DNA of 64,000 nucleotides, taken from contig CAIWKE010000032.1 of NCBI GenBank assembly GCA_903913215.1, positions 1 through 64,000 on the forward strand. The letters are read 5' to 3'. Under the pieces are notes generated by a model. It saw only the letters and a program-made list of their open reading frames with translations. It made no database searches and was not told the DNA's origin. The DNA is from an uncultured Holophagaceae bacterium (lineage in GTDB: Bacteria > Acidobacteriota > Holophagae > Holophagales > Holophagaceae). Of this stretch, positions 1 to 64,000 are shown one piece after another. Made by a program: the position numbers and the translations under genes. The stretch's first letter is position 1. Every line of letters starts with the position of its first letter.

Positions 1-214
1 CCGGTTTTCAAAGACGCTCGTAAGTTACCTCGGCCTGAACCGCGTAACTCGATTGGAACCAGCCTTTCAGCCCCTTCCAACACCCCGCAGCCTCAACCGC
101 GCAGACATTTAGACTACCACTCCACAGCATCAACGCAAGGGAAAATTTACGACCTGGGCATCGAACCTTCATCAATAGCAGCCCTTCGGCCATGATGGGG
201 CCATCGGAGTTGAC

Positions 215-1087
215 ATGAGAAAGCTGCGCAAGGCCGTCATTCCTGTGGCCGGACTGGGTACCCGCTTCCTGCCGGCCACCAAGGCCCAACCCAAGGAAAT
301 GCTGCCCCTTGTGGACACCCCGGTCATCCAATATGTCGTGGAAGAGGCCATTCGGGCTGGAGTGGAGAGCCTTGTCCTTGTGACCGGGCGAGGCAAAGCG
401 GCCATTGAGAACCACTTCGATGTGGCGTTTGAGCTGGAGGACACCCTTCGTCGTCGCGGCAAGGCTGAAGATCTCGCCCTGGTGCAGGGCATCAGCCACC
501 TCGCGCAGTTCGCCTACGTGCGCCAGGGCGAACCCCTGGGTCTCGGCCACGCGGTGCTGTGCGCGCGCCATGCCGTGGGCGATGAACCCTTCGCACTGCT
601 GCTTGGAGACGATGTCTTCGACGAACGCGACTCTGGACTGGAAACCCTCATTGCGGCCCACGAAGCCACAGGCATGTCTGTGGTGGGGGTGCAGGAAGTA
701 CCCCTGGAGCACGTATCCCGCTATGGCATCGTCAACGCGCCAACAGAATCTACAGATCGTTGGAATGTGACAACCATTGTCGAAAAGCCTGACCCCTCCG
801 TTGCGCCCAGCCGCTGGGCTGTGGTGGGCCGCTACGTGCTGGAGGCCCGAGTCTTCGAACACCTCGCGGCCTTGGAACCCGGAGTGGGCGGTGAGTATCA
901 ACTCACAGACGCCCTGGCCGCCCTGGCTCGGGAAGGGCGCCTGGTCGCAGCGCCCATCCCCGCCAAACGCTATGACACCGGCAACAAGCTGGACTACCTG
1001 AAGGCCAACGTGGAGTTCGCCCTCAAGCGTGACGACCTCCGTGCAGACTTCACCGAATACCTGAAGGAACTCTGCAAGAGTCTGTAA
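215..1087 (+). CDS. galU: UTP--glucose-1-phosphate uridylyltransferase
   Basis: Makes UDP-glucose from UTP and glucose-1-phosphate in the cytoplasm, feeding envelope polysaccharide synthesis. The 290-residue length is normal for bacterial GalU. The N-terminus carries the nucleotidyltransferase signature (GLGTRFLPATKAQPKEMLP, about residues 13-31), followed by a typical DTPVIQY stretch and, further on, VEKP and the GGEYQLTDA segment. The ATG follows a GGAG about six bases upstream. The 214 bases before it hold no convincing gene. The gene ends three bases from the convergent copA stop. Confidence 0.95.
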   Translation: MRKLRKAVIPVAGLGTRFLPATKAQPKEMLPLVDTPVIQYVVEEAIRAGVESLVLVTGRGKAAIENHFDVAFELEDTLRRRGKAEDLALVQGISHLAQFAYVRQGEPLGLGHAVLCARHAVGDEPFALLLGDDVFDERDSGLETLIAAHEATGMSVVGVQEVPLEHVSRYGIVNAPTESTDRWNVTTIVEKPDPSVAPSRWAVVGRYVLEARVFEHLAALEPGVGGEYQLTDALAALAREGRLVAAPIPAKRYDTGNKLDYLKANVEFALKRDDLRADFTEYLKELCKSL

Positions 1088-1090
1088 CCC

Positions 1091-3223
1091 TCAACGCCGC
1101 AGGCGCAGCGCGTTCAACACCACAGTCAAGGAACTGAGGCCCATGGCCAGTCCCGCGAGCATGGGGCCTCCGAAACGCTCCAGCTGGCCCGTGGCTGCCA
1201 GTGGTACCAGCAGCAGGTTGTATCCGAAGGCCCAGGCGAGGTTCTGGCGGATCACACGGTGGGTGCGCCGGGCCAATTGGTGGGCCGCGAGAATCGGCTC
1301 CAGCCCTGCGCGGAGCAGGACCAGGGGCGCTGCAGCCATGGCCGCACCAGTACCCTGTTCGCCCGCTCCCGAACCCATGGCGATGCCACAGTCCGCCTGG
1401 GCCAGCCCAGGCGCGTCGTTCACACCATCCCCCACAAAGGCCACCACAGCGCCAGCCTGTTGCAGGGCGCGGATCTGGCCCAGCTTGCCCTCGGGCCTCA
1501 CACCCGCCAGCACCTCGGTAATGCCAACCCGCGCTGCCATGGCCCGTGCCGGGGTTTCGCGGTCACCCGTGAGGAGATGCAGACGGAGGCCTCGAGAGCG
1601 AAGCTGATTCACCACTTGGGCCGCATCCTCCCGGAGGCGATCTCCAAACACCAGCACCCCCTGCAGGCCCTGTCCATCCGCCAGGCCCACGGCCGTGCCA
1701 TCTGATTGAATAGAAGGGAAGACCACATCCAGAAAGGCCTCACTCCCCAGGCGCCATGCCACGCCATTCAGGCGTCCCGTGATACCCCCACCAGATTGGG
1801 TTCGGAAATCCTCCACAGCCAACAAGTCGCCCGAATGGGCCGCGCGGATACCCCGAGCCAGCGGATGGGCCGAGTCCCGCTCTAGACTTGCCGCCACCAG
1901 CAGCAGCTCCGCCTCGGACAGGGTGCCGCAGGAAACAATGCTCTGCAGACGTGGGCGACCCTCCGTGAGGGTCCCGGTTTTATCGAAGACCAGATCCGTG
2001 GCCTGCCCCAGGGCCTCCAGAGCCGCGGCATCCCGCACCAGCACGCCCTTTCGCGCCGCCGCGCCCAAGCCCACCATGACCGCCACGGGCGTGGCCAGGC
2101 CCAGGGCGCAGGGACAGGCGATGACCAGCAGGGTGACGGCGGGGCGCCAGGCCAGGGCCCAGCCGCCGAGCCAACACCAGCCGGCGAAGGTGGCCAGGGC
2201 CAGCAACAGGATCACAGGCACGAACACGGCACTGATGCGGTCCGCCAGGTCCTGGACAGGGGCTTTGGAACCCTGGGCCTGGCCCACCAGGGCCGCCATG
2301 TGGGCCAACTGGGTATCGGCGCCCACGGCCAGGACTTCCACTTCCACCATGGAGCCGTGCACCACGCTACCCGCCACCAGTGCCTCGCCAGGCCCCTTGG
2401 GTACCGGCATGGGTTCCCCGGTCAGCATGGATTCATCCACCTCAACTTGGCCGGCCAGGATCCGCCCATCCGCAGGAACGGCCTGGCCCGGGAGCACGCG
2501 CACACGGTCCCCGGACTTCAACCGGGCCACGGCCACCTCCATTACAGAGCCATCAGCCTCCAAACGAAGAGCCGTAGGCGGCGCCAGCGAAAGCAGGGCC
2601 TGCAGCGCGTCCGTGGCGCGGGCCTTGGCCCGGGCCTCCAGGTACTTACCGCTCAACAAGAAAGCCACCAGGGCCGCAGCCGTCTCGAAGCTGAGGTGAT
2701 GGGCGCCCCGCTGCCATTCCACCATGGCGAAGGCCCAGGCGCTGCCCGAACCCAGGGCGATGAGGGTGTCCATGGAGGCCTGGCCATGGCGGGCCTGGCG
2801 GCCCGCCCGCTGGAAGAAGCCCAATCCCGCGCCAAACACCACCGGGGTTACCAAGAGGGCCTGCAACCATCCAGGCAGAGGCCCGCCCAGCCCGGGAACC
2901 ATGGTGAGCAGCAGGGGTACCGTGAACCCCAGAGCCAGGAACATGCGCCGCCGCGCGCCCTGCAGAGCCTCGCTTTCACCCCCTCTTGGGGCCTCGGTGG
3001 CCAGGGGCACCAAGCCATAGCCCGCCTCCTCCACCTCGTGCGCCATGACCTCGAAGCTGGCCGAGCCCTCCACGGCCACGGTCGAGGTGGCCAAATTCAC
3101 CGCCGCCGCAGTCACGCCCGGGGTCTTGACCAGGGCCCGCTCCACATGGCGTACGCAGGCGGCACAGGTCATGCCCGTCACCTGAAAGGTCTGGGGGCTC
3201 ACGGGCGGGCCAGGGCTGGTCAA
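1091..3223 (-). CDS. copA: Cu(I)-translocating P1B-type ATPase
   Basis: Inner-membrane pump exporting Cu(I) from the cytoplasm. One N-terminal heavy-metal-associated domain (GMTCAAC, near residue 17) precedes the membrane segments. The CPC motif (IACPCALGLATP), the DKTGTLTEG phosphorylation loop and GDGVNDAPGLA are all present. Membrane segments 7 and 8 carry YN and MxxSS, the Cu(I)-specific signature. Length 710 is normal. The frame opens with TTG at 3223, two bases after the copZ TGA, so translation is probably coupled. A GTG at 3202 is an alternative start. It is the last gene of the merR-copZ-copA unit. Confidence 0.93.
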   Translation of the reverse strand: MTSPGPPVSPQTFQVTGMTCAACVRHVERALVKTPGVTAAAVNLATSTVAVEGSASFEVMAHEVEEAGYGLVPLATEAPRGGESEALQGARRRMFLALGFTVPLLLTMVPGLGGPLPGWLQALLVTPVVFGAGLGFFQRAGRQARHGQASMDTLIALGSGSAWAFAMVEWQRGAHHLSFETAAALVAFLLSGKYLEARAKARATDALQALLSLAPPTALRLEADGSVMEVAVARLKSGDRVRVLPGQAVPADGRILAGQVEVDESMLTGEPMPVPKGPGEALVAGSVVHGSMVEVEVLAVGADTQLAHMAALVGQAQGSKAPVQDLADRISAVFVPVILLLALATFAGWCWLGGWALAWRPAVTLLVIACPCALGLATPVAVMVGLGAAARKGVLVRDAAALEALGQATDLVFDKTGTLTEGRPRLQSIVSCGTLSEAELLLVAASLERDSAHPLARGIRAAHSGDLLAVEDFRTQSGGGITGRLNGVAWRLGSEAFLDVVFPSIQSDGTAVGLADGQGLQGVLVFGDRLREDAAQVVNQLRSRGLRLHLLTGDRETPARAMAARVGITEVLAGVRPEGKLGQIRALQQAGAVVAFVGDGVNDAPGLAQADCGIAMGSGAGEQGTGAAMAAAPLVLLRAGLEPILAAHQLARRTHRVIRQNLAWAFGYNLLLVPLAATGQLERFGGPMLAGLAMGLSSLTVVLNALRLRR

Positions 3224-3225
3224 GC

Positions 3226-3432
3226 TCAGACCAGACCGAGCACTTGGTAGCCAGCCTCCGTAACACTGGCGGTCATGGCCTCCAGAGAGGCCGTACCCTC
3301 TACGATGGCCATTCCCTGGGGCAGGTCCACGGTCACGGAGCTGACACCTTCCACTCCCCGCAAGGCCTTTTCCACATGCTTGGCGCAGCCGCCGCAGGTC
3401 ATGCCCCCGACTTTCATTACCTGGATTGCCAT
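3226..3432 (-). CDS. copZ: Copper chaperone, single HMA domain
   Basis: A 68-residue cytoplasmic metallochaperone, a single ferredoxin-like HMA domain with the metal-binding motif GGMTCGGCAKHVEKAL. It should hand Cu(I) to the neighbouring ATPase. The start at 3432 is chosen because AAGGAG lies just upstream (minus strand) and the family normally begins a few residues before the MTCxxC loop. A longer in-frame start at 3468 would overlap the regulator gene. It lies between the MerR regulator (16-base gap) and copA (two bases). Confidence 0.9.
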   Translation of the reverse strand: MAIQVMKVGGMTCGGCAKHVEKALRGVEGVSSVTVDLPQGMAIVEGTASLEAMTASVTEAGYQVLGLV

Positions 3433-3448
3433 CACTACTCCTTGTTCA

Positions 3449-3931
3449 TCATGCTTCGGTTTCAGCACGGGCGGGCAGGCGCGCCGCCTCGGTCACCAGA
3501 ATTTCCATGAGGTTGCAGCCCAACTCACTGCTCTGGCCATCGGGGGTGCCCAGCGTGACCTTCAGGATGTCCACCAGCAGGCGGATCTCGTTCAGCTTGA
3601 CCTCCAACTGGTGCAGCTTCCCCCCCAGCGCTTCCCGGACGTGGGCGCAGGGAGTGCTGTCCTGGCGCAGGGCCCGCAGCAATTCCTGGACCTCGTCCAG
3701 GGAGAAGCCCGAGGCCTGGGCGGCCCGCAGGACGCGGACCCACTGGATGGCCCGAACCGGGAAGAGGCGGTAGCCCTTGGGCGAGCGGGGCAGGTCGCCG
3801 AAGACCCCAGCGTCCGCGTAGAAGCGCAAGTTCCGGGAGGTTACGCCGGAGCGGGCGGCCAGTTGGCCGATCCTGAGCAATGGAGCATCCACAGTTCCGG
3901 CCATCTTTGGAGCATCCAGAACGGTCGTCAT
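3449..3931 (-). CDS. MerR-family metal-responsive regulator of the copper operon
   Basis: A 160-residue regulator with an N-terminal MerR winged-helix domain (RIGQLAARSGV...LRFYADAGVF), a dimerisation helix and a short metal-binding tail. A strong SD (GGGAGGAAGG) precedes ATG 3931. By alignment from memory with ZntR, C95 matches the helix cysteine typical of divalent-metal sensors, where Cu(I) sensors carry Ser. C139 matches a C-terminal ligand, and the intervening CC pair is absent. The target genes copZ and copA nevertheless look Cu(I)-specific. It probably activates its own promoter (3958-3988) and the downstream genes. The metal is inferred from context, not from the ligands. Confidence 0.85.
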   Translation of the reverse strand: MTTVLDAPKMAGTVDAPLLRIGQLAARSGVTSRNLRFYADAGVFGDLPRSPKGYRLFPVRAIQWVRVLRAAQASGFSLDEVQELLRALRQDSTPCAHVREALGGKLHQLEVKLNEIRLLVDILKVTLGTPDGQSSELGCNLMEILVTEAARLPARAETEA

Positions 3932-3957
3932 GCCTTCCTCCCGATCCTAGCTCCCTC

Positions 3958-3988
3958 AGCTTAAGGTTCCAGTTTCCTGGAAGCTCAA
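3958..3988 (-). promoter_or_regulatory. MerR-type promoter/operator, 19-bp spacer
   Basis: Reading the minus strand, a -35 TTGAGC (3988-3983) and a -10 TAAGCT (3963-3958) are separated by exactly 19 bases, the overlong spacing characteristic of MerR-activated promoters. The spacer contains a perfect inverted repeat, TTCCAG-N4-CTGGAA (3967-3982). The arrangement closely resembles the E. coli copA/CueR promoter. The -35 overlaps the stop codon of mnmG (3985-3987), so the promoter is embedded in the end of the upstream gene. Confidence 0.75.
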
Positions 3989-5892
3989 GGGGAAAGATCA
4001 GAATTCGTACGGGGAGCCCGCCCCCGGTGGATCAACAGGTGCAGCAGGGTCACGGCCGCTGGGGTGATCCCCGGGATCCGACTGGCCTGCCCCAGGGTCT
4101 CCGGGCGATGAACTGTGAGTTTTTCCAGCACTTCCCGCGACATGCCCTGGAGGTGCTCCACCCGCAGGTCCGAAGGGATCCGCACCTGATCCCAGCCCCG
4201 CTGGCCCTCCAGAAGGCGGGCTTCCCGCTCCCGGTAGGGCGCATAGCGCAGGTCAAAGAGCAGCAGGTCCCGCTCCAGGATGGGATCCCAGCCGGAACCC
4301 CCATCGGCCCAGCCCTCCAGCAGGGCCAGGCAGGCGTCTGCTTCTGCCAAGCCCATCTGCTGACGCCGGAAGAGCTCCGACAGGCTCAGGCCCGACTCCA
4401 GGCGGACCCCCGCCTCGGCGGCGATGGGGCCGAAGGGGCTGCTTTGGGTGACCCAGGCCTGGTCGCACTGGGCCTTGTGGCGCTCCCGGCGCCCGGCCCG
4501 AGCCTCCACCTGGGCCAACGCCACGGCATCCAAGGCCCCCACCTCCCGGGCCAGGGCCAGCAACCGCCCATCGGCCAGGTCGCAGGCCAGGCCCAGGCGG
4601 TGCTCGGCCCGGGCCGTGAGCATGCGGTAGGGCTCATCCGTCCCCTTGGTGACGAGATCATCCACCATGACACCCAGGTAGGCTTGGTCCCGCCCAAGCA
4701 CGATGGGCTCCTGCTCCCGCAGCCAACGCACCGCGTTGATGCCCGCCAGGAGGCCTTGCCCGGCAGCCTCCTCGTAGCCGGTGGTGCCGTTGATCTGGCC
4801 CGCGAACCAGACTCCCTCCAGGTCTGTCACCGCCAATCCTCGAGAAAGCTGCAGGGGATCAAAGCTGTCGTACTCGATGGCGTAGCCCGGCCGCAGGATC
4901 TCGGCGGCCTCGAAGCCCGGGAGACTGCGCACCATGCGGAGCTGCACTTCGGGGGGCATGGACGTAGACAAGCCCGCCAGATAAATCTCCTCGGTCTCCA
5001 GGCTCTCGGGTTCCACGAAAATCTGGTGGCGTCCCTTGTCCGGGAACTTCACGAACTTGTCCTCGATGGAAGGGCAATAGCGGGGGCCCACGCCCTCGAT
5101 GTGGCCCCCGTAGAGGCTCGACTTTGGGAGATTTTCCCGCACGATGGCCTCGGTCTCGGCCGTGGTGTGGACGATGTGGCAGGGCACCTGGGGTTGGGGG
5201 ATGCCGGGGCTGAAGAAGCTGAAGGGGCGGGGTGGGTCATCCCCGGGCTGAGGCTGCAGGCGCCCAAAATCGATACTGGCCCGGGCCAGCCGGGGGCTGG
5301 TGCCAGTCTTGAGGCGGCGGTGCCGCAGCCCCAGGCCCCGCAGCTGCTCCGCCAGGTGGGTACTGGCAGGTTCGCCGGCCCGCCCCGCCTCGATGCGCTT
5401 GTCGCCAATGAGGATGCGCCCATTGAGGAAGGTTCCGCTGGTGACGACCACCGCCTCGCAGGGCAGCACCGAGCCATCCAGCAGCTCCACCCCCCGCAGG
5501 CGCTGGGTGCCTGCTTCCCAGAGCAGGCTGGCGGCCATGCCCTGGCGGAGCCGGAGGTTGGGGGTGTGCTCCAGCAGACCCCGGGCGGCGCTGCGATACT
5601 TCACCTTGTCCGCCTGGGCCCGGGGGCCTCGGACCGCCACCCCCCGGCTCTCGTTGAGGATGCGGAAGTGGATGCCCGTAGCGTCGATGAGGCGGCCCAT
5701 GGCACCACCCAGGGCGTCCAACTCCCGCACCATGTGGCCTTTGCCCACGCCGCCGATGCTGGGATTGCAGCTCATCTGCCCGATCTGGTCCAGGTTCATG
5801 GTGAGCAGGGTCGTGGCCAGGCCCATGCGGGCGGCCACGTGCGCCGCCTCGATGCCGGCATGTCCACCACCAATTACCACCAACTGCTTCAC
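3985..5892 (-). CDS. mnmG: tRNA uridine-5-carboxymethylaminomethyl modification enzyme MnmG (GidA)
   Basis: FAD protein that, with MnmE, installs the cmnm5 group on U34 of certain tRNAs. The N-terminal Rossmann FAD motif (VVIGGGHAGIEAA), the CNPSIGG segment, and GRAGEPAS and TGYEEAAGQGL blocks are typical. Length about 635. The frame is open to a TTG at 5904, but GTG 5892 gives the usual N-terminus (MKQLVVIGGG) and is preferred. It is divergent from pssA. The copper-operon promoter overlaps its last codon. Confidence 0.95.
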   Translation of the reverse strand: MKQLVVIGGGHAGIEAAHVAARMGLATTLLTMNLDQIGQMSCNPSIGGVGKGHMVRELDALGGAMGRLIDATGIHFRILNESRGVAVRGPRAQADKVKYRSAARGLLEHTPNLRLRQGMAASLLWEAGTQRLRGVELLDGSVLPCEAVVVTSGTFLNGRILIGDKRIEAGRAGEPASTHLAEQLRGLGLRHRRLKTGTSPRLARASIDFGRLQPQPGDDPPRPFSFFSPGIPQPQVPCHIVHTTAETEAIVRENLPKSSLYGGHIEGVGPRYCPSIEDKFVKFPDKGRHQIFVEPESLETEEIYLAGLSTSMPPEVQLRMVRSLPGFEAAEILRPGYAIEYDSFDPLQLSRGLAVTDLEGVWFAGQINGTTGYEEAAGQGLLAGINAVRWLREQEPIVLGRDQAYLGVMVDDLVTKGTDEPYRMLTARAEHRLGLACDLADGRLLALAREVGALDAVALAQVEARAGRRERHKAQCDQAWVTQSSPFGPIAAEAGVRLESGLSLSELFRRQQMGLAEADACLALLEGWADGGSGWDPILERDLLLFDLRYAPYREREARLLEGQRGWDQVRIPSDLRVEHLQGMSREVLEKLTVHRPETLGQASRIPGITPAAVTLLHLLIHRGRAPRTNSDLSP

Positions 5893-5964
5893 AGGACCCC
5901 CCAAGCCAGGATACCCGCCGTATGAGGGCCCATCCTCCGGGGTCGGATATGAGAAACTATCGAC

Positions 5965-6804
5965 ATGCGACCCCGTTTAAGCCCAGAAGAACGCCGTGAC
6001 CGGCGCAAGCGCGCCATGCGGCGGTCCATGTTCGTGCTGCCCTCCAGCATCACCATGGCCTCGATCCTCTGTGGCTTCTCCAGTGTGGTGATGTCCATCA
6101 ACGCCGCGGGCGCCACTCCCGAGCGTTATTTCATGTGGGGAGCCGGATTACTGGTCCTTGCGGGGGTCTTTGATGGCCTCGACGGGCGGGTGGCCCGGGC
6201 CACCAACACCACCACGGAGTTCGGCGTACAGCTGGACAGCCTGGCGGATGTGATCAGCTTCGGCATGGCCCCCGCCATCCTGGCCTACCGCTACGGGTTC
6301 TTCCAACTGGGCATCCAGGACTCGCACCTGCGGGCCGCCGGCTGGGCCGCCTGCTTCGTGTACACGGCCTGCGGCGCCCTGCGCCTGGCCCGCTTCAACA
6401 TCCAAGTGGGAGCTACGGACTGCCGCTACTTCGTGGGCCTGCCCATTCCTGCTGGAGCCGCCTGTGTGGCCTCGGTCATCATCTGGCACCCAGCTCCGCC
6501 CTCCAGCATTTTCCAGGCCTATGCCATGGCCACGGGTCTCTTCCTGGTGGGCATGCTGATGGTGTCCACCCTGCGCTTCCCCAGCTTCAAGAAGCGCTCC
6601 ACCAACCCCCGGGCGGCGATGATCACCAGCCTCAGCATCGTCCTGGTCTTCGCCCTGATGATCCTCTTCCAACAGCGTTTCTTCATCGGCTTCTTCGCCG
6701 TCTACCTCACCGCTTCCCTGGCCCTCAACCTGGCATGGTTGAGCGGATGGACTAAAATCCAGCCGCCCCAGGATGGGGCGGAGGATCCCGAAACCATCAA
6801 TTAG
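5965..6804 (+). CDS. pssA: CDP-diacylglycerol--serine O-phosphatidyltransferase
   Basis: Integral membrane enzyme making phosphatidylserine, the precursor of phosphatidylethanolamine. It carries the CDP-alcohol phosphatidyltransferase motif DGLDGRVAR-N8-G-N3-D-N3-D (about residues 69-95) and several hydrophobic segments. The basic N-terminus (RRDRRKRAMRRS) and 279-residue length fit the PssA type with about eight membrane spans. No strong SD is visible at ATG 5965, and an internal ATG at residue 18 is possible. Confidence 0.88.
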   Translation: MRPRLSPEERRDRRKRAMRRSMFVLPSSITMASILCGFSSVVMSINAAGATPERYFMWGAGLLVLAGVFDGLDGRVARATNTTTEFGVQLDSLADVISFGMAPAILAYRYGFFQLGIQDSHLRAAGWAACFVYTACGALRLARFNIQVGATDCRYFVGLPIPAGAACVASVIIWHPAPPSSIFQAYAMATGLFLVGMLMVSTLRFPSFKKRSTNPRAAMITSLSIVLVFALMILFQQRFFIGFFAVYLTASLALNLAWLSGWTKIQPPQDGAEDPETIN

Positions 6805-6812
6805 CCCAGAGC

Positions 6813-7313
6813 CTACAAGCTGGTGGCCCCCGCGGGGACGCCGATGCCCACAACGGCCGCCACCTTGGCGTTGCTCAGCAGCTTGCCGCCGGTGCCGGGG
6901 CCCATGCCCAAGATTGCGCCCTGCTTGACCCCAGCTTCCGTGGTGACAGCGGTGGGAACCTTCACGGCAGCCATGCGCTCAATGAGGAACTTGGCGGCGG
7001 AGGAACCATCCCCTACGACGTGGTCGCCGGCGATGAGAATCACGGCATCGGGCTTACGGCCCGTGAGGGCCCCGATGGCCTTGCCCATGTCCTGGGGGCC
7101 CTTCACATCCACCACCATGAGCTTAAAGCCGCCCGCGGCACCGGTGAGGGAGGTCAGGGCGGCCTTGCTGCCATTGGCATCACAGACCACGGCCAGGGTG
7201 TTCACCTGGGGCCAGGCCTTCTTGATGGCCGCCATCATGGCGTCATAGTCCCCTGCACTGAGAGCACTGACACCCAAGACCAAGGATAAAATTACCGAGC
7301 GCTTCAAAGCCAT
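6813..7313 (-). CDS. Secreted protein of unknown function, alpha/beta substrate-binding-like
   Basis: About 166 residues with a Sec signal peptide (basic start, hydrophobic core, cut near ALSAGDYD). The rest alternates beta strands and helices rich in Gly/Ala (TLAVVCDANGSKAAL, VILIAGDHVVGDG), giving a Rossmann-like look but no recognisable catalytic motif. ATG 7313 is preferred to 7337 because a GGAGG sits just upstream. It is convergent with pssA and lies downstream of the nucleoside transporter on the same strand. Function unknown. Confidence 0.6.
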   Translation of the reverse strand: MALKRSVILSLVLGVSALSAGDYDAMMAAIKKAWPQVNTLAVVCDANGSKAALTSLTGAAGGFKLMVVDVKGPQDMGKAIGALTGRKPDAVILIAGDHVVGDGSSAAKFLIERMAAVKVPTAVTTEAGVKQGAILGMGPGTGGKLLSNAKVAAVVGIGVPAGATSL

Positions 7314-7391
7314 GAACGTCCTCCGACCTCCCTTCATCGGCAGAAGAGCCTCAAGGCTAGAGCTTCGGATGTTTTAGTCTGTTTTTTCTGA

Positions 7392-8765
7392 CTACGTAAG
7401 AATACCTGCAATGCATGCACTCAAGAAATTGGCCAGGGTCCCTGCCAGCATGGCCCGGAAACCCAGACGGGCCAGGTCGCCCCGCCGCTCGGGCACCAGG
7501 GCCCCGATACCCCCCACCTGGATGGCGATGCTACTGAAATTGGCGAAACCGCAGAGCGCGAAGGTAGAAATGAGCTTGGCTTTGGCCGAGAGGTTCGTCA
7601 TGGCCCCTAGGTCCAGGAAGGCCACGAACTCATTGACCACCATGCGCTTGCCCAGGAGCCCACCCACCTGGCCCGCCTCGACCCAGGGCACACCCATGAG
7701 GAAGGCCGGGACCTTAAAGGTCCAGCCCAGCACCAGTTCCAGGCTGAAGCCCGGGTGGATGGCCTTCATGAGGCCATTGATGAGGTAGATGAGCGCGATG
7801 AAGGCGATGAGCATGACCGCCACGTTGAAGGCCAGTTGGCCCCCCTCGAAGGCGCCCCGGGCTGCGGCATCCAGCACGTTGGCGTCGTGGTTGGGAATGT
7901 CCACCTTGATCTCGCCGGCGGTCTCGGGGACCTCGGTCTCGGGCTCCAACATCTTGGCCATCATCACGGCGCCTGGAGCCGTCATGATCACGGCCGTGAG
8001 AAGGTGCACGATGTCCACGTGGGCCACCTGCACGTAGGCCACCATGATGCTGCCGGACACATGGGCCATGCCTGCGGTCATGATCAGCATCAGCTCACTG
8101 CGGGTCATGCGGGCCAGGAAGGGGCGGATGGTGAGGGGGGCCTCGGTCTGGCCCATGAGGATGCTGGCGGCCACGCTCACACTTTCGGCCCCGGAGACCT
8201 TCAGGAAGCGGCCCATGGCCCGGGCGGCGGCGCTCACCACCCATTGCATGACGCCGATGTAGTAGAGCACCGCGAAAATCGAGGCCACGAAGATGATGGT
8301 GGGCAGCACGGCAAACGCGAAGACCATGCCCACGCTGCTGCCGGGCCCATCCGAGAGGTGGCCGAATACGAAGCTGGCCCCCTCGTGGGCGTAGGCCATG
8401 AGGTGCTCGACCACGATGCGCATCTTGTCGAAGGTGGAGCCCACCAGGTCGCCCCGCAGCAGGCCCAGGACGATGACTGCAAAGAGGCCCCAATTCAGCG
8501 GCTTATTCTCGTAGGAAGCAAAGCGCCGAAGCAACATGGGCGTGAACATCAGCACCAGGACGACCCAGCCAACGCCCTTGGGGAAGGGCAGGAAGGACAG
8601 CAGGCCCGCAAGCCAGGTTCCCTTCAGCACCACCATGGCGAAGATCCACTGCAGGCCCAGGCCCCAGGCGATGGTCTTCCAGTGGATGGCGCTCCGCTTG
8701 TGGGACAACGCGTACGCAAGGGCCATGAAGGCCAGGATTCCGGCCAGGCCGATATACCGTTCCAT
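7392..8765 (-). CDS. Concentrative nucleoside transporter, NupC/CNT family
   Basis: A 457-residue inner-membrane cation-coupled nucleoside importer. About ten hydrophobic segments are visible. Family hallmarks include GQTEAPLTIRPFL and the late segment LCGFANFSSIAIQVGG, followed by GALVPERRGDLA. TAGGAG precedes the ATG at a good distance. The roadblock gene ends nine bases upstream on the same strand, so they may be co-transcribed, though no functional tie is obvious. Confidence 0.9.
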   Translation of the reverse strand: MERYIGLAGILAFMALAYALSHKRSAIHWKTIAWGLGLQWIFAMVVLKGTWLAGLLSFLPFPKGVGWVVLVLMFTPMLLRRFASYENKPLNWGLFAVIVLGLLRGDLVGSTFDKMRIVVEHLMAYAHEGASFVFGHLSDGPGSSVGMVFAFAVLPTIIFVASIFAVLYYIGVMQWVVSAAARAMGRFLKVSGAESVSVAASILMGQTEAPLTIRPFLARMTRSELMLIMTAGMAHVSGSIMVAYVQVAHVDIVHLLTAVIMTAPGAVMMAKMLEPETEVPETAGEIKVDIPNHDANVLDAAARGAFEGGQLAFNVAVMLIAFIALIYLINGLMKAIHPGFSLELVLGWTFKVPAFLMGVPWVEAGQVGGLLGKRMVVNEFVAFLDLGAMTNLSAKAKLISTFALCGFANFSSIAIQVGGIGALVPERRGDLARLGFRAMLAGTLANFLSACIAGILT

Positions 8766-8774
8766 GCAGTGCTC

Positions 8775-9131
8775 CTAGAGTTCCTTGTTCAGGGCCTCGA
8801 TGGCCTGTTCCATGTAGAAGCGGGCCCGCCCCAGCATGCCTTCCCGCTGCATCACCAGCACCAGAGTGCAGTGTTCCTTGGCAGCCATCATCACGATCCA
8901 GTGCTGGTCCGTGGCAAAGGCCACCTGCTTCACCTCGCCCCGGTCGAAGTCCTCCACCGCCTGCTGCAGGTGGCGCTTCACCACGTGCTGGTAGGCGCCC
9001 AGCAGCTGCAGTCCCTCGTTGGAGACCTGAATGGTCCGCTGGCAGATGGAGTCCCCGTCGCGATCGTTGAAGGTCGCGGCCAGGGCCTCGGGCACCCGTT
9101 CGATGAGCTGATCCAGGATTTGCTGGAACAT
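8775..9131 (-). CDS. Roadblock/LC7-type small protein
   Basis: 118 residues shaped like a roadblock/LC7 (MglB-like) domain: helix, a long central helix (GLQLLGAYQHVVKRHLQQAV), two beta strands (VKQVAFATDQHWIVMMAA and CTLVLVMQREG) and a C-terminal helix. Such proteins bind small Ras-like GTPases and often act in polarity or gliding. ATG 9131 has GGAG upstream and starts exactly where the fold begins. No MglA-type GTPase is in this window. The family call is by pattern and moderately sure. Confidence 0.6.
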   Translation of the reverse strand: MFQQILDQLIERVPEALAATFNDRDGDSICQRTIQVSNEGLQLLGAYQHVVKRHLQQAVEDFDRGEVKQVAFATDQHWIVMMAAKEHCTLVLVMQREGMLGRARFYMEQAIEALNKEL

Positions 9132-9207
9132 GGCGTGACTCCGGTGAAACGTGTCCAAAGCATGACCGGACTGGGCCTGTTGTCAAAATCCAGCCTTCAG
9201 CCCGAGT

Positions 9208-9582
9208 TCAAATGCCCCGGACCGCCTGCAGAGCCCATGTGCCCAGCACCAGCGCCCAGGCGGCCAGACGGGCCCATCTAGACTCTGGCAACCCTGGATA
9301 GGCCTCGCCTCGCCAGGCCCGGCGGAGATCCCATAGAACCGCCACTGGCAGCAGCAGGGCCAGCCCTGCAGCCACGGGATGCCAGTGAAAGGCGCCTCGC
9401 CAGTCCCCTCGCCCCAGGGCCAAGGTGCAGCGGGTCAGGCCGCAGGTGGCACAGGCATAGCCCGTGAACTGCTTGAAAGCACACCCCGGAAGCAGGCCTG
9501 CCAAGGGTGCCAGCCGGGCCGAGACCCAGATGCCCAGGCCCGCCAAGACGGACCCCAGGGCCAGCCATGGGACGCGCCTCAT
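9208..9582 (-). CDS. DUF2752 membrane protein
   Basis: 124 residues with three likely membrane spans. It carries the family signature: a CAFKQFTGYACATCGLTR block with three conserved Cys, then AFHWHPVA. The role of the family is unknown. Its ATG overlaps the stop of the upstream Yip1-like gene (ATGA), and the three genes 10942 to 9208 form a tight minus-strand operon. Confidence 0.75.
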   Translation of the reverse strand: MRRVPWLALGSVLAGLGIWVSARLAPLAGLLPGCAFKQFTGYACATCGLTRCTLALGRGDWRGAFHWHPVAAGLALLLPVAVLWDLRRAWRGEAYPGLPESRWARLAAWALVLGTWALQAVRGI

Positions 9583-10262
9583 GCTCCCACCCGCAACAGA
9601 ATCACCAGACAGGTCAGTAGGCCCAGGGCACAGCAGCCCAGCAGCATCGCATGAATCACCGTGGCCGCCAGACCCCGCCAGGGTTCACAGTCATGACGCG
9701 CGGCCAGGGCGAAGCCCCGGAACAGCCACAGGTACCCGTCCAGGAGCAGGAGGGGAATGCTCAGCAGCCCACCCAGAAGGGGCAGAAAGCTCAGCAGACC
9801 CACCAGAGTCCCCAGGGCCGCATGGCGCAGAGCCTCGGCCTCGGCAAGGAGACTGGTGCGGAACCCCCGCTTGGCCTTCAGCCCGCCCAGCAGCCAGAGC
9901 CCCGTATGGTCCCAGACCGCATGATGCAGCCAGGTGCCCAGCACCCCCAGGGGCACCAGCACCAGGAGCCAAGGCAGGAGCCGCGTCAGGGGTAAGGCTG
10001 GAGGCAGCGTCTTCAGCAGGTCCTCGACGACTGTAGGGTCCACCCCTGCCGTGGCCAGCAAGTCCAGGGGCAGTCCCCCTTTCCGCAGGGCCTCATACCC
10101 CTGAAGGGCCCGCCAGCAGGTCAGCAGTGCATTGCCCAGGGCCAGGGGGATCCAGACCGCAGCCATGCGGCCCAGGGCCACCCCAAGGGGGGGCGGCAGG
10201 TCCTGGAAGGCCTCGCGGGGGTGGGTCAGGGCCCGCCAGGAGTCAAGGAAGGGAATGAGCAT
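9579..10262 (-). CDS. Yip1-like multi-span membrane protein
   Basis: About 227 residues with an N-terminal amphipathic stretch (FLDSWRALTHPREAFQDL), then about five hydrophobic segments, resembling the Yip1 domain organisation. No enzymatic motif is seen. The ATG at 10262 shares a base with the stop codon of the upstream gene (TGATG); a GTG one codon earlier is also possible. Translationally coupled to both neighbours. Function unknown. Confidence 0.6.
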   Translation of the reverse strand: MLIPFLDSWRALTHPREAFQDLPPPLGVALGRMAAVWIPLALGNALLTCWRALQGYEALRKGGLPLDLLATAGVDPTVVEDLLKTLPPALPLTRLLPWLLVLVPLGVLGTWLHHAVWDHTGLWLLGGLKAKRGFRTSLLAEAEALRHAALGTLVGLLSFLPLLGGLLSIPLLLLDGYLWLFRGFALAARHDCEPWRGLAATVIHAMLLGCCALGLLTCLVILLRVGA

Positions 10263-10942
10263 CACTTTTTCAGGAAGATCGCTTCGAAGTCTCGAAGGGC
10301 CACCGCATCCCCATCCCGCCTGATGGCGCCGTAGAAGTCCTTGGGGTTCAGTTCTGCGAACTCGCCGAAGGTGGCCACATTGCCGTTGATGTATGCGATG
10401 AACTCATCCTGGCGCCCCTTGATGTAGCCCCGGAAGGGACGGGCCACCACCCCCAGCACCGCAGAGTTCAGGGCCGTCCAGGTCTGGAGGCGGCTTTCGA
10501 AGCCGTGCTTCCCGTCCCAATACTCGTAGGAGGTCAGCATCCGGGCCCCCACAGAAAAGGGCGTCTTCAGGCGCCCCCGCTCGGCCACACCCTCCACCAG
10601 GTAAACCCGGTGCCCGGGCCTCTGGTAGACCAGCCGGAGGGTGCCCTTAAGTCCCTTGGTGTCATCGATGCTCCAGGCCCCATCCGGGTGCGTGGATGCG
10701 TAGAAGCGCGGCACGAACTGGCAATACCGCCACATGGCCGCCCCCAGGCGGGGATGGTCGAAGAGTTTTTCCATAGTGGCCAACCGGACGTGCTTGGGCT
10801 GGGTCCGGGTCTCAAAGATGAAATCTGCGCGCTTCATGATGTCCAGCGCCTCCTCACGGGCGGCAGGCGGCATCTGATTCAGGAAGGCGGGGGTCTGGGC
10901 CTGGACGGCCATGGCCAACAGGCAAAGGAGCAGGGCACGCAT
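10262..10942 (-). CDS. Secreted protein of unknown function
   Basis: 226 residues beginning with a clear Sec signal peptide (MRALLLCLLAMAVQAQ). The mature part has no motif I recognise. It looks like a soluble alpha/beta domain with a late FRGYIKGRQDEFIAYINGN segment, loosely reminiscent of lipid-transfer or START-like secreted proteins. First gene of the small operon that continues with the Yip1-like and DUF2752 genes, and divergent from the HEAT-repeat gene with only about 70 bases between. Confidence 0.6.
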   Translation of the reverse strand: MRALLLCLLAMAVQAQTPAFLNQMPPAAREEALDIMKRADFIFETRTQPKHVRLATMEKLFDHPRLGAAMWRYCQFVPRFYASTHPDGAWSIDDTKGLKGTLRLVYQRPGHRVYLVEGVAERGRLKTPFSVGARMLTSYEYWDGKHGFESRLQTWTALNSAVLGVVARPFRGYIKGRQDEFIAYINGNVATFGEFAELNPKDFYGAIRRDGDAVALRDFEAIFLKK

Positions 10943-11015
10943 GAAGAAACCCTATCACTTTCGGAGCAGGATGGTGGTTCTTGACCCCGGAGCCAATTGC
11001 GCCGATGGGAGGGAG

Positions 11016-13688
11016 ATGGCCGCTCCACTCCGACATATTCCCGTGACCCCCCTGGATGAACTCAGGGGCATCCTCGCCAACCATCTCGAGGGAGATCTCT
11101 CCGCCCAGAATCGGCTGCACCAGCTTCTAAACCAGCTGCGCCAGCTCAGCCTTCCGATCCTTGGGGCAAGGCTTGTGAAAACAGCTGTCTCCTTGGAGGA
11201 AAAACGCTTCCTCCTGGGGCTCACAGCGAAGTTCGACTGGCCGGAATGGGTGCCCTGGATCCTCCAAGCCCTGCAGAACGAGCAAGACCTTGGGGTCTTC
11301 GATGAAGGCTGCGCTGCCCTGGGCCGCTTGGAACTCCGCTCCGCCCGACTGGCCCTGGAGCAGTTGGCCACCCTGCGCAGCGATCCAGACCGCCAGCTGA
11401 TTCTCCGGCGGGAACTGGGGGCCTTGGAAACCCAGCAGCCCTTGGGCTTCTACATGGGTCGTCTGTTGGAGGGCGAGAGCAATCCCCGCCTCGCCCACCA
11501 GGGCGCCCGGGGCCTGGCCGGCTGTGCCCGATCCGAGGACCTGCCAACCCTCTGGGAGGCCGCCCCCGGCGCCGATCCCCTCACCTTCCGGCTGCTGGTC
11601 CGCGCCGTGGCGGAACTCCCCACGCCAGACCAGTCCTCACCCCTCATTGACTATTTCCACGACACCCTGAACATCCTGGGCGACCTGCAGATCCTGGAGG
11701 GAATCACCCACCGGCTCCAGACCGTGGCTCGCACGGCAGCCCGCACGGAACTGGTCCAGAGTCTGGCCGCCCGGTTCGGCGCCCAGGATCCTGGCACCAT
11801 TCAGGCCCTGCAGCACGCCATCCTCGAAGGGGAGACCGGTCAGCCCCTCCTCCCCCTGGAACGGTTGCACAGCCGGGCCCGGGGCCCGCTGGAACTCTTC
11901 CTCACGGAATCCCTCATTGTCCTGGTGGAAGGCAAGGTGGCCCGGTTCAACGCCATGGTCACCGAGGCCCAGGACACAGCCACCAAGCAGCAGGCGGCCC
12001 TGGGTATCACCTTCGACCAGCTCTGCGAGGGCCTCTCCCGCCAGGTAACCCTGGGCCATCTGCCCCTGGAATTGGTCTTCCCGGTCTTTCGTCACGCCTT
12101 CCCCCGCTTTTCTCGAAGCCTTGCCCTGGACCACGCGTATTGCCGGTTGGTGCCCGCCGGTGATACCCCGGCCCTGGACGAGGTGCTGAAGGTCGAGGAC
12201 ACCAGGCGCCGCCAGACCTGTCTGGATGTGCTGGGTTCCCGGGAGGAGGAGGCCCTGGCGCCTTTCTTCCTCAAGGCCATGCAGGATCCCATCGTGGAAG
12301 TGGGGCAGCAGGCCATGCACCACTTCGGCAAGCTGCCCTCGGGCTTCCCCACGGTCATGGGGATGTTCCAGTCCGGCCAACTGGAGCAGGTCCGCACCGC
12401 CCTGCGGATCTTCACAGAGAATGGCACCGAGGCCGCCGCCGAGCCCCTCATGGCCTTCCTGCGCACTGACGTGCGGGACGACCTTCTGCTGGAAGCCGTG
12501 GTGGCCCTGGGCGCCGTGCGCTATCCCGCCGCCGCCCAGGTGCTCCTGGACCTGCTCCATGACGGCAAGCCCGCCCGGTTGCAAGAAGCTCTGGTGGAGG
12601 CCCTGGCTGACCTGGCCACGCCCGAGGCCGGCCTGGGACTCCTGGCCAAATCCGCCAACCTCAAGCTGCCCCAAGTCCTCATCGTGGCCCTCGAAGGCCT
12701 CATCGCCGCTTATCCAGGTTTCGAGCGACCCTTGCCCCAGGAGAGCCTCGAAGCCCTGGAACAGCTGATCACCCGCTGTTGTGACGAACGTGAAGGGGAA
12801 GGCCAGCGCCTGCGGGCCATTCTGGCCACCCAGAACCTCTACTGCTTCGACCAGAATCTCTATGCCCGCCTGAAAGACACCATCTCTGACTTCCTCTTCG
12901 ACCTGAGAACGAAGGGTGACTGGGACCGGGAAGCCAACGACCAGGTTGCGGCCATCGTCAAGGAACTGGGTCGCCGCAGCGCCATTCTCAGCCACATCGC
13001 CAGCAAGGAGGAGCGGGTACGCAGCCTGGTCCAATCCGTGCCGGAGAAGGGCCCCACCCGGGCACCGGCCCTACTGGCCCTGCGGGAGGTACTGCAGGAT
13101 CCAGAGTTCATCCTCCGGGCTGAACTGGCCCAGGAGCTCTCCACCTTCGTACTCCAGGAACTGGTCCGGAAGGACCAGGACTGGCGGGAACTGGCCCGCC
13201 TCTGCGAGGTCGGCGGCCTCACCCGGCAGGCCAACCTGGTGGAGCCCCTCAAGGAGGTCTTCCACCGCGCTACGGGTCTGGGCCTGCGCAGTGCCGCCAA
13301 AGAGTCACTTCTCTCAATGGGTCTCGACGAGGCGGGCATCACGCGCCGCGCCCCCATCAAAACCATCCTCCTGCTGGAACCCAGTGCCTTCTTCCGCAAG
13401 CGACTGCTCAATTCCCTGTCAGGCCGCTGGGAGGTCCGGGAAGCCGGGAGCCGCACGGAAGCCGAGGCCCTGCTGGCGCAGCAGAGCACGGATTTGCTCA
13501 TCTCCGAGCAGGCCGATGCCCTGGGCGACCTTCGGCCCTGGCTTCAGGTCCAGTGGGAGACCCGCCTCTGCCGCCACGTACTGCTCTCCACCGCTGCCCG
13601 CGACACCCCGCAGGGCGAGCCCTGGCTCATGGATGTGCTCTACAAGCCGTATACCCCGGAGGCCCTCCTGAAGGCCCTGGAGCCCTGA
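11016..13688 (+). CDS. HEAT-repeat protein with C-terminal degenerate receiver domain
   Basis: About 890 residues. Most of it is consecutive alpha-helical pairs typical of HEAT/armadillo repeats (for example EEALAPFFLKAMQDP, VEVGQQAMHHFG, AAAEPLMAFLRTD), a scaffold for protein binding. From about residue 782 a response-regulator receiver fold appears (TILLLEPSAFFRKRLL, then DLLISEQ, VLLSTAA, and YKPYTPEALLKAL with K877). The acidic pocket reads E788-P789 and the phospho-acceptor Asp is missing, so it should not be phosphorylated normally. ATG 11016 is preferred (GGGAGG upstream), but 10971 is also possible. No signal peptide, so probably cytoplasmic. Confidence 0.75.
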   Translation: MAAPLRHIPVTPLDELRGILANHLEGDLSAQNRLHQLLNQLRQLSLPILGARLVKTAVSLEEKRFLLGLTAKFDWPEWVPWILQALQNEQDLGVFDEGCAALGRLELRSARLALEQLATLRSDPDRQLILRRELGALETQQPLGFYMGRLLEGESNPRLAHQGARGLAGCARSEDLPTLWEAAPGADPLTFRLLVRAVAELPTPDQSSPLIDYFHDTLNILGDLQILEGITHRLQTVARTAARTELVQSLAARFGAQDPGTIQALQHAILEGETGQPLLPLERLHSRARGPLELFLTESLIVLVEGKVARFNAMVTEAQDTATKQQAALGITFDQLCEGLSRQVTLGHLPLELVFPVFRHAFPRFSRSLALDHAYCRLVPAGDTPALDEVLKVEDTRRRQTCLDVLGSREEEALAPFFLKAMQDPIVEVGQQAMHHFGKLPSGFPTVMGMFQSGQLEQVRTALRIFTENGTEAAAEPLMAFLRTDVRDDLLLEAVVALGAVRYPAAAQVLLDLLHDGKPARLQEALVEALADLATPEAGLGLLAKSANLKLPQVLIVALEGLIAAYPGFERPLPQESLEALEQLITRCCDEREGEGQRLRAILATQNLYCFDQNLYARLKDTISDFLFDLRTKGDWDREANDQVAAIVKELGRRSAILSHIASKEERVRSLVQSVPEKGPTRAPALLALREVLQDPEFILRAELAQELSTFVLQELVRKDQDWRELARLCEVGGLTRQANLVEPLKEVFHRATGLGLRSAAKESLLSMGLDEAGITRRAPIKTILLLEPSAFFRKRLLNSLSGRWEVREAGSRTEAEALLAQQSTDLLISEQADALGDLRPWLQVQWETRLCRHVLLSTAARDTPQGEPWLMDVLYKPYTPEALLKALEP

Positions 13689-13723
13689 GGGGCGCTATGC
13701 TCAAGTTCTGATCCGAGGCCTTC

Positions 13724-15190
13724 ATGCACGTCCTCTCTCCATGGCTCCGTACCCCGGTCGCGCTGCTTTGCGCCGCGCCCCTCTTGGCGCAGTCCCAGGA
13801 GGCGGATCTCTCGGAACGGCTCTATTTCAGCGGTGATCGGGCCTATGCGGCCAAGGCCTACAAGGAGGCCCTGGACACCTGGAGCCAGTTGCTTCAGGCG
13901 GCTCCGAAAAGCAGCCACGCCCCCCGGGTACTGCTCCGCATGGCCCACCACCAGCTGGATGTCGAGCACAAGCCAGAGGCGGCCCTGCCCTTCCTGGAGC
14001 GCCTCCGCACCGACTACATCAAGGCCCCTGAGGCCGCCGAAGGCCTGCTCCTCCGCGGCACACTGCTGGCCCGACAGGCTCAGCGGCCCGGGGATCTCAA
14101 AGACGCCATGGCGGAGTTCAACCGCGTCCTGGATCTGTTCCCCCAGTCTCCTGCCTGCTCCGAGGCCAGGCTGCAGCTGGGCCGGGCTTGGCGGGACCAG
14201 GGGAACCTGGGCCGGGCCCTGGAGTGCTTTCTCGATGCCTTCCATCTACAGGAGGATTCCCCTGTGGCCCCCCAGGCCATGCTGGAAGCAGCCCTGTCCA
14301 TGGATGCCCTCGGCGACTTGCCCAGTTGTTTGAAGCTGTTGCAGCGATTGCGCACCAAGGCCCCAGAGAGCCCCGAGGCCCAGGAGGCGAGCTGGCGCAC
14401 GCTGCTGCTGGTGCGGCACCGCCTCCAGAAGACTCCCCTGCGCAACGAAGGCCCCTGGCCCGCGGGCCGGACCAAGTGGCTGAAGACCCCCACGGTGCTG
14501 GCCACGGCGCCGGATGGGGAGCTACTCATCTTCCAGAACGACCTGGACCACGTATTCCACCTCCGGGGCGCGGAACTGCTCCCCCAAGGCCCCCCCGCCC
14601 CCGGAACACGAATCCTGCTCAACCACCCCTCAGGACAGCTCTGGATCCTGACCAAGGCGGGCCTCATCAAGGGTGATGCCCCTGTCATGCCCTTGGGCGC
14701 CCTCAGTGCTGTCTCTGGGGCTGCTCTGGATCGCTGGGGTACGCTCTGGGTGGCTGATGCCAAGACCCCAGCGCTCACCCTCTTCCCCGCGGAGGGCACC
14801 CCGCGCACGGTGGCGTCGCCCACGGCGACGGCCCTGGTGCCCCTCAGCACCGGCGGTTTCGTCATGGCTGCAGACGCGGACCGCAAACTGCTCTTCCTGG
14901 ATGCCGAGGGCCAGCCCCGATTCATCATCCCCTACGGCAAGGATCTACCCACCGCCTTCCGTACCGTGACCGCCCTGGCCACAGACGGAGCCGGACAAGT
15001 GGCCGCCCTGGTGGACGGCGGCGACTATGGCGAGGGCATCGTGATCCTCGGGCCCGATGGTGCCTTGCTCCGCCAAGCCACCCTCAAGGCCCTTGGCATC
15101 AGCGGCCGCATCACCTCGCTGGCCATGGACCGTGACGGCGGAATCATCCTCTGCGACCGGCGCAATGACGTCCTCTTCCGGCTGAAATAA
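13724..15190 (+). CDS. Secreted TPR protein with propeller-like C-terminal half
   Basis: 488 residues. A signal peptide (cut near LLAQSQEA) is followed by TPR-like helices to about residue 230 (AYKEALDTWSQLLQAAPKS, AMAEFNRVLDLFPQSP, GRALECFLDAFHLQ). The second half consists of beta-rich units (ALDRWGTLWVADAKT, ALATDGAGQVAALVDG, SLAMDRDGGIILCDRRND), resembling NHL/SMP-30-type propeller blades. Two bases separate it from the PEGA gene, so they form one operon. A role in the periplasm or outer envelope is inferred; the precise function is unknown. Confidence 0.7.
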   Translation: MHVLSPWLRTPVALLCAAPLLAQSQEADLSERLYFSGDRAYAAKAYKEALDTWSQLLQAAPKSSHAPRVLLRMAHHQLDVEHKPEAALPFLERLRTDYIKAPEAAEGLLLRGTLLARQAQRPGDLKDAMAEFNRVLDLFPQSPACSEARLQLGRAWRDQGNLGRALECFLDAFHLQEDSPVAPQAMLEAALSMDALGDLPSCLKLLQRLRTKAPESPEAQEASWRTLLLVRHRLQKTPLRNEGPWPAGRTKWLKTPTVLATAPDGELLIFQNDLDHVFHLRGAELLPQGPPAPGTRILLNHPSGQLWILTKAGLIKGDAPVMPLGALSAVSGAALDRWGTLWVADAKTPALTLFPAEGTPRTVASPTATALVPLSTGGFVMAADADRKLLFLDAEGQPRFIIPYGKDLPTAFRTVTALATDGAGQVAALVDGGDYGEGIVILGPDGALLRQATLKALGISGRITSLAMDRDGGIILCDRRNDVLFRLK

Positions 15191-15191
15191 T

Positions 15192-17219
15192 ATGCGACTC
15201 CGAGTCCTGCTCTGCCTTCCCCTCCTGTGCTTGAGCCTCATGGCTCAGGATCCCGCCCTCAGGGACACCTTCACCCAGGCCAAGGCCCTCTGGGCCACCG
15301 CCGGGGACCGTGAAGGCGCTACCACCCGCCTCGACAGTGTGGTGGCGGCCCTGGCCCCCCAAGCGCTGGGCCTGAGTCCAGAGTGGCTCCAGATGCTCTG
15401 CGAGAGCTACAACTGGCTGGCAGTCCTGGATGACCGCAGTGCTCAGAACAAGCCCCGCGCCCAGGTGCGGCTCCAGGCCCTCATCGACCTCAACCCCGAC
15501 TATGAGGTAGATAAGGCGCTCACCTCCCAGCGTCTGGCCGCCCTCTTCGAGCGCCTCAAGGGCGAGAAGTTCGCCTTGGTCAAGCTGAGCTACGCCCCCG
15601 AGGGTGGCCGCCTTCTGGTGGATGGCAAGGCCCAGGCCCCCACCACACGAAAACACCTGCCCTTCGGCCCCCACAAACTGAGTTACCTCCGGGCCGGGCA
15701 CGGCCCCAGCGAGGTGACCCTGGAACTGGGGCCCAAGGATGTCAAGGAGGTGGCCTTCAAGCTGACCCGCACCGCGTCCACCCTGACGATCTATACCCAG
15801 CCCTCGGATGTGGAAGTTCTGCTGGACGGCAAGAGCCTGGGCTACGCCACCGGCAAGGGCGGCCCGGAAACGGCAAGCATAGCCCTCCCCCTGGGCCTGC
15901 GACCCGAGGACCTGTCCGCCCCCTTTGTCATTGCCGAGGTCATGCCCGGCAAGCACCGGGTGGAGTTCCGGGCCCCCTGCTTCCGACCTCGAGTCCTTGA
16001 GCTGGGCGCAGAGTTCGGCAGCCCGATGGCGGACCACACCCTGGAACCGGTACGCCTGGAGGCCTCCAAAGGCACCCTCTCTGTGACCTCGAACTGGCCC
16101 GGTGGCGAACTCTTCCTATCGGGCCAGAGCCTCGGGCCCTTGCCGGTGCTCAAAGCCCAGGTCTGTTCAGGCCCCTATGAGCTGCTGGTGCGCTTCCCCG
16201 GGGGCGGATTCTCCCGGCACATCAGCGTGGACCAGGGCAAGGCCCAGGAGTTGGTAGCCCGCCCCAAACCCCGCTTGGCCTTCCTGGGTTTGGAAGCCGG
16301 CGACTTCACGGGCCGCACCCGCCTCCAGTCCCAATTGGAGACCCTGGGCGAACGCCTGGAGCAGGTGGCCTTTCTTGCGCCCCGACCTGGCGAGGCGCCC
16401 AAGGAGGCCCTCGCCCGCCTGAAGGCCTCCCACGAGGCAGAGTTGGTGCTCCTTGCCACGCCCGTGCCTGACAAGGTCATCCGCTACGTGGAGCTGAGCC
16501 TGGCCACCCTGGACGGGGAGGAGGAGCGGATGCTCTTGAAACCCCTTGAGGAGGATCCCCTCGGCATTCTGGCGGCACGCCTCAACCGGCTCCCCCGCCT
16601 GACCCAGGCGGACCTGGGCCTGAGCCTCCTGGACCTGCCCGGCGAGCCGGGGCCCTGGGTGCTCTCGGCCTCGGAGGCGGCCCTGAAGGCGGGCATCCAG
16701 GTGGGCCAGCCCCTGGTGCTGGCCAACGGCAAACCCATCCTGTCGGTCGCGAGCCTGCTGGCGGAAGCCGAGGCTGCCTCCGGCACCTTGGCCCTAAGCC
16801 AGGGCGGCACCACCCTCAATCTCCCGATCCACCAGGAGGCTCTGGAATTACCACTAGGTTCCAGCGGTCTCAGCTATCCAGCCCTGCTCGCCCAGCTCCG
16901 CCTGCTTTACGCAGGGGCCAAGGGCGATGCCGCCAATCAGGTGCGGCTCAACCTGGCCCTCACGTACATGCAGTTCCGGAAATTCGACAAGGCCGTCGAA
17001 CTGCTCCGGGAGACCCGCATCAGCACCACCGTGGGTATCAGCCAGGGCACCGTGGACTACTACACCGGGATCTGTTTCCTCCACCTGGGCTCCACCTACC
17101 AGGCTGAAGCCACCCAGGCATTTCGTCAGGCCCTGAAGTATCCTCAGTCAACCCTCCTTGGCCCCGACGGCCCATTGGTCGGCCCTTTGGCTAAACTGGC
17201 CCTCGAAGAACTGAAGTGA
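15192..17219 (+). CDS. Secreted PEGA-domain protein
   Basis: 675 residues with a signal peptide (MRLRVLLCLPLLCLSLMAQ). At least two PEGA-like beta modules are visible (STLTIYTQPSDVEVLLDGKS at about 195-215, and GTLSVTSNWPGGELFLSGQS at about 297-317). After about residue 450 comes a possible PDZ-like stretch, then TPR-type helices near the C-terminus (FRKFDKAVELLRE). PEGA domains are linked to surface or S-layer contexts. The gene sits between the TPR-propeller gene and the small anchored protein, likely co-transcribed. Confidence 0.7.
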   Translation: MRLRVLLCLPLLCLSLMAQDPALRDTFTQAKALWATAGDREGATTRLDSVVAALAPQALGLSPEWLQMLCESYNWLAVLDDRSAQNKPRAQVRLQALIDLNPDYEVDKALTSQRLAALFERLKGEKFALVKLSYAPEGGRLLVDGKAQAPTTRKHLPFGPHKLSYLRAGHGPSEVTLELGPKDVKEVAFKLTRTASTLTIYTQPSDVEVLLDGKSLGYATGKGGPETASIALPLGLRPEDLSAPFVIAEVMPGKHRVEFRAPCFRPRVLELGAEFGSPMADHTLEPVRLEASKGTLSVTSNWPGGELFLSGQSLGPLPVLKAQVCSGPYELLVRFPGGGFSRHISVDQGKAQELVARPKPRLAFLGLEAGDFTGRTRLQSQLETLGERLEQVAFLAPRPGEAPKEALARLKASHEAELVLLATPVPDKVIRYVELSLATLDGEEERMLLKPLEEDPLGILAARLNRLPRLTQADLGLSLLDLPGEPGPWVLSASEAALKAGIQVGQPLVLANGKPILSVASLLAEAEAASGTLALSQGGTTLNLPIHQEALELPLGSSGLSYPALLAQLRLLYAGAKGDAANQVRLNLALTYMQFRKFDKAVELLRETRISTTVGISQGTVDYYTGICFLHLGSTYQAEATQAFRQALKYPQSTLLGPDGPLVGPLAKLALEELK

Positions 17220-17233
17220 TACGGAGGCAACCC

Positions 17234-17620
17234 ATGCGGAATCAGCGCGGTGAAGGCAAATTCGGGTGCGTGGTCTCCCTCCTGGTGTTCGGGGCCATGG
17301 GGGCAATAGGCTACAAGGCTGTCCCTGTCTATTTCTCCAACAACGAATTGGTAGACGCCTGCGAATTCATCGCCAGCGCCGCCAGCAAGAAGCCCATGGA
17401 GACCGTCGAGCGCGAGGTCAAGGACAAGGCCAAGGAACTGGGAATCGTCGAAGCAGGTGGCAAGGGGGCGATCCGAGTCACCAAGGTTTCCAATGGCGAT
17501 TCCGGTACCTGCACCATCACCCTGCACTACAAGCGGACCATCGACTTCTACGGCGTCTACCGCTGGGATCTGGAGACGGACAAGCGCATCTCGCGGCCCA
17601 TTTTCGAGAATGCCAGCTAA
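17234..17620 (+). CDS. Small membrane-anchored protein, DUF4845-like
   Basis: 128 residues. A basic start (MRNQRGEGKFG) is followed by one hydrophobic segment (CVVSLLVFGAMGAIGYKAVP) and the PVYF-N-EL pattern seen in DUF4845 proteins, then a soluble domain. GGAGG lies six bases before ATG 17234; the frame is open further upstream but would overlap the previous gene. It is the third gene of the secreted-protein cluster, before aroA. Function unknown. Confidence 0.7.
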   Translation: MRNQRGEGKFGCVVSLLVFGAMGAIGYKAVPVYFSNNELVDACEFIASAASKKPMETVEREVKDKAKELGIVEAGGKGAIRVTKVSNGDSGTCTITLHYKRTIDFYGVYRWDLETDKRISRPIFENAS

Positions 17621-17662
17621 TCCGCTCTTGCCCTGAGTGCCTCCTCGGGGCACCCTGCCCCC

Positions 17663-18934
17663 ATGGCCCTGCCTCTTCCCCAAGACACCCACCTCAGCCC
17701 TGGCGCGGCCCTGGGTCCCGTCATTGTGCCCGGCTCCAAGTCAGTCACCAACCGGGCCCTGCTGTTGGGTGCCCTGGCGCCGGGGACCAGCCACTTTCGT
17801 GGGGGTCTCGAGGCTGAAGATACCCGCTGGATGCGCCAGGCCTTGCGAGGGCTGGGGTTTTCCCTTACCGAGGAGGACGGCCTCTGGCAACTCCAGGGAG
17901 GCGCCCGCCCCCGCAGTGAGACCCCACTTTGGCTGGGGGCTTCTGGCACCACCCTGAGATTCCTCCTGCCCTGGCTGGCCCTTTCGGCCAAGGGGCCCAT
18001 TCGCCTGGAGGGAGATCCCCGGCTCTTCGCCCGGCCCCTGGGCCCCCTACTGGAACCCCTTAAGGCCCTGGGGGCCCGCTGGGTAGCGGACCCGAATGGC
18101 GCCTGGCTCCACCCCGCACCCGAACCGCCCCACTGCCTCGACCTGGCCGTGGACGCCTCCCTCAGCAGCCAGTTCCTGACGGGCCTGGCACTGGTGGCCG
18201 CCGCGCTGCCTGAGCCCAGCCGCCTCACCTGGGCCGCAGTGGCCAGCTCCAGCTACCTGGATCTCAGCACCCAGTGGATGCGGCGCTTCGGCTGCGCGGC
18301 GGTACTGGAGCCGGGCTCCTGGCACATCCCTGGTGGCTCCCTGGGGCCCCGGGACCTGGAACTACCCGGCGACTGGAGCGGAGCCGCAGCCTTCCTCGCC
18401 GCCGCCGCAGCCACCGGACGCAGCCTGCGCTTGGGGCCCCTGGACCCAGAGGACGCCCAGGGGGATCGGGCCATGGTGGAGATTCTCGAGGCAGCCGGCT
18501 GTGCGGTCCACTGGGTGGGCCCCCAGCATCTGGAACTGCAGGGCCCCCTCCAGCGAGGCCTGGACGCCGACCTGACGGAGTGTCCCGACCTTGGGCCGGT
18601 TCTGGCGGCCCTGGCCGCCCTGGCACCCGGGCCCTCAGAGTTGCGCGGACTGCAGACCCTGCCTCTCAAGGAATGCGACCGACTGGAGGCCTCCGCGGAG
18701 CTGGTGCGCTGGCTGGGCGGCGAGGCAGAAATCCTGGGTGATCACACCCTCCGCATTCGACCCGGATCGCCACTCGGGCCAAGGGCTCCCTTTGATCCCC
18801 GCAACGATCACCGCATGGCGTTCGCCGCCGCCCTGGGAGCCCTGCGCCGAGGCGGCGACCTTCTGGATCCCCACTGTGTGGCCAAAACCTTCCCTGAATT
18901 CTGGGAGGTCTGGCAAGGCATGCTCCAGTGCTGA
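17663..18934 (+). CDS. aroA: 3-phosphoshikimate 1-carboxyvinyltransferase (EPSP synthase)
   Basis: Sixth step of the shikimate pathway: transfers enolpyruvyl from PEP to shikimate-3-phosphate. The family signatures are present: GSKSVTNRALLLGALAPG near residue 30, LGASGTTLRFL near 92, LKECDRL and DHRMAFA late in the protein. Length 423 is normal. No clear SD precedes ATG 17663, and a small hairpin (GTGCC-N7-GGCAC) lies just upstream. The 43-base gap after the DUF4845-like gene leaves room for co-transcription. Confidence 0.94.
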   Translation: MALPLPQDTHLSPGAALGPVIVPGSKSVTNRALLLGALAPGTSHFRGGLEAEDTRWMRQALRGLGFSLTEEDGLWQLQGGARPRSETPLWLGASGTTLRFLLPWLALSAKGPIRLEGDPRLFARPLGPLLEPLKALGARWVADPNGAWLHPAPEPPHCLDLAVDASLSSQFLTGLALVAAALPEPSRLTWAAVASSSYLDLSTQWMRRFGCAAVLEPGSWHIPGGSLGPRDLELPGDWSGAAAFLAAAAATGRSLRLGPLDPEDAQGDRAMVEILEAAGCAVHWVGPQHLELQGPLQRGLDADLTECPDLGPVLAALAALAPGPSELRGLQTLPLKECDRLEASAELVRWLGGEAEILGDHTLRIRPGSPLGPRAPFDPRNDHRMAFAAALGALRRGGDLLDPHCVAKTFPEFWEVWQGMLQC

Positions 18935-19011
18935 GGGGTCCCTGGCATGGCAACTGGAAGCCCCCTTGGGCTTTGATTAGGGTCGGCGCTGGGGAGATGG
19001 CTCCCGTGCCA

Positions 19012-19329
19012 TGGCCGCCATCGCTCAGGCTTGGCAATGTGCGGGAGCTACTCCACGCGCTCGAGCGGGCGGTGCTTCGCTGTGAGGGCGACATCCTGAA
19101 GATCCATCACTTCCCAGACCTGGAGGTGCCTGCCCTGAGGCGCCGCACCTGGGAGTAAGCCACCCGGGGCTTCCAGCGCCAGTTCCTGCTAGACACGCTC
19201 AGGACCTGCAATTACAGCATAGCGGAGGCGGCCGAGAGCCTTGGCCTGGCCCGTCCTGCCCTCTACGCCACAGCCAGGAGACTGGGGGTGGACCTGGTGG
19301 AGGAGCGGCTGTGGCGCTCCAGAGAATAA
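19012..19329 (+). pseudogene. Relic of a sigma-54-dependent activator (C-terminal end)
   Basis: Translating one frame across this gap after aroA gives LGNVRELLHALERAVLR, the end of an NtrC-type AAA+ domain (canonical WPGNVRELxxxxERA). An in-frame TAA (19156-19158) follows. The same frame then continues with FQRQFLLDTLRTCNYSIAEA and ARPALYATARRLGV, a Fis-type DNA-binding helix-turn-helix, ending at TAA 19327-19329. The receiver or sensor part and most of the AAA+ domain are missing. It looks like the remains of a deleted regulator gene rather than a functional one. The 80 bases before it hold nothing recognised. Confidence 0.7.
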
Positions 19330-19335
19330 ACGGTC

Positions 19336-21129
19336 TCAGACTCTGCGGCCGAAACTCCGTTCCAGGTCATCAAGCGTGAGCTTCTTCAGGATGGGGCGCC
19401 CGTGGGGACAGGTGTTGGGAACCTCGCAGGCCAGCAGATCCTGAATCAAACGGAGGGCAAGTTCATTCGGCAGGGAATGGTGCTTCTTGATGGCTGCCCG
19501 GCAGGCCAGCTCGGCGTTGAGATCCCGCCGGAAGGTATCGAGATCCACGCGACCCTCCCGCTCCAGGCGGGCCAGCAGGTCTTCCAGGAGGGCCTGGGGA
19601 TCACGCTCCGCCAGGAAGTCCGGCAGGCCACGCACCACCAGCGCATCGGCTCCGAAGGCCTCCAGGTCCAGCCCCGCAGCCTCCAGTTCCGACTGGAAGG
19701 GCAGGAGCCGAGCCAGCGCCTCAGGGCCCAACTGCACGACCTTGGGGGGCATCAGAGGCTGGATGGCGGGGGCGTGGCGGCGCAGGAATAGGCGCTCAAA
19801 CAGCACCCGCTCGTGGGCCACGTGCTGATCGACGATCCAGAGCTCAGGCCCACGGTCCCCCACGATTTCCGCCAACAGGTAGGTCTGTTGGAAGGCGCCC
19901 AGGTAGCGGATGGAAGTCCCGGAAACCACGGACTCGGCCACACCGGAGGACTCCGATTGAAGCGGGTAGTCCCGATCCAGGGGCCGTGTCCCGAAGGTCT
20001 CACGCATGGCCTGGTAGCTGCCGAGCGCACCGCCGGAATGGTCGGACCAGAGGCGGGGATGCTGGAGCGCCAGCCGCCGGGGATCCAGGTCCAGTTCGGC
20101 CTCCAAGGGTTTGGGCGGCAACTCCAGTACCGAGGCCAGGCCCCCGCGCAGCTGAGCCCACGCCTCTTCGGTGGCGGTACGCACCCAGGCAAAGATCCGC
20201 TGGGGCTCCCGGAAGCGCACCTCGGCTTTGGTGGGATGCACGTTCACATCCACGGCTTCGGGGGGCACCTCCAGGAAGAGCAGGGCCGCGGGGTACGAGC
20301 CTTTGGCGAAGGTGCCGGACCAGCCCTCGGAAAGGGCCGCCAGTAGGAGGCGATCCCGCACGGCCCGACCATTCACGAAGAGATACAGGTGGTTCCGGTC
20401 CCGGAAGCTGAGGTCCGGGGGCGAGACGAAGCCCCGCAAGCACCAAGGCCTCTCGCCGTTCACGAAGGGCACTAGCCGAGAGAGTTTCTCCCCCAATAGG
20501 GGAGCCAGGCGCTGACCCGCATCCTCCACCGGGGGGAGCACCAGGGCCGTGCCTCGATCGGAACGGATGGTCCAGTGCACGCTAGGGGCACTCAGCGCCA
20601 GGCGGGCCACGGCACCCCAGAGCTGGGCGTGCTCCGTGTCCGTGGACTTCAGAAAGCGGCGCCGAGCGGGCAGCTGCGCAAATAGGTCACGGACGCTCAC
20701 CGTGGTCCCGCAGCTGCGGGGCGTGGGCGTGACACCCTTGATGATGCCAAACTCGCAGCGCAGGCGCTGGCCAGCGCCCTCGGCTTGAGCACTGGTGAGG
20801 TCAAAGCGACTTACGGCGGCGATGCTGGGCAGGGCCTCACCTCGGAAGCCGAAGGTGGCCAAGTGGCCCAGATCCTCTGCTGTGCGCACCTTGCTGGTGG
20901 CGTGACGCTCCAGAGCCAGATACAGATCGTCCCGCGCCATGCCTGAGCCATCATCCGCCACTTCCAGAAGACGTTTGCCGCCCTCCTCCCAGGTCACCTC
21001 GATGCGCCGGGCCCCGGCATCCAGGGCGTTTTCCACCAGTTCCTTCAGGACCGAGGAGGGCCGCTCGACCACTTCCCCAGCCGCGATCTGGTTCGCCACC
21101 TGGTCTGAGAGGATGCGGATGCTGGCCAT
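19336..21129 (-). CDS. mutL: DNA mismatch repair protein MutL
   Basis: 597-residue mismatch-repair ATPase and matchmaker. The N-terminal GHKL ATPase motifs are intact (ELVENALDAGA, DDGSGM, TFGFRGEALPSI). The C-terminal domain carries DQHVAHERVLFE, matching the DQHA(x)2E(x)4E endonuclease motif, so this MutL probably nicks DNA itself, as in bacteria without MutH. It stands alone. Its stop lies six bases from the regulator relic. Confidence 0.95.
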   Translation of the reverse strand: MASIRILSDQVANQIAAGEVVERPSSVLKELVENALDAGARRIEVTWEEGGKRLLEVADDGSGMARDDLYLALERHATSKVRTAEDLGHLATFGFRGEALPSIAAVSRFDLTSAQAEGAGQRLRCEFGIIKGVTPTPRSCGTTVSVRDLFAQLPARRRFLKSTDTEHAQLWGAVARLALSAPSVHWTIRSDRGTALVLPPVEDAGQRLAPLLGEKLSRLVPFVNGERPWCLRGFVSPPDLSFRDRNHLYLFVNGRAVRDRLLLAALSEGWSGTFAKGSYPAALLFLEVPPEAVDVNVHPTKAEVRFREPQRIFAWVRTATEEAWAQLRGGLASVLELPPKPLEAELDLDPRRLALQHPRLWSDHSGGALGSYQAMRETFGTRPLDRDYPLQSESSGVAESVVSGTSIRYLGAFQQTYLLAEIVGDRGPELWIVDQHVAHERVLFERLFLRRHAPAIQPLMPPKVVQLGPEALARLLPFQSELEAAGLDLEAFGADALVVRGLPDFLAERDPQALLEDLLARLEREGRVDLDTFRRDLNAELACRAAIKKHHSLPNELALRLIQDLLACEVPNTCPHGRPILKKLTLDDLERSFGRRV

Positions 21130-21228
21130 GCACCAGTCTAGTCCGGTCCGGGGTTTCTCCTTGCGGCACCTGCACCCAAGGGATCTTTGGACACACGACA
21201 GGCACCCCTCCGGACTGCGCGTCTCCTC

Positions 21229-21241
21229 GCGGCAAAGCCGC
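21229..21241. repeat. Small intergenic palindrome with GGCAAAGCC core
   Basis: GCGGC-AAA-GCCGC in the 139-base gap between mutL and the cytochrome-like gene. The same layout (a GC-rich arm ending in GGC, loop AAA, arm beginning with GCC) recurs at 54334 and 54400, also outside genes. Nothing else recognisable lies in this gap. Confidence 0.5.
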
Positions 21242-21268
21242 TCGGTGCCAAGCCCTGACGGCTCCGGG

Positions 21269-21739
21269 CTAACGCTTCAGCCAGGCCCGCAGGCCGTGAC
21301 CCAGGTAGGCCCCCAGGAAGAGTAGGCTGGCCAGGCCGTGGGTCCAGGCGAACCCCAGGCGCCAGACGGGGGATGTGGCCACCTGCACGAGGTAGCCCGT
21401 CATGACCATCGGCGCGATGAGGAAGGCCAAGCCCAGTCCCAGACGGCGGCCGTCCCGGTTCTGCGAGCGCAGCTTAGAACCCAGGTGCCCCCGCACGGTC
21501 AGGCCCAGGGCGAACAGCAGCAGAGGCGCCGCCAGCACATGGAGATGCTGAACCAGGGCCTGCAGGGGATGGGGCTCAAGGCCAAAGTCCCCCTGCACGT
21601 GCCCGTAATACCGCAGCCAGCCGTAGCCGAGTCCTGAGAGCCCCGTGGCAATGGTGCCAAGGTGCAGCGCCCAGCGCTCGAACGCCTGCATGGGCCAGCT
21701 CTCGCCCATGGGGGATCGGCGCTCCAGTTCCGGCTTCAC
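21269..21739 (-). CDS. Four-span membrane protein, probable b-type cytochrome subunit
   Basis: 156 residues with four hydrophobic segments. Histidines lie inside or at the edges of three of them (ERWALHLGTIA, ALVQHLHVLAAP with TVRGH, and FAWTHGLASLLFLGAYLGH), as in small cytochrome b561/DUF4405-type heme proteins. The start codon overlaps the stop of the FMN-binding gene (ATGA), so the two are translationally coupled. The likely role is passing electrons between the membrane pool and the flavoprotein. This is inferred from His placement and context. Confidence 0.55.
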   Translation of the reverse strand: MKPELERRSPMGESWPMQAFERWALHLGTIATGLSGLGYGWLRYYGHVQGDFGLEPHPLQALVQHLHVLAAPLLLFALGLTVRGHLGSKLRSQNRDGRRLGLGLAFLIAPMVMTGYLVQVATSPVWRLGFAWTHGLASLLFLGAYLGHGLRAWLKR

Positions 21740-22254
21740 TTCGCCTCTCCGTACAACACCTGCTCCAGGGCCAGCCCGCGGCGCGCCGCGTCGACCAGGG
21801 CGTTGGCCGTGAGCGTGCTACCCGCCAGGGGGCGGATGGCACCCTTGAGGGAAAGCTGGGGCTCCAGCCGCTTGGCATCGAACTGACGCAGCCAAGCCTC
21901 CTTGGCGATGTAGTCCTGGGGTTCCCGGAACGCCAGCAGCTCCACGCGGAGGATCCGGCCATCGGGCGACACAGCTACCAGCACGGTCTCGGGCAGGGTG
22001 CGGACGCGGTGGGTGTCCAGGAAGGCCACGCCCAGGAGGCTGCCCTTCCTGCGGGCCTCGTAGGCGACCTGCCAGAGCCCCGCCAGGGGTGTGCCCGCGA
22101 GCTCCTTCACCCGCTGGGCCTGGGGCTCGGAGAGCCAGTGTTCCTTGCGGGTAAGCGTGGCGCCAGGAAAGGCGAGGGCCAAGGCCTCCGAGGTGGAAGG
22201 CAGGCCCGCCATCAGGCTTGCCGTGATGAAGGCGGGGGCGAGGATGCGGATCAT
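21736..22254 (-). CDS. Exported FMN-binding (flavinylated) protein
   Basis: 172 residues with an N-terminal signal or anchor and a C-terminal FMN_bind domain. The segment PLAGSTLTANALVDA matches the flavin attachment motif of the RnfG/NqrC family, with T149 the likely FMN-accepting Thr. The ApbE enzyme that makes that phosphoester bond is encoded two genes upstream. Electron carrier outside the cytoplasmic membrane. The start lies seven bases after the porin stop. Confidence 0.75.
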   Translation of the reverse strand: MIRILAPAFITASLMAGLPSTSEALALAFPGATLTRKEHWLSEPQAQRVKELAGTPLAGLWQVAYEARRKGSLLGVAFLDTHRVRTLPETVLVAVSPDGRILRVELLAFREPQDYIAKEAWLRQFDAKRLEPQLSLKGAIRPLAGSTLTANALVDAARRGLALEQVLYGEAK

Positions 22255-22261
22255 GGGCGCC

Positions 22262-23557
22262 TCAGAACTCGTAACCCAGGGCCAGATCCCACTGGCTGCG
22301 GCCGGTGCTCGCGCCGTTGCGCACCTGCGAGACGTCGACCTTCACCGCCACCTGGGGGATGGGCTTCCAGCTGAGCCCCGCCGTGTGGATGGTCTGATCA
22401 TTGGCCAAGTCCGCTACCACGCCGCTGGCCACTTGCTGCTGCAGGTTCATGCGCTCCCAGCGCAGGAAGGGAATGAGGGCCTGGCGCGAGCCGTTGTGGC
22501 TCAGGAGGTCGTAGCCCGCCTCCAGGTATCCGCCCCACTGGCGGGTGCCAGTGGCATGGGGATCTGCGGTGGCGCCCAGGCTTTCGAGCTCCCGCCGCCC
22601 GAGATTGGTGCGGGCGCCGAGGGCACGGAACTGCCAGCCCTGGGCCCGGTACTCGGCGTGGACCTCCGAAACCGACGTGGGGATGGTGGTGCCGAGGATG
22701 GGCGCCTCATGGGGGGTCTCCACCACGCTGCTGCCTCGGTAGAATCCGAAGCCCAGGGTGCCTCCCAGCACTGGATGCCAGTCCAGACGGCCCGTGACGG
22801 CGAGGCGCTCCGCATTGGCCTTGTTTCCGTCCTGGCGCCCCCCACTGATGCCGCCGGCATTGAAGCCTGCGGCATTCATGCCGTTCACCAGGTAGAGCCG
22901 GTAGTTCAAGTTGCCTGGCAGTTCTCCATGCAGACCGAGACCGTTCTCATGCCAGGTGGTGGGGATGATGCCCCCCTCCCGTTCTACGAAGGGCCTTGCG
23001 GCACTTAGCACCGTGGGTGGCTCATGCATCTCATTGGTGAAACCCAGAGGCAAGAGCAACTGGCCGGCCCGCAGGTTCAGCTCCTTGCGGATGAGGAAAT
23101 CCAGGTAGGCGAACTCGACGATGGCCTCGCCTTCGGGGTGCTCATCGGAATACCCGCTGTGCTCGAACTCCACCTCACTGTTGAACACGATGCGGTCGCT
23201 GAAGTGGTAGCCGATGTAGAACACCGTCCGCAGGGCATCGAGCTGGTTGTTCTGGGGGGCGATGGTACCGTTCTGGCGTTTCCCGGCGAAGTTCTGGTAA
23301 AGGAACTCGCCGTAGCCGCCCACGGAGAGCCCCGCTGGGGCTCCATAGACCTTCGAGGCCGCCGCCCCAAGGCCGTAGGCCCCCTCCCCGCCGCTCGATG
23401 ACTTGTCGGCTCCGGTCTTCTGGTTCTCCAGCTCTTGGGTGAGGATCTGCAGCTTGCGCTCCAGCAGGGTCACCCGCTGCTCCGTGTCAGGCCGCTCTTG
23501 GGCAGCCAGGGGTGCCACCATCAGGGCGCAGGCAAGTGGAGTAAGTAGGGCTTTCAT
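22262..23557 (-). CDS. Outer-membrane porin-like beta-barrel with coiled-coil N-terminus
   Basis: 431 residues: signal peptide (cut near PLAAQERP), a short coiled coil (RVTLLERKLQILTQELENQK), then a long run of amphipathic beta strands ending in the aromatic outer-membrane signature GYEF. The style resembles phosphate-selective or other substrate-specific porins. ATG 23557 overlaps the apbE stop. In an operon with flavin and heme proteins it may be a conduit or ligand channel, but no substrate can be read from sequence. Confidence 0.75.
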   Translation of the reverse strand: MKALLTPLACALMVAPLAAQERPDTEQRVTLLERKLQILTQELENQKTGADKSSSGGEGAYGLGAAASKVYGAPAGLSVGGYGEFLYQNFAGKRQNGTIAPQNNQLDALRTVFYIGYHFSDRIVFNSEVEFEHSGYSDEHPEGEAIVEFAYLDFLIRKELNLRAGQLLLPLGFTNEMHEPPTVLSAARPFVEREGGIIPTTWHENGLGLHGELPGNLNYRLYLVNGMNAAGFNAGGISGGRQDGNKANAERLAVTGRLDWHPVLGGTLGFGFYRGSSVVETPHEAPILGTTIPTSVSEVHAEYRAQGWQFRALGARTNLGRRELESLGATADPHATGTRQWGGYLEAGYDLLSHNGSRQALIPFLRWERMNLQQQVASGVVADLANDQTIHTAGLSWKPIPQVAVKVDVSQVRNGASTGRSQWDLALGYEF

Positions 23558-24513
23558 CGAGGCTCCCGGGGAATCAGGGTGGGGTGGAGATCCTGGAAGG
23601 CCCGGGACTGCCGGACGCTCCCATCGTTCAGAAAGAAGGCCGCCGCCACCTGGTTCTGCTCCGCCCAGGCCAGACCGGCCTCAGGACCCAGCACGTAGAG
23701 GGCGGTGGAAAGCACATCAGCCGACAGCCCATCGGGCCGCACCACGGCCGTGCTGCCCCAGGCTGGGCAGGGTTCCCCGCTCCGGGGATTCAGGATGTGG
23801 CGGCCCCGCTCCGAGGTGCCGCTGCAGGAGAGGGAGGCATTCACCAGCAACACCGTGCCTCTGGATCGCTGGCGGTCCTGGGGATCGGCGAAATCCACCG
23901 GCTGGGGCCGGCCCCAGGCCAGCACCTGACCGCCAAAGTCCAGCCAGCCGCTGGGTGTCGCCGCCGCCCGGCGCATCGCGTCCAGGGCATAGCCTTTCAG
24001 GAAGCCGCCCTCCTCCACGCCGGCCATGGGGCTGCCCAGCTGCGCTGAGCTGTGCAGGGAGTCTAACGCCAACAGGTGGGATCCCGAGGCCAGGCGAGCC
24101 GCGGCCAGGGTGGCCGGATCCGGCACACGCCCTCCCTCCCGGATACCCCAGGCCCTCATGAGCGCCATGAGGACCGGGTCAAAGGCTCCCTCGGTACACC
24201 GGGTCCAGGCCTGGATCTCGGCAAGCAGGGCGATCCACTCCCGGTCGAGGGCCACGGCGGCACCTTGGGCCGCGTTCAGGCGGCTCCAGGCAGACCCTGG
24301 GTTCCAGGTGGAGCAGGCAGCCTCGATACGGGCCGACTCAGCCAGAGCCCGTTCTGAGGCCTGGCCTAGATCGCCGGGTCCCTCGAGATGGATCTGCAGG
24401 CGAGTGCCCATGGCGAAGACGCTCCGCTCCAAGCAGGGCTGCTCTGCCTGGAGGGCAACCAGAATCCGGGGCACCGCGAGGGGCGTGGGGAGAGGAGGCA
24501 GGGGCAAGATCAT
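23554..24513 (-). CDS. apbE: FAD:protein FMN transferase
   Basis: Attaches FMN covalently to a Thr of exported FMN_bind proteins, using FAD. Recognisable blocks are FAMGTRLQIHLEG near the N-terminus, LDFGGQVLAWG in the middle, then SCSGTSERG, HILNPRSGEP and DGLSADVLSTALYVLG. The frame is open to a TTG at 24552, but ATG 24513 (about 319 residues) is preferred; neither has a good SD. The N-terminus is hydrophobic and Pro-rich rather than a standard lipoprotein signal. The substrate is very likely the product of 21736-22254. Confidence 0.85.
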   Translation of the reverse strand: MILPLPPLPTPLAVPRILVALQAEQPCLERSVFAMGTRLQIHLEGPGDLGQASERALAESARIEAACSTWNPGSAWSRLNAAQGAAVALDREWIALLAEIQAWTRCTEGAFDPVLMALMRAWGIREGGRVPDPATLAAARLASGSHLLALDSLHSSAQLGSPMAGVEEGGFLKGYALDAMRRAAATPSGWLDFGGQVLAWGRPQPVDFADPQDRQRSRGTVLLVNASLSCSGTSERGRHILNPRSGEPCPAWGSTAVVRPDGLSADVLSTALYVLGPEAGLAWAEQNQVAAAFFLNDGSVRQSRAFQDLHPTLIPREPR

Positions 24514-24516
24514 ATC

Positions 24517-24529
24517 GAGACTGAGTCTC
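24517..24529. promoter_or_regulatory. Palindrome GAGAC-TGA-GTCTC near the apbE start
   Basis: Perfect 5-3-5 inverted repeat a few bases upstream of ATG 24513. It shares the GAGAC/TCTC half-sites with the larger palindrome at 24555-24577, suggesting two sites for one dimeric regulator. Confidence 0.4.
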
Positions 24530-24554
24530 AACCACTTTTTATTCAAATACAATT

Positions 24555-24577
24555 ATTTTGAGACGAAATCTCAAAAT
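24555..24577. promoter_or_regulatory. Perfect 23-bp palindromic operator between apbE and a phosphoesterase gene
   Basis: ATTTTGAGA-CGAAA-TCTCAAAAT is a perfect 9-5-9 inverted repeat in an AT-rich patch unusual for this window. It lies in the divergent control region of the apbE operon (minus) and the metallophosphoesterase gene (plus). The inner TGAGACGAAATCTCA is 15 bases long, the length of a 7-1-7 Fur-type box, and resembles one loosely. TTGAGA elements on both strands could act as -35 boxes, so binding would block transcription both ways. The regulator is not identified. Confidence 0.6.
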
Positions 24578-24613
24578 GTGATCTGAATCACTCCCTTGGC
24601 ACACTAGGACTCC

Positions 24614-25801
24614 ATGCTTTTCCTCATCGCCCTCGCCCTCATCCTCCTGGTTCAGTGGCTGCACCTGCGGCTTCTATGTCTGGAGTTGCCGGACCGGTTC
24701 CACCGGCCCCTGCCTTGGCTCCTGTTCTTCTTCCACCTGCCCCTGATCCTGTTCGCGGGCCTTCGGACGCTGGGTCTGGGCGGCCACAGTGCTCTGCCCC
24801 TGCTCCAATTCCTGTCCCGGATCGGCTTCTACTTCCAGGCCTTCACGGTCATGCACCTGATCATCGCCATGCTGGGGGAATGGGGTTGGCGAATCTTCCG
24901 CAAGCCTGCGGCAGAGGTGGACTCCCTGGAGGAGGCCCCAGTAGACCCCAGCCGCCGGGCGTTCCTCCGGACATCCGCCGTGGCCAGCACGGGGGCCGCC
25001 ATGGCCTTTGGTGTTGTAGGCGCCCAGGAGGCCTTCAGCGATCCAGAGATCACTCGGCTGGAGCTGACCTTCCCAGACCTGCCCCCGGGCCTGGATGGGC
25101 TGCGCCTGGCCCAGCTCAGCGACCTGCACGCGGGTCCCCTGGTTGGCGCCAAGACCTTGCGACGCTGGCGGGAGCTCACAGAGCGCGAACGGCCTGAGCT
25201 CCTGCTCTTCACAGGCGACCTGGTGGACAGCCGCCCCGAGGAACTGGAGCCACTGTTAATCGCCTTCCAAGGCTTCCACCCGCCCCTGGGCCGCTTCGCG
25301 GTGCTGGGAAATCACGACTACTTCGACGATCCTGGGCCCATCTGGCGCGACTTAGAGGGCGCCGGAATCCGCTGCCTGGAGAACGCCGCGGCCCTGATCC
25401 AGCGTGGGGGCTCCACCCTGGCCCTGCTGGGGCTTCAGGACCCCATGGCCCGCAACGGCCGCTTCGCCCGCCTGGTCTACGGGCCAGGCCCCCGCCCTGC
25501 CGAGGCCACCCGAGATCTGCCCAGCGACGCCTTCCGACTCTGCATGAACCACCGCCCCAACGAGTGGGAAGAAGCCCTGGCTGCGGGGGCGCGCCTCACC
25601 TTGTCGGGCCATACCCACGGCGGTCAGATCAACCCCATTCCAGGCTTCAGTAGCGCCCGCCTGATCGGTCCCCGTATCCAGGGCCTCTACCGGGATGGTC
25701 CCGATCTCCTTTACGTCAGCCGGGGCCTGGGCGTGGTCGGCCTGCCCATCCGCATTGCCGCCCCCCCGGAGATCGTCATCATCACGCTGAGGCGCACCTA
25801 G
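24614..25801 (+). CDS. Membrane-anchored metallophosphoesterase (YkuE/YaeI type)
   Basis: 395 residues. Several hydrophobic spans occupy residues 1-90. A twin-arginine-like SRRAFLRT stretch and hydrophobic segment follow at about 116-140, then the calcineurin-like domain with all metal motifs: SDLHAG, GDLVD, GNHDY, MNHRP and SGHTHGGQ. Relatives cleave phosphate from lipid headgroups such as UDP-diacylglucosamine, or act on unknown envelope substrates. The catalytic part probably lies outside the membrane. It shares the palindromic control region with the divergent apbE operon. Confidence 0.82.
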   Translation: MLFLIALALILLVQWLHLRLLCLELPDRFHRPLPWLLFFFHLPLILFAGLRTLGLGGHSALPLLQFLSRIGFYFQAFTVMHLIIAMLGEWGWRIFRKPAAEVDSLEEAPVDPSRRAFLRTSAVASTGAAMAFGVVGAQEAFSDPEITRLELTFPDLPPGLDGLRLAQLSDLHAGPLVGAKTLRRWRELTERERPELLLFTGDLVDSRPEELEPLLIAFQGFHPPLGRFAVLGNHDYFDDPGPIWRDLEGAGIRCLENAAALIQRGGSTLALLGLQDPMARNGRFARLVYGPGPRPAEATRDLPSDAFRLCMNHRPNEWEEALAAGARLTLSGHTHGGQINPIPGFSSARLIGPRIQGLYRDGPDLLYVSRGLGVVGLPIRIAAPPEIVIITLRRT

Positions 25802-26043
25802 TCGGACTGCTTCTGCTGCATCCTAGCCAAAGCACGCAACGCGGCATCTGGGACCGGTTCGGCCGGACCTAGCAGTTGCCGGGCCAAGAGCGGCAGGGCC
25901 CGCAGGCCGCGCAAAACCCCAGCACAGACTCGACAGAGCCGCAGGTGAAGCCAGATGCCCAGGCGTCGCCGCAAGGGCAAGGTCCCCTCCAGGTATTCCG
26001 TGAGTTCCATCTGCACGTCATGGCAGGAGGGCATGAGCCTCAT
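25798..26043 (-). CDS. Zinc-finger (zf-HC2) anti-sigma factor
   Basis: 81 residues carrying the cysteine/histidine zinc knuckle (SCHDVQMELTEYLEG, then WLHLRLCRVC), typical of anti-sigma factors that hold an ECF sigma. There is a basic linker and no clear membrane span, so it may be cytoplasmic. ATG 26043 overlaps the sigma stop (ATGA), the usual sigma/anti-sigma coupling. Last gene of the bufferin operon. The convergent phosphoesterase gene overlaps its end. Confidence 0.8.
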   Translation of the reverse strand: MRLMPSCHDVQMELTEYLEGTLPLRRRLGIWLHLRLCRVCAGVLRGLRALPLLARQLLGPAEPVPDAALRALARMQQKQSD

Positions 26044-26657
26044 GGACGGCCTCCCAGGATGTAGGTGCGGAGACGTGCCTGAAGCTGCACCCGGGCTCGG
26101 TGGAGCCGCTGCCGCACGGTCCCCGCCGGAACCAGCAGGTGCTCGGCGATCTCCTCGGTCTCCCAATCTTCCATATCCTTCAGCACGAAAACGATCCGAT
26201 GCGAATCGGGCAGCTCATCCAACGCCCGCAGGAGAACGGCGCGCATTTCCTGCTGCTCCACCAAGAGGTGGGCCTGGGCCTCCACCTGCCACTCAGTCCC
26301 ATGCTCTGACTCCTGGTGGTGACCGCGATCATCAAAGGGCCCCAGGGGCAGGGGATCCGGGCGCTCCATATCTCGAATCCGCACCCGGCTGCGGCGCACC
26401 ATGAGGGCCGCGTTCAGGCAGATCCGGTAGCCCCAGCTGCTGAACCTGCTGCGTCCCTCGAAGCGGGGCAGGTCCCTGTGGATGCTGATCAGGGCGTCCT
26501 GGAGGGCATCCTCTGCATCAGCCTCATTGCCAAGAATGCGGAGGACGCCGTTGTAGAAGAGGCCCAGGTGGGGTTGCACCAGGGCCCCGAAGGCATCCGA
26601 GTCACCGGTGGTGGATCGTTGGATCAGATCCTGTTCGCTGGGAGAGGCTGCCGTCAT
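26040..26657 (-). CDS. ECF-family RNA polymerase sigma factor
   Basis: 205 residues with sigma region 2 (HLGLFYNGVLRILGNEADAE, FSSWGYRICLNAAL) and region 4 (ALDELPDSHRIVFVLKDME, TEEIAEHLLVPAGTVRQRLH). In other bacteria, bufferin-type operons are often run by an ECF sigma with a partner anti-sigma responding to copper or sulfide. Its position right after yceI, on the same strand, suggests autoregulation. No SD precedes the ATG; instead a perfect hairpin (26658-26681) abuts it. Confidence 0.9.
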   Translation of the reverse strand: MTAASPSEQDLIQRSTTGDSDAFGALVQPHLGLFYNGVLRILGNEADAEDALQDALISIHRDLPRFEGRSRFSSWGYRICLNAALMVRRSRVRIRDMERPDPLPLGPFDDRGHHQESEHGTEWQVEAQAHLLVEQQEMRAVLLRALDELPDSHRIVFVLKDMEDWETEEIAEHLLVPAGTVRQRLHRARVQLQARLRTYILGGRP

Positions 26658-26681
26658 GTCGCAGCCAGTGTCTGCTGCGAC
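26658..26681 (-). promoter_or_regulatory. Perfect 8-bp hairpin abutting the sigma-factor start codon
   Basis: GTCGCAGC-N8-GCTGCGAC, with the last base directly before ATG 26657 on the minus strand. No U-run follows, so it is not a standard terminator. It occupies the place of the ribosome-binding site and may limit sigma translation relative to the upstream operon genes. Confidence 0.45.
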
Positions 26682-26698
26682 GAAGCTGGCGGCAAGCC

Positions 26699-27277
26699 CT
26701 ACTTCCTGGGCGACTCGAAGAAGCCCACAAGGAGCAGGTCCAGTTCCACCTGTCGCTTGAGACTGATCTTGGCGGCCACGTTTTCTGCACCCACCCCGAA
26801 ATCCAGGCGGTCCAGGGGCAGGGTCGTGCGGTAGGACCAGGTTTTCACACCGGCACCGTTGAAACCCTCTGCCGCCAAGAAGGGCAGTTCCAGATCGCGA
26901 CTGACCCCATGCAGGCTGAGACTACCCTTAACTATCACCCGATCCCCCTCGCGGCGGACCTCCTTTGATACGAAGGTGATCTTGGGGTACTTGGCCACGC
27001 CGAAGAAATCCGCGGAGCGCAGGTGGGTATCCCGGGAGCTGTTATCGGTGCTGAGGGAACTGGCATCGATCTCCAGGCGCACCGATGCCCCGGTGGGGGC
27101 GGCGGGGTCACCCTGGATTTCGACCTTGTACTTCGTGAAGCGGCCTGGCACATCGAAGAGCAAGGTGGAGGCCTTGAAGCCCAGCACCGTGTGAGTCTCA
27201 TCGGGGCGGAAGGCCCGGCTCTGGGCACTAAGGGGCAGAACCAGCAGGAGGGCTGGCAGGAGGGTGCGTCGGAACAT
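26699..27277 (-). CDS. YceI-family periplasmic protein
   Basis: 192 residues with a signal peptide (MFRRTLLPALLLVLPLSAQS). The typical YceI opening (DETHTVLGFKASTLLFDVPG) is followed by the lipocalin-like strands SSRDTHLRSADFFGVAKYP and LSLHGVSRDLELPF. YceI proteins bind isoprenoid or similar lipids in a barrel. It starts seven bases after the DUF2063 gene stop, placing it inside the RiPP operon. Its role there is unknown; it could bind a cofactor or lipid linked to peptide maturation or stress. Confidence 0.88.
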   Translation of the reverse strand: MFRRTLLPALLLVLPLSAQSRAFRPDETHTVLGFKASTLLFDVPGRFTKYKVEIQGDPAAPTGASVRLEIDASSLSTDNSSRDTHLRSADFFGVAKYPKITFVSKEVRREGDRVIVKGSLSLHGVSRDLELPFLAAEGFNGAGVKTWSYRTTLPLDRLDFGVGAENVAAKISLKRQVELDLLLVGFFESPRK

Positions 27278-27284
27278 GGGGACC

Positions 27285-28070
27285 TCAGGTCAGGGGGATC
27301 GGGGAGAAGCCGTCGAGAGCGCCCTTCTGGCGTAGGTCTCGAAGCAGAGTGAGGACTGGTTCCAGGTCCGTCAGGCCCAGGGCTGCGGCAGCTTCGGCCA
27401 CAGGGATGGTCCGAGCCTGCACCAGGAGGGAAGCCGTGGCGGAAGTAAGTTCCATCAGGAAGACAACCCCTTCCGCGTCCCGATAGGCCAGAAGTTGGGT
27501 GGGGCGGGCCTCGGGAATGGGATTGGCCTCGCTGGCCCGATGGACCGCATGGGTGTAGGAAACGACCTGGGTGGCGGCATTCCAGGCGAGGAAGGTGTCA
27601 GCGTCCGGCTCCTCCTGGAGGCCACCCGGAAGCTCGGAGTCCGGGTAGCGGGCCACCAGCACCTCGAGAACCTCGGCGTGAGCCAATTCCAGGAGGAATG
27701 GCCACCGGGCTTGGCCCCAGCGGTTCTCCGCCAGCCATCCCAGGAAGGTCGGTGCGATGTCGCGATAGTGGGGACTTCGAACCAGCCGGGCATCCAGGAA
27801 GGCCTGGGTGCAAATCGCCCAATCCTTGGGGCCCAGGAGCGCCATAAGTACCGGGAACATGGTTTCGAGCGGTTCCAGGAGGCTCATGCGGGCCAGCTCG
27901 CGGTAGGTGAGCCAAGCTGGCAGCTGTTGGTCGAAGCTCTGCTGGTCCGCGAGGCTGAGCCCCAGGCGCCGGGACACCCGAGCGGGATCGGCTTCCAGGG
28001 CCGCCTCGTCGGCTTCGAGGATGAAGGCGGCGGCGGCCTGCTGCAGTCGCTGAGTGCGGCCCTCAGGCAT
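27285..28070 (-). CDS. DUF2063 partner protein of the RiPP maturase (BufC/HvfC-like)
   Basis: About 261 residues. The N-terminal half has the DUF2063 helical pattern (QLPAWLTYRELARMSLLEPLE start, MFPVLMALLGPKDWAICTQAFL, SPHYRDIAPTFLGWLAE). The C-terminal half ends in a winged-helix-like segment (AEAAAALGLTDLEPVLTLLR). Such proteins bind the precursor peptide and present it to the MNIO enzyme. ATG 28070 overlaps the DUF692 stop by eight bases, so coupled synthesis of the two partners is likely. Longer upstream starts would run deep into the DUF692 gene and are rejected. Confidence 0.82.
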   Translation of the reverse strand: MPEGRTQRLQQAAAAFILEADEAALEADPARVSRRLGLSLADQQSFDQQLPAWLTYRELARMSLLEPLETMFPVLMALLGPKDWAICTQAFLDARLVRSPHYRDIAPTFLGWLAENRWGQARWPFLLELAHAEVLEVLVARYPDSELPGGLQEEPDADTFLAWNAATQVVSYTHAVHRASEANPIPEARPTQLLAYRDAEGVVFLMELTSATASLLVQARTIPVAEAAAALGLTDLEPVLTLLRDLRQKGALDGFSPIPLT

Positions 28071-28914
28071 GGGGTGCCTCCGCCGGGGCGAAGACCGCAT
28101 CGTAGGCGCGCTGGAGCTGGGCCCGCTCCGCCAGGAGGAGTTCCAGGTCGGGGATGTGGTTATCCCGCTCCAGCAGCACGGGCAAGGGGCGACCCACGCG
28201 GGCCAGGACCCACTGCATGAGGTCGATGACGGGCTCAATGACATCGGCGCCATGGGTATCTACGGTGAGGTCTCCGAAGCGCTTGTGCCCCGCGATGTGC
28301 AGCTGGACCACCCGCTCCAGGGGCATCTGGGCCAGCCATGCTTTGGGCTCGAAGCCAAAGTTGAGGGCGTTTACATAGACGTTGTTCACATCCAGGAGCC
28401 AGCCCGCATCCGCCCCTTCGAGAACCTCGCAGATGAAGTCGGCCTCATCCATGTCCGCATGGCCGAGTTCTGCGTAGTAGGTGATGTTCTCCAGCACCAG
28501 GGGCACCGGCAGCTGGGCCTGCAGCTCCCGGACCCGCCGGATGGTGTGCCGGGCCGAGTCCCGTGTGAAGGGGAGGGGCAGCAGCTCATGCAGGCAGTTC
28601 TCATCCACCCGCGTAAAGCAGAGGTGCTCCGAGTGCCAGGGCGCCTCCACGCGGTGCAGAAAGGTGCCAAGGTCCCGCAGGTAGTCCTGGTCCCAGGCGT
28701 CAAAGCCCCCCACCGAGACCGTGAGCCCGTGGGTGAGCACGGGATCCCGGTCGAGGATGGAGGAGGCCCAGCGGAAATGCCGTCCTCCATCCCCTATGAC
28801 GTTCTCGGGGCAGGTCTCCCAGAAAGGCACGCCGTGATCTTCGCGGCGCGCCACTTCCTCAAGATGAGTTCGGCGGAGGCCCAAGCCCACTCCGGTGAAG
28901 GTCTGCTGCGTCAT
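28063..28914 (-). CDS. DUF692 multinuclear non-heme iron oxidase (MNIO), bufferin/HvfB-like maturase
   Basis: 283-residue TIM-barrel enzyme of the MbnB/TglH/HvfB/BufB family, which uses two or three irons to oxidise Cys residues of a precursor peptide. The conserved ligand segments are visible in order: VGLGLRRTH, HSEHLCF, LENITYY, LLDVNNVYVNALN, VVQLHIAGH, DTHG and LLERDNHIP. It lies directly between the precursor gene (15-base gap) and the DUF2063 partner gene, the standard layout. Expected action: convert Cys side chains of the neighbouring peptide to thiooxazole or oxazolone-thioamide type groups. Confidence 0.92.
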   Translation of the reverse strand: MTQQTFTGVGLGLRRTHLEEVARREDHGVPFWETCPENVIGDGGRHFRWASSILDRDPVLTHGLTVSVGGFDAWDQDYLRDLGTFLHRVEAPWHSEHLCFTRVDENCLHELLPLPFTRDSARHTIRRVRELQAQLPVPLVLENITYYAELGHADMDEADFICEVLEGADAGWLLDVNNVYVNALNFGFEPKAWLAQMPLERVVQLHIAGHKRFGDLTVDTHGADVIEPVIDLMQWVLARVGRPLPVLLERDNHIPDLELLLAERAQLQRAYDAVFAPAEAPHA

Positions 28915-28929
28915 GGCCCGACTCCAACG

Positions 28930-29283
28930 CTACTGCTTGTCCTTGCCGCAGGAAGCTTCCTTCTTGTCCTTGCCGCAGGAGGCGTCCTTCTTATCCTTCC
29001 CGCACTTGGCATCCTTGGCAGTCTTGGTGCCCTTCTTGGCCTTCACGTCCTTGCTGCCACAGCTGCCCTTACCGCAGGAGGCGTCCTTGGCCTTGTCGTC
29101 CTTGGCATGGGCCGGGGCCTTGGCGTCCTCCTTGGCATCCTTGGCGCCGCAGTCGCCAGCCTGGCTGAGGGCTGCCTCGGCCCCGAAGGCCTCCACGTGG
29201 ATCGCGCCGAGGCTGGCCGGCCCGCCGGCCATGAGGGTGCCTGCTGCGAAGAGGGTCGCCGTGCCGATGAGCTTGCTGATCAT
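28930..29283 (-). CDS. Bufferin/HvfA-like copper-binding RiPP precursor
   Basis: 117 residues. A Sec signal peptide (MISKLIGTATLFAAGTLMAG and on) leads a short spacer, then a Lys/Asp/Ala-rich mature region with six Cys (45, 70, 75, 94, 103, 112), each followed by Gly and four in a CGK context. The last three recur every nine residues (CGKDKKDAS, CGKDKKEAS, CGKDK). HvfA-type precursors have KCG motifs that the MNIO oxidises to copper ligands; here the order is SCGK or KCGK. ATG 29283 follows CACGGAG. The frame is open further upstream, but that part has no leader character. Confidence 0.85.
   Translation of the reverse strand: MISKLIGTATLFAAGTLMAGGPASLGAIHVEAFGAEAALSQAGDCGAKDAKEDAKAPAHAKDDKAKDASCGKGSCGSKDVKAKKGTKTAKDAKCGKDKKDASCGKDKKEASCGKDKQ
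28933..29013 (-). repeat. Three 27-bp tandem units coding the bufferin tail
   Basis: Three imperfect 27-base units encode the nine-residue repeat around Cys94, Cys103 and Cys112. Third positions differ between units (for example TTGTCC versus TTATCC on the plus strand), so the copies are not brand new, but the peptide pattern is kept. Confidence 0.7.
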
Positions 29284-29458
29284 GTTGTCTCCGTGCGGCC
29301 AGAGCCGCGCTGGGGAACCGCCTTGGCGGCCCCGTTCAAGAAATGAATGGCTCCCCGTGGGATCCCGGGAGGCCATCTTGTTGTCGTTAACCATGGGGTG
29401 CGGGGGTGCTGGCCTTTGTGACATTTTTTTATATCAATGCCCCCGCCCCTGAATTGCC
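29284..29458 (-). promoter_or_regulatory. Control region upstream of the bufferin operon
   Basis: 175 bases with no gene. On the minus strand it has an AT-rich stretch (ATATAAAAAAATGTCACA, about 29418-29435), a plausible promoter core, followed by a long leader. In the leader, near 29318-29329, is a perfect CCGCC-TT-GGCGG hairpin. I cannot fix the ECF recognition hexamers from one copy. Confidence 0.35.
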
Positions 29459-29728
29459 TCAGCCCTTGATCAGTACCCAGAGCCCCACGCCGATGAAGGC
29501 GCAGCCTGCAGTCCATTTGATGGCGGCCTCGGGAATGTATTTGAAGAGCATGCCGCCCAGGGCCACCCCGATAGCCGTGGCGCAGACCAGGGCCGCGCTG
29601 GCGGCGAGGAACACCGTGAGGATCTGCCCACTGCGCACCGTGGCCGTCATGGCCGCCAACTGTGTCTTGTCACCCACCTCGGCCAGGAAGACCGTGCCGA
29701 AAGTGGTCCAGAAGAGGGATCGATTCAT
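29459..29728 (-). CDS. GDT1/TMEM165 family (UPF0016) small cation exporter
   Basis: 89 residues with about three membrane spans and the family motif EVGDKTQLAAM at residues 17-27. This is the half-size bacterial form with one EGDKT-type repeat, expected to pair as a dimer or with a second copy. Relatives export Mn2+ (MntX/MneA) or Ca2+. The start MNRSLFW at 29728 is chosen where homology begins; the frame runs far upstream into the rnd gene and is not real there. It lies upstream of the bufferin operon on the same strand, 175 bases away. Confidence 0.85.
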   Translation of the reverse strand: MNRSLFWTTFGTVFLAEVGDKTQLAAMTATVRSGQILTVFLAASAALVCATAIGVALGGMLFKYIPEAAIKWTAGCAFIGVGLWVLIKG

Positions 29729-29794
29729 TGCGGTCTCCAGAATTCCTGCGGAGTCTTCAGGGTAATCGAGGCCCAAGTGCGGCACACTGGTTGG

Positions 29795-30742
29795 ATGGTG
29801 TTGGATCACTTCGACCTCCCCACAACCTACGTGGACACGCCCGAGAAGCTGCAGGCGGCGCTGCCCCTGTGGCATGCGGCCGGGGTGCTGGCCGTGGACA
29901 TCGAGTGCAGCCTCACAGGCATGCACCACTGCGTCCTGGCCCTCATGCAGGTGGCCACCCACGACCAGGCCTGGTTGGTGGACCCCCTGCCCATGGATGA
30001 GTTCATGCGCCCGGCCCTCCAGGCCATGGCCCAGGTCCCCTGGATCGTCCACGACTTCTCCGGGGATGGCATCGTCTTCAAGCGCATCTACGACGTGGTG
30101 CCCGACAGCATCTTCGACACGATGCTGCTCTCCCGGGCCCTGGGCTATCCCCAGCCGGGCCTGAAGACCATGGCCCGCCTCAAGCTGGGACTGGAGATCC
30201 CCAAGGAGGAGCAGGATTCCAACTGGATGCTGCGCCCCCTGCGCGACGCTCAGATCAGCTACGCCAGTAGGGACGCCGCCCTGCTGCTGCCCCTGCTCCG
30301 CACCCTGGCTGACGAGGCGGACACCAAGCGGGAGGATCCCGAGATCGGCCCCCGTCTGGCCAGCCTGCCCAAGGAGATGCGGCACCTGCTCAAGCGCATC
30401 CGGGCCTACTCCCCACCCAAGCACGACCCTGTGGTGGACAAGATCCGCCACCTGGGTGACCTCGCCGTGGAGCGGGCCATGAAGCTGACGGCTATGCGCT
30501 GGCAGTGGGGCAACGAGGGTGACGTCGGCGCCGTCATGGAGCTGGGCAACCGGTGGCTCCTGGCCCGACTCACCCATCCCCCCGCCACCCGCGAGGCCCT
30601 GGAGCGCACCATTCCCAATCCCCGCTTCCGCCGCAAGCGCCTGGACGCCCTCTGGGCCGTGTTTGAGGCGGGAGCCGTGGAAATTGAGGAAGAAGCGGAA
30701 TCGGCCGATACCGTGATCCTGAACAACCCGGGACGGCCATGA
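29795..30742 (+). CDS. rnd: Ribonuclease D-like 3'-5' exonuclease
   Basis: About 315 residues. The DEDDy exonuclease motifs are present: Exo I (LAVDIECSL), Exo II (IVHDFSGDGIVFKR) and Exo III (ISYASRDAALLL, with the Tyr four residues before the Asp). The remainder has HRDC-like helices. It trims tRNA and other RNA 3' ends in the cytoplasm. ATG 29795 is preferred over a GTG at 29777; neither has a clear SD. The stop overlaps fliW (ATGA). Confidence 0.88.
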   Translation: MVLDHFDLPTTYVDTPEKLQAALPLWHAAGVLAVDIECSLTGMHHCVLALMQVATHDQAWLVDPLPMDEFMRPALQAMAQVPWIVHDFSGDGIVFKRIYDVVPDSIFDTMLLSRALGYPQPGLKTMARLKLGLEIPKEEQDSNWMLRPLRDAQISYASRDAALLLPLLRTLADEADTKREDPEIGPRLASLPKEMRHLLKRIRAYSPPKHDPVVDKIRHLGDLAVERAMKLTAMRWQWGNEGDVGAVMELGNRWLLARLTHPPATREALERTIPNPRFRRKRLDALWAVFEAGAVEIEEEAESADTVILNNPGRP

Positions 30743-31161
30743 CCCAGAATCAAGATCCAATCATCGACAGCGATGGCAGCGTCCTTCTGACTTTTCCCAA
30801 GGGCTTGCTGGGCTTTCCGGAGCTGCGGGGCTTTCGCCTGCTGGAGCCCCACGACGGCTACCCCCTTAAGTTCCTCCAGTCCGTGGAGCGGGATGAGGTT
30901 TCCTTCATCTGCATCGACCCGGCCAGTGTGAAGCCCGATTACAGCGTCCCCCTAGGGGAAGAAGAATCCGAGGCCCTGCACCTGGAATCCCCAGACGAGG
31001 CCCTGGTGCTGACCATGGTCGTGATTCCCGAGGACGCCAAGTCCATGACCACCAACCTGGCCGGGCCCCTCGTCATCAATGTCAGGTCGAAGATCGGCTT
31101 CCAGATCGTCCTCAGCGCGGAGAAGTATCCCCTCCGCTTCCCCATCATCCCCCAAGACTGA
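30739..31161 (+). CDS. fliW: Flagellar assembly factor FliW
   Basis: 140-residue cytoplasmic protein that binds flagellin and antagonises CsrA. Recognisable by FPKGLLGFPELRGFRLLE near the N-terminus, SFICIDPA, and the closing NVRSKIGFQIVLSAEKYPLR. It sits immediately before csrA, the usual partnership: free FliW releases CsrA from flagellin mRNA control. Start overlaps the rnd stop. Confidence 0.95.
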   Translation: MTQNQDPIIDSDGSVLLTFPKGLLGFPELRGFRLLEPHDGYPLKFLQSVERDEVSFICIDPASVKPDYSVPLGEEESEALHLESPDEALVLTMVVIPEDAKSMTTNLAGPLVINVRSKIGFQIVLSAEKYPLRFPIIPQD

Positions 31162-31183
31162 TCGGCTCTGGTAGCCTTCCCAG

Positions 31184-31435
31184 ATGCTTGTCATTACCCG
31201 GAAGCCTGAGCAGTCCATCATCATTGGCGGAGAAGTCGAGGTCATCGTCCTCGGCATCACCAAGGATGGCGTCCGCCTAGGCATCAATGCCCCACGCAGT
31301 GTCCAAGTCCATCGGCGTGAGGTCTTTGAGGCCATCGCCGCCGAGAATCGCGCCGCGGCTGAGGCCAAGCTCCCCCTCCAGAGTGTGGCGGCCATGTTGC
31401 GGGCCGCTCAAGCAAAGAAGCAGGACGGCCGATAG
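31184..31435 (+). CDS. csrA: Carbon storage regulator CsrA
   Basis: 83-residue RNA-binding translational regulator. The canonical start MLVITRKPEQSIIIGGEVEV and GVRLGINAPRSVQVHRREVF (RNA-binding edge residues R44 and VHRREV) are intact. The C-terminal tail is about 20 residues longer than E. coli CsrA, as in FliW-controlled homologues, where the tail carries the FliW site. It follows fliW by 22 bases. Confidence 0.97.
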   Translation: MLVITRKPEQSIIIGGEVEVIVLGITKDGVRLGINAPRSVQVHRREVFEAIAAENRAAAEAKLPLQSVAAMLRAAQAKKQDGR

Positions 31436-31452
31436 GGTTGTCAGGAGGATCT

Positions 31453-31626
31453 GTGCAGATCAGCAGCGCCACGGCCAACAGCAGCCGAGACCAGAGTGTT
31501 CGTAATACCCTGGCGACGCAGCAGCTCCAGAAGTTCGCGGAAGCCAGCGCCAGCAAGGGCGCGGAAGTGGCCCAGCGGGCAGTCAAGAGCGATGGCGTAG
31601 GGCAGCGGGTGGATCTGTACGCCTAG
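31453..31626 (+). CDS. 57-residue protein of unknown function after csrA
   Basis: GTG start at 31453 with a strong AGGAGG four bases upstream. The 57-residue product is polar, helical and low in hydrophobics (SVRNTLATQQLQKFAEASAS), ending GQRVDLYA. The ending and location recall the short motility-linked YjfB-like proteins near flagellin or csrA genes. That is only a resemblance, and function is unknown. The gene is tightly placed (17 bases after csrA), so it probably belongs to the same transcript. Confidence 0.6.
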   Translation: MQISSATANSSRDQSVRNTLATQQLQKFAEASASKGAEVAQRAVKSDGVGQRVDLYA

Positions 31627-31645
31627 GTGCACTCGCGCTTAGGCC

Positions 31646-34504
<2,859 letters not shown>

Positions 34505-34549
34505 GGTCCTCCCAGCCTACGCCATTTTTTCGCTTTTCAAAATCGCGTC

Positions 34550-34555
34550 TACAAT
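34550..34555 (+). promoter_or_regulatory. Possible -10 element for a leaderless CHAD transcript
   Basis: TACAAT lies six bases before ATG 34562, which has no SD. If this is the -10, transcription would start at or within a base or two of the start codon, giving a leaderless mRNA. The -35 region (TTTTCG) is weak, so confidence is low. Confidence 0.3.
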
Positions 34556-34561
34556 CATCTG

Positions 34562-35479
34562 ATGCACCCAGCCGACCTGGCGATCCTGTTGCACCGCGCC
34601 CTTGAGGTCCGGCTGGCGCGCCTGCAGGAATTGCTCGCGGCCAAGACCTGGGCGGGGGACCCCGAACTGCTCCATCAGGTGCGGGTCTCGGCCCGGCGCC
34701 TGGGGGCCGTGCTGGACCTGGTGGATGCTGAGGTCTACCCCGGCCACAAGCGCCAGCGCCGGGCCCTCAAGGATCTGGTGGACACCCTGGGGCTGCCCCG
34801 GGAGCTGGATGTCCACGCTGAACACCTGGCGATGCTACACCAGGAGGCCCGCACCCTGGCCCAGGCCGCCGTCCTTGAACACTTACTGGAACAGCTGGAG
34901 CGGGGCCGAGCCAAGGCCCGCCGCGCCATGCATCGCAGGCTGGATGACCTCAAGCTCGGGGAGCTGGACCGCCTGCTGGACGTGCCCACCCTCAGCCACC
35001 CCTTCCAGGCCACCTCCCTCCAGGAGGCCGCCTGGGCCTGCCTGGAACCCCGGGCCCTGGCTGCCCTGGAACCTCTCACCGCCCTGGCCCTCCATGAAGA
35101 CGGCCCCGCCCTCCACAAGGCCCGGGTGCGCATCAAGAAGCTGCGCTACGCCGTCGAGGCCCTGGAAAGCGCCTTCAGCGAGCTCCCAGAGGATCTGCTC
35201 AAGTCCCTCCGGGCCCTCCAGTCCTGCCTTGGCGAGCATCACGACCTGGCAACCCTGGAGGTCCTGCTCAGCGAGGCCGAAATGGAGCTGCGGCGCCGTG
35301 AACGGAGCACCCTCTGCGCCGGGGTCTTCGAGCTGCTGGGCGAGGTTTCCGCGGCCCGCCAGCGGGCTTTTGAGTGCTTCCAGGAACTGGCCCAGGACCA
35401 GGGCCCCGCAGCCTTCGCCCGCCAGATCCGACCCGTCCTGGGCCTGCCGGCCGTGGAAGGCATGGAAGGCGCCACATGA
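34562..35479 (+). CDS. CHAD domain protein
   Basis: 305 residues, all helical and rich in Arg, Lys and His, with the two CHAD repeats: LLHQVRVSARRLGAVLDL near residue 38 and ALHKARVRIKKLRYAVEAL near 185, then CLGEHHDLATL. CHAD domains bind inorganic polyphosphate. The frame is open far upstream, antisense to uvrA, but the domain begins at ATG 34562. The stop overlaps the histidine kinase start (ATGA), suggesting a shared, perhaps phosphate-stress, role. Confidence 0.85.
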   Translation: MHPADLAILLHRALEVRLARLQELLAAKTWAGDPELLHQVRVSARRLGAVLDLVDAEVYPGHKRQRRALKDLVDTLGLPRELDVHAEHLAMLHQEARTLAQAAVLEHLLEQLERGRAKARRAMHRRLDDLKLGELDRLLDVPTLSHPFQATSLQEAAWACLEPRALAALEPLTALALHEDGPALHKARVRIKKLRYAVEALESAFSELPEDLLKSLRALQSCLGEHHDLATLEVLLSEAEMELRRRERSTLCAGVFELLGEVSAARQRAFECFQELAQDQGPAAFARQIRPVLGLPAVEGMEGAT

Positions 35480-37101
35480 GGCTCTGGCCCTTGCGGATCC
35501 GCCCCCTGGCCTGGCTGCTCAGCGTCCACGCCAAGCTCTTCCTGCTACTGGGCCTGGTGACCAGTGTCCTCACGGTGGCCGTCGCCTATTCCATCACCCG
35601 CAACAGCCGCCGTGAACTGGAAACCTATTCGCGGAAACTGGTCATCGAGGCCACGGGCACGGTGGAGACCGACATCCTGGAACGGGACCCCACCTTCAAG
35701 GATCCCGACAAGCTGGACCAGCTCCTGGAGAGCATCGCCGGGCCTGATCGCAGCATCTTCCAAATCGATGTGTTCAAACGCCTTGGGAAGGGCAACGAAG
35801 TCGAGCTGGTACGCTCCTCCGGGGACGAGGCCATCGTGGACTGGGGGCCCGAGATTGGCTCCTACATGAGCCTGCAGGGCCCCCAGGCAGAGCTCGTGGA
35901 CCTGAACACCGGGGGACGGGCTTGGAAGGTCTACTTGCCCATCAGGGGTCACAAGCCAGGCCAGCCTCCCATCGGGCTGATCCGCGCCTACTGCGACCTG
36001 GAGCGCTGGGAGGTGGTCTGGGATAACAACTACAACCGGACCCTCCGCACTTTGCCGGGGGTGCTGCTGGGCGAGTTCATCCTGCTCTGGCTCATCCTCC
36101 GCATGCTCATCAGCGATCCCATCGAATCCATGGTTCTGGCCATGCAGCGCCTGGAGCGCGGCGAAGCCGAGGCCCGGGCCCCGGTGCGCCGCGGCGACGA
36201 ACTGGGCCTCATCGCGGCCCGGTTCAACGACATGGCCGCCCAGCTGGAACGGGCGGGCAATGAGCGGGAATCCCTCATCCACGAGATCCGTGGCCTCAAC
36301 ACCAACCTGCAAGACCGCATCGACGCGGCCCTGTCTGAGTTGCAGGCCAAGAACCACGAGCTGGCCGCCCTGGTGGAGCGCAACGCCCTCCTGCGGGAAG
36401 AGCTGGGCGCCCAGGAGCGCCTGGCCGTGGCGGGCCAGCTGACAGCCACCTTCGCCCATGAGGTGGGCACCCCCCTCAATCTGGTGACGGGTCACCTGCA
36501 GCTCCTGGATGCCCAGGCGGACCTGCCAGACAAGATCCGCGAGCGCCTCCACACCATCCAGGGCCAAATCCAGCGCGTGGGTGACATCGTGCGCCGCCTG
36601 CTGGACCTTACCCGGCGCCCGCAGCTGGAGCGGAAACCCCTGCCCTTCACGAGCCTGCTGGCGGATCTGCAGCAGCTCTGGTCTCCCACCCTAACGGCCC
36701 ACGGCGTGGTCGTGCAGGAGGAGGCCCCCAATCCATGCCTGCTGGACGTGGATCGCAAACAGATGGAGCAGCTCTTTCTCAACCTCATGAACAACGCCAT
36801 GGATGCCATGCCCGGGGGCGGTACCGTGAAAATCGCCATCCGCCTGGCGGAGGAGAGCACCCCGGGCGGCCTCTGGTGGGAGGTGCGCTTCCAGGATTCA
36901 GGCCAGGGCATTCCTGCGGCGCTGCTGGGCCAGGTCTTCCGCCCCATGTTCACCACCAAGGCTGAGGGCAAGGGCACGGGCCTGGGCCTCAGCATCTGCC
37001 GCGAGATCGTCCGCAGCCACGGCGGGGACATCCGCATCGAAAGCCAGCCCGGCCAGGGCACCTGCGTGGTGTTCTCCCTGCCAGGAGCGACGCAGGCCTA
37101 G
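35476..37101 (+). CDS. Membrane sensor histidine kinase
   Basis: 541 residues: membrane span near 15-40, a periplasmic sensor of about 160 residues, second span near 190-215, HAMP (RMLISDPIESMVLAMQRLER), coiled coil, then HisKA with H-box FAHEVGTPLNLVTGH (H328) and the ATPase lobe (NNAMDAMPGGG, DSGQGIP, GLGLSICREIV). No response-regulator gene is adjacent, so it is an orphan. Fused by ATGA overlap to the CHAD gene upstream. Signal unknown. Confidence 0.9.
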   Translation: MRLWPLRIRPLAWLLSVHAKLFLLLGLVTSVLTVAVAYSITRNSRRELETYSRKLVIEATGTVETDILERDPTFKDPDKLDQLLESIAGPDRSIFQIDVFKRLGKGNEVELVRSSGDEAIVDWGPEIGSYMSLQGPQAELVDLNTGGRAWKVYLPIRGHKPGQPPIGLIRAYCDLERWEVVWDNNYNRTLRTLPGVLLGEFILLWLILRMLISDPIESMVLAMQRLERGEAEARAPVRRGDELGLIAARFNDMAAQLERAGNERESLIHEIRGLNTNLQDRIDAALSELQAKNHELAALVERNALLREELGAQERLAVAGQLTATFAHEVGTPLNLVTGHLQLLDAQADLPDKIRERLHTIQGQIQRVGDIVRRLLDLTRRPQLERKPLPFTSLLADLQQLWSPTLTAHGVVVQEEAPNPCLLDVDRKQMEQLFLNLMNNAMDAMPGGGTVKIAIRLAEESTPGGLWWEVRFQDSGQGIPAALLGQVFRPMFTTKAEGKGTGLGLSICREIVRSHGGDIRIESQPGQGTCVVFSLPGATQA

Positions 37102-37113
37102 GCTACGTTCGCC

Positions 37114-37905
37114 CTAGATCTCCACAACCTCGACGTCGCCCAGAGCCTCTTCTAGGAAGCGGCTACCGACTTCCTTGAGACGGCTGCTGGCGTCCGTGAG
37201 CTGGACGCGCAGCTCACCCCGGGCGCTGGCGGTCCGGTAGCCGAGGCTGCCCTGGAGCAGGCGGTCGACGGCCTTGGCGGTGACGCGGCCGCTGTCGATC
37301 CAGAGCGTGCCGGGGCGGCTCCGCTCCAGGCTGGTCATAAGGGTCGGATAATGCGTGCAGCCCAGCACCACTGTCTTCACTTCGAAGGGAAGCTGGTTCA
37401 TGTAGCGGCGGCAGATGCTGTCCGTGACAGGATCGTCGAACCAGCCCTCCTCGGCCAGGGGCACCAGGAGGGGGCAGGCCACGCTGTGGATCACGCGGGC
37501 GGGGTCGCGGCGGTGGATGGCCAGCTCGTAGGCGGCACTGCTCACGGTGGCCAGGGTGCCGATGATCCCCACGGGGCCCTTGTGTTCCGATGCCGCTTCG
37601 GCACCGGGCTCAATCACGCCGATGACCGGGCAGGGACTCACAGCCTGAAGGGCGGGCAGGCCATGGGCACTGGCTGTATTGCAGGCGATGACGATGAGCT
37701 TGGGATCGTGGCGTTGGAGCAGTTCACCCATTTGGAGGGTGTACCGCTCGATGGTGCGGTGGCTCTTGGTGCCGTAGGGCAGCCGGGCCGTGTCCCCAAG
37801 GTAGACCAGATCTTCCTGGGGCAGCAGGTGGCGCAGAGCATGGATGACCGTCAGTCCGCCGATGCCCGAGTCGAAGACCCCGATGGGACGGTCCGCCCGG
37901 CTCAT
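37114..37905 (-). CDS. murI: Glutamate racemase
   Basis: About 263 residues. Produces D-glutamate for peptidoglycan. The motifs are present: IGVFDSGIGGLTV at the N-terminus, VIACNTASA with the first catalytic Cys, and VVLGCTHYPTL with the second. Start at 37905 (MSRADRPIGVFD) overlaps the prmA stop (ATGA), which fixes it better than the ATG 33 bases earlier. Confidence 0.94.
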   Translation of the reverse strand: MSRADRPIGVFDSGIGGLTVIHALRHLLPQEDLVYLGDTARLPYGTKSHRTIERYTLQMGELLQRHDPKLIVIACNTASAHGLPALQAVSPCPVIGVIEPGAEAASEHKGPVGIIGTLATVSSAAYELAIHRRDPARVIHSVACPLLVPLAEEGWFDDPVTDSICRRYMNQLPFEVKTVVLGCTHYPTLMTSLERSRPGTLWIDSGRVTAKAVDRLLQGSLGYRTASARGELRVQLTDASSRLKEVGSRFLEEALGDVEVVEI

Positions 37906-38771
37906 GCGGGGATCCGCATGGCCAAGATGGCGATCCACTCGCCTTCCTTGAGGACCTTCTCGGGCTTGAAGCCCTGGGTCATGAGGCTGAGAAGGGCCTC
38001 ATCCGTGCGCTCCGCCAGGATGCCGCTGGCGATGAGCCAGCCGCCGGGAGCAGCCGCCTGGGCCATGCGGGGCAGCAGCTCCTGAATGGTCTCCAGGAGG
38101 ATGTTGGCCACCAGGCCGGGGAAGGGTCCCGCCGCCTGAGGGTGCTCCAGGGTTCCCACGAAGCTTTCGTAGGGCTTGGCTCCCGCCAGCAGGTGGGCAT
38201 TCAGCTCGATGAGCTCCAGCATGGCCGGGCCGCAGTCCGGGTCGATATCGAAGGCCGTGAGCTCCCGACCCCCCAGCAGATAGGCCGCCAACGAAAGGAT
38301 CCCGGTGCCCGCCCCGATATCGAGGATGGGTCCCCGCAGGCGGCCGGCACTCGCCAGTTCCTCCAGCAGCTCCATGCAGAGCCTTGTGGTCTCGTGGCCC
38401 CCGGTGCCAAAGGCCAGGCCCGGGTTCACCACCAAGTCGATGCGGTCGGCGGGGCCAGACTGCAGGTCCCAGAGGGGTCGCACGTGAAAGCGCGAGCCGA
38501 CCTCGAAGGAGCCAAAGCCCTCACGGCTCTTGGCCAGCCAGTCCTCATCACCGAAGGTCTCGGCTTCCAGCAGTTGAACGCCAGGAAAGGCAGCCAGGCC
38601 CGCCGGGTCCGGGGCCTGTTGGTCCGGGGGGAAGTAGGCATAGCAGGCCCGGGGGGGGTCCGCTTCCCGGTAGAAGGCCGAGGAACCCTCGCCCTCCAGC
38701 CAAGCGCAGAGCGCCTCCTCCTGGGGGTCAGGAACCCCGAGTTTCCACCGCAGATGAATCGTGTTCGCCAT
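37902..38771 (-). CDS. prmA: Ribosomal protein L11 methyltransferase
   Basis: 289-residue SAM-dependent enzyme that trimethylates L11. The C-terminal Rossmann domain carries LDIGAGTGILSLAA and, later, VANILLETIQELLP, the NPP-like region of the family. FGTGGHETTRLCMELLE is the classic PrmA signature. The N-terminal domain is the usual substrate-recognition module. Operon with murI. Confidence 0.92.
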   Translation of the reverse strand: MANTIHLRWKLGVPDPQEEALCAWLEGEGSSAFYREADPPRACYAYFPPDQQAPDPAGLAAFPGVQLLEAETFGDEDWLAKSREGFGSFEVGSRFHVRPLWDLQSGPADRIDLVVNPGLAFGTGGHETTRLCMELLEELASAGRLRGPILDIGAGTGILSLAAYLLGGRELTAFDIDPDCGPAMLELIELNAHLLAGAKPYESFVGTLEHPQAAGPFPGLVANILLETIQELLPRMAQAAAPGGWLIASGILAERTDEALLSLMTQGFKPEKVLKEGEWIAILAMRIPA

Positions 38772-38886
38772 TTTTTTAGGTTACCAGGGCAGTCATGGGA
38801 ACTTCTTTTTCGGAGGACGCATTGGAGAGGTGCGGCCAGCTCCAGAAGGACCGCAGGGGTGAGGGAACGTTCCGGGGGGAACGGCA

Positions 38887-38906
38887 GGGGGGACCGATGT
38901 CCCCCC
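38887..38906 (-). terminator. Hairpin downstream of the sigma-54 activator gene
   Basis: GGGGGGAC-CGAT-GTCCCCCC, a perfect 8-bp stem with a 4-base loop, 24 bases past the stop of the gene at 38930-40360. No U-run follows on that strand, while on the plus strand it is followed by TTCCTTT. It could terminate in either direction. Around it (38772-38929) no gene is visible. Confidence 0.5.
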
Positions 38907-38929
38907 TTCCTTTGTACCCGAATCCCCGA

Positions 38930-40360
38930 CTACTCGGCGGTCTCGGTCCCTTCGGCATCTTCCAGGTCCAACCTTTTCATCTTTTCCAGGAACGTGGTGC
39001 GCTTGAGCCCCAGCAGGTCGGCCGCGCGTTTCTTGTTGCCCCGGGTGATGGCCAGACTCTGGAGCATAAGGGTCTTTTCCATATCCGAGACCACCTGGTT
39101 CAGGTCCAGGCCCTCGGGGGGCATGTCCAGGCTGTAAGCCGGGGGGGACGGGATGGGGGCGAAGACCGAGGCCGCCACGCATGAGCCCGCCTCCACCTGG
39201 GTGGGTCCAGGGGCCTCGCCCATGCGCTCCGCCAGGAAGGCGAAGTCCTCCCGGGTGAGCACCGGCCGGGTGCCAGACAGCACGATGGCCCGTTCGATGG
39301 CGTTCTCCAGCTGCCGCACATTGCCGGGCCAGGGAAGGGCGGAGAGGAGGGGATCCACACTGGGGTGCAGGGCCTTTGGATAGAGGCCGTGCTCCCGGGC
39401 CTTGCGGTTCAGAAAGTGCTGGGCCAGAAAGGGGACTTCCTCCCGCCGGGCCCGCAGGGGGGGCAGGGTGATGGGCACCACCTCCAGGCGGTAGAAGAGA
39501 TCCTCGCGGAAGCCGCCGTCCTGGACCTTCTTCCATAGGTCCACGTTAGAGGCGGTGATAACCCGCACATCGACCTTGACCGGGGCGCCGCCGCCCAGGG
39601 GCTGAACCTCCCGCTCCTGCAGTACGCGCAGCAGGCGAACCTGGGCGCCCAGAGGCATGGTGCCAACCTCATCCAGGAAGATGGTCCCGCCCTGGGCCTC
39701 CCGGAACTTGCCGGGCGTGTCCTTGCGGGCATCCGTGAAGGCACCCTTGTTGTAGCCGAAGAGTTCAGACTCCAGCAGATTCTCGGGTATGGCGCCGCAG
39801 TGCACAGCCACAAAGGCCTCGCCGCTGTCCGCGCTCATGCGGTGGATGGCCCGGGCGATGACCTCCTTGCCTGTGCCGCTCTCACCCAGGAGCAGCACCG
39901 TGGCGCGGGTAGCGGCGGCACTGCGGGCGCGGACCAGCACATCCTGCATGGCCGGGCTGGTGCCGACCAGGCCGAAAGAAAGGGCCTGGGTCACGCTCAG
40001 TTGGGTGGTGGTGCCCGAACGGGGCCGCAAGCCGGGCATGGGGGGCTCGGGGCCCAGGACGCTCCAGCGCATGGAGCCCAGGGAACCCCACTCAGCCAAG
40101 ACCTTGGTCTCCACAGCGGGGGAATCGGCTTTCAGGCCCAACATGATGGGGAGAGCCGCCACCTCCGCCATCATGCGGTTCAGTTCCGGGGGGGGCCAGG
40201 CGCCCTTGGCGCTGATGACCCAGAGGTCCACGTCCTTGGGAGGGAGTGCCGGTGAGCTGCCCCGATCCACAGTGACATCCCACAGGACTGCCCACCGATG
40301 CTCAAGCCCCCCGGTGTCATCCCCGAGGGTGGACCAGTGAAGGCGGGGCAACTGTGGCAT
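38930..40360 (-). CDS. Sigma-54-dependent transcriptional activator
   Basis: 476 residues. The N-terminal 130 residues form a domain I do not recognise (no receiver Asp pocket or GAF pattern). The AAA+ domain follows with Walker A GESGTGKE (159-166), the sigma-54 contact loop GAFTDA (206-211, a variant of GAFTGA), Walker B GTIFLDE and [16 protein letters not shown] Fis-type helix-turn-helix closes it ([20 protein letters not shown]). AAGGAG precedes the ATG, and a TTGACC/TAGGCT pair upstream could be its promoter. Targets are not evident. Confidence 0.9.
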
Positions 40361-40498
40361 GGGCTCCTTATTGGATTTAGCCTAGATGCAGGAGGCTAAG
40401 GGTCAAGTCAAAAAAATGACGGGGCCATGAGCTCAGCCGATCAATCGGACGGTCCTTGCCTCCAGGCGTACGATGAAAGCACCTCCCGGAGGCTCCGA

Positions 40499-41041
40499 AT
40501 GGCACTCACGGAATCGGCTCTGATCCCACTCGGCACGAGCTGTCCCGATTTCACGCTGCCTGGCGTGGACGGCCGCCTCTGGTCCCTGCATGACTTCCAC
40601 ACCCCGGCGCTGCTGGTGGCCGTGATCTGCAACCACTGTCCCTACGTGCAGGCCATCGATGATCGCCTGAACGAGCTGGCCAAGGCTTTCACGGGGCGCT
40701 GCGCCGTGGTGGGCATCAACGGCAACGACGCCATCGCCTACCCCGAGGACAGTTTCGAAGTCATGCGGCGAAGGGCCCAGTTCAAGGGATACGTCTTCCC
40801 GTACCTCTGGGATGAGGAGCAGCGTGTGGTGCGGGCCATGCAGGCTCTCTGCACCCCGGACTTCTTCCTCTACGACTCGCACCGCCGCCTGGTTTACCAC
40901 GGGCGCCTGGATGACCACTGGAAGGACCCTGCCCACGTCCAACGCCAGGACCTGCGCGAAGCCATCGAGGGCCTGCTGGTTGGCGCGGACCCGCTGGAGC
41001 CTCAGGTTCCCGCCATGGGATGCAGCATCAAGTGGAGGTAG
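40499..41041 (+). CDS. Thioredoxin-fold redoxin (AhpC/TSA-like)
   Basis: About 180 residues. The segment FTLPGVDGRLWSLHDFH and a thioredoxin-like strand are followed by VICNHCPYVQAIDDRL, a CxxC-like NHCPYV site with only one Cys in the motif, then TPDFFLYDSHRRLVYHGRLDD. This matches the family of thioredoxin-like proteins with an N-H-C-P-Y-V active site. ATG 40499 has GGAGG seven bases upstream and replaces a longer frame. Cytoplasmic. Substrate unknown. Confidence 0.85.
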   Translation: MALTESALIPLGTSCPDFTLPGVDGRLWSLHDFHTPALLVAVICNHCPYVQAIDDRLNELAKAFTGRCAVVGINGNDAIAYPEDSFEVMRRRAQFKGYVFPYLWDEEQRVVRAMQALCTPDFFLYDSHRRLVYHGRLDDHWKDPAHVQRQDLREAIEGLLVGADPLEPQVPAMGCSIKWR

Positions 41042-41090
41042 GGGCACTGAGCCCCTGAGGGCTATGATGGGGGTTTCCGCCGGAGCCCTC

Positions 41091-41732
41091 ATGCGTCTCG
41101 CAGTCCTGCCCTTCTGCCTCGCAGCCCTGCCGCTCTGCGCCCAGTGGGACCTGCGGCTGGAACTGCCGCGCCCCTCGGGCCAGAGCCTGCCCCAGACACT
41201 CATCACTGGCACCGGGAAACTGGCTTCCGGGGACTTCAATACCGGCAACGGCTTTATCGCCACGGGCAGCCGCCAGCTCTTCCAGGTGGGCCCCCTGCTC
41301 AAGCTGGAGGCAGGTCTCGAATATTCCCAGTTCTCTGCGGACGGCAACCTCGCCACCGGCACCAGCAGCCAAGGCACCAAGCTGAAGCAGCAGGGCGCGG
41401 GCCTGGGCCTCAACGCCCAGGTTTGGGTACCCTTCGTGGGCCTGGCCGGCGAGATCGGCCTCATCCAACGCTTCCAGCGCTACACCCTGGACGCCGCCGG
41501 GGCCCCCAACGCCAAGGATCTGAGCCGTACCTGGCTGCGCGTGGGCACCCGCTACCGCATCCCCTCCGTGGTGGTCCATCCCTACCTGACGGCGAGCTAC
41601 CAGCAGCCCGTCACCAAGGACCGTCCCGTGAAGCTGAGCAGCGCCGCCGACTTGGCCAGCTACCTCTCGGCCCAGGGCAACGGCCAGGAATTCGAACGCA
41701 TGTGGACCTTTGGCGTGGGAGTGACCTTCTGA
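41091..41732 (+). CDS. Secreted small outer-membrane beta-barrel protein
   Basis: 213 residues: signal peptide (MRLAVLPFCLAALPLCAQ), then alternating amphipathic strands (QLFQVGPLLKLEAGLEYSQ, VWVPFVGLAGEIGLIQRFQ, VHPYLTASYQQP) ending in the aromatic GVGVTF, as in 8-stranded OmpW/OmpA-like barrels. GGAG precedes the ATG. Its stop shares a base with the phosphatase start (TGATG), so the two are co-translated. Confidence 0.72.
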   Translation: MRLAVLPFCLAALPLCAQWDLRLELPRPSGQSLPQTLITGTGKLASGDFNTGNGFIATGSRQLFQVGPLLKLEAGLEYSQFSADGNLATGTSSQGTKLKQQGAGLGLNAQVWVPFVGLAGEIGLIQRFQRYTLDAAGAPNAKDLSRTWLRVGTRYRIPSVVVHPYLTASYQQPVTKDRPVKLSSAADLASYLSAQGNGQEFERMWTFGVGVTF

Positions 41733-43369
41733 TGAGTGCCTCGCGCCTGAGGGTTCTGCTGCTCCTTTCCACCATGGCTGCGGCCCTGGTGGGCGCACCC
41801 CCTCGCCCCAAGCTGGTGGTGGTCATCTCCGTGGACCAGTTCTCCGCTCAGCTCATGGCCACCTTTGGGCCGGAACTCAGCGGCGGCTTAGCCCGCCTGC
41901 GCCAGGAAGGCGTCTGCTTCACAGAGGCCTACCACGACCACGGTTTCACGGAGACAGGCCCCGGCCACTCGGTGCTGCTCTCCGGCCGCTTCCCCGCCAA
42001 CACCGGCATCATCGAAAACCGCTGGTTCGACCGCAGCCTCGGCAAGCTCGTCTACTGCGTCGAGGATCCCGTCGCCCGGTCCCTCAGCGGCCCCGCCCAA
42101 CCCAGCGCCTCCAACCAGCTCTTCCTGGGCGATGGCCTCGGCGACTGGCTCCAGGCCCAGGTTCCCGGCAGCCGGGTCTTCACGGTTTCCGGCAAGGACC
42201 GCGCGGCCATTCTCATGGCGGGCCGTAAGCCCACCGGTGTGTACTGGTTCTCGGGCCCGGCGGGTTTCACCACCTCCACGCCCTATCAGGAGCGCCTACC
42301 CGAGTGGCTGCTGCGCTATGATCGGGGCCTCGCGGACCGCATCGCCACGGACAGCTGGATCTGGATGAAGGATCCCGCCACCCCCGAAGGCCGCGTGGCC
42401 TCCTGGACCTTTGGCTCGGCGACCGTGCGCAACGGCGCCCTGCCCCGCACCATCCAGGGCCTGGGCATGCCTCTGGACAAGGGCTTTGACGGACGCTTCC
42501 GCAAATCGCCCTTTCTGGACGCCGTGACCCTGGAGGCCGCCGAGGCCCTGCTCGACGGCGAACAACTCGGCCGCGGCCCCGGCATAGATCTGCTGGCTCT
42601 CAGCTTTTCGGCCACGGACTACATCGGCCACAACTACGGCACCATGGGCACTGAGATGCGGGACCAGATCCACCGCCTCGACGCCCTGCTGGGCCGCTTA
42701 CTGGACCGCCTGAAACGCGAACACCCGGGTGCCTGGGTGGTACTCAGCGCGGATCATGGCGGCCTCGACGTGGTGGAGGCTCTTGCAGAACAGGGGTTCC
42801 CCGGTCGCCGCCTCCTGCCAGAGCCCTTCATGGCCGCCCTGCAGAAGCATCTGCACGGAGCCTTCAAGGTGGAGCAGAACCTGGTACGACCCACCGTGGA
42901 ACCCAATGAGCTGTACCTGGACGAGACCGCACTGAAGGCCGCCAAACTCAACCGTGTCGAGGTTCTGAAGGCAGCCCAGACCTGGCTCCGGGCCCAGCCC
43001 GAGGTGGCCGAGGCCTTCACCGCCGATGAACTCCAGGCGACGGATCCCGCCGCCACCGGCAGCCCCAGGGACAGCAGCCTCCGCGTGCTGCTGCGCCGCA
43101 GTTTCCGGGCCGAGCGCAGTGGCGACCTGCTGGTGGCCGTGAAGCCCTTCGTGGTCTTCGGCGCTCCGCCCCACGAATACATCACCGGCCACGGCACGCC
43201 CCACGCCTATGACCGCCGGGTGCCCCTCATCTTCTGGGGGCCCTGGAAGAGCGGCGAGCGACGAGAGCCCGTACGCACCATCGACTTGGCGCCCACTCTG
43301 GCCCATGAACTGGGACTGCGACCCGGCACCGTGGATGGCCAGGCGCTGGACCTCGGACCTGCGCGCTAG
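41732..43369 (+). CDS. PafA-like secreted alkaline phosphatase
   Basis: 545 residues with a signal peptide. The metal site and nucleophile loop are clear: VVISVDQFSAQL near residue 30, FTETGPGHSVLLSGRFP with T75 the likely nucleophile, later VLSADHGGLDVVEAL and ITGHGTPHAYDRRVPL. This is the phosphate-irrepressible PafA group of the NPP superfamily, a two-metal monoesterase of the periplasm or surface. Co-translated with the beta-barrel gene. The sirtuin gene starts with the base after its TAG. Confidence 0.88.
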   Translation: MSASRLRVLLLLSTMAAALVGAPPRPKLVVVISVDQFSAQLMATFGPELSGGLARLRQEGVCFTEAYHDHGFTETGPGHSVLLSGRFPANTGIIENRWFDRSLGKLVYCVEDPVARSLSGPAQPSASNQLFLGDGLGDWLQAQVPGSRVFTVSGKDRAAILMAGRKPTGVYWFSGPAGFTTSTPYQERLPEWLLRYDRGLADRIATDSWIWMKDPATPEGRVASWTFGSATVRNGALPRTIQGLGMPLDKGFDGRFRKSPFLDAVTLEAAEALLDGEQLGRGPGIDLLALSFSATDYIGHNYGTMGTEMRDQIHRLDALLGRLLDRLKREHPGAWVVLSADHGGLDVVEALAEQGFPGRRLLPEPFMAALQKHLHGAFKVEQNLVRPTVEPNELYLDETALKAAKLNRVEVLKAAQTWLRAQPEVAEAFTADELQATDPAATGSPRDSSLRVLLRRSFRAERSGDLLVAVKPFVVFGAPPHEYITGHGTPHAYDRRVPLIFWGPWKSGERREPVRTIDLAPTLAHELGLRPGTVDGQALDLGPAR

Positions 43370-44065
43370 ATGGCCTCCGCTCGCCTCGTCATCCTTACCG
43401 GCGCTGGCATCTCCGCCGAGAGCGGCCTGCGCACCTTCCGTGCGGCTGATGGCTTGTGGGAGGAGCACCGCGTTGAGGATGTGGCGACGCCGGAGGCCTT
43501 CCGTCGCGATCCAGAACTGGTCTACCGCTTCTACAACGAGCGGCGGCGGAGCCTCGCCAGTGTCGAACCCAATGCCGCTCATCGAGCCCTGGCCCAATTG
43601 GAGGCGACTTGGCCGGGCGAACTGCTGCTGGTCACGCAAAACGTGGACGATCTGCACGACCGTGCCGGCTCCCGGAACCTGCTGCACATGCACGGCGAAC
43701 TGAAGAAGGGGCGCTGCCTGGGCTGCGAGGCCATCCTCGTCTGGGAGACGGACATGGACCGCGCAAGCCGCTGCCCCGTCTGCGCCCAGGGCCGCGTCCG
43801 GCCGCACATCGTGTGGTTCCATGAGGTGCCCCTGGACATGGACCGCATCTACGACGCCCTGGAGCGCTGCGACCTCTTCGTGGCAATCGGCACCAGCGGC
43901 CACGTCTACCCGGCCGCGGGCTTCGTGCAGGCCGTACCGCCCCGGGCCCGCACCCTCGAGCTGAATCTGGAACCCAGCCTCGTCGCCAGTGCCTTCCAGG
44001 AGATCCGCCAGGGCCCGGCCACCGAGCTGGTCCCGGCCTTCGTGAGGGACCTTCTGGAAACCTAG
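43370..44065 (+). CDS. cobB: NAD-dependent protein deacylase, Sir2 family
   Basis: 231 residues. The NAD-binding motifs GAGISAESGLRTFR and TQNVDDLHDRAG, the catalytic His in MHGELKKGRC, and two zinc cysteine pairs (CLGC and CPVC) are present. FYNERRR carries the Y and R used by class III sirtuins to bind succinyl or malonyl lysine, so desuccinylation is likely besides deacetylation. It starts directly after the phosphatase stop codon. Confidence 0.93.
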   Translation: MASARLVILTGAGISAESGLRTFRAADGLWEEHRVEDVATPEAFRRDPELVYRFYNERRRSLASVEPNAAHRALAQLEATWPGELLLVTQNVDDLHDRAGSRNLLHMHGELKKGRCLGCEAILVWETDMDRASRCPVCAQGRVRPHIVWFHEVPLDMDRIYDALERCDLFVAIGTSGHVYPAAGFVQAVPPRARTLELNLEPSLVASAFQEIRQGPATELVPAFVRDLLET

Positions 44066-44080
44066 GCGTACAGTCTAGTC

Positions 44081-46327
44081 ATGCGCGTCCCGCTCCTCTC
44101 CCGCCTCCTGCTCCTCAGTCTGGCCCTGAGCTTGGGTGGAGCCCCCGCCGTAGGGGTGCGGCCAAGCGCCCTGGCCCTGCGCACCGCCCAGGCCACAGCC
44201 TCCTTCTCCCTTACCAAGGAGGGGCTCCTGCGCCTCCGGGCCCGGGTGGATGGCACCCTGGCCGCCCCGCCGCCCACCCGACTCGACCTCGCCGCCGGGG
44301 AACCCCTTCTTGCGGTGCCCGGCTCCTCTGATCTGGAGGGAGGCGGTTACCGCATCCACCCCACCGGACCCACCGCAGTCACCGTGACCCCGCCCCAGGG
44401 GAAGCCCTTCCAGCTCAGCCTCGAACAAAGTGGCGACGTCCTGGCCCTTCGGATCACCTCGCCCGCCACCGCCTTCCACGGCTTCGGGCAGGTGCTGAAG
44501 ACCCTGGACGCCCGCGAGGAAAGCCTGGAGCTGTACCACGAGCCCCGCTATGGCGATCAGACCTACCTCCACCTTCCCTTCTTCTTCTCGGACCAGGGCC
44601 TGGCCGTGGCGTTCAACGCCGCCGGACGGGACCAGGTGGACATCAGCAAGGGCCGGGAAGCCCGGCTCAGTACGACCACGGGGTTGCTGGACCTTTACCT
44701 CTGGTGCGAGCCGGACCCCGCGGCTCTGGTGGCCCGCTGGTACCGCCTAAGTGGCGCCCAGAGCCTTCTGCCCCGCTGGGCCTACGGTTTCCTCCAGTCC
44801 CGGTATGGCTACCGGAACGATGCTGAGGTTCGCGCCACCGTGGGGCGTTTTCGCCGTGAGGGACTGCCCCTCTCGGGCCTGGTGTTGGACCTCTACTGGT
44901 TCAAGCGCATGGGGGATTTGGCCTGGGATCGGGAGGCCTTCCCGGATCCCGCCGGCCTGGCCGCCTGGCTCCGTGGCCAGGACGTGCACCTCGTCACCAT
45001 CTCCGAACCCTTCTTCACCCGGGACTCCCAGACCTTCGGCCCCCTGAAGGAGGCCAAGGGGCTGGCTCGCAATGACCAGGGTGAGCCGGTGCTCTGGCTG
45101 GACTGGTGGGACTTCAATAAAGGCCTGGGCGGAGGCGTGGTGGACCCCCTGGCCCCCGGGGCCGCGCGCGTCATCCAGGATCGATACGCCAAGCTGGCCG
45201 CGGAGGGCGTGGAAGGATTCTGGATTGACCTGGGCGAGCCCGAGCGGGTGCCTGCCGAGGCCCGCTTCGGACCCTACAGCGAGCGGGCTTTCCACAACAG
45301 CTTCAACCTGGAGTGGGCACGGCTCGTCCGGAAGGGCTTCGAGGCGGGCCGGCCAGGTCAGCGCCCCTTCCTGCTCAGCCGCTCGGGCACCGTGGGCATC
45401 ACGGGGCTGGGAGTCTCCACCTGGTCCGGCGACGTGCCATCCAGTTGGAAGGGACTGCAGGAGCAGCTACCCCTGGGGCTCTCAGCCTCGCTGTCGGGCC
45501 TGCCCTTCTGGGGCTCGGATGTGGGTGGCTTCATCACCCGGGGCGGTGCCCTGCCGGACCCGGAGCTCTTCCTCCGCTGGCATCAGTTCGGCGCCTTCAC
45601 GCCGGTGTACCGCGCCCATGGCGCCGGGGCCCGGGAACCCTGGATCCACGGCGACGCGGTGCAGGCCCAGGTGAAGGCCGTGCTGGAGCGGCGGCAACTG
45701 CTACTGCCCTACATCTACTCGTCCGCCTTCCAAGTCTGGTCCGAGGGTCGGCCCATGATGCGACCCCTGTTCTTCCTGGACCCTGCGGATCCGTCCCTGC
45801 GCGGGTACGCCTCAGCCTTCCTCTTCGGCGATAGCATCCTGGTGGCCCCGGTCACCCACCCTCTGAGCCAAGGCGCCATCCAGACGCTGCGGCTGCCCAA
45901 AGGCGGGTGGTACGACGCCTTCACCCTGGAGCGCCTGGAGGGGGGACGGGAACTCCACGTGCCCCTCAGCCTGGACCGTTTCCCCTTGTTCTACCGCGAG
46001 GGCGCCATCCTCCCGGTGGACCTGGGCGCTGGCCAAGAGGGCCTGATCCTGCTGCCCGGGCCCAGTCCCACCACCTTCACGGTCTTCAGCGATGATGGAG
46101 AGACTGAGGCCTACCGGCAGGGCGCCGGCGAGCGGCTCCTGGTGAGCCTGGATGCCCGAGGCTTGAGCTTTTCCGGCGCCAGCCGGACCCGGGATCTGGT
46201 GCTGCTGCTGCCTAAGGCCCTGCGGGTGGATTCAAAGGTTTTGACTCCTGCTGGCGCAGATCCGTTGCTCCAGCGCTTCCGCCTCAACCTGCGGCCTGGC
46301 GCTCAGCGGGTGGACTTCCGGCCTTAG
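44081..46327 (+). CDS. Glycoside hydrolase family 31 alpha-glycosidase, secreted
   Basis: 748 residues with a signal peptide. The GH31 barrel carries the nucleophile Asp in FWIDLGEPERV (D383 by count) and the acid/base Asp in WSGDVPSSW (D451). Entry motifs (ALQSRYGYRNDAEVRA style, LDLYWFKRMGDLAWD) and GLPFWGSDVGGF are conserved. Family members cleave terminal alpha-glucose or alpha-xylose; specificity cannot be told here. Stops of this gene and the convergent CocE-type gene interleave (TTAG). Confidence 0.92.
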   Translation: MRVPLLSRLLLLSLALSLGGAPAVGVRPSALALRTAQATASFSLTKEGLLRLRARVDGTLAAPPPTRLDLAAGEPLLAVPGSSDLEGGGYRIHPTGPTAVTVTPPQGKPFQLSLEQSGDVLALRITSPATAFHGFGQVLKTLDAREESLELYHEPRYGDQTYLHLPFFFSDQGLAVAFNAAGRDQVDISKGREARLSTTTGLLDLYLWCEPDPAALVARWYRLSGAQSLLPRWAYGFLQSRYGYRNDAEVRATVGRFRREGLPLSGLVLDLYWFKRMGDLAWDREAFPDPAGLAAWLRGQDVHLVTISEPFFTRDSQTFGPLKEAKGLARNDQGEPVLWLDWWDFNKGLGGGVVDPLAPGAARVIQDRYAKLAAEGVEGFWIDLGEPERVPAEARFGPYSERAFHNSFNLEWARLVRKGFEAGRPGQRPFLLSRSGTVGITGLGVSTWSGDVPSSWKGLQEQLPLGLSASLSGLPFWGSDVGGFITRGGALPDPELFLRWHQFGAFTPVYRAHGAGAREPWIHGDAVQAQVKAVLERRQLLLPYIYSSAFQVWSEGRPMMRPLFFLDPADPSLRGYASAFLFGDSILVAPVTHPLSQGAIQTLRLPKGGWYDAFTLERLEGGRELHVPLSLDRFPLFYREGAILPVDLGAGQEGLILLPGPSPTTFTVFSDDGETEAYRQGAGERLLVSLDARGLSFSGASRTRDLVLLLPKALRVDSKVLTPAGADPLLQRFRLNLRPGAQRVDFRP

Positions 46328-48249
46328 GGCACCACCGGCAGCTCCACGAAGCTGGCCTTCCCGGGCGCGTGGTAGATGCGCTGGGTGGCCGAGCGGTAGT
46401 CCTCGGGCTTCGCCAGGAAGATGTTGGGCACGAAGGTCTGGGGGTTGCGGTCGTAGAGGGGGAACCAGGTGGACTGCACCTGCACCATGACCCGGTGGCC
46501 AGGCAGGAAGACGTGGTTGGCCGCGGGCAGGGCAAAGCGGTAGACCAGGGGCTCGTTGGGTTTCAGGGCCTTGGCCGTGGACCAGCTTTCGCGGTAGCGG
46601 CCCCGGAAGATGTCCGCGGAGACCATGAGCTGGTAGCCGCCCAGGGCGGGCTGGCTGGGCACCTCATCGGGATAGACGTCGATGACCTTCACCACCCAGT
46701 CGCTGTCGGTGCCACTGGTGGAGGCCACCAGGTTGGCCACGGGGTCGCCGCTGATTTTCAGGGGCGCGGCCAGCGGCTCAGAGAGATAGGCCACCACGTC
46801 CGTGCGGCCAGAGGCCTCCCGCTGGTCGTCCGTGAGCCACTGGGGCCAGGTGAGGCCGCCATCGTAGCCCACCTGCTGGATCGGCCGGGCCCGGAAGGGG
46901 ATGGGCTTGGCCGGGTCGGAGATGTACTCGTCATAGGCCACCTCACCGGCCTTCGGTGCGGTGGTCTGGACCTTCAGACCCGCGCCCAGGTAGAAGGGCG
47001 TGGCAGGTCGCGCCGCGCCCTCACCGGCCAGGGGCCAGCCCGGCAGGCGTCGCCAGGCATTGGTGCCGGTCTCGAAAGCGCTCACAGGGGGCAGGTCCGC
47101 CTTGGGCGCATCTTTCAGATACTGAGCCAGGAAGGGCCCCAGCACGTCCCGCCGGAACTGCAGGGCCGTATCCTGACCGAACTTCAGCGGCCCAAGGCTG
47201 CTGCCCTCATGGACGTGACCACCGTGATTCCAGGGGCCCATGGCCATGAACAGCATGGTTCCGGTCTTGTCTTTGGGTTTCAGGGCCTTCCACACCGCCA
47301 CGGCCGCGTAGATGTCCTCAGCGTCATAGAGGCTGTGCACCAGCAAGGTCGGAACCTTGAGAGGCTGGGCCGCCAGCACGCGATCCATGGCCTGGTCCTG
47401 CCAGAACTTGTCATAGGCCGGGTGCTCGAGGATCTTCCGCCAGAAGCCCAACTGCTCCATGCCACGCTGACGGGCCAGCTCGCCGGTGGAACCCGCCCGC
47501 AGGAAGGTGTCGTAGTCGTCGAGGTGGTTGGACCACCAGCGCTCCTCGTTGGCGCGGGTGGCCTCCTGCTCGTAGATGTAGGAGAGGTTCTGGGCCCGGA
47601 AGGCACCGTGGTGGAACCAGTCGTCCCCGCGCCAGCCATCCACCATGGGGTTCATGGGCACAGCCGCCTTCAGGGCCGGATGGGGATTCACCAGGCCCAT
47701 GAGGGACAGGAAACCGTTGTAGGAGACGCCCAGGATGCCCACGCGGCCATTGCTCTCCGGCAGGTGCTTCACCAGCCAGTCGATGGTGTCGTAGGTATCC
47801 GTGCTGTGATCGACAGCGCTGGCATTCCAGGGCCCCTGCAGGGGCCGCGTCATCACGTAATCACCCTGGGAGCCATACTTCCCGCGGATGTCCTGCACCA
47901 CGCGGATGTAGCCACCCTCGAGGATGAGGTCCGTGACGTTGTCGGAGCCCTGGAGCACCGGCCCCAGGTGTGAGCTGGCCACGTGGGCCGTACGCTCAGC
48001 GGCGTTGTAGGGCGTGCGAGTGAGGAGGATGGGAGCGCCCTTCGCACACTTGGGAACGAAGATGACGGTGCGGAGTTTCACGCCATCGCGCATGGGGATC
48101 AGCTCCACCCGCCGGGTGTAGTCCCAGGTGTCCTGGACCGGTTGGAAGACAGCGGGCATCTCGTTCGAGGGCACCGCCTCCTGGGCCCCCAGGGCGACTC
48201 CCACCACCAGACTCAGCGCGGTGGCGAACAGGGGTTGGCAGAGGGGCAT
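46324..48249 (-). CDS. CocE/NonD-type alpha/beta hydrolase, secreted
   Basis: About 641 residues with a signal peptide (MPLCQPLFATALSLVVGVALGA). The X-Pro dipeptidyl-peptidase S15-type catalytic domain shows IPMRDGVKLRTVIFVPK, RTPYNA, VVQDIRGKYGSQG and the nucleophile elbow GVSYNGFLSLMG. A C-terminal beta domain follows (VNLVASTSGTDSDWVVKVIDVYP). It acts on peptides, esters or amides such as glutaryl compounds; the substrate is undefined. ATG 48249 has AAGGAG six bases upstream. Confidence 0.88.
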   Translation of the reverse strand: MPLCQPLFATALSLVVGVALGAQEAVPSNEMPAVFQPVQDTWDYTRRVELIPMRDGVKLRTVIFVPKCAKGAPILLTRTPYNAAERTAHVASSHLGPVLQGSDNVTDLILEGGYIRVVQDIRGKYGSQGDYVMTRPLQGPWNASAVDHSTDTYDTIDWLVKHLPESNGRVGILGVSYNGFLSLMGLVNPHPALKAAVPMNPMVDGWRGDDWFHHGAFRAQNLSYIYEQEATRANEERWWSNHLDDYDTFLRAGSTGELARQRGMEQLGFWRKILEHPAYDKFWQDQAMDRVLAAQPLKVPTLLVHSLYDAEDIYAAVAVWKALKPKDKTGTMLFMAMGPWNHGGHVHEGSSLGPLKFGQDTALQFRRDVLGPFLAQYLKDAPKADLPPVSAFETGTNAWRRLPGWPLAGEGAARPATPFYLGAGLKVQTTAPKAGEVAYDEYISDPAKPIPFRARPIQQVGYDGGLTWPQWLTDDQREASGRTDVVAYLSEPLAAPLKISGDPVANLVASTSGTDSDWVVKVIDVYPDEVPSQPALGGYQLMVSADIFRGRYRESWSTAKALKPNEPLVYRFALPAANHVFLPGHRVMVQVQSTWFPLYDRNPQTFVPNIFLAKPEDYRSATQRIYHAPGKASFVELPVVP

Positions 48250-48349
48250 CGTGACTCCTTGGACTCGGGCTCGGGATTGGATCCCCAAGCATGCCCCAGG
48301 TTCTGGCCCGGATTCAGCCGTTTTTTACAAAGCCATAGGCGAGGTCCAC

Positions 48350-49327
48350 CTAGCCTTTAAGGAAGCGCTCTTCAGCCAACCGCAGCATGTGCTCGCAGGC
48401 CAGGACACCATCCTGGTGGTGCAGGCGCTGGAAGTGACCCCGCAGGTGGCGCAGGGTCCGCAGCAGGGCCGAGGCCATCTGGGGCTGATTCAGGTGGACC
48501 AGGTGATGGCCGAAGACGCCCAGGGACTTGAGGGTCCGCTGCAGGGCGCTGAGGTTCAGCTCTTCCACAAGAGCCTCCTGGCTCCAGCCCAGTTCCTGGC
48601 GCAGCGGCTCCATCAGGGCCCTGCCGGCCTCCTTGGACCAGTCCCAATGCGCGTCGAAAAGGAGGCTCGCAAGGTCGTAGGTGGCCGGCCCCCGGCGGGC
48701 ATCCTGGAAGGCGATCACCACCAGGCGATCCCCGTGCACCATGAGGTTGCGGACATGGAAGCCGCAGTGGGTGAAGAAGTGGGCCCGGGTTTCCAAGCTG
48801 GCGTTCACGTCCTCCATCATCCGGTCCAGCCAGCGGGGCGGATCCCTCTGCAGGAAGTCCTGGAAGAAGTGCTGCCGGCAGGCCTGCCACTCGTTGGCCA
48901 GGGCGGGCTGATCGAAGGACCGCTCCATGAAGAAGGCGTGTCCCGGGGCGCCCAGGCTCAGGGGCCCCGCCAGGGTGGCCAGCATCAGGCCCGCGAAGTG
49001 CCCCCAGGTCTGCTCCTCCTCGGGGCAGGCCACCAGGCGTTGCTCCAGCGAGGTGGAGCCCAGGTCTTCCACCAGGAGGCAGCGGTCCTCGTCGTCGCTG
49101 TGCAGGATGGTGGGCACCCGCAGCAGGGGGTCCAGATAGGCCTGGAGGGCGCGGAACTCGAAGTAGCTTGCTTCGCCTTCCTGATCCTGGGGGTGCAGCA
49201 CCACCAAGGCGGTGCCCAGCTGGGGATGGTCCACTCGGAAGTACTGGCGGGTCGTGGGTTCCCCAGCCACAGGTCGGGGGTTCGTGAGCTTCCAGCGTTG
49301 CTCGGCACGGGAGAGGCGCGGGTCCAT
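48350..49327 (-). CDS. AmgK-like phosphotransferase fold lacking both catalytic Asp (pseudokinase)
   Basis: 325 residues of the aminoglycoside-phosphotransferase/AmgK type. The catalytic loop, normally HGDFHxRN, reads H187-C-G-F-H-V-R-N, so the catalytic-base Asp is Gly189. The Mg-binding Asp of the usual IDFQDAR segment is Ala206 (IAFQDARRGPATYDLASLL is otherwise perfect). Each change needs one base substitution from GAC. Either a true pseudokinase or a decayed gene, although the rest of the frame is intact. AmgK phosphorylates cell-wall sugars for MurNAc recycling. No MurU partner gene is adjacent. Confidence 0.8.
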   Translation of the reverse strand: MDPRLSRAEQRWKLTNPRPVAGEPTTRQYFRVDHPQLGTALVVLHPQDQEGEASYFEFRALQAYLDPLLRVPTILHSDDEDRCLLVEDLGSTSLEQRLVACPEEEQTWGHFAGLMLATLAGPLSLGAPGHAFFMERSFDQPALANEWQACRQHFFQDFLQRDPPRWLDRMMEDVNASLETRAHFFTHCGFHVRNLMVHGDRLVVIAFQDARRGPATYDLASLLFDAHWDWSKEAGRALMEPLRQELGWSQEALVEELNLSALQRTLKSLGVFGHHLVHLNQPQMASALLRTLRHLRGHFQRLHHQDGVLACEHMLRLAEERFLKG

Positions 49328-49367
49328 CTCTCCAGGGTACTCCGGGCGGGAAGGTCGGTCACCAGCC

Positions 49368-50675
49368 TCAGCCCTCGTCAGGCGTTTCCCGCAAGGGCTT
49401 CAGCAGGAACTGTCCCGGGGCTAGGCCGCGCATGGACAGCACGCGGATGCGCCAGCCCTGGAGGCGCAACTCGTCGCCGGGCTTCAGCACCCGCCCCAGG
49501 CGTTCCTGGAAGAAGCCACCCAGGCTCACAGAGCCCGCCTCGGCTTGAAGGTCCAGCTGCAGGTGGTCCACCAGCTGCTCCAGCATCACGTTGCCCTGGG
49601 CCAGCCAGCCCCCGCTGCGGGTCTTCCGCAGCTGGATGGCCTCGCGGTCGAACTCGTCCTGAATTTCCCCCACCAGCTCCTCGAGGACGTCCTCCAGGGT
49701 CACCAGGCCATCCACGCCGCCGTGTTCGTTCACCACCAGGGCCAGGTGCTGTTTGCGCTGCTGGAATTCCAGGAGGAGCCCCTGAATGGGCTTCATCTCG
49801 GGCACAAAGAAGGCGGGCCGGGCCAGGGAGCGGAGGTCCACGGGCCCGCTGCTGTCCTGCATGGCCCAGAGCAGCTCCTTGAGGTGGATCACACCCACGA
49901 CCCGATCCAGATCCCCCTCCACCAGCGGGATGCGCGTGTGGGGTGTGCTACGGGCCAGGGCGAGATTAGTCTCCAGGCTCTCCGTCAGATCGAAGCAGAC
50001 CACGCGGGCCCGGGGCACGGAGATCTCCTTGACCATGCGTCGGCTGAAGTCGAAGAGGTTCTCGATGAGCTCCTTGCGGTCCAGCTCAAGGCTGCCCTCG
50101 GCTTGGCTGCGCTCCAACATCCGGCGGAACTCGGCCTCACTGGGAAGCATGTCCTCGGCGTCCGCTTCGGGGCGCACGCCCAGCAGAAGCAGCACCAGGC
50201 GACTCAGCCGGGTGAGGCACCAGGTGAGGGGGCGCACCAGCCGCGACCAGGCCAGCAGGGGCGCGGCCGTGCGCAGAGCCCAGGTGGGCGCGGCGTGGAT
50301 GGCCAGACTTCGAGGCACCAGCTCTGCCAGCACCACGTGCAGGGTGGTCATGACCAGGAGGGCTGAGCCCGAACTGAGGGGCAGCACCAGGGCCGGCCAG
50401 GGCAGGTGGCCAAAGAAACCCCGGAAGACAGAGCTGAAAAGGCCCTCGCCCACGGCGCCCAGGGCCAGGGCGCACAGCACGATGCCCGCCTGGATGGCCG
50501 ACAGGTGGTGGGAAAGGCTGTGATGGACCTCCAGGGCCCGGCGGGCGCGCGGATCCTCTTCCAGCAGTCCCTCCAGCTGGGTCTCCCGTACGCGCACGGC
50601 CGCGAATTCGGCCATGACGAAGAAGGCGCTCACTAGGATGAGGACGGCGCAGAAGATCGCCGCGAGGAGGCTCAC
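49368..50675 (-). CDS. CNNM/CorC/HlyC-family membrane protein with CBS domains
   Basis: 435 residues: DUF21 membrane domain (residues 1-190, with several spans), a CBS pair (HTRIPLVEGDLDRVVGVIHLK and QHLALVVNEHGGVDGLVTLEDVLEELVGEIQDE, overlapping about 210-345), then a CorC_HlyC C-terminal domain. Homologues are implicated in Mg/Co efflux or haemolysin-like activity. It follows the FrzS-like gene by five bases on the same strand. Confidence 0.9.
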   Translation of the reverse strand: MSLLAAIFCAVLILVSAFFVMAEFAAVRVRETQLEGLLEEDPRARRALEVHHSLSHHLSAIQAGIVLCALALGAVGEGLFSSVFRGFFGHLPWPALVLPLSSGSALLVMTTLHVVLAELVPRSLAIHAAPTWALRTAAPLLAWSRLVRPLTWCLTRLSRLVLLLLGVRPEADAEDMLPSEAEFRRMLERSQAEGSLELDRKELIENLFDFSRRMVKEISVPRARVVCFDLTESLETNLALARSTPHTRIPLVEGDLDRVVGVIHLKELLWAMQDSSGPVDLRSLARPAFFVPEMKPIQGLLLEFQQRKQHLALVVNEHGGVDGLVTLEDVLEELVGEIQDEFDREAIQLRKTRSGGWLAQGNVMLEQLVDHLQLDLQAEAGSVSLGGFFQERLGRVLKPGDELRLQGWRIRVLSMRGLAPGQFLLKPLRETPDEG

Positions 50676-50680
50676 GGAGC

Positions 50681-52369
50681 TCAGCCCCGCACGAGGTCTG
50701 AACCGCGGCGCAGCTGGTCCTGGATGTCCTTCAGCAGCCCATCCAGGTTCTGGAGGCGATCCCGGTGCTCGGCTAACTGGCCATGGATGGCCTGCTTCTC
50801 CCGCTCCAGTTCCCCGTGTGCCTGGGCCTGCTCAGCCAGGGCCTGGTTCAGGCGGGCCAGCTCAGCGTCCTTCTGATCCAGGCCGTTCATGAGCTCCAGG
50901 CGCTCGCCCTCGTGCTGGATGGTGGCAGCACTGAAGTCCTGATGCAGGTTGGTCAGTTCTGTGGTGAGACGGGCCACCTCGCCCACATGCTGCTGGAGGA
51001 TCTCCTCTTTCGCGAGCAGCTCCTGTTCCCGCTCCGCCAGGCTGGCCTGGCTGGCGGCGTGGGCGGCCTGGCTGGCGGCCAGTTCTGCTTCGCGCTGGCG
51101 CAGCTGGTCGCCCACTTCCGCCAGGTCCCGCCCCTGACCCCGGAGGGTCGCTTCCAGGCCCGCCATCTCCATCTGCAGGCTGTGGGCCCGCTCCTTGTAA
51201 CCCGCGACTTCCAGGACGGCGGACTGATGCAGGCCGTCCAGGCGGGCATGCTGCTCCACCAGACCTTCGATGGTGGCGTTGAGCTGCTCGTGGGCCACCT
51301 TGGAGGCCTCCAGTTCCTTACCGAGAGCGGCGTGGGTCTCGTCCTTGGAGGTCAGAACCTGTTCCAGCTCCTGGGCCCGGATCCGGTGGGACTCCAGGTC
51401 CATGTTGTCGTTGAGCAGGCGGTCCCGCTCCCGCAACAGTTCCACGGCCCGCTGGGCCTTCTCTCCCACCTGATGGTTGAGGGTCTCCACCTGCTGGATC
51501 AGCTCGGCCCGCTCTGTGAGGGCCTCCCGCAGCTGAGCCCTGAGGGCCTCGGAACTCTCCTCGTCGCGCCCCTGCCGCTCTTCCAGTTGGTGCAGCGCCG
51601 CTTCGGTTTCCGCCAGTCGCGTCTTCAGGGTCTCAGCAGATTTCTGGCTCTGCTCCAGCTCATCCAGGTTCATGGTGACGGAGCTGAGCTGCCGCTGGGT
51701 CTGCTGGGCCTCGGCCTGGGCATCCCGGAGGTCCGTCTCGGTGGCGAGAATCTGCTGGTCCTTCGCGTGCAGTTGATCCTGCAGGGTCCGAACCAAGGCT
51801 TCCAGCTCAACCACGCGGCCCGAGTCCTGCGGAGTTTGCGGCAGGGCGGGGGGTGCTGGGGGCGCCTGCGCGGCCGGAGGAGCGATGGGGACCATCGCCG
51901 CCGGGATCTCGTCCAGGGAAGACTTCAGACTGTCCAGCCAGTCGTCGCCCAGCTCCGTATCGACCAGGTCCCCCAACGGATTGTCCGGATCCAGCACCCG
52001 CCCCGGTACCAGGGGCAGGAGGGCCGCTACCAGGGCGCTGGGGGCGATGGGCTTGTGGAGGTAGAGGTCCGCCTTCCCCTTCAGACTCTGGTGGCGGCGG
52101 TACTCCTCCTCGGTGGCCTTGGCGCTGATGAGGGCAATCTTCACCCCATCCAGCTGGGCGTTCTTCCGGATGGTGGAGCAGAGCGCGTAGCCCTTGTGAT
52201 CCGCCACTTCTACGCAAATGAAGACGGCCGCGAAGGCGCCGGATTCCAGGCGCTGAATGACGCCGTCGGTGGTCCCGGTCACTTCCAGGTCGAACGCCGC
52301 TTCGAGACTGACCTGATGCTCCTTGAGAAAGCTGCGGTCGCTATCCACGAGGAGAAGGCGCTGGCCCAT
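50681..52369 (-). CDS. FrzS-like protein: pseudo-receiver plus long coiled coil
   Basis: 562 residues. The N-terminal receiver fold begins LLLVDSDRSFLKEHQ. The phospho-acceptor strand reads VFICVEVADHKGYALCSTIRK and has no proper Asp. YRRHQSLKGKADLYLHKP closes the domain. The closest remembered match is FrzS of Myxococcus (CVEL...NGY, HRKLKAHADEYVAKP), a polar motility protein. A Pro-rich linker and about 350 residues of coiled coil (heptad Leu, Glu, Gln) follow. Probably a scaffold at a cell pole. Cytoplasmic. Confidence 0.75.
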   Translation of the reverse strand: MGQRLLLVDSDRSFLKEHQVSLEAAFDLEVTGTTDGVIQRLESGAFAAVFICVEVADHKGYALCSTIRKNAQLDGVKIALISAKATEEEYRRHQSLKGKADLYLHKPIAPSALVAALLPLVPGRVLDPDNPLGDLVDTELGDDWLDSLKSSLDEIPAAMVPIAPPAAQAPPAPPALPQTPQDSGRVVELEALVRTLQDQLHAKDQQILATETDLRDAQAEAQQTQRQLSSVTMNLDELEQSQKSAETLKTRLAETEAALHQLEERQGRDEESSEALRAQLREALTERAELIQQVETLNHQVGEKAQRAVELLRERDRLLNDNMDLESHRIRAQELEQVLTSKDETHAALGKELEASKVAHEQLNATIEGLVEQHARLDGLHQSAVLEVAGYKERAHSLQMEMAGLEATLRGQGRDLAEVGDQLRQREAELAASQAAHAASQASLAEREQELLAKEEILQQHVGEVARLTTELTNLHQDFSAATIQHEGERLELMNGLDQKDAELARLNQALAEQAQAHGELEREKQAIHGQLAEHRDRLQNLDGLLKDIQDQLRRGSDLVRG

Positions 52370-52409
52370 GTTCGATCCTTTGCCCGGGTTGAACCTGCAA
52401 GTCTACCTG

Positions 52410-52447
52410 AATGAAGGGAGCCCCGGCAGGCCGAGGCTCCCTTCATT
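52410..52447 (-). terminator. 13-bp perfect hairpin after degP
   Basis: AATGAAGGGAGCC and GGCTCCCTTCATT form a perfect stem around a 12-base loop, 12 bases past the degP stop. No clean U-run follows, so it may stabilise the mRNA as well as stop transcription. Confidence 0.65.
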
Positions 52448-52458
52448 GCTTGCTGAGA

Positions 52459-53970
52459 TCAGCGCGGCGGAATGGCCAGGGTGACCTTCTGGCTGCCATC
52501 TGGGGTTTGGATGAAGAGCAGGAGGGCCCGCCCACCGGCCTTTTTTACCTGGCTGTTGAATTCTCCGAGGCTGTTCACGGGCTGGCGCCCGACCTCCGTG
52601 ATGATCATGCCCTCGACCAGCCCCCGGTCGGCGGCAGGGGAGCGTTGGTCCACCGAAGTGACCACCACGCCCTTGATCCGGTGCCTGGGATCCGCGGGCT
52701 CCACGGAGAATCCATAGGTTTTCTCCAGGTTGACACTCTTGGCGTCCCCGGGGGCCTTCTGACCTGGCTGCTCCTCAGACTGCTCACCGGCTTCCCGGCT
52801 CCGTTGTTTCTCGATCTCCGCTCGGTCCCCCAAGGTCACCGGGATGCTGATGCTCTTGCCATCCCTGAAGACGCTGAGCTTGACCGTGTCCCCAGCCCGG
52901 CGGCTGGCCACGGCGGCCACCAGATCATCCTGGCTATTGACGGCCTGGCCATCCACGGCGGTGATGACGTCCAGGCGCTGGACCCCGGCCTTGGCGGCGG
53001 CTTGGTCCTTCTCCACGGTGTTCACCACCACGCCCTGCTTGACGCCCAGGGCGTCCTGGAAGGCCTGGTCCAGCTCCTGGGGACGCACACCCAGGTAGCC
53101 CCGGCTCACGGGCTTGCCGCTGCGCAGGTCCTTCAGAACCCGGTTCACCATGCTGATGGGCACGGCGAAGCCGATGTTCTGGCCGGCCGGGTTGATGGCC
53201 GTATTGATGCCGATGACCTCACCCTTGAGGTTCAGCAAGGGACCACCAGAATTCCCGTGGTTGATGGCGGCGTCCGTCTGCAGGAAGGAGCTCACACCCG
53301 TATCCAGCTTCCGCCCCTTGGCGCTGATGATGCCCTGGGTGACCGTGTGTTCCAGGCCCAGGGGATTGCCGATGGCCACCACCCACTCGCCGATGCGCAG
53401 TGAATCCGAGTCGCCCAATTTGGCGAAGGGCAGGTGTACTGCGTCGATCTTGATGAGGGCGACGTCCAGCTCCTTGTCCTTGCCAAGTACCGTGGCCTTG
53501 AAGGTCTTGCCGTCCGTTGTCTTCACTTCCAGGGCATTGTTCTCGGAACCGCCCATGCTGGCGATGACGTGGTAGTTGGTGAGGATCTCGCCATTGGCCG
53601 AGATGATCACCCCCGAGCCGCCGGACACTGCCCGCTGCTCCTCCTCATTGCCCCCGCGGGGCGCCCGCCGCTGCGGCTGCCCGCCAGGGCCGAAGAAGAA
53701 GTCAAAAAACTCCTGGCCGCCGACCGAAGGGTGCTGAAACCCCTGGCGGTTCTTCACGAAGCTGGTGTTGGTGATGGCCACCACCGTGGGATTCAACTTC
53801 TCAGCCACATCCGCGATGGGTGGCAGCCTGTCGAAACCCTTGGCATCCACCACCACGGGCTTCTCCTCCTGGGCGGTAGCCACCCACCCATGGCTGAGCC
53901 CCATCCCAAGGGCCATGCACCCGGCAGCAAACGCCGACAACCCTAGAACCTGCTTCACCTGACGATTCAT
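52459..53970 (-). CDS. degP: Do-family periplasmic serine protease/chaperone
   Basis: 503 residues. Membrane anchor or signal (VLGLSAFAAGCMALGMGLSH), catalytic triad H134 (TNYHVI), D169 (KELDVALIK) and S241 (NHGNSGGPL), then two PDZ domains (GYLGVRPQELDQ near 280, and the second near 385-490). A protein quality-control protease. SD GAGGAG five bases before ATG 53970. Its terminator lies at 52410-52447. Confidence 0.93.
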   Translation of the reverse strand: MNRQVKQVLGLSAFAAGCMALGMGLSHGWVATAQEEKPVVVDAKGFDRLPPIADVAEKLNPTVVAITNTSFVKNRQGFQHPSVGGQEFFDFFFGPGGQPQRRAPRGGNEEEQRAVSGGSGVIISANGEILTNYHVIASMGGSENNALEVKTTDGKTFKATVLGKDKELDVALIKIDAVHLPFAKLGDSDSLRIGEWVVAIGNPLGLEHTVTQGIISAKGRKLDTGVSSFLQTDAAINHGNSGGPLLNLKGEVIGINTAINPAGQNIGFAVPISMVNRVLKDLRSGKPVSRGYLGVRPQELDQAFQDALGVKQGVVVNTVEKDQAAAKAGVQRLDVITAVDGQAVNSQDDLVAAVASRRAGDTVKLSVFRDGKSISIPVTLGDRAEIEKQRSREAGEQSEEQPGQKAPGDAKSVNLEKTYGFSVEPADPRHRIKGVVVTSVDQRSPAADRGLVEGMIITEVGRQPVNSLGEFNSQVKKAGGRALLLFIQTPDGSQKVTLAIPPR

Positions 53971-54077
53971 GGAACTCCTCGCAAGCCGGATGACCGGCAA
54001 CTCTTTCGATGACCGCAGTCCCCCGAAGGTTCCCGCTGGTCTTTCAGGACCGCCGAGGCTATTCTAAGAGGTCCAAC

Positions 54078-54155
54078 GGCGGCTGTAGCTCAGTTGGTTA
54101 GAGTACTGGATTGTGATTCCAGGTGTCGCCGGTTCGAGTCCGGTCAGCCGCCCCA
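54078..54155 (+). tRNA. tRNA-His (GTG)
   Basis: Cloverleaf with acceptor GCGGCTG/CAGCCGC, D stem GCTC, anticodon loop TTGTGAT with GTG at 54113-54115, T arm GGTTCGAGTCC. The His-specific extra G (G-1, 54078) pairs with C73 (54152), and CCA is encoded (54153-54155). It is followed directly by a terminator and by an inverted copy of its own 3' half. Confidence 0.97.
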
Positions 54156-54191
54156 GATTGAAAAGGCCCCCTTTCGGGGGCTTTTTCAATC
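54156..54191 (+). terminator. Rho-independent terminator of tRNA-His
   Basis: GATTGAAAAGGCCCCC and GGGGGCTTTTTCAATC form a 16-bp stem with one G-T pair around TTTC; the right arm contains a T-run. Symmetric, so active on both strands. Confidence 0.85.
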
Positions 54192-54219
54192 GCGGCTGAC
54201 CGGACTCGAACCGGCGACA
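54192..54219 (-). repeat. Inverted copy of the tRNA-His 3' half
   Basis: 28 bases identical to the reverse complement of 54124-54151 (T arm and acceptor 3' strand), lacking only C73-CCA. Together with the terminator the two copies form a nearly continuous long inverted repeat. On the minus strand it looks like a partial tRNA with no 5' half. Confidence 0.8.
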
Positions 54220-54333
54220 GTCGCGACCCCCGGGTGACGGAGCAGGGTGCGAGGCACCCTGCGAAGTCGGGACCCGGGGAGGAGCGAATCCTGTTGAGGC
54301 CCTCCGGGGGATGGCCGGGAGCAGGAGCGGCGG

Positions 54334-54346
54334 CTGGCAAAGCCAG
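54334..54346. repeat. Palindrome CTGGC-AAA-GCCAG
   Basis: Same AAA-loop design as 21229-21241 and 54400-54416; intergenic. Confidence 0.5.
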
Positions 54347-54399
54347 ACGCAGGCCGGTTCGCGCCTAATTGGGTCGGCGCTCCACCAAATCCCCCCAAT

Positions 54400-54416
54400 G
54401 CCCGGCAAAGCCGGGC
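54400..54416. repeat. Palindrome GCCCGGC-AAA-GCCGGGC
   Basis: Longest of the three AAA-loop palindromes, with 7-bp arms. Confidence 0.5.
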
Positions 54417-54497
54417 GAGGGCAATCCCAGCCCCCCGGCCTCCTCAACTGCATTACCCCTCAGCCAAGGCCAGGCGACGACGGCCCAGAATCCCGCC

Positions 54498-55328
54498 TCA
54501 CCCTCCACGTCCCTGCCCCTTCAGCCACTCCCTCGGCGATTGCCCAGTGAGCTCCCGAAAAGCCCGGGACAGGGCCGTCGGGCTGCCATATCCCACATCA
54601 AAGGCCACGACTTTCAGGGGCACTCCCTGGGCCAGCCGCTCCTGGGCTGTGGCGATGCGGAACCGGGCCAAGTGCTCCCCCGGCGTGAGCCCCACGGTCT
54701 GCTTGAACTGAAGGGCAAAGCCACTCCGGGACAGGCCAGCTGTGGCAGCCATGTCGTCCAGGGTCCAGGGACGGGCTGGATCCGCATGCAGCGCCACCAG
54801 GGCGTTCCGGAGCTGGGGGTGGACGAGCCCCGCGAGCAGCCCCGCCTGGGCCCGGTCCCCCGCCAGGGCCTGGCGGACAAAGTGGACCAGAACCACCTCG
54901 CACAGCCGGTCCACCACGGCCTGCTTGCCCTCCGCCGACGCAAAGGCCTCCTGGAAGATCAGCTCCGCCAGGGGTCCGACCTGCTCCACCCCCAGGTGCA
55001 TGACTTCGGGCAGGGCCAGCGCCAGGGGGCAGCCTACCCCGATGCCGAACGTGATGGTGGCGCAGACCAGGTCGAGCCCCTCCGGCCCCTCCGGCACCAG
55101 GTGGTGGGGCAGATTGCGCGGGTAGAACAGCAGGCCCGGCCCCTGGATCTTCAGGGCCTTCCGACCTCCCAGGTAGCGGATCTCGCCCTTGCCGGCCCGG
55201 ACCAGGTGGAGGTGGCCATGGTCCTTGGGCTGATCGAAGCTGGCCACTGCGCACAGGTTTCCCGTGAAGAAGGTCTGGGCGCGCAGGCGGAAGCGTTCGA
55301 AGAGGGACTGGAGGGCATCGGCGGCCAT
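54498..55328 (-). CDS. AraC-family transcriptional regulator with cupin sensor
   Basis: 276 residues. The N-terminal half is a cupin-type sensor of beta strands (GHLHLVRAGKGEIRYLGG, GPGLLFYPRNLPHHLVPEG). The C-terminal half is the AraC double helix-turn-helix (DDMAATAGLSRSGFALQFKQ, then VAFDVGYGSPTALSRAFREL). It is divergent from the AhpD-like and PNPOx-like genes about 100 bases away, the usual place for a local regulator of them. Small aldehydes or reactive compounds are common effectors, but nothing here fixes the ligand. Confidence 0.85.
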   Translation of the reverse strand: MAADALQSLFERFRLRAQTFFTGNLCAVASFDQPKDHGHLHLVRAGKGEIRYLGGRKALKIQGPGLLFYPRNLPHHLVPEGPEGLDLVCATITFGIGVGCPLALALPEVMHLGVEQVGPLAELIFQEAFASAEGKQAVVDRLCEVVLVHFVRQALAGDRAQAGLLAGLVHPQLRNALVALHADPARPWTLDDMAATAGLSRSGFALQFKQTVGLTPGEHLARFRIATAQERLAQGVPLKVVAFDVGYGSPTALSRAFRELTGQSPREWLKGQGRGG

Positions 55329-55431
55329 GGGGGACTCCGGGTCTGCTTTCTCGGACCCTCAGTCACCTTCGGGTGGAACCAGGGTGCCACTTTTGGAGGG
55401 TGCGCTGTGCACCCATCCCCAGGAGCCGCCC

Positions 55432-55977
55432 GTGGCCACCATCCTTCCCCTCGATCCCACCCAGGCTTCCCCAGAGGTCGCCTCCATCCTCCAGGCCGTC
55501 AAGACCAAGCTGGGACGGGTTCCCAACCTCTTCCTGACCCTCGCCAAGGCCCCGGCCGCCCTGAAGACCTACCTCAGCGCCTCAGAAGCCCTCGCCTCGG
55601 GCCAGCTGGACGCGCAGCAGCGCGAGGTCATCGCCCTGGCTGTGGCCGAGGCCAACGGCTGCGACTACTGCCTGGCCGCCCATAGCGCCATCGGCAAAAT
55701 GGTGGGCCTGGATGCCGGCACCATCCTCCAGGCCCGCTCGGGAGTTCCTGCGAATGGCCGTCAGGCGGCCCTCACCGCCTTTGCCCGCGCCGTCGTTCGG
55801 GAGCGCGGCCAAGTGTCGGCCCTGGACCTCCAGGCTGCCCGCGGGGGCGGGCTCGACGACCAGGACCTGCTGGAGGTGGTGGCCAATGTGGCTGTCAATG
55901 TCCTCACCAACTACACCAACCTCGTGGCGGATACCGTGGTGGACTTCCCCAAGGTCGAGCGCCTCGCCCACGTGTAA
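55432..55977 (+). CDS. AhpD-like carboxymuconolactone decarboxylase-family protein
   Basis: 181 residues. Helical AhpD fold with the redox motif EANGCDYCLAAHSAIGK (C-x-x-C with a His four residues on), typical of alkylhydroperoxidase-like proteins. GTG 55432 has AGGAG seven bases upstream; the longer frame is not coding. It is followed by a PNPOx-like gene and probably controlled by the AraC regulator. Likely oxidative or electrophile-stress defence. Confidence 0.87.
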   Translation: MATILPLDPTQASPEVASILQAVKTKLGRVPNLFLTLAKAPAALKTYLSASEALASGQLDAQQREVIALAVAEANGCDYCLAAHSAIGKMVGLDAGTILQARSGVPANGRQAALTAFARAVVRERGQVSALDLQAARGGGLDDQDLLEVVANVAVNVLTNYTNLVADTVVDFPKVERLAHV

Positions 55978-55987
55978 TACGCCCCAA

Positions 55988-56015
55988 CCGGGCTGCCTCA
56001 GCAGAGGCGGCCCGG
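55988..56015 (+). promoter_or_regulatory. Intercistronic hairpin between the AhpD-like and PNPOx genes
   Basis: CCGGGC-T-GCCTC-AGCA-GAGGC-G-GCCCGG, an 11-bp stem with one internal mismatch. No U-run follows, so it more likely sets relative expression of the two genes than terminates. Confidence 0.5.
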
Positions 56016-56037
56016 CTGGTTCCTCCCAGGAGCCCCT

Positions 56038-56643
56038 ATGCCCTCCCACTTCGTGGATCTCTTGCTGACCCCGGAAGTCCAGGCCGCCCAGGCTCGCGCC
56101 TACGGCCGCAGCCACAAGCCCTCGGGTCGCGGTGTCCCGGACCGCATCGGCGATGACGAGGCCGCCTTCATCGCCGAGATGGACAGCTTCTACCTGGGCA
56201 CCGCGAACCAGGAGGGCTGGCCCTACGTGCAACACCGTGGCGGGGCCAAGGGCTTCCTGAAGGTGCTGGACCCGGCCACCCTGGGCTTCGCAGACCTCCA
56301 GGGAAACCGACAGCTCCTCAGCACCGGGAATCTGGCCCGGGACGGCCGAGTCTGCCTCTTCCTCATGAGCTATCCCCTTCAGGCCCGCCTCAAGATCCTG
56401 GGCCGGGCCGAGCTCCTGAGCCCCGCTGAGCACCCGGAACTGGCCCAAGCCCTCATCCCCCCGGGCCAGGCTGCGAGCACCGAGCGGCTTTTCCGCATAC
56501 AGGTGGAGGCCTTTGACTGGAACTGCCCCCAGCACATCACCCGACGCTTCACGGAAGACGAGGTCCAACGGGCCATGGCCCCCCTGCACCAGCGGATCGC
56601 GGAGCTGGAGGCCACCTTGGCCCGCCGAGGTGGGAAGGCTTGA
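56038..56643 (+). CDS. Pyridoxamine 5'-phosphate oxidase-family FMN protein
   Basis: 201 residues of the split-barrel PNPOx-like fold: SFYLGTANQEGWPYVQHRGG is the typical flavin-binding entry, then LGFADLQGNRQLLSTGNL and VCLFLMSYP. Homologues reduce or oxidise small molecules with FMN, often as general detoxifying flavoproteins. AGGAG lies six bases before ATG 56038. Confidence 0.85.
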   Translation: MPSHFVDLLLTPEVQAAQARAYGRSHKPSGRGVPDRIGDDEAAFIAEMDSFYLGTANQEGWPYVQHRGGAKGFLKVLDPATLGFADLQGNRQLLSTGNLARDGRVCLFLMSYPLQARLKILGRAELLSPAEHPELAQALIPPGQAASTERLFRIQVEAFDWNCPQHITRRFTEDEVQRAMAPLHQRIAELEATLARRGGKA

Positions 56644-56647
56644 GGCT

Positions 56648-59600
56648 CTACCTGCGTTTGCCCCCCGAACCCGCCCCAGCCCCGGAACCGGCCGTGGCGT
56701 TGGGATCGATGAGCTTCAGGTTCCCGGAGAGGATCTGCTGGTTGAGGGCCGGAATGTCCTTCTCCAGCAGCCCTCTCCAGAGGACCAACTGGGCCTCCAG
56801 CCGTTTCGAGAAGGCGGTGTAGAGCTCCAGTTGGGCCCGGGTGGGCGCGGCATCGGCTTCGATGACATTGCGGAAGCCGTTGAGCTGCTCGTTGAGCATG
56901 GTGGGGAAGCGGAGGGTGCCCTCGGAGCTGCCCAGCTTGACCTGGATGAGCTCGCCCTCAAGGGCGTCGAGCTTAGCCTGCAACGCCTGGATGTTGGAGC
57001 CCAGCGCCTGGCTGGCAGCATCCGTGCCCAGGTGGCTGGACATGGTCTTCAGCTGGCCACGGGTCACCCGCAACCGGTTCACGGTGTCATGCAGGGCCTC
57101 AATGAGGGCCCGGGTCTGCAGCCCCAGGTCCAGGGCAGCTCGCAGTTCTGCGGGACTGGCGTTACTCCGGGGGTCATTCACCACGTTGAAGGCCTGGCTC
57201 TGGATCTGGCCGTCCACGGAGAGGCGCAGGGTGTAGGTGCCTGGCAGGACCAGGGGCCCCGTGGGGGGCAGGCCCTCGTAGATGGCGCCGGGAATCTGGG
57301 TGGGCTCCGCGTGGCGCAGGTCCCACACGAAGCGGTTGAGACCCGGCTGGGTGCTGAGCTGCTCCACAGGTCGCACGATGTCCACCCACTCAGGCGGTTG
57401 CTCAGGCCCCCGCGAAGCGGGCTTGGAAGAGAGGCGACGCAGGACGGCACCTTGGCTGTCCATGACCTCCAGCGCCACTTCGCCCTTGGGGGCGGTGGGC
57501 AGCCAGTAGTCAAACACCGCGCCCTGGGGCCCATTGGAGCCCACGGCCCGGCGCCGGTCCGGGAAGAGGTTGTAGGCGAGGCGCAGGGCTGTGGTGGGCT
57601 TGAAGAGATGAACCTCCGTGGGGCGCAGGCCCGCGATCTGGCGCAGGGGGCTCAGGTTATCCAGGATCCAGAAACCGCGGCCGTTGGTGGCAGCCACCAG
57701 GTCATCACCCTGGATGACCAGGTCGTTCACAGGGGTCATGGGCAGGTTGAGCGAGAAGGCCTGCCAGCGGGCGCCGTCATCGAAGGACACGTAGACCCCC
57801 AGCTCCGTGGCCGCGTAGAGCAGGCCCGGCTGCCTGGGATCCTCCCGCACGGCGTGCATGTAGGCGCTCTCGGGCAGGCCCGCGCTGATGGCGGTCCAGG
57901 TGGCGCCGAAGTCCTGGGTTCTCCAGGCATAGGCCTTGAAGTCATCCATGCGGTGGCGATCCACGGCCACATAGGCCCGGCCCTCGGCATGGACCGAGGC
58001 GTCGATCTGGCTCACGGTGCCCCACTCCGGGAGGCCCGGTGGCGTGACCTTCTTCCAGGCCTTGCCCCCATCACGGGTGAGCCAGACCAGGCCGTCATCC
58101 GTGCCGGCCCACAGGAGCCCCTTGGCGCGCGGCGAGACCGCCAGGGCGAAGATGGTGTCGTAGTACTCGACGCTGGTGATGTCCAGCTGGATGGGGCCGC
58201 CTGAGGGCTGCTGCTTGGTCTTGTCGTTGCGGGTCAGGTCCCCGCTGATCTGCTCCCAGCTGTGGCCGTCGTCCGTGGACCGGAAGACCGCCTCGCCCGC
58301 GGTGTAGAGCACACCCGGCTCCGTGGGCGGGGCCAGGAGGGGTGAGGTCCATTGGAAGCGGTGGGGCAGCTCCGCGGCGCCGCGGCCAGAGACATCCAGG
58401 GGGTCCACGGAGACGTCCTGGGTCTGCCCCGTGCGGAGGTTAGTGCGACCGATGGTGTGCTCGTTGTTCCAGAAGACGATGTCGGGGTTGCGGGGGTCCG
58501 GCGCCACGGTGCCGGTCTCGCCGCCGAACTCTTGCCAGTCCCGGGGCTCGATGACGCCCGCATCGCTGTAGCTCTTGATGGCCACCGAAGAGTTGTCCTG
58601 CTGGGTGCCGAAGAGCCGGTACGGGAAGCCCTGGTCGACAGTCACGTGGTAGAACTGCGCCGTGGGCTGGTTGAGCTGGGTGGTCCAGGTCTTGCCGCCG
58701 TCCACAGTGATGGTCGCGCCACCATCATTTCCGTTGATCATGCGCTTGGGCTCCGTCGGATCGATCCACAGCCCGTGGTGGTCGCCGTGGGGGGCGGGCA
58801 GCAACTCGAAGCTCTTGCCGCCATCGATGGAACGGAAGGCGCCGGTGTTCAGGGCGTAGACCGTGTCCAGGGCCTTGGGATCCGCCACCAGGTGGCTGAA
58901 GTACCAGGCCCGCTGGCGGAAGCGCTCATCGGCATTGATGCGGGCCCAGGTGGTGCCGCCGTCCTCGGAGCGGTAGAGGCCGCCCTCGGCGGCCTCAATG
59001 GAGGCCCAGATCCGATCGGGATCCACCGGCGAGATGGCGAGGCCAATGCGCCCGTAGATGCCCGCAGGCAGGCCGCCGCCGCTGAGCAGCTTCCAGGTGC
59101 TGCCGCCGTCCACACTCTTGTAGAGTCCGGAGCCGGGGCCGCCCGACGAGAGGCTCCAGGGCGTGCGCTGCACCTGCCACAGGGCCGCGTAGAGCACATT
59201 GCTGTTGGTGGGGTCGAATTGCACGTCGATGGCGCCGGTATGGACGTCCTTGAAGAGCACCTTCTGCCAGTGGGCACCGCCGTCCACGGTGCGGAAGACA
59301 CCCCGCTCGGCATTGGGGCCGTAGGCGTGGCCCAGGGCCGCCACGAACACCCGGTCGGGGTTCTTGGGATCCACCACCACCCGACCGATGTGCCGCGTGT
59401 CCCGCAGACCCATGGACGTCCAAGTCTTGCCGCCGTTGTTGGACTTGTAGACGCCGGTGCCGTAGGAGATGTTGCCCCGGATGCAGGCCTCCCCCGTGCC
59501 CACATAGACCGTGTTGGGCTCCGAGGGCGCCACGGCGAGGGCTCCGATGGAGGCGATGTCCTGGTTATCGAACAGGGGGACCCAGGAGTGGCCACCATTG

Positions 59601-59815
59601 CTGGTCTTCCAGACCCCACCAGCCACCCCGCCGAAGTAGAAGGTGTTCGGATCGCCGGGGACGCCCGTGACCGCCAGCACGCGCCCGCCCCGGAAAGGCC
59701 CCACCTGACGCCACTTCATGGCCGCCAGGGACGAGGTGGTGAGTTCTGGCATTCCGGCAGCGAGAACTTGGCCCAGGACCAGGAGGGCCAGGCCCATGAA
59801 TGGTTTCACCCGCAT
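56648..59815 (-). CDS. Very large secreted beta-propeller (sortilin/VPS10-like BNR repeats)
   Basis: About 1055 residues with a signal peptide (MRVKPFMGLALLVLG, cut near AAGMPEL). Repeated S/T-x-D-G-G-x-x-W blades run along most of it (KTSNGGHSWVPL, KSNNGGKTWTSMG, RTVDGGAHWQKV, KSVDGGSTWKLL, RSEDGGTTWARI, RSTDDGHSWEQIS, and more), forming one or two propellers. A C-terminal region has a beta module (PGTYTLRLSVDGQ) and helices, then a Gly-rich basic tail. Often annotated as glycosyl hydrolase-like, but no catalytic residues can be assigned. SD AGGAGG before ATG 59815. Confidence 0.85.
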   Translation of the reverse strand: MRVKPFMGLALLVLGQVLAAGMPELTTSSLAAMKWRQVGPFRGGRVLAVTGVPGDPNTFYFGGVAGGVWKTSNGGHSWVPLFDNQDIASIGALAVAPSEPNTVYVGTGEACIRGNISYGTGVYKSNNGGKTWTSMGLRDTRHIGRVVVDPKNPDRVFVAALGHAYGPNAERGVFRTVDGGAHWQKVLFKDVHTGAIDVQFDPTNSNVLYAALWQVQRTPWSLSSGGPGSGLYKSVDGGSTWKLLSGGGLPAGIYGRIGLAISPVDPDRIWASIEAAEGGLYRSEDGGTTWARINADERFRQRAWYFSHLVADPKALDTVYALNTGAFRSIDGGKSFELLPAPHGDHHGLWIDPTEPKRMINGNDGGATITVDGGKTWTTQLNQPTAQFYHVTVDQGFPYRLFGTQQDNSSVAIKSYSDAGVIEPRDWQEFGGETGTVAPDPRNPDIVFWNNEHTIGRTNLRTGQTQDVSVDPLDVSGRGAAELPHRFQWTSPLLAPPTEPGVLYTAGEAVFRSTDDGHSWEQISGDLTRNDKTKQQPSGGPIQLDITSVEYYDTIFALAVSPRAKGLLWAGTDDGLVWLTRDGGKAWKKVTPPGLPEWGTVSQIDASVHAEGRAYVAVDRHRMDDFKAYAWRTQDFGATWTAISAGLPESAYMHAVREDPRQPGLLYAATELGVYVSFDDGARWQAFSLNLPMTPVNDLVIQGDDLVAATNGRGFWILDNLSPLRQIAGLRPTEVHLFKPTTALRLAYNLFPDRRRAVGSNGPQGAVFDYWLPTAPKGEVALEVMDSQGAVLRRLSSKPASRGPEQPPEWVDIVRPVEQLSTQPGLNRFVWDLRHAEPTQIPGAIYEGLPPTGPLVLPGTYTLRLSVDGQIQSQAFNVVNDPRSNASPAELRAALDLGLQTRALIEALHDTVNRLRVTRGQLKTMSSHLGTDAASQALGSNIQALQAKLDALEGELIQVKLGSSEGTLRFPTMLNEQLNGFRNVIEADAAPTRAQLELYTAFSKRLEAQLVLWRGLLEKDIPALNQQILSGNLKLIDPNATAGSGAGAGSGGKRR

Positions 59816-59916
59816 GAAAACCTCCTGCTGCATTGATGGATCCAATGGAATCAATCCCCAACCATAGTCAGGAATCGAGGTTCTGACCATGGCTCAGTGG
59901 GGGTCGCACGACCTTT

Positions 59917-59955
59917 TAACGCCCGGCGGCCAAGTCCTAACGCCGCCCTAACGCC
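59917..59955 (+). promoter_or_regulatory. Three phased TAACGCC repeats upstream of the kdp operon
   Basis: TAACGCC at 59917, 59938 and 59949; the last two are within CCTAACGCC direct repeats 11 bases apart, and the first lies 21 bases before them, all on one helical face. Direct repeats at 10-11 bases are typical of OmpR/PhoB-family sites, and KdpE, the kdp regulator, belongs to that family. kdpDE are not in the window. Confidence 0.5.
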
Positions 59956-60008
59956 TCCGGTAGCCATGCTTAGCAGCCGTTGAGTCTCACCGGACTGCAA
60001 GGATCCCC

Positions 60009-60206
60009 ATGCATCTCCTCATGCCCTGGTTCCTCCCTCTCGCCGGGCTCTCGCTCTGGTTCGGCGTTCATACCGTCCACGACATGCCCCACGAATCCCA
60101 CCGTCACAAGAGGCAGGCTATGCAACTGCTGTGCATCGCCGTCATCCCTCTCCTGGTCTGGCTCATTGCCCAAGTCATCGAATCCAACCCCGGGGTTGCC
60201 CCATGA
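60009..60206 (+). CDS. 65-residue two-span membrane protein heading the kdp operon
   Basis: Two hydrophobic segments ([15 protein letters not shown] and [20 protein letters not shown]) flank a charged, His-rich loop ([16 protein letters not shown]). AAGGA lies six bases before the ATG. Its stop overlaps the kdpF start (ATGA), so it is translationally coupled to the potassium pump. No family recognised. It may be an accessory subunit or sensor of the Kdp complex. Confidence 0.65.
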
Positions 60207-60295
60207 ACATCACCCTCTTCATCGCCCTCCTGCTGGCCCTGGGCCTGCTGGGCTATCTCAGCTTCGCCCTGCTGCAACCGGAGAAATTCCAATGA
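60203..60295 (+). CDS. kdpF: Potassium-transporting ATPase subunit KdpF
   Basis: 30 residues ([20 protein letters not shown], then ALLQPEKFQ), the single-span stabilising subunit with the family ending LLxPExF. It is too short for usual gene finders but its start (ATGA with the upstream gene) and stop (ATGA with kdpA) are both coupled. Confidence 0.93.
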
Positions 60296-62001
60296 GCCAT
60301 GCCTGGCTGCAGAACCTCCTCTACCTGGCCCTGCTCCTGGGGCTGGCTTTCCCCCTGGGCGGCTTCATGGCCCGGGTGCTTGAGGGCCAGCGGACCTTTC
60401 TCCACCCGGTCCTCGGCCCTATCGAACGGGGCCTCTACCGCCTCATGGGCATCCGCGAGGACGAAGACATGGACTGGAAGGCCTATGCCTGGTCCATCAC
60501 CCTCATCAAACTCCTGGGCCTGGTGGCGGTCTTCCTGCTGATGAAGACCCAGGCGAGCCTGCCCCTGAACCCTGAGCACCAGGCCAATGTGGCCACGGAC
60601 CTTTCCTTTAACACCGCCGTGAGCTTCATCACCAACACCAACTGGCAGGCCTATTCGGGCGAGACCACCCTCAGCTACCTCACCCAGATGCTGGGCCTCA
60701 CCGTGCAGAACTTCCTTTCAGCAGCCACGGGCATCGCCGTACTAGTGGCCCTCATCCGGGGCATCACGCGGCGCAGCGTCACGGGCCTCGGCAATGCCTG
60801 GGTGGACCTGGTGCGCAGCGTCCTCTACATCCTGCTGCCCATGGCCCTGGTGTTCGCCCTCTTCCTGGTCTCCCAGGGCGTCATCCAGAATCTCGCAGCC
60901 TACGTCCACACCAGCAGCGGCCAGGTGCTGGCCATGGGCCCCGCGGCCTCCCAGATCGCCATCAAGATGCTGGGCACCAACGGGGGCGGCTTTTTCGGCG
61001 CCAATGGCGCCCACCCCTTCGAGAACAGCTCGCCCCTGTCGAACTTCACCCAAATGCTGGCCATCCTCCTCATCCCCGCGGCCCTCTGTCTGGCCTTCGG
61101 GCAGATGGTGAAGGACCGCCGCCAAGGCTGGGCCCTGCTCGCGGCCATGAGCCTCATTTTCGTGGGTGCCTTGTCGGTCTGCACCCAGGCCGAGGTGGTC
61201 GGCAACCCCGCCCTCAACCGCCTGGCCGTCAGCCAGGTCGCCAGCACCGTGTCCGGTGCCGAGCAGCCCGGCGGCAACATGGAGGGCAAGGAACTGCGCT
61301 TCGGCCCCGGCGGCTCAGCCCTCTGGGCCACGGCCACCACTGCGGCCTCCAACGGCTCCGTAAATGCCATGCACGACTCCTTCACGCCCCTGGGAGGCCT
61401 GGTACCCCTCTGGCTCATGCAGCTGGGCGAGGTGGTCTTCGGCGGCGTGGGCTCGGGGCTCTACGGCATGCTCATGTTCGCGCTGGTAGGCGTGTTCATC
61501 GGGGGGCTCATGGTGGGCCGGACCCCGGAATACCTGGGCAAAAAGGTGGAGGCCTTCGAAATGAAGATGGCCTCCATCGCCATCCTCCTGCCCTGCGCCG
61601 CTGTGCTCATCGGCACTGCGGCTTCAGTGCTGAATCCTTCTGCCATGGCCGCCGTGAGCAATCCAGGTCCCCACGGTTTCACCCAGATCCTCTATGCCTG
61701 GAGCAGCTCCGCCAACAACAACGGCAGCGCCTTCGCCGGGCTCAGCGTCAACACGCACTTCTACAACTACGGCCTGGCCCTGGCCATGCTGCTGGGCCGC
61801 TTTGGCGTCTTCTGGCCCGTGCTGGCCCTGGCGGGCTCCCTGGTCCAGAAGAAGCACACGCCCGAGGGGCTGGGCACTCTGCCCACCCACACGCCCCTCT
61901 TCGTGGGTGTCCTCATCGGTGTGGTGCTCCTGGTCGGGGCCCTCACCTTCATTCCCGCCCTGGCGCTCGGTCCCATCGCCGAGCAACTGGCGCTGCGCTG
62001 A
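60292..62001 (+). CDS. kdpA: Potassium-transporting ATPase subunit A
   Basis: 569 residues, the K+-binding, channel-like subunit of the KdpFABC pump. The selectivity-filter-like segments are visible ([75 protein letters not shown]), in the usual positions for about ten spans. Overlaps kdpF by ATGA; kdpB begins 13 bases later. Confidence 0.97.
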
Positions 62002-62014
62002 CCCAGGAGCTGAC

Positions 62015-64000
62015 ATGGTTTCCCATTCCCGGCAGGACATCTCGGCCCGGCCCCTTTTCGAGTCCGGCATCGTGCGCCGCGCCGTGCTCGATTCCTTTCG
62101 CAAGCTCAGCCCCTTCCACCAACTCCGCAATCCCGTGATGTTCACGGTGTGGATCTGCAGCGCCTTCACCACAGGCCTCTGGGCTCAGGCCCTCACGGGT
62201 CATGGCGGAGGTCGGCCAGCCTTCATCCTGGCCATCTCCCTCTGGCTCTGGTTCACCCTGCTCTTCGCCAACTTCGCCGAAGCCATGGCCGAGGGCCGCG
62301 GGAAAGCCCAGGCGGACTCCCTGCGCAAGTCCAAGCGGGACGTGAAAGCCAAACGCCTGCGCAGTGGTGACCGCCAAGGCAGCTTCGACACCGTGGACGC
62401 GCCGGACCTGCGCATCAACGACCTGGTGCTGGTTGAAGCCGGGGAAACTGTGCCTGGGGATGGCGAGGTGGTGGAAGGCGTGGCCTCCGTCAACGAAAGC
62501 GCCATCACCGGCGAGAGCGCGCCCGTCATTCGCGAAAGCGGCGGCGACCGCTCGGCGGTCACCGGCGGCACCCTGGTGCTTTCGGACTGGCTGGTGATCC
62601 GCATCTCCTCGAATCCCGGTGAGAGCTTCCTGGACCGCATGATCGCCATGGTGGAGGGCGCCAAGCGCCAGAAGACGCCCAACGAGATCGCCCTGGACAT
62701 CCTCCTGGCGGGGCTCACCATCATCTTCCTGCTGGCCACGGCCACCCTGCTGCCCTTCTCCATCTTCAGCGTGAAGGCCGCTGGGCAGGGTAGCCCTGTG
62801 ACCCTGGTGGTGCTGGTCTCCCTGCTGGTCTGCCTCATCCCCACCACCATCGGTGGCCTGCTCAGCGCCATTGGCATCGCCGGTATGGATCGCATGATTC
62901 AGGCCAACGTCATCGCCACCTCGGGCCGGGCCGTGGAAGCTGCCGGGGACGTGGATGTGCTACTTCTGGACAAGACCGGCACCATCACCCTGGGGAACCG
63001 CCAGGCCGTGGCCTTCCTGCCCGCCGAGGGTGTGACTTTCGAGGCGCTGGCCGATGCGGCCCAGCTTTCCTCCCTGGCAGACGAGACCCCCGAGGGCCGC
63101 AGCATCGTGGTGCTGGCCAAGGAGCAGTACGACCTCCGCGAGCGGGACATCCACGCCCTGGATGCCCACTTCGTGCCCTTCACGGCCCAGACCCGCATGA
63201 GCGGCGTCAACATGGGCGAGCGCCAGATCCGCAAGGGCGCCGCCTCCGCCATCGAGGACTACGTCCAGGCCCAGGGCGGCCAGTTCCCGGAGGACCTGCG
63301 CCGCACCGTGGACCAGATCTCTATGGCCGGAGGTACCCCCCTCGTGGTGGCCGAGGGAGCCCGGGCTCTCGGCGTGGTGCAGCTCAAAGACATCGTCAAG
63401 GGCGGCATCAAGGAGCGCTTTGCCGAACTCCGCGGCATGGGCATCAAGACCGTGATGATCACCGGCGACAACCCCCTCACAGCCGCCGCCATCGCCGCCG
63501 AGGCCGGGGTGGACGACTTCCTGGCCCAGGCCACACCGGAGGCCAAGCTCAAGCTGATCCGCGAGTACCAGGCGGGGGGCCGCCTGGTGGCTATGACCGG
63601 GGACGGCACCAACGACGCCCCGGCCCTGGCCCAGGCGGATGTGGCCGTGGCCATGAACAGCGGCACCCAGGCGGCCAAGGAGGCTGGGAACATGGTGGAC
63701 CTGGACTCCAATCCCACCAAGCTCATCGAGATCGTGGAGATCGGCAAGCAGATGCTGATGACCCGGGGTTCACTTACAACCTTCAGCATCGCCAACGATG
63801 TGGCCAAGTACTTTGCCATCCTGCCTGCGGCCTTCGTGGCCACCTACCCGGCCCTGGGCGCCCTCAACGTCATGGGGCTGCACAGCCCCGAAAGCGCGAT
63901 CCTCTCAGCGGTGATCTTCAACGCCCTCATCATCGTGGTGCTCATCCCCCTGGCCCTGCGCGGCGTGAAATATCACCCCGTGGGCGCGGCCCAGCTTCTG
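62015..64000 (+). CDS. kdpB: Potassium-transporting ATPase subunit B (truncated by window end)
   Basis: P-type ATPase subunit of Kdp; 662 codons are visible and the frame is still open at the window end, where about 20-40 more residues are expected. Motifs: [12 protein letters not shown], phosphorylation site LLDKTGTIT (D319), [36 protein letters not shown] precedes ATG 62015. kdpC and probably kdpDE should follow. Confidence 0.96.

Follow-up and report, generated by a model that had tools for sequence, protein, structure and literature searches.

The systems closest to the operon described here are HvfABC with its DoxX-like HvfX, and the oxazolin and fontiphorin systems (captophorins of the EGKCG type; PMC13419390, PMC13097082). 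DUF2063-dependent MNIO products bear 5-thiooxazoles and bind copper (PMC13097082); DoxX, the usual fourth gene, has a role called uncharacterised (PMC13419390). ECF-controlled MNIO metallophore operons are represented by the bufferin BufA1/BufA2 clusters (PMC12452194) and by Caulobacter, where sigma-F, paired with NrsF, drives DUF2282-DUF692-DUF2063 operons (PMC3511200). In a different setting, the YceI lipocalin BcnA, described together with the cytochrome b561 LcoA, acts against lipid peroxyl radicals (PMC9113575).

We analysed a window of 64,000 nt (contig CAIWKE010000032.1, assembly GCA_903913215.1) of an uncultured Holophagaceae bacterium, the host genus being presumably Geothrix. Like the HvfABC and fontiphorin systems, its six-gene operon has a signal-bearing precursor with Cys repeats, an MNIO, a DUF2063 partner and Cys-Gly sites; unlike them, it has mostly SCG instead of KCG, Asn instead of Phe after the catalytic Asp, scores below the HvfB and HvfC cut-offs, a YceI gene and no DoxX, and a sigma factor of its own with a zinc-finger anti-sigma. 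Probable ECF control is shared with the bufferin and sigma-F systems; the promoter-like motif begins similarly to the published sigma-F site GTAACC-N16-CGAA (PMC3511200) and is carried by a bufferin-type cluster (L278) in one relative. However, neither the DUF2282 nor the BufA2 model matches the precursor, the anti-sigma has 81 aa and is of the zinc-finger type instead of being a six-helix membrane protein such as NrsF, and the sigma pair sits inside the operon, downstream of YceI. The fold of BcnA is shared as well (5ixh is among the best structural matches), but the operon is without a cytochrome b561 gene and the partners of its YceI are a metallophore kit.

We propose, with a probability of roughly two-thirds, that this is an autoregulated metal-stress operon whose modified peptide, of the captophorin/oxazolin-bufferin kind, sequesters copper, with a lipocalin in the place of DoxX. 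The peptide kit is of a known kind; the lipid-binding YceI partner is the unusual addition.

Organization and conservation of the operon

Features of the operon and the copper genes of the window are given in Table 1. The original prediction of six contiguous minus-strand genes of these families (25798-29283) was borne out by ORF calls, Pfam searches and synteny, as was the claim of an ECF sigma/anti-sigma pair belonging to the operon, which is conserved in relatives. Intergenic gaps in operon order are 15, -8, 7, 41 and -4 (ATGA); of these, the 41-base gap, immediately before the sigma gene, was missing from the earlier list. The predicted copA is present in the window, as is a copZ-like ORF recognized by pattern; both are more than 22 kb away from the operon.

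Table 1. Coordinates of the operon genes, upstream elements and copper genes in the window
Feature	Coordinates	Strand	Remarks
ECF-type promoter-like motif GTCACA-N15-GCACC	29397-29422	-	starts 139 nt upstream of precursor ATG
5' leader hairpin 1	29313-29333	-	8 pairs, one G-U in window copy
5' leader hairpin 2	29295-29308	-	5 pairs; just before Shine-Dalgarno-like CGGAG (29289-29293)
Precursor peptide	28930-29283	-	ATG at 29283; 117 aa
MNIO (DUF692, MbnB_TglH_ChrH) enzyme	28063-28914	-	Pfam, NCBIfam
DUF2063/NGO1945_C partner, HvfC-like	27285-28070	-	ATG at 28070; start further upstream in ORF list
YceI-family lipocalin	26699-27277	-	signal-like N-terminus, no Cys; Pfam, fold
ECF sigma factor	26040-26657	-	Pfam sigma r2 + r4
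Zinc-finger-type anti-sigma, 81 aa	25798-26043	-	no sensor domain; ATG at 26043; start further upstream in ORF list
copA	1097-2827	-
copZ-like ORF	3226-3492	-	GMTCxxC pattern only

A chance array or misread ORFs can be ruled out because the same gene order with the same outer neighbours recurs in many relatives (genes called by codon usage, the DNA being GC-rich). Homologous MNIO clusters of this order, proposed earlier as a check, were found among 50 related MNIO loci of the taxonomic order: 17 have YceI together with sigma, 5 have YceI alone, 3 sigma alone and 25 neither, i.e. YceI is missing from 28 loci and sigma from 30. Geothrix limicola is among the relatives with the six-gene locus (L058/L160). 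Since 15 of the 17 loci with both genes fall into one clade (support 89) of a quick MNIO tree, they do not represent 17 independent events. At one locus, L065, YceI, sigma and anti-sigma were lost together and the rest is syntenic.

A dedicated YceI subfamily

The fourth protein matches the YceI model of Pfam with 115.3 bits (cut-off 23.7; E 4.2e-33), and its predicted structure (mean pLDDT 70.6) has Foldseek matches to 7bwl, 1y0g and 5ixh; it is a YceI lipocalin. Operon YceIs form a dedicated subfamily: among 80 GTDB loci listed, all nine with a YceI at least 56% identical adjoin an MNIO, versus none of the remaining 71 (at most 43% identity) within the flank examined. The earlier view of YceI as an extra component is thus upheld, with the qualification that the gene is not obligatory, since 28 of the 50 related loci lack it.

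No general linkage of YceI and MNIO exists across the phylum; this idea was rejected when YceI was found near MNIO in 2 of 54 loci from other families (L097-L150, a subset of the listed places, searched with an operon-subfamily profile in flanks of ~5 kb, some ended by contig ends). These two are L126, from another Acidobacteriota family, with YceI inside the operon of a BufA2 cluster (BufA2 64.1 bits, cut-off 60), and L098, with YceI upstream behind another ORF. The best 30 of 354 plasmid records for MNIO and the best 30 of 166 for YceI, compared record by record, have none in common. Literature searches returned no paper joining YceI and DUF692 and one joining YceI and DoxX, and no YceI paper was among the matches listed in related searches (best 15 of 51 and best 15 of 63).

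YceI might be a passenger: a metal-stress operon would have acquired a general envelope-stress lipocalin and retained it only because the two are regulated together, the protein having no part in making or using the peptide; we regard this as somewhat unlikely, yet as the most serious competitor of the proposed reading. Its absence from more than half of the loci and the joint loss in L065 fit this explanation, as do the lack of Cys in the mature part of all 22 operon YceIs and the wide spread of YceI genes, which occur in 267 of 396 genomes of the phylum. It is opposed by the separate subfamily seen only beside MNIO among the loci listed, by the presence of YceI in radical-SAM variant loci (L039 and L043) and in sigma-less loci (L069, L080 and L081), and by the second YceI in the BufA2 operon of L126.

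A DoxX gene hidden near the operon was looked for with PF07681 and not found; with this model (E 0.001) no match occurred beside any of the 50 loci, and the sole DoxX adjoining an MNIO is that of L278/L054. In the reading that we prefer, YceI would be a periplasmic lipocalin in the place of DoxX; as the peptide takes copper away, this lipocalin would probably curb the oxidation of membrane lipids or quinones that the metal drives. The general function of YceI proteins is still debated; with a dedicated YceI in the place of DoxX, kept or lost at one locus among close genomes, the roles of both can be tested directly by genetics.

Sigma factor, anti-sigma and promoter-like motif

The anti-sigma had been assigned to zf-HC2. 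Its residues C7, H33, C37 and C40 are invariant in 13 aligned anti-sigmas (the window protein and one paralogue included), in agreement with this assignment; the score of the window protein itself (17.7 bits) is under the Pfam cut-off of 22.2, with relative L155 over it (30.3), and the NCBIfam anti-sigma model is not reached either (34.9, cut-off 50). The arrangement C7...H33-x3-C37-x2-C40, i.e. H-x3-C-x2-C plus an upstream Cys, characterizes zinc-binding anti-sigmas (ZAS) of the zf-HC2 type.

A paralogous pair elsewhere in the genome, presumably of the RpoE-ChrR type judging by the Pfam ChrR cupin, has a sigma 52% identical to that of the operon and an anti-sigma (L151) in which the same zinc-binding half is followed by the cupin (Cupin_7, 42.7 bits). 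The C-terminal cupin is absent from the operon's 81-aa anti-sigma, which retains the zinc-binding half only. The latter may thus be a ChrR-like protein that lost its sensor half, so that sensing would probably fall to the zinc-thiol site itself, with zinc displaced and the sigma freed by Cu(I) or by oxidation.

The sigma would transcribe its own operon from GTCACA-N15-GCACC. The consensus GT[C/A]AC[A/G]-N15-GCA[C/T][C/T], written after most of the scored sequences had been viewed, occurs ahead of the precursor in 38 of 45 scored loci with a spacing of 15; at every other spacing from 8 to 22 it occurs in none of the 45, and base shuffles give 0.1 per 45. Six loci for which no start was picked were left out of scoring: L034, L036, L040 and L053, with too little upstream sequence for a motif check, and L042 and L084. 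The strict motif is found in the latter two and in L054/L278, all outside the defining set, one of them being the bufferin-type cluster. A sigma-70-type promoter was searched for and none was found. GTMACR-N15-GCACC shows no enrichment in the window's own genome (10 matches versus 17 for the reversed control), and a genome-wide regulon defined by the motif is unsupported.

All 20 scored loci with sigma have the motif, as do 18 of the 25 others (in L003, one of the 18, the sequence ends before the place of sigma). If the motif is a promoter, another ECF must therefore be able to use it at the loci without a seen sigma. That a different ECF (e.g. the paralogue whose partner is of the ChrR type) recognizes the motif and the operon's pair serves other genes appears unlikely to us. 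Such a paralogue, at 42-52% identity, indeed occurs in 63 of the 77 genomes of the taxonomic order; still, in the window's genome the paralogue's presumed operon has no close match within the 181 bases upstream of its first gene (4 mismatches at best), and the motif accompanies sigma at every scored locus that has one. Moreover, in G069 a sigma/anti-sigma pair with no MNIO in its 11 kb is preceded by GTCACA-N15-ACACC, a copy with one base changed that ends 8 bases ahead of the called start. Another contig of G069 carries a cluster with the strict motif, an MNIO scoring 359.6 bits to BufB (cut-off 310), a BufA2-like precursor, DUF2063 and DoxX; contamination of the G069 bin is 8%, and the two contigs need not come from one organism. 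The operon supplies a promoter candidate, a sigma and a short anti-sigma for the control of copper peptides outside Pseudomonadota.

Precursor peptide and its probable modification

The predicted bufferin/HvfABC kit was recovered as an MNIO operon of that likeness. The MNIO matches PF05114 with 287.9 bits (cut-off 25; E 8.3e-86), and the partner matches DUF2063 (PF09836, 40 bits, cut-off 27.2; E 4.9e-10) and NGO1945_C (PF22106, 38.6 bits, cut-off 27; E 1.4e-9), a combination of MNIO and NGO1945-type partner that is characteristic of MNIO-PME1 RiPP clusters. The NCBIfam cut-offs are not reached for HvfB (263.5 vs 360) or BufB (250.4 vs 310) by the MNIO, nor for the HvfC equivalog by the partner (103.5 vs 142), and no Pfam or NCBIfam model, DUF2282 and BufA2 included, matches the precursor.

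The signal-bearing precursor has 6 Cys and 23 Lys; its first Cys is followed by the repeats DASCGK, KGSCGS, DAKCGK, DASCGK and EASCGK. Across 45 precursors the repeat is mostly [D/E][G/A]SCG: [DE][GA][STG]CG occurs in 41, [DE]GKCG in 3 and EGKCG, typical of HvfA-type captophorins, in none. The MNIO has the N-terminal Arg pair of 3bww, and Asn follows the putative catalytic Asp where 3bww has Phe; the product could differ for this reason. Both the SCG repeat and the enzyme pocket are thus unlike those of the characterised examples compared.

We suggest that the MNIO and its partner oxidise the SCG-repeat cysteines, 5-thiooxazoles being the likeliest outcome, and that the peptide, exported via the Sec-like signal, would bind Cu(I) in the periplasm. 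The precursor could instead be an unmodified metallothionein-like Lys/Cys peptide, or be modified in another way, and the missing EGKCG, the Asn substitution and the varied chemistry of the wider MNIO family (PMC13097082, PMC13419390) can be cited for this. We consider it improbable, as the signal-like N-terminus, the DUF2063 partner and the Cys-Gly sites resemble known substrates. FonBC requires a small residue after Cys, tolerates Ala, Arg or Thr before it and fully processed a DGKCG variant (PMC13097082); none of the variants considered here has Ser in front of Cys.

The role of copper is suggested by analogy with characterised relatives in these papers and by the motif common to the operon and the bufferin-type cluster. 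Similar sigma-F operons of Caulobacter were studied under dichromate (PMC3511200) and some bufferin fusions indicate mercury (PMC12452194), so that the operon might answer chromate, cadmium, gold or oxidants, with a peptide binding another soft metal. Against this stand the copper binding of the characterised DUF2063-dependent peptides (PMC13097082) and the shared motif, and we give a non-copper inducer or ligand a small chance. More doubtful still is a scheme that makes YceI an active member of the metallophore pathway: a YceI-held quinol would supply Cu(I) by reducing Cu(II) in the periplasm and would load or protect the thiooxazole peptide, replacing DoxX in the job that it has in other clusters, with the sensor-less zinc-thiol anti-sigma reading Cu(I) directly.

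Leader hairpins

No known RNA family was found for the leader; one chance-level match lies elsewhere in the window (E 0.22, below the gathering score). Covariation in the leader goes only partly beyond controls. The two measures that are least likely to raise false alarms do not place it above shuffles: pairs changed on both sides number 5 versus 3.6 in shuffles (96/500), and pair types 16 versus 14.4 (130/500). Both hairpins are conserved in relatives and stand upstream of the ribosome site of the precursor.

The operon and its surroundings

The operon belongs to a known type, that of putative MNIO metallophore operons; it carries a dedicated lipocalin and is without DoxX, the usual fourth gene of Hvf/bufferin clusters. 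The in-operon sigma factor, paired with a sensorless zinc-type anti-sigma, is part of the variant, and its control of the operon is putative, as are the involvement of copper, the peptide chemistry and the function of YceI.

All six minus-strand genes of the original prediction were found in the window where it placed them, with the joints it claimed; the YceI–sigma joint is 41 bases. Pfam and NCBIfam scans back the gene assignments, weakly by score for the anti-sigma. The largest gap of the operon region precedes the precursor gene and contains the promoter-like sequence GTCACA-N15-GCACC. The window is contig C32 of a 3.9 Mb genome, in which a second, partial copy was found at a contig end (locus L003); by eye, this copy is most like the cluster of genome G048 (L075).

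Coordinates of the operon and of related features
Feature	Location	Strand	Remarks
Six-gene operon	window 25798-29283	-	precursor, MNIO, DUF2063 partner, YceI, ECF sigma, anti-sigma
GDT1-type transporter gene	window, end at 29459	-	upstream of operon
Metallophosphatase gene	window, downstream of operon		convergent; 4-base overlap with anti-sigma stop
copA and copZ-like ORF	window 1097-3492		>22 kb away from operon
Another copA, own genome	C28:73353		
Second copy, own genome	C28:1-803		precursor and first half of MNIO; contig end
ORF beside second copy	L003:4543-5880		may be integrase-like in appearance
Radical SAM/SPASM cluster, Geothrix fermentans	L039:4237-8089 (G007:C1; = L152)		gene between precursor and MNIO
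MNIO operon, other Acidobacteriota family	L126:5651-7671		two Cys-rich genes and YceI, frames overlapping

Conservation across the order

MNIO matches at E 1e-20 or better were detected in 46 of 77 genomes of the order, at 53 places. Without the contig-end copy and two divergent MNIOs (L054, L055), 50 loci remain: 17 with YceI and sigma, 5 with YceI only, 3 with sigma only and 25 with neither. L050 cannot be judged, as its contig stops within or shortly past the partner gene. The system of the original prediction is real and well conserved. Many Geothrix genomes share the flanking genes of the locus (exonuclease, GDT1, metallophosphatase), and at this locus there is a natural deletion series, from six genes through YceI without sigma (L069, L080, L081) to the absence of YceI, sigma and anti-sigma (L065). 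In a quick MNIO tree (49 rows) one clade with support 89 holds 15 of the 17 full loci; YceI occurs additionally on a separate branch (L039/L043) and in L037, these three proteins having 54, 55 and 67% identity to the window YceI.

In a Geothrix clade without YceI and sigma (L068, L070, L071, L077, L079 and L083), the partner is followed by a gene for an FKBP-type isomerase (Pfam assignment made in L068).

YceI and DoxX

That YceI is unusual in such an operon was also confirmed. The word YceI is missing from the main text of the main MNIO cluster survey (PMC12452194), an excerpt of which describes other conserved genes as present in bufferin clusters at extremely low proportions. The YceI of the operon forms a subfamily of its own, with a Pfam YceI score of 115 bits versus 178 for the other YceI of the same genome. 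We scanned GTDB genomes with the operon YceI alignment and examined the best 80 loci: the nine with at least 56% identity all adjoin MNIO and partner genes, and none of the remaining 71 (at most 43% identity) has an MNIO in the flank examined, which is short for some. The predicted model, of moderate confidence (mean pLDDT 70.6), has the YceI lipocalin fold; no Cys is present in the mature part of any of the 22 operon YceIs.

We retrieved 54 MNIO loci belonging to other families of the phylum; two of them contain YceI. In L126 YceI begins before the second of two Cys-rich genes has ended, and this second gene is a BufA2 (bufferin precursor) by the curated cut-off; in L098 YceI lies upstream of a BufA2 gene. 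These loci suggest that YceI entered MNIO metallophore clusters more than once. DoxX is present in 61 of the 77 genomes of the order and adjoins an MNIO in one case only, that of G069 with its divergent cluster.

Sigma factor and promoter-like motif

The operon sigma (at least 57% identity) was found in 23 genomes, and in 20 of these there is a further match of 42-52% identity. The anti-sigma of the paralogous sigma in the own genome bears a ChrR cupin; the operon anti-sigma, of 81 aa, is without it. The pattern C7...H33-x3-C37-x2-C40 is invariant across 13 aligned anti-sigma sequences. In the simplest reading, the operon pair arose from a duplicated RpoE/ChrR-like pair and then lost the sensor half.

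The strict motif, GT[CA]AC[AG]-N15-GCA[CT][CT], was observed in 38 of 45 scored upstream regions (20/20 loci with sigma, 18/25 others) and in a mean of 0.1 of 45 base-shuffled ones; two of the seven upstreams without it are off by one base. The two halves occur at no other spacing from 8 to 22 in these upstreams, and the 38 sites make up most of the 42 occurrences on both strands of 1.16 Mb of locus DNA. As the pattern was written after viewing these sequences, it is tested fairly on loci outside that set. Among those, L042, L084 and L054/L278 (one place in G069) have the strict motif, and four more have too little sequence to score.

G069 has a sigma/anti-sigma pair without MNIO within the 11 kb fetched. 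Directly upstream, GTCACA-N15-ACACC stops 8 bases short of the called start, so that the message would be leaderless. The L278 cluster, on a different contig (C197), is bufferin-type: its MNIO scores above the BufB (bufferin MNIO) cut-off, DUF2063 and DoxX are included, and the precursor is BufA2-like at 29.5 bits, below the cut-off of 60. With 8% contamination of the G069 bin, the two contigs may come from different organisms. The strict motif is common to the L278 cluster and the clusters with SCG-type precursors.

Leader hairpins

Two hairpins directly precede the Shine-Dalgarno site in the precursor leader. Across 44 distinct leaders 89.9% of hairpin cells pair, versus at most 52.5% when slid. 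Cells changed on both sides number 17 versus 5.9 in shuffles (0 of 500 shuffles that high); pairs changed on both sides (5 versus 3.6) and pair types (16 versus 14.4) are not beyond shuffles. The leader structure is conserved, with partial covariation support, and carries no weight for the proposed mechanism.

In the own genome the leader model matched both precursor leaders, at E 6e-15 and 2.7e-11, without any further match below E 0.03. With a threshold of E 1e-3, 51 sites matched across the order. Of these, 46 lie before precursor genes of MNIO-type clusters, counting L271 and L272, where contigs end and no MNIO is seen; the other five lie before or inside other genes (E 7e-5 to 6e-4). The model was trained on 42 of the 46; the untrained four (G068:C79, G067:C41, G069:C197 and G059) have E 3e-6 to 2e-4, overlapping the range of the five.

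Precursor peptide and MNIO

The 45 precursors have 3-12 Cys each after residue 25; SCG or GCG occurs at 174 of 253 Cys sites, and the captophorin-type repeat EGKCG in none of the 45. According to an excerpt of PMC13097082, FonBC, the fontiphorin MNIO and partner, allows Ala, Arg or Thr in front of Cys; behind it, in the repeat tested, Gly and Ala are the only residues accepted. This makes SCG a plausible, putative MNIO substrate. The window MNIO has the Arg pair described in that excerpt as a specificity site. Its residue following the putative catalytic Asp is Asn, in contrast to Phe in structure 3bww; its kin have Asn, His, Ser, Thr or Gln there. The correspondence to FonB numbering is our reading of the alignment with 3bww.

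Another precursor type, Arg-rich and Lys-poor with VPRCGGRRCA-like repeats, was seen in the same setting in L038, L041 and L048 (G070, G066, G065) and in L271 and L272 (G068:C79, G067:C41). The motif is absent upstream of L038, L041 and L048, and in their MNIOs Leu replaces the second Arg (Pro in L036).

In L039 and in L153/L043 (G070:C1), the precursor is SCG-type and a radical SAM/SPASM gene separates it from the MNIO. After the MNIO come the partner, a thioredoxin-like gene (only in L153) and YceI; these clusters possibly make a doubly modified metallophore.
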